DNA of 10,590 nt from NCBI GenBank assembly GCA_947175465.1, contig CAMWMY010000030.1:1-10590 (forward strand), given 5' to 3'. The notes under the pieces are model-generated. The model was not told the origin of the DNA. It saw nothing but the letters and a program-made list of their open reading frames with translations, and made no database searches. The translations under genes were made by a program, and so were the position numbers. Of this stretch, positions 1 to 10,590 are shown one piece after another (position 1 is the stretch's first letter; each line of letters opens with the position of its first letter). The stretch is from an uncultured Erysipelotrichaceae bacterium (GTDB lineage: Bacteria; Bacillota_I; Bacilli_A; Erysipelotrichales; Erysipelotrichaceae).

Positions 1-112
1 GCATATAAATAATATAGCATAGATATTAAATGAAAGCAATGTAAAGCCATAGACGCTCTTCTTATAAAGTCTACCTTTTTTACTAAAGAAATAAACTTTT
101 TAATATTTCTTA

Positions 113-141
113 TTGATATTTTGTAAAAAATTTGTTATCAT
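113..141 (+). promoter_or_regulatory. Sigma-A-type promoter of the tRNA-Arg gene
   Basis: A TTGATA -35 box (113-118) and a TATCAT -10 box (136-141) are separated by 17 bp, with a TGT extended -10 just upstream of the -10. Transcription would start near 148, a few bases before the mature tRNA 5' end at 156. The upstream stretch 1-112 is very AT-rich and holds no coding region I can support. Confidence 0.7.
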
Positions 142-155
142 ATGTTAGCAATCGT

Positions 156-232
156 GTCTACGTAGCTCAGCTGGATAGAGCATGCGCCTTCTAAGCGCAC
201 GGTCAGGGGTTCGAATCCCTTCGTGGACGCCA
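156..232 (+). tRNA. tRNA-Arg, anticodon UCU
   Basis: The full cloverleaf can be folded by eye. The acceptor stem pairs 156-162 with 222-228 (one G-U pair). The D stem is GCTC/GAGC (165-168/178-181). The anticodon stem TGCGC/GCGCA encloses the loop CTTCTAA, giving anticodon TCT at 190-192, which reads the AGA and AGG arginine codons favoured in AT-rich genomes. The T stem-loop is 205-221 with the usual TTCGAAT loop. The discriminator base is G229 and CCA (230-232) is encoded in the DNA. The gene stands alone between its own promoter and terminator. No second copy of its 3' end is visible in the window, so there is no sign that an element has integrated here. Confidence 0.97.
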
Positions 233-244
233 TTTAATAAAATT

Positions 245-265
245 GCCGCTAATAGCGGTTTTTTT
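245..265 (+). terminator. Rho-independent terminator after tRNA-Arg
   Basis: CCGCT (246-250) pairs with AGCGG (254-258) around a three-base loop, and the stem is followed by seven T residues (259-265). It lies 12 nt after the tRNA CCA end and closes the monocistronic tRNA unit. Confidence 0.85.
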
Positions 266-332
266 ATTTATTCGTATACCCTTTTTAAAAAGTGCATACA
301 CTATACTAACGTATCATATACTCATGCATAGC

Positions 333-360
333 TTGCTTTTTTCTTAAATTATGATAAAAT
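333..360 (+). promoter_or_regulatory. Promoter of the lsa leader transcript
   Basis: TTGCTT (333-338) and TAAAAT (355-360) are spaced by 16 bp, with a TGA extended -10 (352-354) directly before the -10. The start would be near 367, about 25 nt before the leader-peptide ATG and 250 nt before lsa. The weak -35 with a good extended -10 is typical of low-GC Gram-positives. The stretch 266-332 between the tRNA terminator and this promoter holds only a 12-bp palindrome (281-292) and AT-rich sequence. Confidence 0.6.
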
Positions 361-391
361 AGCGGCAGGAGTAACAGAAAGAGGTGAAAAG

Positions 392-415
392 ATGATTAAT
401 TTTTCTTGTAAATAA
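392..415 (+). CDS. Seven-residue leader peptide MINFSCK upstream of lsa
   Basis: A GAGGTG ribosome binding site (381-386), 5 nt before an ATG, opens a frame of seven codons (Met-Ile-Asn-Phe-Ser-Cys-Lys) ending in TAA at 413-415. Codons 4-7 (401-411) are themselves the 5' arm of a stem that can pair with 481-491, and that same downstream arm also forms the base of the terminator before lsa. A very short ORF with a good ribosome binding site, whose codons form one strand of an attenuator, is the hallmark of ribosome-sensing control of antibiotic-resistance genes, including several ABC-F genes. The frame and ribosome binding site are seen directly; the regulatory role is inferred. It is too short for ordinary gene finding. 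Confidence 0.6.
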   Translation: MINFSCK

Positions 416-491
416 AAATGAACATATCATAAATCGTATACAGTAATAAATCATGCATATTTTATGATTTATGGTATTTATTGCAAGAAAG
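401..491 (+). promoter_or_regulatory. Antiterminator and alternative hairpins of the lsa attenuator
   Basis: Several stems compete here. Arm 1 (401-411, inside the leader-peptide ORF) pairs with arm 2 (481-491) over 11 bp including two G-U pairs. Nested within it, 424-435 pairs with 466-477 (12 bp, one G-U), or alternatively 446-454 pairs with 464-472 (9 bp, perfect). A further option, 443-451 with 476-484, would occupy half of arm 2. Forming arm 1:arm 2 blocks the downstream terminator, which needs the same arm 2. This is a designed-looking set of mutually exclusive structures. Stabilities were judged by eye only. Confidence 0.6.
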
Positions 492-582
492 TTATTCATC
501 TATTCACTCTTAATATCATCACTCTAGGAAGTGATGTATTTATAATATGAGCTGTGAGAGTTTCTTTCTTGCAGCTTTTTTT
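481..582 (+). terminator. Conditional terminator (attenuator) before lsa
   Basis: TGCAAGAAAG (482-491) pairs perfectly with CTTTCTTGCA (564-573) and is followed by a seven-T tract (576-582). The long loop is itself structured: ACTCT (506-510) with AGAGT (557-561), and CATCACT (517-523) with AGTGATG (530-536) around a six-base loop. The terminator lies between the promoter and the lsa start, so it must be bypassed for lsa to be made. Its 5' arm is the strand that the leader-ORF region can also bind. Confidence 0.7.
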
Positions 583-616
583 CATTGTGAAATGATGAAA
601 TAAGGAGGGATTACTT

Positions 617-2077
617 ATGTCTATTATTAAAATTGAAAATCTTACCTTCTCCTATCCTTCAAGCTATGATACTATTTTTGACAATGTTAATTTGGTAATC
701 GATACCGATTGGAAGCTTGGATTCATAGGAAGAAATGGTAGAGGAAAAACAACTTTATTACATCTTCTTTTAAAAAAATATGAATATCGTGGCAAAATCA
801 TAAGCTCTGTGCCATTTGATTATTTTCCCTATCCTGTTGATAATAAAAAACGAATGACATACGACATATTACAAGAAATTTCCCCTTTAGCAGAAGAGTG
901 GGAAATCATTCGTGAATTATCTTATCTTGATGTGAAAATAGATGTATTATATAGAAGCTTTGAAACACTTTCCCATGGGGAGCAAACCAAAGTATTGCTC
1001 GCAGCCTTATTCTTAAACCAACATCATTTTCTTCTTATTGATGAACCAACCAACCATTTGGATAAAGATGCACGTGAAAAGGTAGCTGCTTATTTAAAAA
1101 AGAAAAAAGGATTTATTTTAGTATCGCATGATCGACAATTTTTAGATAGCTGTGTTGATCATATTCTATCATTAAATAGATCGAACATTGAGGTACAAAG
1201 TGGGAATTTTTCTTCTTGGATTATCAACTTTGAACAGCAACAAAATCTTGAATTAGAACAAAACAAACAATTAAAAAAGGATATTCGTCGCTTACAGACA
1301 GCTGCAAGACGTTCTTCCATATGGTCAGATAAGGTGGAGGCATCAAAAATTGGAGCTCCTGATAAAGGTTTTGTTGGGCACAAAGCCGCAAAAATGATGA
1401 AACGTTCAAAATCGATCGAGGCAAGACAACAACAAGCAATTGAACAAAAATCTTCATTGTTAAAAAATGTTGAAACGGCAGAACCATTAAAAATGAAAGT
1501 ATTAGAATATCATAAAAATACGCTTATTTCATTTTCAGATGTATGTATTTTTTATGATGGCACTCCGATTGCAAAGGATATTACTTTTACTATACAACAT
1601 GGTGATCGTATTCTACTAGATGGAAAAAATGGAAGTGGAAAAAGTAGTATATTAAAAGCTATCTGTAACACTTCAATCGCACATATAGGCACCATAACTC
1701 TTGGATCAGGACTTATCATTTCCTATGTGCCACAAGACACTTCCCATCTCATAGGGACATTAGCTGACTTCATAAGTAAGCATCATTTAAATGAACAGTT
1801 ATTGAAAGCGATCCTTCGAAAACTAGATTTTGAAAGATCACAATTTGACAAAGATATGCAAACTTTTTCTCAAGGTCAAAAGAAAAAAGTATTAATTGCG
1901 AAAAGTCTTTGTGAAGAAGCACATTTATATGTATGGGATGAGCCACTCAATTTCATTGATATGTATTCCCGTATGCAAATTGAACAACTTATTCTAGCTT
2001 TTTCACCAACGATGCTTTTTGTCGAACATGATAGTGCTTTTCAAGATGCAATTGCTACAAAGGTTATAAAACTATAA
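617..2077 (+). CDS. lsa: Lsa-family ABC-F ribosomal protection protein
   Basis: Soluble ABC-F ATPase with no membrane segments. Lsa-type proteins bind the ribosomal E site and displace lincosamides, streptogramin A and pleuromutilins. Two ATP-binding domains are visible. The first has Walker A GRNGRGKT (38-45), signature LSHGEQ (118-123) and Walker B FLLIDEP (138-144). The second has Walker A GKNGSGKS (336-343), signature FSQGQ (417-421) and Walker B YVWDEP (438-443). Between them (about 200-295) is a Lys/Gln-rich interdomain linker ending in a KGFVGHKAAKMMKR stretch typical of Lsa. The N-terminal run, the DWKLGFIGRNGRGKT block and the DEPLNFID block match remembered Lsa sequences closely. 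At 486 aa it is about family length. The start has an AAGGAGGG ribosome binding site 7 nt upstream. Expression is probably controlled by the attenuator just upstream. Family membership is very likely; the Lsa subclass and drug spectrum cannot be fixed from sequence alone. Confidence 0.95.
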   Translation: MSIIKIENLTFSYPSSYDTIFDNVNLVIDTDWKLGFIGRNGRGKTTLLHLLLKKYEYRGKIISSVPFDYFPYPVDNKKRMTYDILQEISPLAEEWEIIRELSYLDVKIDVLYRSFETLSHGEQTKVLLAALFLNQHHFLLIDEPTNHLDKDAREKVAAYLKKKKGFILVSHDRQFLDSCVDHILSLNRSNIEVQSGNFSSWIINFEQQQNLELEQNKQLKKDIRRLQTAARRSSIWSDKVEASKIGAPDKGFVGHKAAKMMKRSKSIEARQQQAIEQKSSLLKNVETAEPLKMKVLEYHKNTLISFSDVCIFYDGTPIAKDITFTIQHGDRILLDGKNGSGKSSILKAICNTSIAHIGTITLGSGLIISYVPQDTSHLIGTLADFISKHHLNEQLLKAILRKLDFERSQFDKDMQTFSQGQKKKVLIAKSLCEEAHLYVWDEPLNFIDMYSRMQIEQLILAFSPTMLFVEHDSAFQDAIATKVIKL

Positions 2078-2131
2078 AAATGATAGCTCTTCTCTTTACT
2101 ACCGATGAAAGAATTGCTCAAAGAAGCTGAA

Positions 2132-2160
2132 TTGACATGATAAATAGCCAGTGTTATACT
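2132..2160 (+). promoter_or_regulatory. Strong sigma-A promoter for the glycosyltransferase gene
   Basis: A perfect TTGACA -35 (2132-2137) and a TATACT -10 (2155-2160) are separated by exactly 17 bp, with a TGT extended -10 (2152-2154). This is the best promoter in the window. Transcription would start near 2167, leaving a leader of about 120 nt before the glycosyltransferase ATG. No terminator is evident between the lsa stop (2077) and this promoter. Confidence 0.85.
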
Positions 2161-2190
2161 AAATGATAGCTTAGACAAAATATAAATATA

Positions 2191-2262
2191 GAGAAAGTAG
2201 GTTTGCATTCCCCATATTGATAGCGTTTGATGCTACAAAAGGATATACCTACCTTTTCTTTC
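2191..2262 (+). terminator. Terminator-like hairpin in the glycosyltransferase leader
   Basis: GTAGGT (2197-2202) pairs with ACCTAC (2247-2252). The stem can be lengthened by the flanking A-rich and T-rich bases across a one-base bulge, and is followed by a U-rich run, TTTTCTTTCTT (2254-2264). Inside the loop, TAGC (2221-2224) pairs with GCTA (2232-2235). The hairpin sits after the promoter and before the ribosome binding site, so it could end lsa readthrough, attenuate the glycosyltransferase transcript, or both. I do not recognise a known riboswitch in it. Confidence 0.45.
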
Positions 2263-2289
2263 TTATAAAACATAGAGGAGAGTGTTGAA

Positions 2290-3327
2290 ATGAAAAAAAT
2301 TTCTATCAATATGTTATCTTCTGCTGATAAAGTAGATGGCCAAGGTGTTGGAAGTGCATATCAAGAACAAGTAAATTTACTAAAAGAAGGCGCAAGTGAT
2401 CTATTTGATATTTATATCAATGATAAAAAAACAACAGATATTTTGCACCATCATACCCTTGATTTAAAAAATTATAGAAGACTTAAACAGCAAAAAAGTA
2501 TCAATGTTGTTTATGTCCACTTTCTTCCAACAACCTTAGATGGAAGTATCAAGCTTCCTCGCTTTGCTTTTGGAACTTTCAAAAAATATGTCACTAAATT
2601 TTATAATAAAGCAGACTATTTAGTTGTTGTAAATCCAACTTTCATCAATGAATTAGTTTCTTTTGGAATAGCAAAAGAAAAAATAAAATACATACCTAAC
2701 TATGTTTCTAAAAAACAATTTTATAAATTGGATCAACAGCAATGCCTTGCACTACGCCAACAATATGGTTATACAAAAGATGACTTTATTGTTATGGGAG
2801 TAGGACAAGTGCAAACAAGAAAAGGAGTTGCAGACTTCATAAAGGTTGCAAAATCACTTCCTCATATAAAATTTGTTTGGTGTGGAGGATTTTCATTTGG
2901 TCGTATTACTGATGGATATCATGAATTAAAAGAAATTTATGAAAATCCACCGAAAAATGTAAACTTCTTAGGTATTGTACCTAGAGAACAGATGAATCAA
3001 ATGTTTAATATGGCAGATGTCTTATTTATGCCCTCATATAATGAATTATTTCCAATGGCCATCTTAGAAGCAGTCAATAGTGAAAAGCCTCTTCTTCTTA
3101 GAAATCTTGAGCTTTATGAAGAGATTTTATTTAAAAAATATTTATGCGCAAATACAAATGAAGATTTTAAATCACTTCTTGAACAATTGTCCCAAGATCC
3201 ACTTTTATACCAAAAATATTCTCAATATGCGAAAGAAATTAGCGAATTCTATAGCAAAGAACACGTATTAAGTATTTGGAAAGAATTTTATCAAACAATC
3301 TATCAAAAGCACAAACATACTAAATAA
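2290..3327 (+). CDS. GT4-family glycosyltransferase, possibly glycolipid-forming (LafB/CpoA-like)
   Basis: A 345-aa protein with a two-domain GT-B layout and no signal peptide or transmembrane segment. The N-terminal acceptor domain has a glycine-rich loop, KVDGQGVGSAY (14-24). The C-terminal donor-binding domain has GQVQTRKG (172-179), whose Arg-Lys contacts the sugar-nucleotide phosphates in this family, and an E-x7-E motif (Glu252 and Glu260) typical of retaining GT4 enzymes. The GQGVGSAY opening resembles, from memory, LafB/CpoA-type enzymes that add the second sugar to diglycosyl-diacylglycerol, the lipid anchor of lipoteichoic acid. That link is inference; no lafA partner is adjacent. 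It would act on the cytoplasmic membrane face. The start is supported by an AGAGGAG ribosome binding site 9 nt upstream. The gene has its own strong promoter and terminator, so it is monocistronic. Confidence 0.9.
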   Translation: MKKISINMLSSADKVDGQGVGSAYQEQVNLLKEGASDLFDIYINDKKTTDILHHHTLDLKNYRRLKQQKSINVVYVHFLPTTLDGSIKLPRFAFGTFKKYVTKFYNKADYLVVVNPTFINELVSFGIAKEKIKYIPNYVSKKQFYKLDQQQCLALRQQYGYTKDDFIVMGVGQVQTRKGVADFIKVAKSLPHIKFVWCGGFSFGRITDGYHELKEIYENPPKNVNFLGIVPREQMNQMFNMADVLFMPSYNELFPMAILEAVNSEKPLLLRNLELYEEILFKKYLCANTNEDFKSLLEQLSQDPLLYQKYSQYAKEISEFYSKEHVLSIWKEFYQTIYQKHKHTK

Positions 3328-3338
3328 TTTTGCAATTT

Positions 3339-3365
3339 ACGATACATTTATTTGTATCGTTTTTT
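3339..3365 (+). terminator. Rho-independent terminator after the glycosyltransferase gene
   Basis: ACGATAC (3339-3345) pairs with GTATCGT (3354-3360), extendable by one A-T pair, followed by six T residues (3360-3365). It fills the 39-bp gap between this gene and the converging acetyltransferase gene. On the opposite strand the stem lacks a proper T tract, so it works mainly for the + strand. Confidence 0.85.
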
Positions 3366-3366
3366 A

Positions 3367-3888
3367 TTATAAAAGTTCCAGTTTCATTAAGTGGTCCTTT
3401 TGCACATCATTTCCAAGTTGAAAAAGATGACTATCAAATATTTGAAACCCTTGCTTTTCATAAAACTTAATAGCAGGAAAATTATATTCCCAAACACCTA
3501 GCCAAAGATACTTTAAACTATGCTCTTTTCCTATTTCAATAGCTTTTTGAATAAGTGCTTTCCCAATATGTTTTCCTTTATAATTAGCCAAAACATATAT
3601 TCTTTGAATTTCTAAAGAGTGCGCATAACCTGCTTCTGTTTGTGCTTGTTCAAAATTGAGCTTCATATACGCTACAGGTTCTTCCTCATATGTAGCTATC
3701 CAATACAGCATATGATCATTCATGATTTCTTTTTGTAACCGTTCATATGAGAAATTTTCTTTTAAATATTGTTCCATATCTTCTTTGCTATTTTCATTTG
3801 CAAAAGTTTCATAAAAAGTAGTTTCACCAAGTTTTTTAATTTTATCAATATCTGCTAATGTGCATTTATTTATCAATACCATTTCCAT
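3367..3888 (-). CDS. paiA: GNAT acetyltransferase, PaiA-type spermidine/spermine N-acetyltransferase
   Basis: A 173-aa cytoplasmic GNAT enzyme resembling B. subtilis PaiA, which transfers acetyl from acetyl-CoA to spermidine or spermine and so limits polyamine excess. The acetyl-CoA pyrophosphate loop lies in YKGKHIGKAL (103-112), following the beta4 strand LEIQRIYV (92-99). The C-terminal signature WLGVWEYNFPAIKFYEKQGF (129-148) is nearly that of PaiA. The frame is open further upstream to 3930, but that would place the start inside a strong hairpin (3924-3957). An AGGAG lies 8 nt before the ATG at 3888, with a second in-frame ATG at 3891 only 5 nt away. No paiB neighbour is present. No clear promoter lies between the upstream terminator and the ribosome binding site, so expression may depend on readthrough from ysnB or an overlapping weak promoter. 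Confidence 0.88.
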   Translation of the reverse strand: MEMVLINKCTLADIDKIKKLGETTFYETFANENSKEDMEQYLKENFSYERLQKEIMNDHMLYWIATYEEEPVAYMKLNFEQAQTEAGYAHSLEIQRIYVLANYKGKHIGKALIQKAIEIGKEHSLKYLWLGVWEYNFPAIKFYEKQGFQIFDSHLFQLGNDVQKDHLMKLELL

Positions 3889-3910
3889 CATTCTATCTCC
3901 TATAATTTTA

Positions 3911-3957
3911 TATTTTAAAATACAAAACACATCCTATATCCCCATAGCATGTGTTTT
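3911..3957 (-). terminator. Terminator hairpin between ysnB and paiA
   Basis: AAAACACAT (3924-3932) pairs with ATGTGTTTT (3949-3957). After a C-C mismatch, four more pairs continue inside (3934-3937 with 3944-3947). On the - strand the stem runs directly into a T-rich tail, TTTTGTATTTT. It lies 17 bp after the ysnB stop and probably ends that transcript. Its position shows that the longest possible paiA start is not used. Confidence 0.75.
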
Positions 3958-3973
3958 ACTCTTTATAATGATA

Positions 3974-4432
3974 TCATAAAAATTTAATTTGTGCCCCCAT
4001 TCCTGTTTCGCTAATATTTAAAATAGCATACGAAGGTCCTTTTCCATCTCTGCTTCTCCACAATGAACCTGGATTAATAATAAGAACCCCGTCTTTTTCT
4101 TCGATAACAGAAATATGTGAGTGCCCATAACATGCAATATCACAACCATGTTCTTTCGCTTTTTTAATCAAATGATCATGACGGTTACGAATGTGTAAGA
4201 TATGTCCATGGGTCATATAGATACGATGATTTCCTATTTCTATTACTTTTTCTAATGGATAATCCGTAAAAAAATCATTATTCCCTGTAACTGTCTGATA
4301 CATAGGAAATTCATTTTCTGCTAACTCAATATCTCCACAATGTAAAAAGGCATCAGCATCTTGGTGCTCTTCCAACAGATCATATAAGACATCTCTTTTT
4401 CCATGAGAATCACTTACTATAATTATTTTCAT
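3974..4432 (-). CDS. ysnB: YsnB/YfcE-type metallophosphoesterase
   Basis: A 152-aa calcineurin-like phosphoesterase of the small MJ0936/YfcE/YsnB group: cytoplasmic, two-metal phosphodiesterases whose physiological substrate is generally unknown. All metal-binding motifs are present: SDSHG (Asp8, His10), HCGD (Asp34), GNND (Asn51), THGH (His75) and GHSH (His104, His106), with the group-typical NPGS at 120-123. The frame extends 19 codons further upstream, but the protein family starts at MKIIIVSDSH, and an AGGTGATA ribosome binding site lies 5 nt before that ATG. It follows gerM by 60 bp, as part of a cluster that in B. subtilis also contains rph and ysnA between these two genes; both are absent here. 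Probably co-transcribed with gerM. A TGCTATGAT extended -10-like sequence (4449-4456) just upstream is too close to the start to be convincing. Confidence 0.93.
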   Translation of the reverse strand: MKIIIVSDSHGKRDVLYDLLEEHQDADAFLHCGDIELAENEFPMYQTVTGNNDFFTDYPLEKVIEIGNHRIYMTHGHILHIRNRHDHLIKKAKEHGCDIACYGHSHISVIEEKDGVLIINPGSLWRSRDGKGPSYAILNISETGMGAQIKFL

Positions 4433-4492
4433 ATTATCACCTAATCTTATCATAGCAAAGTTTATAAAAATAAAAAAGAGATTTACCAATTT

Positions 4493-5476
4493 TTAAAATG
4501 GAATTTCATTGTACGTCATCGATGAAACAGAAATAGCCTCTTCATTAGAACCATGTAATGACACAACTACATCATCTACATAAACTTTAATATGATCTAC
4601 TCCCATAATTGCTGATAAAGATAATATTAAAGCATCATATGTCTGTTGCTTTGCACTACGATCTGCATCTAAAATATTAGCATTCACATGAACGATTAAA
4701 GTTCCATTTTCCATTTTAGGAACATCTTTAATATCAATATTATCGTTGTATAAAGGCTGTGATAATTGTGAAGATGCGGAAATATCTTCCATAATATATT
4801 TAGCTACATTTTCAATTGTTGGATTTTGCTCTGGAATTCGTTTACTTTTTGGGACAAAAAAGTCATAGTTTCCGATATTCTTAGTATAAAATACTGTAAT
4901 TGTCGAAGAGTTATATAAGCTTGTTGTACTTGTTTCAAAGTGGTTAATCCCAATTTTTTGATTTAATACTTCTGGAATAGGAGTTCCTCCTACTGGCATT
5001 TTAGTTAATACTTGGTTTTGATATTGAATTCTCACATTTTCAACTTCTTGAAATTGACTCACTCCCCATGCTAAAGCTTCTAGCACTCGAAGTTCTTTCT
5101 TTTCATCATAGTTACTAAATGCATCATTAAACGATAAAGTGGCTACGCCTCCTTCTATCGTAACTTCCAATAATTCACAATCTTGTTGAAACAACGGAGA
5201 AAAGTTATCAACTCTTACTGTTCCATTCATATAGTCCATAAGTAAAAAGATACGATCTTTCGTCGTTGTTGTAGCATCTACACGAAAAGAAATAGGTACT
5301 AATGTATCACTGTCATCTAATAAATATGTTTGTACAGATGTATGATTAACATCAGCTACAACACTTGTGGTTGTCTCCTCTTTCGGAAAGTTTTTTAAAG
5401 AAATATAAGATAACATAGCTACTGCTCCAAATAATAATGCAATTTGACGTTTATAACGACTACCTTTTATCTGCAT
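4493..5476 (-). CDS. gerM: GerM-like protein with two GerMN domains, N-terminal membrane anchor
   Basis: A 327-aa protein with a short basic N-terminus, one hydrophobic segment (about residues 11-28) and an extracytoplasmic part with two GerMN-like repeats (about 45-160 and 190-310). B. subtilis GerM is needed for sporulation and germination and helps hold the SpoIIQ-SpoIIIA channel in the engulfed forespore envelope. Identity is supported by domain layout and by position after murI, as in B. subtilis. Unlike the B. subtilis lipoprotein, there is no lipobox cysteine after the hydrophobic segment, so it appears to be anchored as an uncleaved membrane protein. The start is the ATG at 5476, 6 nt after GAGGTG; an upstream in-frame ATG at 5509 lacks a site. 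A CATATACT sequence just upstream is -10-like (sigma-A or sigma-E), but no convincing -35 accompanies it. Confidence 0.88.
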   Translation of the reverse strand: MQIKGSRYKRQIALLFGAVAMLSYISLKNFPKEETTTSVVADVNHTSVQTYLLDDSDTLVPISFRVDATTTTKDRIFLLMDYMNGTVRVDNFSPLFQQDCELLEVTIEGGVATLSFNDAFSNYDEKKELRVLEALAWGVSQFQEVENVRIQYQNQVLTKMPVGGTPIPEVLNQKIGINHFETSTTSLYNSSTITVFYTKNIGNYDFFVPKSKRIPEQNPTIENVAKYIMEDISASSQLSQPLYNDNIDIKDVPKMENGTLIVHVNANILDADRSAKQQTYDALILSLSAIMGVDHIKVYVDDVVVSLHGSNEEAISVSSMTYNEIPF

Positions 5477-5510
5477 ACACATCACCTCTGCTTCAAGTAT
5501 ATGCTTCACT

Positions 5511-5557
5511 AGAAAAAAAAGACTAATCTAGTTGCAATTTTGAAACTGGATAGTCTT
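5511..5557 (-). terminator. Terminator overlapping the last codons of murI
   Basis: On the - strand AAGACTA (5551-5557) pairs with TAGTCTT (5519-5525), and AGTT (5544-5547) with AACT (5530-5533), separated by a small irregular step. A run of eight T residues (5513-5520) follows at once. The stem lies mostly inside the murI coding region. Genes downstream (gerM, ysnB) would therefore depend on readthrough or their own promoter. Confidence 0.65.
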
Positions 5558-6278
5558 TCTTTAAAACCTTTTTTATTTGCTCATGCATATGCATTGCATC
5601 TTTCGTTGTATATATTTCTAATTGGTTTTCTGTATCACTTTTATAAAATGAAAATTGATGAGCAATAGCCTCATTAGAATCAAAAATATCGACATCTATA
5701 ATATTTTTGATGTAATTCTTTAAAATAGGGTAATGCGTACATCCAAGTATAATAGCATCTACACTTCCTATATAAGGTTGTAAATACTCTTGCAATACTT
5801 TTTGCACTTGCTCTTGGGAACTATTTTCCTCAATCATAGGAACTAGTTTAGGACATGCCAATTCAATAATTTCAGCACTACATATTTTTTTTAGTGTTTT
5901 TTGATAGGCCTGTTTTTGGACAGTAGCATGAGTAGCTAAAACAAGAATTCTTTGCTTTTCTGTTTGCTTAAGCTGGCAACATGTTGTTTCGATAATATCA
6001 TAAATATGCATTTGAGGATACGCATTGCGTAATTCATGCAATACATTGGCACATAATGTGTTGCATGCGATAACCACTTCTTGCACTTGACGCTGATATA
6101 AATATTGCATCATACGTAATCCATAATGTAACAATTCTTCTTTGCTGCAATCACCATAAGGAGCATGCTCTTGATCTCCTATATAAATGTAATGTGCCTG
6201 AGGATGTACTTTTTGCAAAGCTTCTAAAACAAGTAGACCACCTAAGCCAGAATCAACAACACCTATTTTTCTATTCAT
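5523..6278 (-). CDS. murI: Glutamate racemase MurI
   Basis: A 251-aa cytoplasmic enzyme that interconverts L- and D-glutamate without a cofactor, supplying D-Glu for peptidoglycan (MurD substrate). The two catalytic cysteines are present: Cys72 in ACNT (71-74) and Cys180 in GCTHYP (179-184). Asp9-Ser10 in VDSGLGGL and the APYGD loop (39-43) are also in place. After ACNT the sequence reads LCANVL where most MurI proteins have small residues such as ASA, a minor oddity. The length is slightly under the usual 260-270. The ATG overlaps the last 8 nt of the upstream VanY-like gene. An AGGAG lies about 15 nt upstream, farther than ideal, so translational coupling is likely. The position between gerE and gerM matches racE of B. 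subtilis. Confidence 0.96.
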   Translation of the reverse strand: MNRKIGVVDSGLGGLLVLEALQKVHPQAHYIYIGDQEHAPYGDCSKEELLHYGLRMMQYLYQRQVQEVVIACNTLCANVLHELRNAYPQMHIYDIIETTCCQLKQTEKQRILVLATHATVQKQAYQKTLKKICSAEIIELACPKLVPMIEENSSQEQVQKVLQEYLQPYIGSVDAIILGCTHYPILKNYIKNIIDVDIFDSNEAIAHQFSFYKSDTENQLEIYTTKDAMHMHEQIKKVLKKDYPVSKLQLD

Positions 6279-7296
6279 TTTTAAATACCATTTCTCCTAA
6301 TGTTAATTGCTTTTCATACATTTCTTGAGCTACTTTTTCTCCTACATAACGTAACGTATAAGGCTGGTATTGCTTCCCTGTTATATTCTCTTTTCCCTTT
6401 GGATATCGGATAATAAAGCCAAACTTATGTGCATTTTCTGCTAACCACTGGGATTGCTTCGTTTCTACAAATTGCTCGATATCTTCTATACCAGCACTTC
6501 CTGCTGGAATAAAGCGTATAGTATATCCCAACTGGAATTCACTGCGACCTGGATAATCTTCATACGCAAGAAAAGAATCATGTCCATATTTCACTAATGC
6601 TTTTTCATAAATTTCAACTTGATCTTCATAAGAAATATATCCTGCATTAACAATCAAATCCCCACATGTTTTTCCATTGATTTCTTCTGCTGCACTACAC
6701 ATTTTTTGTAATGGTTCAACGACTTCTTTTTTAACATATACACCTTTTTTACTTTGATCGATAATCGGCTGTACAGTAGGGATATCCCTTAAGAGCTCTA
6801 AGTCTTTCGGTTCATACGTATATAATGTTTGATTAGAAGACAATAATAAATGCTGAGCAGAAGGGTTCGTAATTAAAGAAGCATTTTTAATAAAACGATC
6901 TCCCTTACGATAATATTCACTTAAAGTATCGTAAGAGTAATTCATTAATAGTGTTTCTAAATCGCCATACTTCATATGACTTTTAAAAGTATTAATAAAA
7001 TTTACAATTTTTGAAGGTTCGGCTTCTTGAACACTTTTGGCACGATGGTACCATAATGCATTATAAATTGTAAAACCTGGTTCTTCAATAAACGGTAAAA
7101 ATTCTTCTGGTTTAATTTGTTGTGCACTTAAAAAATTAATATCTTCCGTACTTAAATACTTTAAAATAATATCTCTATTTTCTTCTGTTGCATAAGTATA
7201 ACGTGCTAATTCATCATAATGTTTATTCATAATCACATAACATACAAGAAATAATGTAATTAAACTAGCAATAAACAACATTCGTTTCATTTTCAT
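6271..7296 (-). CDS. VanY-like membrane-anchored protein lacking all catalytic residues (predicted pseudoenzyme)
   Basis: A 341-aa protein with an N-terminal transmembrane segment (about 6-23), an extracytoplasmic region of unknown type (about 25-190) and a C-terminal VanY D-Ala-D-Ala carboxypeptidase domain (about 190-330). The VanY framework is clear: NAGYISYEDQ (217-226, normally SGYRS...Q), PGRSEFQLG (249-257, normally PG.SEHQ.G), a Trp284 followed by GFIIRYP (292-298), ITGKQY (305-310) and LRYVG (315-319). The active site is lost, however. The zinc ligands His, Asp and His are Phe254, Arg261 and Thr314, and the catalytic Glu is Gln311. It therefore should not hydrolyse peptidoglycan stems but may still bind them. 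The frame is intact, with a GAGGTG ribosome binding site 5 nt before the ATG, its own promoter and an 8-nt overlap with murI, all signs of a functional gene. Role unknown; a cell-wall or sporulation function is inferred from its neighbours. Confidence 0.88.
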   Translation of the reverse strand: MKMKRMLFIASLITLFLVCYVIMNKHYDELARYTYATEENRDIILKYLSTEDINFLSAQQIKPEEFLPFIEEPGFTIYNALWYHRAKSVQEAEPSKIVNFINTFKSHMKYGDLETLLMNYSYDTLSEYYRKGDRFIKNASLITNPSAQHLLLSSNQTLYTYEPKDLELLRDIPTVQPIIDQSKKGVYVKKEVVEPLQKMCSAAEEINGKTCGDLIVNAGYISYEDQVEIYEKALVKYGHDSFLAYEDYPGRSEFQLGYTIRFIPAGSAGIEDIEQFVETKQSQWLAENAHKFGFIIRYPKGKENITGKQYQPYTLRYVGEKVAQEMYEKQLTLGEMVFKNE

Positions 7297-7314
7297 AGCA
7301 ACACCTCATCTATT

Positions 7315-7343
7315 ATTATAGCATATTCTTTTTTTGATAGCAC
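7315..7343 (-). promoter_or_regulatory. Promoter of the vanY-like - murI unit
   Basis: On the - strand a perfect TATAAT (7315-7320) is preceded by TGC (7321-7323), an extended -10. The -35 position (7338-7343, GTGCTA) is poor. The predicted start near 7308 leaves a leader of only about 12 nt that begins close to the GAGGTG ribosome binding site (7302-7307). It lies after the gerE terminator, so this unit is transcribed separately. Confidence 0.6.
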
Positions 7344-7369
7344 TGTTATTTTAGGCTATGTAAACTTAT

Positions 7370-7393
7370 AAAAACCGCATCATAGCGGCTTTT
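7370..7393 (-). terminator. Terminator after gerE
   Basis: CCGC (7375-7378) pairs with GCGG (7385-7388), extended by four A-T pairs across a one-base bulge, with five T residues on the - strand (7370-7374). The stem touches the gerE stop codon. It closes the mutS2-uvrC-gerE unit before the next promoter. Confidence 0.6.
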
Positions 7394-7616
7394 ATAAATT
7401 TAATTCTTCCATTTTTAATAATTCAACTACAGCCTGTGCTCGTCCTTTCACACCAAGCTTAAGCATAACATTCGATATATGATTACGTACAGTTTTATCC
7501 GATATCTTCATCATATCTGCAATTTCTTTCGTACTGTAGTTTTGTATCAGCAGTTCAAACACCTGCTTTTCTCTTTGTGTTAAAATCGTTTGCGTATCCA
7601 TACCCCCTATGCTCAC
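7392..7616 (-). CDS. gerE: GerE-type LuxR-family transcription regulator
   Basis: A 74-aa protein consisting almost entirely of a LuxR-type helix-turn-helix, exactly the length of B. subtilis GerE, the late mother-cell regulator of spore-coat genes. The scanning helix is near TKEIADMMKI (29-38), and the recognition region KTVRNHISNVMLKLGVKGR (41-59) is nearly identical to the GerE sequence I recall. The C-terminal QAVVELLKMEEL also matches. There is no receiver or ligand-binding domain. The start is uncertain. GTG at 7616 gives full GerE length and has AGGA 10 nt upstream inside the uvrC stop. The ATG at 7601 (69 aa) has AGGTGA 11 nt upstream and a G-run directly before it. The gene follows uvrC by 12 nt and precedes the vanY-like and murI genes, as gerE precedes racE in B. 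subtilis. A sigma-K-like promoter motif lies just upstream. Confidence 0.9.
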   Translation of the reverse strand: MSIGGMDTQTILTQREKQVFELLIQNYSTKEIADMMKISDKTVRNHISNVMLKLGVKGRAQAVVELLKMEELNL

Positions 7617-7624
7617 CTACAATT

Positions 7625-7651
7625 TATCCTATGCATTACTTTCATTTTGGT
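7625..7651 (-). promoter_or_regulatory. Possible sigma-K-type promoter before gerE
   Basis: On the - strand CATAGGATA (7625-7633) fits the sigma-K -10 pattern CATAnnnTA, and an AC (7650-7651) lies 16 nt upstream, the spacing expected for the sigma-K -35. It overlaps the uvrC stop. In B. subtilis gerE is transcribed by sigma-K. The motif is short and such matches arise by chance in AT-rich DNA; its location is the main support. Confidence 0.35.
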
Positions 7652-9407
7652 CTGTATTATGTAAAACATTATGTATATTTTGAGCAATTTTCATAGGGAC
7701 AATATGGGCAATTTCTTCAAGTGTAGCTTCTTTTAAGCGTTTTAACGTTTTAAAGTGCTTCCAAATTTCTTTTTTACGCACCTCTCCAATACCTTCTACT
7801 TCATCTAAAATTGACTTTGTCATCGCTTTATTTCGAATTCTTTTATGGTAAGAAATCGCAAAACGGTGGACTTCATCTTGGATTTGTGTCAATAAGAAAA
7901 ATAAAGAACTATCTTTTCGAACCGGTATAATATTTCCATCTTGGTCCATAAGATTCGCTGTTCTGTGGTGATCATCTTTTACAAGTCCACATAAAAGTAG
8001 CGGGATATCCAAAGAAGTTAAAATTTCTTTTGCTGCTAAAATTTGTTGTAACCCACCATCTACAAGTAGGAGATCTGGAAATCTTCCTTTTTCTTTTAAT
8101 AATCGAAAATATCTTCGGTAAACAACTTCTTTCATAGAATCTAAATCACTCACATAAGTTCCAAGGCGAAATAAACGGTAATCCTGCTTTTTAGGCTCTC
8201 CATCTTGATAAACTACCATACCACTTACATTAAAGCTCCCTGCAATATGCGAATTATCAAAAATTTCAATACGATGAATTTCTTTCTTTAAAATATTACT
8301 TAACTCTTCCATCGCTTCTACTCGACGATGTTCCTTCCGCTCTACTAAATCAAATTTTTGCTTATGCGCATTTTTCGCATTTTCTACTACCATATCAACA
8401 AGTTTTAATTTATCCCCACGTATAGGCTGTACAATTTTCGTATCTAAAATATCTTGTAATTGCTCTATTTCATACGTATTTGGTAATAAAATTTCTTGTG
8501 GAAGTGGATGATTATTATAATATTGCAAAATAAAAGAAACAAATGCCTCTTCTTCACTTTCATATAAAGGCGTTACTGACAAGGTTCTTTCTAAAAGTTT
8601 TCCACCCCGTAAGAAAAAACCTTGAATCGATATATACCCTTTATCAACATAATATCCAAAAACATCACGATCTTTTCGATCTTTAAAATCAATTTGCTGT
8701 TTCGCTGTCACATGTTCAATCGCTTGAATCAATTCATGCTTTTCTTGCGCTTTTTCAAACTGTAATTGCATACTTGCTTCTTCCATTTCTTTTCGTAATG
8801 TTTCTAGCGTATCTTTAACATCCCCTTTTAAAAACTTTCGAATAGAAAGAGCCATATCCGTATAAACATCTTCTTCTAGTGTATGGATACAAGGTCCTAA
8901 ACACTGTCCAATATGATAATATAAACATTCTTTTTTAGGCAATGTTTTACATTTACGTAAAGGATATAATCGATTTAATAAAAGCATCGTTTGATAAGCT
9001 GCCCCACTATCTGGAAAGGGGCCAAAATATTCTGCCTTTCGATCTTTGGTATTTCTTACTACCTTTAATACAGGAGCTTTTTCTTTTGTTAGCTTAAGAT
9101 AAGGGTAGGATTTATCATCCATAAACATAATATTGTATGCAGGACTATATTTTTTAATAAAGTTAATTTCTAATAATAGAGCTTCTTTCTCACTTCTTGT
9201 CACAATGAATTCAAAATCATCAATTTGAGATACTAGTTTGGTTGTTTTAAAATCATGGGCTCCGACAAAATATTGACGAACACGATTTTTAAGCTTCTTT
9301 GCTTTTCCAACATAAATAATATCTCCTGCTTTATTTTTCATTAAATAACAACCAGGAAGAGCTGGCAAAAGAGCCAATTTATCCTGTATTTTATCCATAT
9401 TAGCCAT
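7629..9407 (-). CDS. uvrC: Excinuclease ABC subunit C (UvrC)
   Basis: A 592-aa cytoplasmic nuclease of nucleotide excision repair that makes both the 3' and 5' incisions around a lesion marked by UvrA/UvrB. Domains in order: GIY-YIG nuclease (about 15-95, with GCYL, IIYVG at 30-34, Arg42 and Glu80); a cysteine cluster (Cys153, 161, 169, 173) corresponding to the reported iron-sulfur site of E. coli UvrC; a UVR motif for UvrB contact (about 203-236); an RNase H-like endonuclease domain with Asp384 in EIFDNSH, Asp450 in LVDGG and His514 in DEVHRFAI; and a C-terminal helix-hairpin-helix pair (about 533-585). The length is normal for the family. The start at 9407 has GAGGG 7 nt upstream and overlaps the mutS2 stop by 8 nt, so the two are translationally coupled. 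Confidence 0.98.
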   Translation of the reverse strand: MANMDKIQDKLALLPALPGCYLMKNKAGDIIYVGKAKKLKNRVRQYFVGAHDFKTTKLVSQIDDFEFIVTRSEKEALLLEINFIKKYSPAYNIMFMDDKSYPYLKLTKEKAPVLKVVRNTKDRKAEYFGPFPDSGAAYQTMLLLNRLYPLRKCKTLPKKECLYYHIGQCLGPCIHTLEEDVYTDMALSIRKFLKGDVKDTLETLRKEMEEASMQLQFEKAQEKHELIQAIEHVTAKQQIDFKDRKDRDVFGYYVDKGYISIQGFFLRGGKLLERTLSVTPLYESEEEAFVSFILQYYNNHPLPQEILLPNTYEIEQLQDILDTKIVQPIRGDKLKLVDMVVENAKNAHKQKFDLVERKEHRRVEAMEELSNILKKEIHRIEIFDNSHIAGSFNVSGMVVYQDGEPKKQDYRLFRLGTYVSDLDSMKEVVYRRYFRLLKEKGRFPDLLLVDGGLQQILAAKEILTSLDIPLLLCGLVKDDHHRTANLMDQDGNIIPVRKDSSLFFLLTQIQDEVHRFAISYHKRIRNKAMTKSILDEVEGIGEVRKKEIWKHFKTLKRLKEATLEEIAHIVPMKIAQNIHNVLHNTDQNESNA

Positions 9408-10590
9408 GTGTTTTCCCTCGTTGTTTTAGGATAACGTTCGTTGCCCCTAAACCACCTTCACCTTGTCCAGCAACATGAAAGCTTTCCACAAGCTTATGCT
9501 TCTTTAAATATTTATGAATTCCTGAACGTAATGCTCCTGAACCATTTCCATGAATAATTCGTACACGATATACTTTGGCTAAAAGAGCATTATCTAAATA
9601 TTTATCAACCACAGCAATCGCCTCCTTCACATACATCCCAATAATATTCAATTCCATGGAAAAAGAAGTTTTTTTAATCGTCGTATAGCCTTTTTCTTTC
9701 TTTTTAGAAGATGGCTTTTCCAAAGGTTCCATGTCTTTTAATAAAGCTTTCATCTTTATACCATTCACTAAAATAGTGGCTTGCTCCTTATGCAGAGAAA
9801 CAATTTCACCATGATAATGGAAAGGTTTTAAATTTACATAATCCCCTATCGAAAAATGATAAATAGCTTGCTCCTTATTTTCGAAAGCTATCGGTTCTAG
9901 CTCATCTAATTCTTTTTTTAATGCAATATATTCATGTGGCTTACTATCTTTGGATAATTGTTTTAAATCATCAATAATCGTATCCGCTTGCTCTTTAATC
10001 GATTCCATATATTGTTGAGCTTCTATTTGCGCTTTTTCTATCCATGCTTCTTTTTGCTTATGCATTTGCTCTCTTTGCATTTCTAAATCTTTTTGTAATT
10101 GGTGAACATTGGCTATTTTTTCTTCTAACTGGTGTTTCAATTCATTATTTTCTTGAATAATGCTTTCTAATTTTTCACTTTGTTCATCCCACTTACTTCT
10201 TTGTTTCTCTTTAAAAGCTTTCGCTTCTTCAATAATAGAAGCATCTAATTGAAAACGAGCAGCTATTTCAAATGCATTGGAAGTTCCACTAATCCCTTCT
10301 CGATAATGATACGTTGGCTTCATCTCTTCCATATCAAAAGCAACACTTGATAATAATATACTTTCTTGTTGAGAAGCATAATTTTTTAACGCTGAAAAGT
10401 GAGTTGTAGCTAGCACCATAGCTTGCTTTTTTCGTAAATATGCTAGTAAAGCAACAGCTAATGCTTCTCCTTCTTTAGGATCTGTTCCTGATCCTAACTC
10501 ATCCAAAATAACTAATGAGTAATTTGTTACTTTCTTACAAATAAAAGAAAGTTTTGATAAATGAGAAGAAAACGTAGATAACGATTCTTG
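9400..10590 (-). CDS. mutS2: MutS2 (endonuclease MutS2/RqcU), 3' portion; 5' end outside the window
   Basis: The frame stays open to the window edge, so this is the last 396 codons of a protein that is usually about 780-790 aa. A TTG at 10504-10506 could be mistaken for a start but is the Leu inside the Walker B motif, LVILDELGSGTDP. Visible in order: the end of the ATPase domain (signature-like SLSTFSSH, Walker B, TTHFSALK); a long coiled coil rich in Glu, Lys and Gln (about 10000-10230); a KOW-like segment (SIGDYVNLKPFHYHGEIV); and a C-terminal Smr domain with HGNGSGALR and GEGGLGATNV. In B. subtilis MutS2 splits collided ribosomes; other homologues suppress recombination. The Smr box normally written LDLRG reads LNIIG here (9637-9651), losing the acidic and basic residues. 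The Walker A lies outside the window. Confidence 0.97.
   Translation of the reverse strand, partial: QESLSTFSSHLSKLSFICKKVTNYSLVILDELGSGTDPKEGEALAVALLAYLRKKQAMVLATTHFSALKNYASQQESILLSSVAFDMEEMKPTYHYREGISGTSNAFEIAARFQLDASIIEEAKAFKEKQRSKWDEQSEKLESIIQENNELKHQLEEKIANVHQLQKDLEMQREQMHKQKEAWIEKAQIEAQQYMESIKEQADTIIDDLKQLSKDSKPHEYIALKKELDELEPIAFENKEQAIYHFSIGDYVNLKPFHYHGEIVSLHKEQATILVNGIKMKALLKDMEPLEKPSSKKKEKGYTTIKKTSFSMELNIIGMYVKEAIAVVDKYLDNALLAKVYRVRIIHGNGSGALRSGIHKYLKKHKLVESFHVAGQGEGGLGATNVILKQRGKTHG

Follow-up and report, generated by a model that had tools for sequence, protein, structure and literature searches.

The window analysed here is a stretch of 10,590 nucleotides from an uncultured Erysipelotrichaceae bacterium, and the gene under study, gene Y, is an intact open reading frame at 6271-7296 on the minus strand, as had been claimed for it, which encodes a membrane-anchored, zinc-less VanY-like protein of 341 amino acids. 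Y is flanked by the gene of a GerE-like LuxR-type regulator of 74 amino acids (7392-7616, minus strand; domain scan) and by murI, which encodes glutamate racemase (5523-6278, minus strand). The end of Y overlaps the start of murI by 8 bp (6271-6278, minus strand), so that the overlap in the description "fused by overlap to murI" is real, but there is no fusion. Also on the minus strand are the gene for a GerM-like protein with a Germane domain (4493-5509; domain scan) and a gene at 7629-9407, which we take to be uvrC and which served as a neighbour probe; the names mutS2 and yfcE, as used in this analysis, are likewise our assumption. The plus strand carries a gene at 617-2077, whose product has two ABC_tran stretches, lacks an obvious membrane part and presumably resembles ABC-F ribosome-protection proteins, and a glycosyltransferase gene (Glycos_transf_1, 2290-3327) in opposite orientation to the uvrC-yfcE cluster.

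The Y protein begins with a single predicted N-terminal membrane anchor at residues 2-25 (7222-7293; this and all following positions within Y on the minus strand), which is helical in both models and whose membrane nature is suggested by its hydrophobic letters. It is followed by the juxtamembrane motif Y-D-x-L-[AS]-R-Y at residues 27-33 (7198-7218), which according to the site rates is the slowest-evolving element of the family, by an all-helical N-domain in the models at residues 38-134 (6895-7185), for which no Pfam family scored above cut-off, and by a degenerate VanY/LdcB-like domain at residues 181-336 (6289-6756; Pfam and models). VanY (PF02557, residues 187-319) is the sole Pfam domain above cut-off, with an E-value of 3.8e-23 and 82.2 bits at a cut-off of 25, which bears out the predicted VanY fold; the models also predict this fold at high confidence. 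An M23/LytM domain was absent from Y in a Pfam scan to E 0.1, which returned VanY and a sub-threshold Med18 match. By its sequence, Y is related to membrane-anchored VanY/LdcB carboxypeptidases. Residues Cys200 and Cys211 (6664-6699) form a pair, perhaps a disulfide, that is found in 75 of 161 aligned rows, the enzymes L250 and L251 among them.

In order to evaluate the catalytic site, Y was aligned with BaLdcB, BsLdcB and SpLdcB by phmmer, whereby the motifs aligned without gaps. In published passages on SpLdcB, zinc is bound by H153, D160 and H207, and R120 forms a salt bridge to the product carboxylate. None of these residues is present in the Y protein of the window: the substrate-carboxylate Arg (R120), which is not replaced by Lys either, corresponds to I221 (6634-6636), and the H-D-H zinc ligands H153, D160 and H207 correspond to F254 (6535-6537), R261 (6514-6516) and T314 (6355-6357), respectively. 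The Glu three residues ahead of the last His (E204) is Q311 (6364-6366). All five substitutions named in the original prediction were thus found at their positions. Residues 166-341 contain only two His (239 and 290), so that no rearranged triad is visible. From these replacements it is very likely that catalysis has been lost in the window's Y.

Orthologues, defined as matches spanning the whole protein, were searched in 272 genomes of the window's family (f1) and in an order-wide search of 315 genomes. Among the matches listed, Y matches occurred in 251 of the 272 f1 genomes and, at E 4.1e-22 or better, in 41 of 43 genomes of a second family (f2), 30 of which were fetched; listed matches of 13 f1 and 11 f2 genomes were left unfetched. 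Among the matches listed, Y also went unrecognised in many f1 genomes, and thus its role would not be essential throughout f1. The named contigs scanned include Amedibacillus dolichus, Longicatena, Merdibacter, Traorella, Faecalitalea cylindroides, Holdemanella biformis, Catenisphaera, Breznakia and Sharpea porci. N-domain matches at E 1e-20 or better were confined to f1, f2 and f10, a family from another order of the class, within overlapping samples of 395 class genomes and 392 phylum genomes. At 122 of 130 Y loci at least one of uvrC, gerE, murI, gerM and yfcE lay within the fetched stretch. In the window and in many relatives Y has DNA-repair and cell-wall genes as neighbours. The rows L001 and L002, which are the window itself, were left out, as were the stop-shortened L043, which lacks the C-terminal motifs, from the trees and the fragments L206 and L207 from the site-rate and subsite analyses; L171 and L192 are identical in sequence and were both counted. 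The orthologue L109 (1957-3141, plus strand) has a long charged insert within its VanY domain and is otherwise a typical zinc-less orthologue. Among 46 genomes whose Y is zinc-less, 41 contained further VanY matches (catalytic sets checked in part). In the remaining five, G000 (83% complete), G083 (86%), G199 (99%), G098 (97%) and G004 (66%), the degenerate VanY stands alone, so an active VanY partner is not obviously required.

The catalytic residues are lost to graded extents across the family. In the final alignment the substrate Arg was found in none of 139 family rows (Lys in 3), and no row has all five catalytic residues together. Glu at 311 is present in 16 of 139 rows, two of which (L023 and L025) have it at a shortened end. 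Three zinc ligands are kept in 47 rows, two in 7, one in 8 and none in 77. Orthologues with the H-D-E-H set, which had been named as a sign of a strain-specific loss, do exist (14 of 139), but they lie outside the window's own clade and all lack the Arg, and thus a strain-specific loss is excluded. This clade comprises 43 rows without any zinc ligand and has SH-aLRT values of 98 and 99 in two trees. In a tree of 149 rows the family forms a group of 131 rows (97), f2 a clade of 31 rows (100), a further zinc-less clade has 4 rows (99) and a mostly zinc-keeping clade 50 rows (97); these are quick trees with SH-aLRT values only, in which the outgroup does not occupy one side of a branch (one row lies on the wrong side). 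None of the 31 f2 rows has either zinc His, and the Asp is kept in 5. Four f10 rows lack the full zinc site, three having no ligand and one a His aligned at 314; they group with f2 at 88 and may thus share its loss. If three ligands were never regained, the 149-row tree would place the loss of the zinc site at least three times. Since the intact f10 enzymes L250 and L251 fall within the group holding the Y family in one tree, any count of the Arg and zinc losses is provisional. The loss is common to orthologues of many genera, which rules out chance or a sequencing error as its cause.

Selection was analysed with 44 degenerate pairs of more than 72% identity, three of which have infinite dS. 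Whole-gene dN/dS was 0.018-0.227 in all 41 pairs with finite dS, which are not independent of each other and include some with dS above 1.5, and for the VanY part it was 0.028-0.203 in 38 of 38 such pairs, again not independent. The low values show that the enzyme-like domain is maintained where it is present, and since purifying selection on VanY is about as strong as on the N-terminal part, the domain is not merely carried along. Together with the 43-row zinc-less clade, this sustains the earlier claim of selection rather than decay. First dN/dS values of up to 0.85 for zinc-less pairs and 0.99 for a zinc-keeping pair were discarded, because they came from distant proteins with unreliable dS.

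Within the VanY domain, residues 254, 261 and 314 rank at the 79th, 73rd and 34th rate percentile in the 43-row zinc-less clade and at the 11th, 3rd and 1st percentile in the 50-row sister clade, where H254 is present in 42, D261 in 49, H314 in 50, the Arg in 0 and the Glu in 13 rows. An early comparison with a set picked for H-D-H was circular and was redone with this natural sister clade. The lowest rates in the zinc-less clade include those of Q255, L256, G257, R316 and Y317. Position 254 is occupied by Y, F, Q, A, N, L and others, and 261 by R, V, T, E and others; the expectation that the four replacements of His, Asp, Glu and His might be conserved among orthologues is thus not borne out for 254 and 261, and the old metal site has not been turned into a new fixed one. 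Over the whole family the mean site rate is 0.39 for residues 26-36, 1.04 for the N-domain and 1.34 for the VanY domain (181-336). R32 is present in 137 of 137 and D28 in 135 of 137 rows, with two rows gapped.

In the genus g18 the VanY domain is missing from some relatives. The N-domain model matches 7 of 36 genomes (E up to 0.01). Four of them (G103, G106, G124 and G133) have an N-domain-only reading frame of 139-143 codons, counted between stops. Its end adjoins yfcE or overlaps it, and a six-frame comparison of the fetched DNA gave no VanY match. In G109 the N-domain-only relative is interrupted by stops. The protein of G101 is longer and includes a VanY domain, and G122 carries a separate VanY-like protein of a different kind, which also occurs in G106. 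A second, separate VanY-like protein of this genus (L240, 1306-2385, and L241, 1174-2268, both plus strand) has kept the Arg but lost the whole H-D-E-H set (RLLMY and RASVY) and represents an independent degenerate lineage.

Taken together, fold, losses, clades, selection, synteny and domain deletion establish, as far as sequence comparison reaches, that Y belongs to a real, old and selected pseudoenzyme family, and we infer that the membrane-proximal part is its functional core. We lean slightly towards the reading that Y is a non-catalytic envelope scaffold or regulator. Y would be bitopic, with one N-terminal membrane helix, the invariant juxtamembrane D-x3-R, the helical domain and an LdcB/VanY-fold domain in which zinc binding and peptide cleavage would no longer be possible. 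The membrane-proximal part would contact a putative partner that sits in the membrane and takes part in making or hydrolysing peptidoglycan. The degenerate VanY domain would face the wall as a docking module, in logic like the degenerate LytM factors.

It could also be, though this seems unlikely to us, that Y is a stem-peptide sensor, whose emptied pocket binds D-Ala-ended stems without cleavage and signals via the membrane helix. The D-Ala subsite residues Q125, S151 and Y191 of SpLdcB are present in the window's Y as Q226, S252 and Y298, and its 15-row subclade has Q226 in 15, S252 in 10 (otherwise N), Y298 in 15 and Y245 (SpLdcB Y144) in 13 rows, which would fit ligand binding as well as scaffolding. 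However, 14 of 19 rows of a sister subclade are without Q226, in f2 the commonest residues at this position are L and A, the product-carboxylate Arg is missing family-wide, the former ligand sites vary freely, and a cytoplasmic signalling domain is absent, since the helix starts at residue 2. The proposed sensing of D-Ala-D-Ala is therefore possible in the window's own subclade but not a family-wide property.

The neighbouring gerE and gerM genes would hint at a sporulation or germination factor, which we regard as very improbable. SpoIVA was found above cut-off in 36 of 272 f1 genomes, including the window genome, and in 31 of 43 f2 genomes, and a Y locus is present in 35 of the 36 SpoIVA-positive f1 genomes, among those examined (exception, G206). 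gerE or gerM lies near Y at 49 of 55 loci in SpoIVA-positive genomes compared to 5 of 75 in the others, a count over 130 loci that includes many incomplete assemblies and short fetched flanks. However, these 75 loci without SpoIVA above cut-off keep Y, mostly beside uvrC or yfcE. Since Y is kept in both kinds of genomes, its presence goes with the uvrC-murI-yfcE neighbourhood rather than with sporulation itself. The original prediction is thus supported in that the protein is retained under selection without a catalytic site, but the link to spores does not hold as a general function.

It is still less probable that Y itself acts as an enzyme, either metal-free or via another metal site. The 47 of 139 rows with three zinc ligands, 14 of which also have the Glu, mean that some family members may have retained zinc binding or even enzymatic activity, though without the Arg. 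However, the window's Y has none of the five residues and only the two His mentioned above, and EDTA abolishes LdcB activity according to passages of PMC4087270. That Y is a decaying pseudogene is hardly credible, since the stops in the G109 relative, an internal stop in the G076 copy and a G305 match flagged with one stop stand against intact frames in nearly all full-length matches, among the matches listed, and against purifying selection (at most 0.227 in 41 of 41 pairs), which contradicts it.

Returning to the scaffold reading, we tentatively suggest, just short of calling it probable, that a VanY-type carboxypeptidase gave rise to a membrane protein across the window's order and one further order of the class, whereby the core moved to the juxtamembrane D-x3-R and the helical domain. 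The enzyme domain would have been disarmed stepwise, losing first the Arg, next the Glu and after that zinc several times, and some members of one genus would have lost the domain altogether. If this is true, the Y family would be a natural series from wall enzyme to envelope scaffold, and its graded members (zinc-keeping, half-lost, lost and with deleted domain) would allow tests of this transition. Pfam names the VanY domain a D-alanyl-D-alanine carboxypeptidase, and the window's Y and most of its relatives are without the needed residues; its conservation as a pseudoenzyme in many gut-type bacteria, at a locus related to the wall, points to an unstudied envelope factor. No paper combining VanY, pseudoenzyme and peptidoglycan was found among the freely accessible papers searched, and none of the titles and abstract openings listed there describes a degenerate VanY family.

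Among known systems, Y shares the VanY fold with the LD-carboxypeptidases LdcB/DacB (BsLdcB, which is YodJ, BaLdcB and SpLdcB; PF02557), but has the Arg, the three zinc ligands and the Glu replaced and adds the juxtamembrane motif and the helical domain. The N-terminal domain of Sonic hedgehog, an animal signal, is a relative from the LAS superfamily that carries a zinc site, whereas the window's Y has none. The f10 VanY enzymes L250 and L251 have an N-domain-like region as in Y (E 1e-9 and 2.6e-6), but their R-H-D-E-H set is intact and the juxtamembrane D-x3-R motif is not visible. RgsM was considered as a precedent and rejected, because it keeps the HxxxD motif according to passages of PMC6107284. 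The degenerate LytM factors EnvC and NlpD, described in passages of PMC8416486 as regulators with a peptidoglycan-peptidase fold and an inactivated metal site, resemble Y in having a peptidase domain with lost metal ligands; they differ in that they carry a LytM domain and regulate amidases, whereas Y has a VanY domain and would act on a putative partner in peptidoglycan synthesis or hydrolysis.
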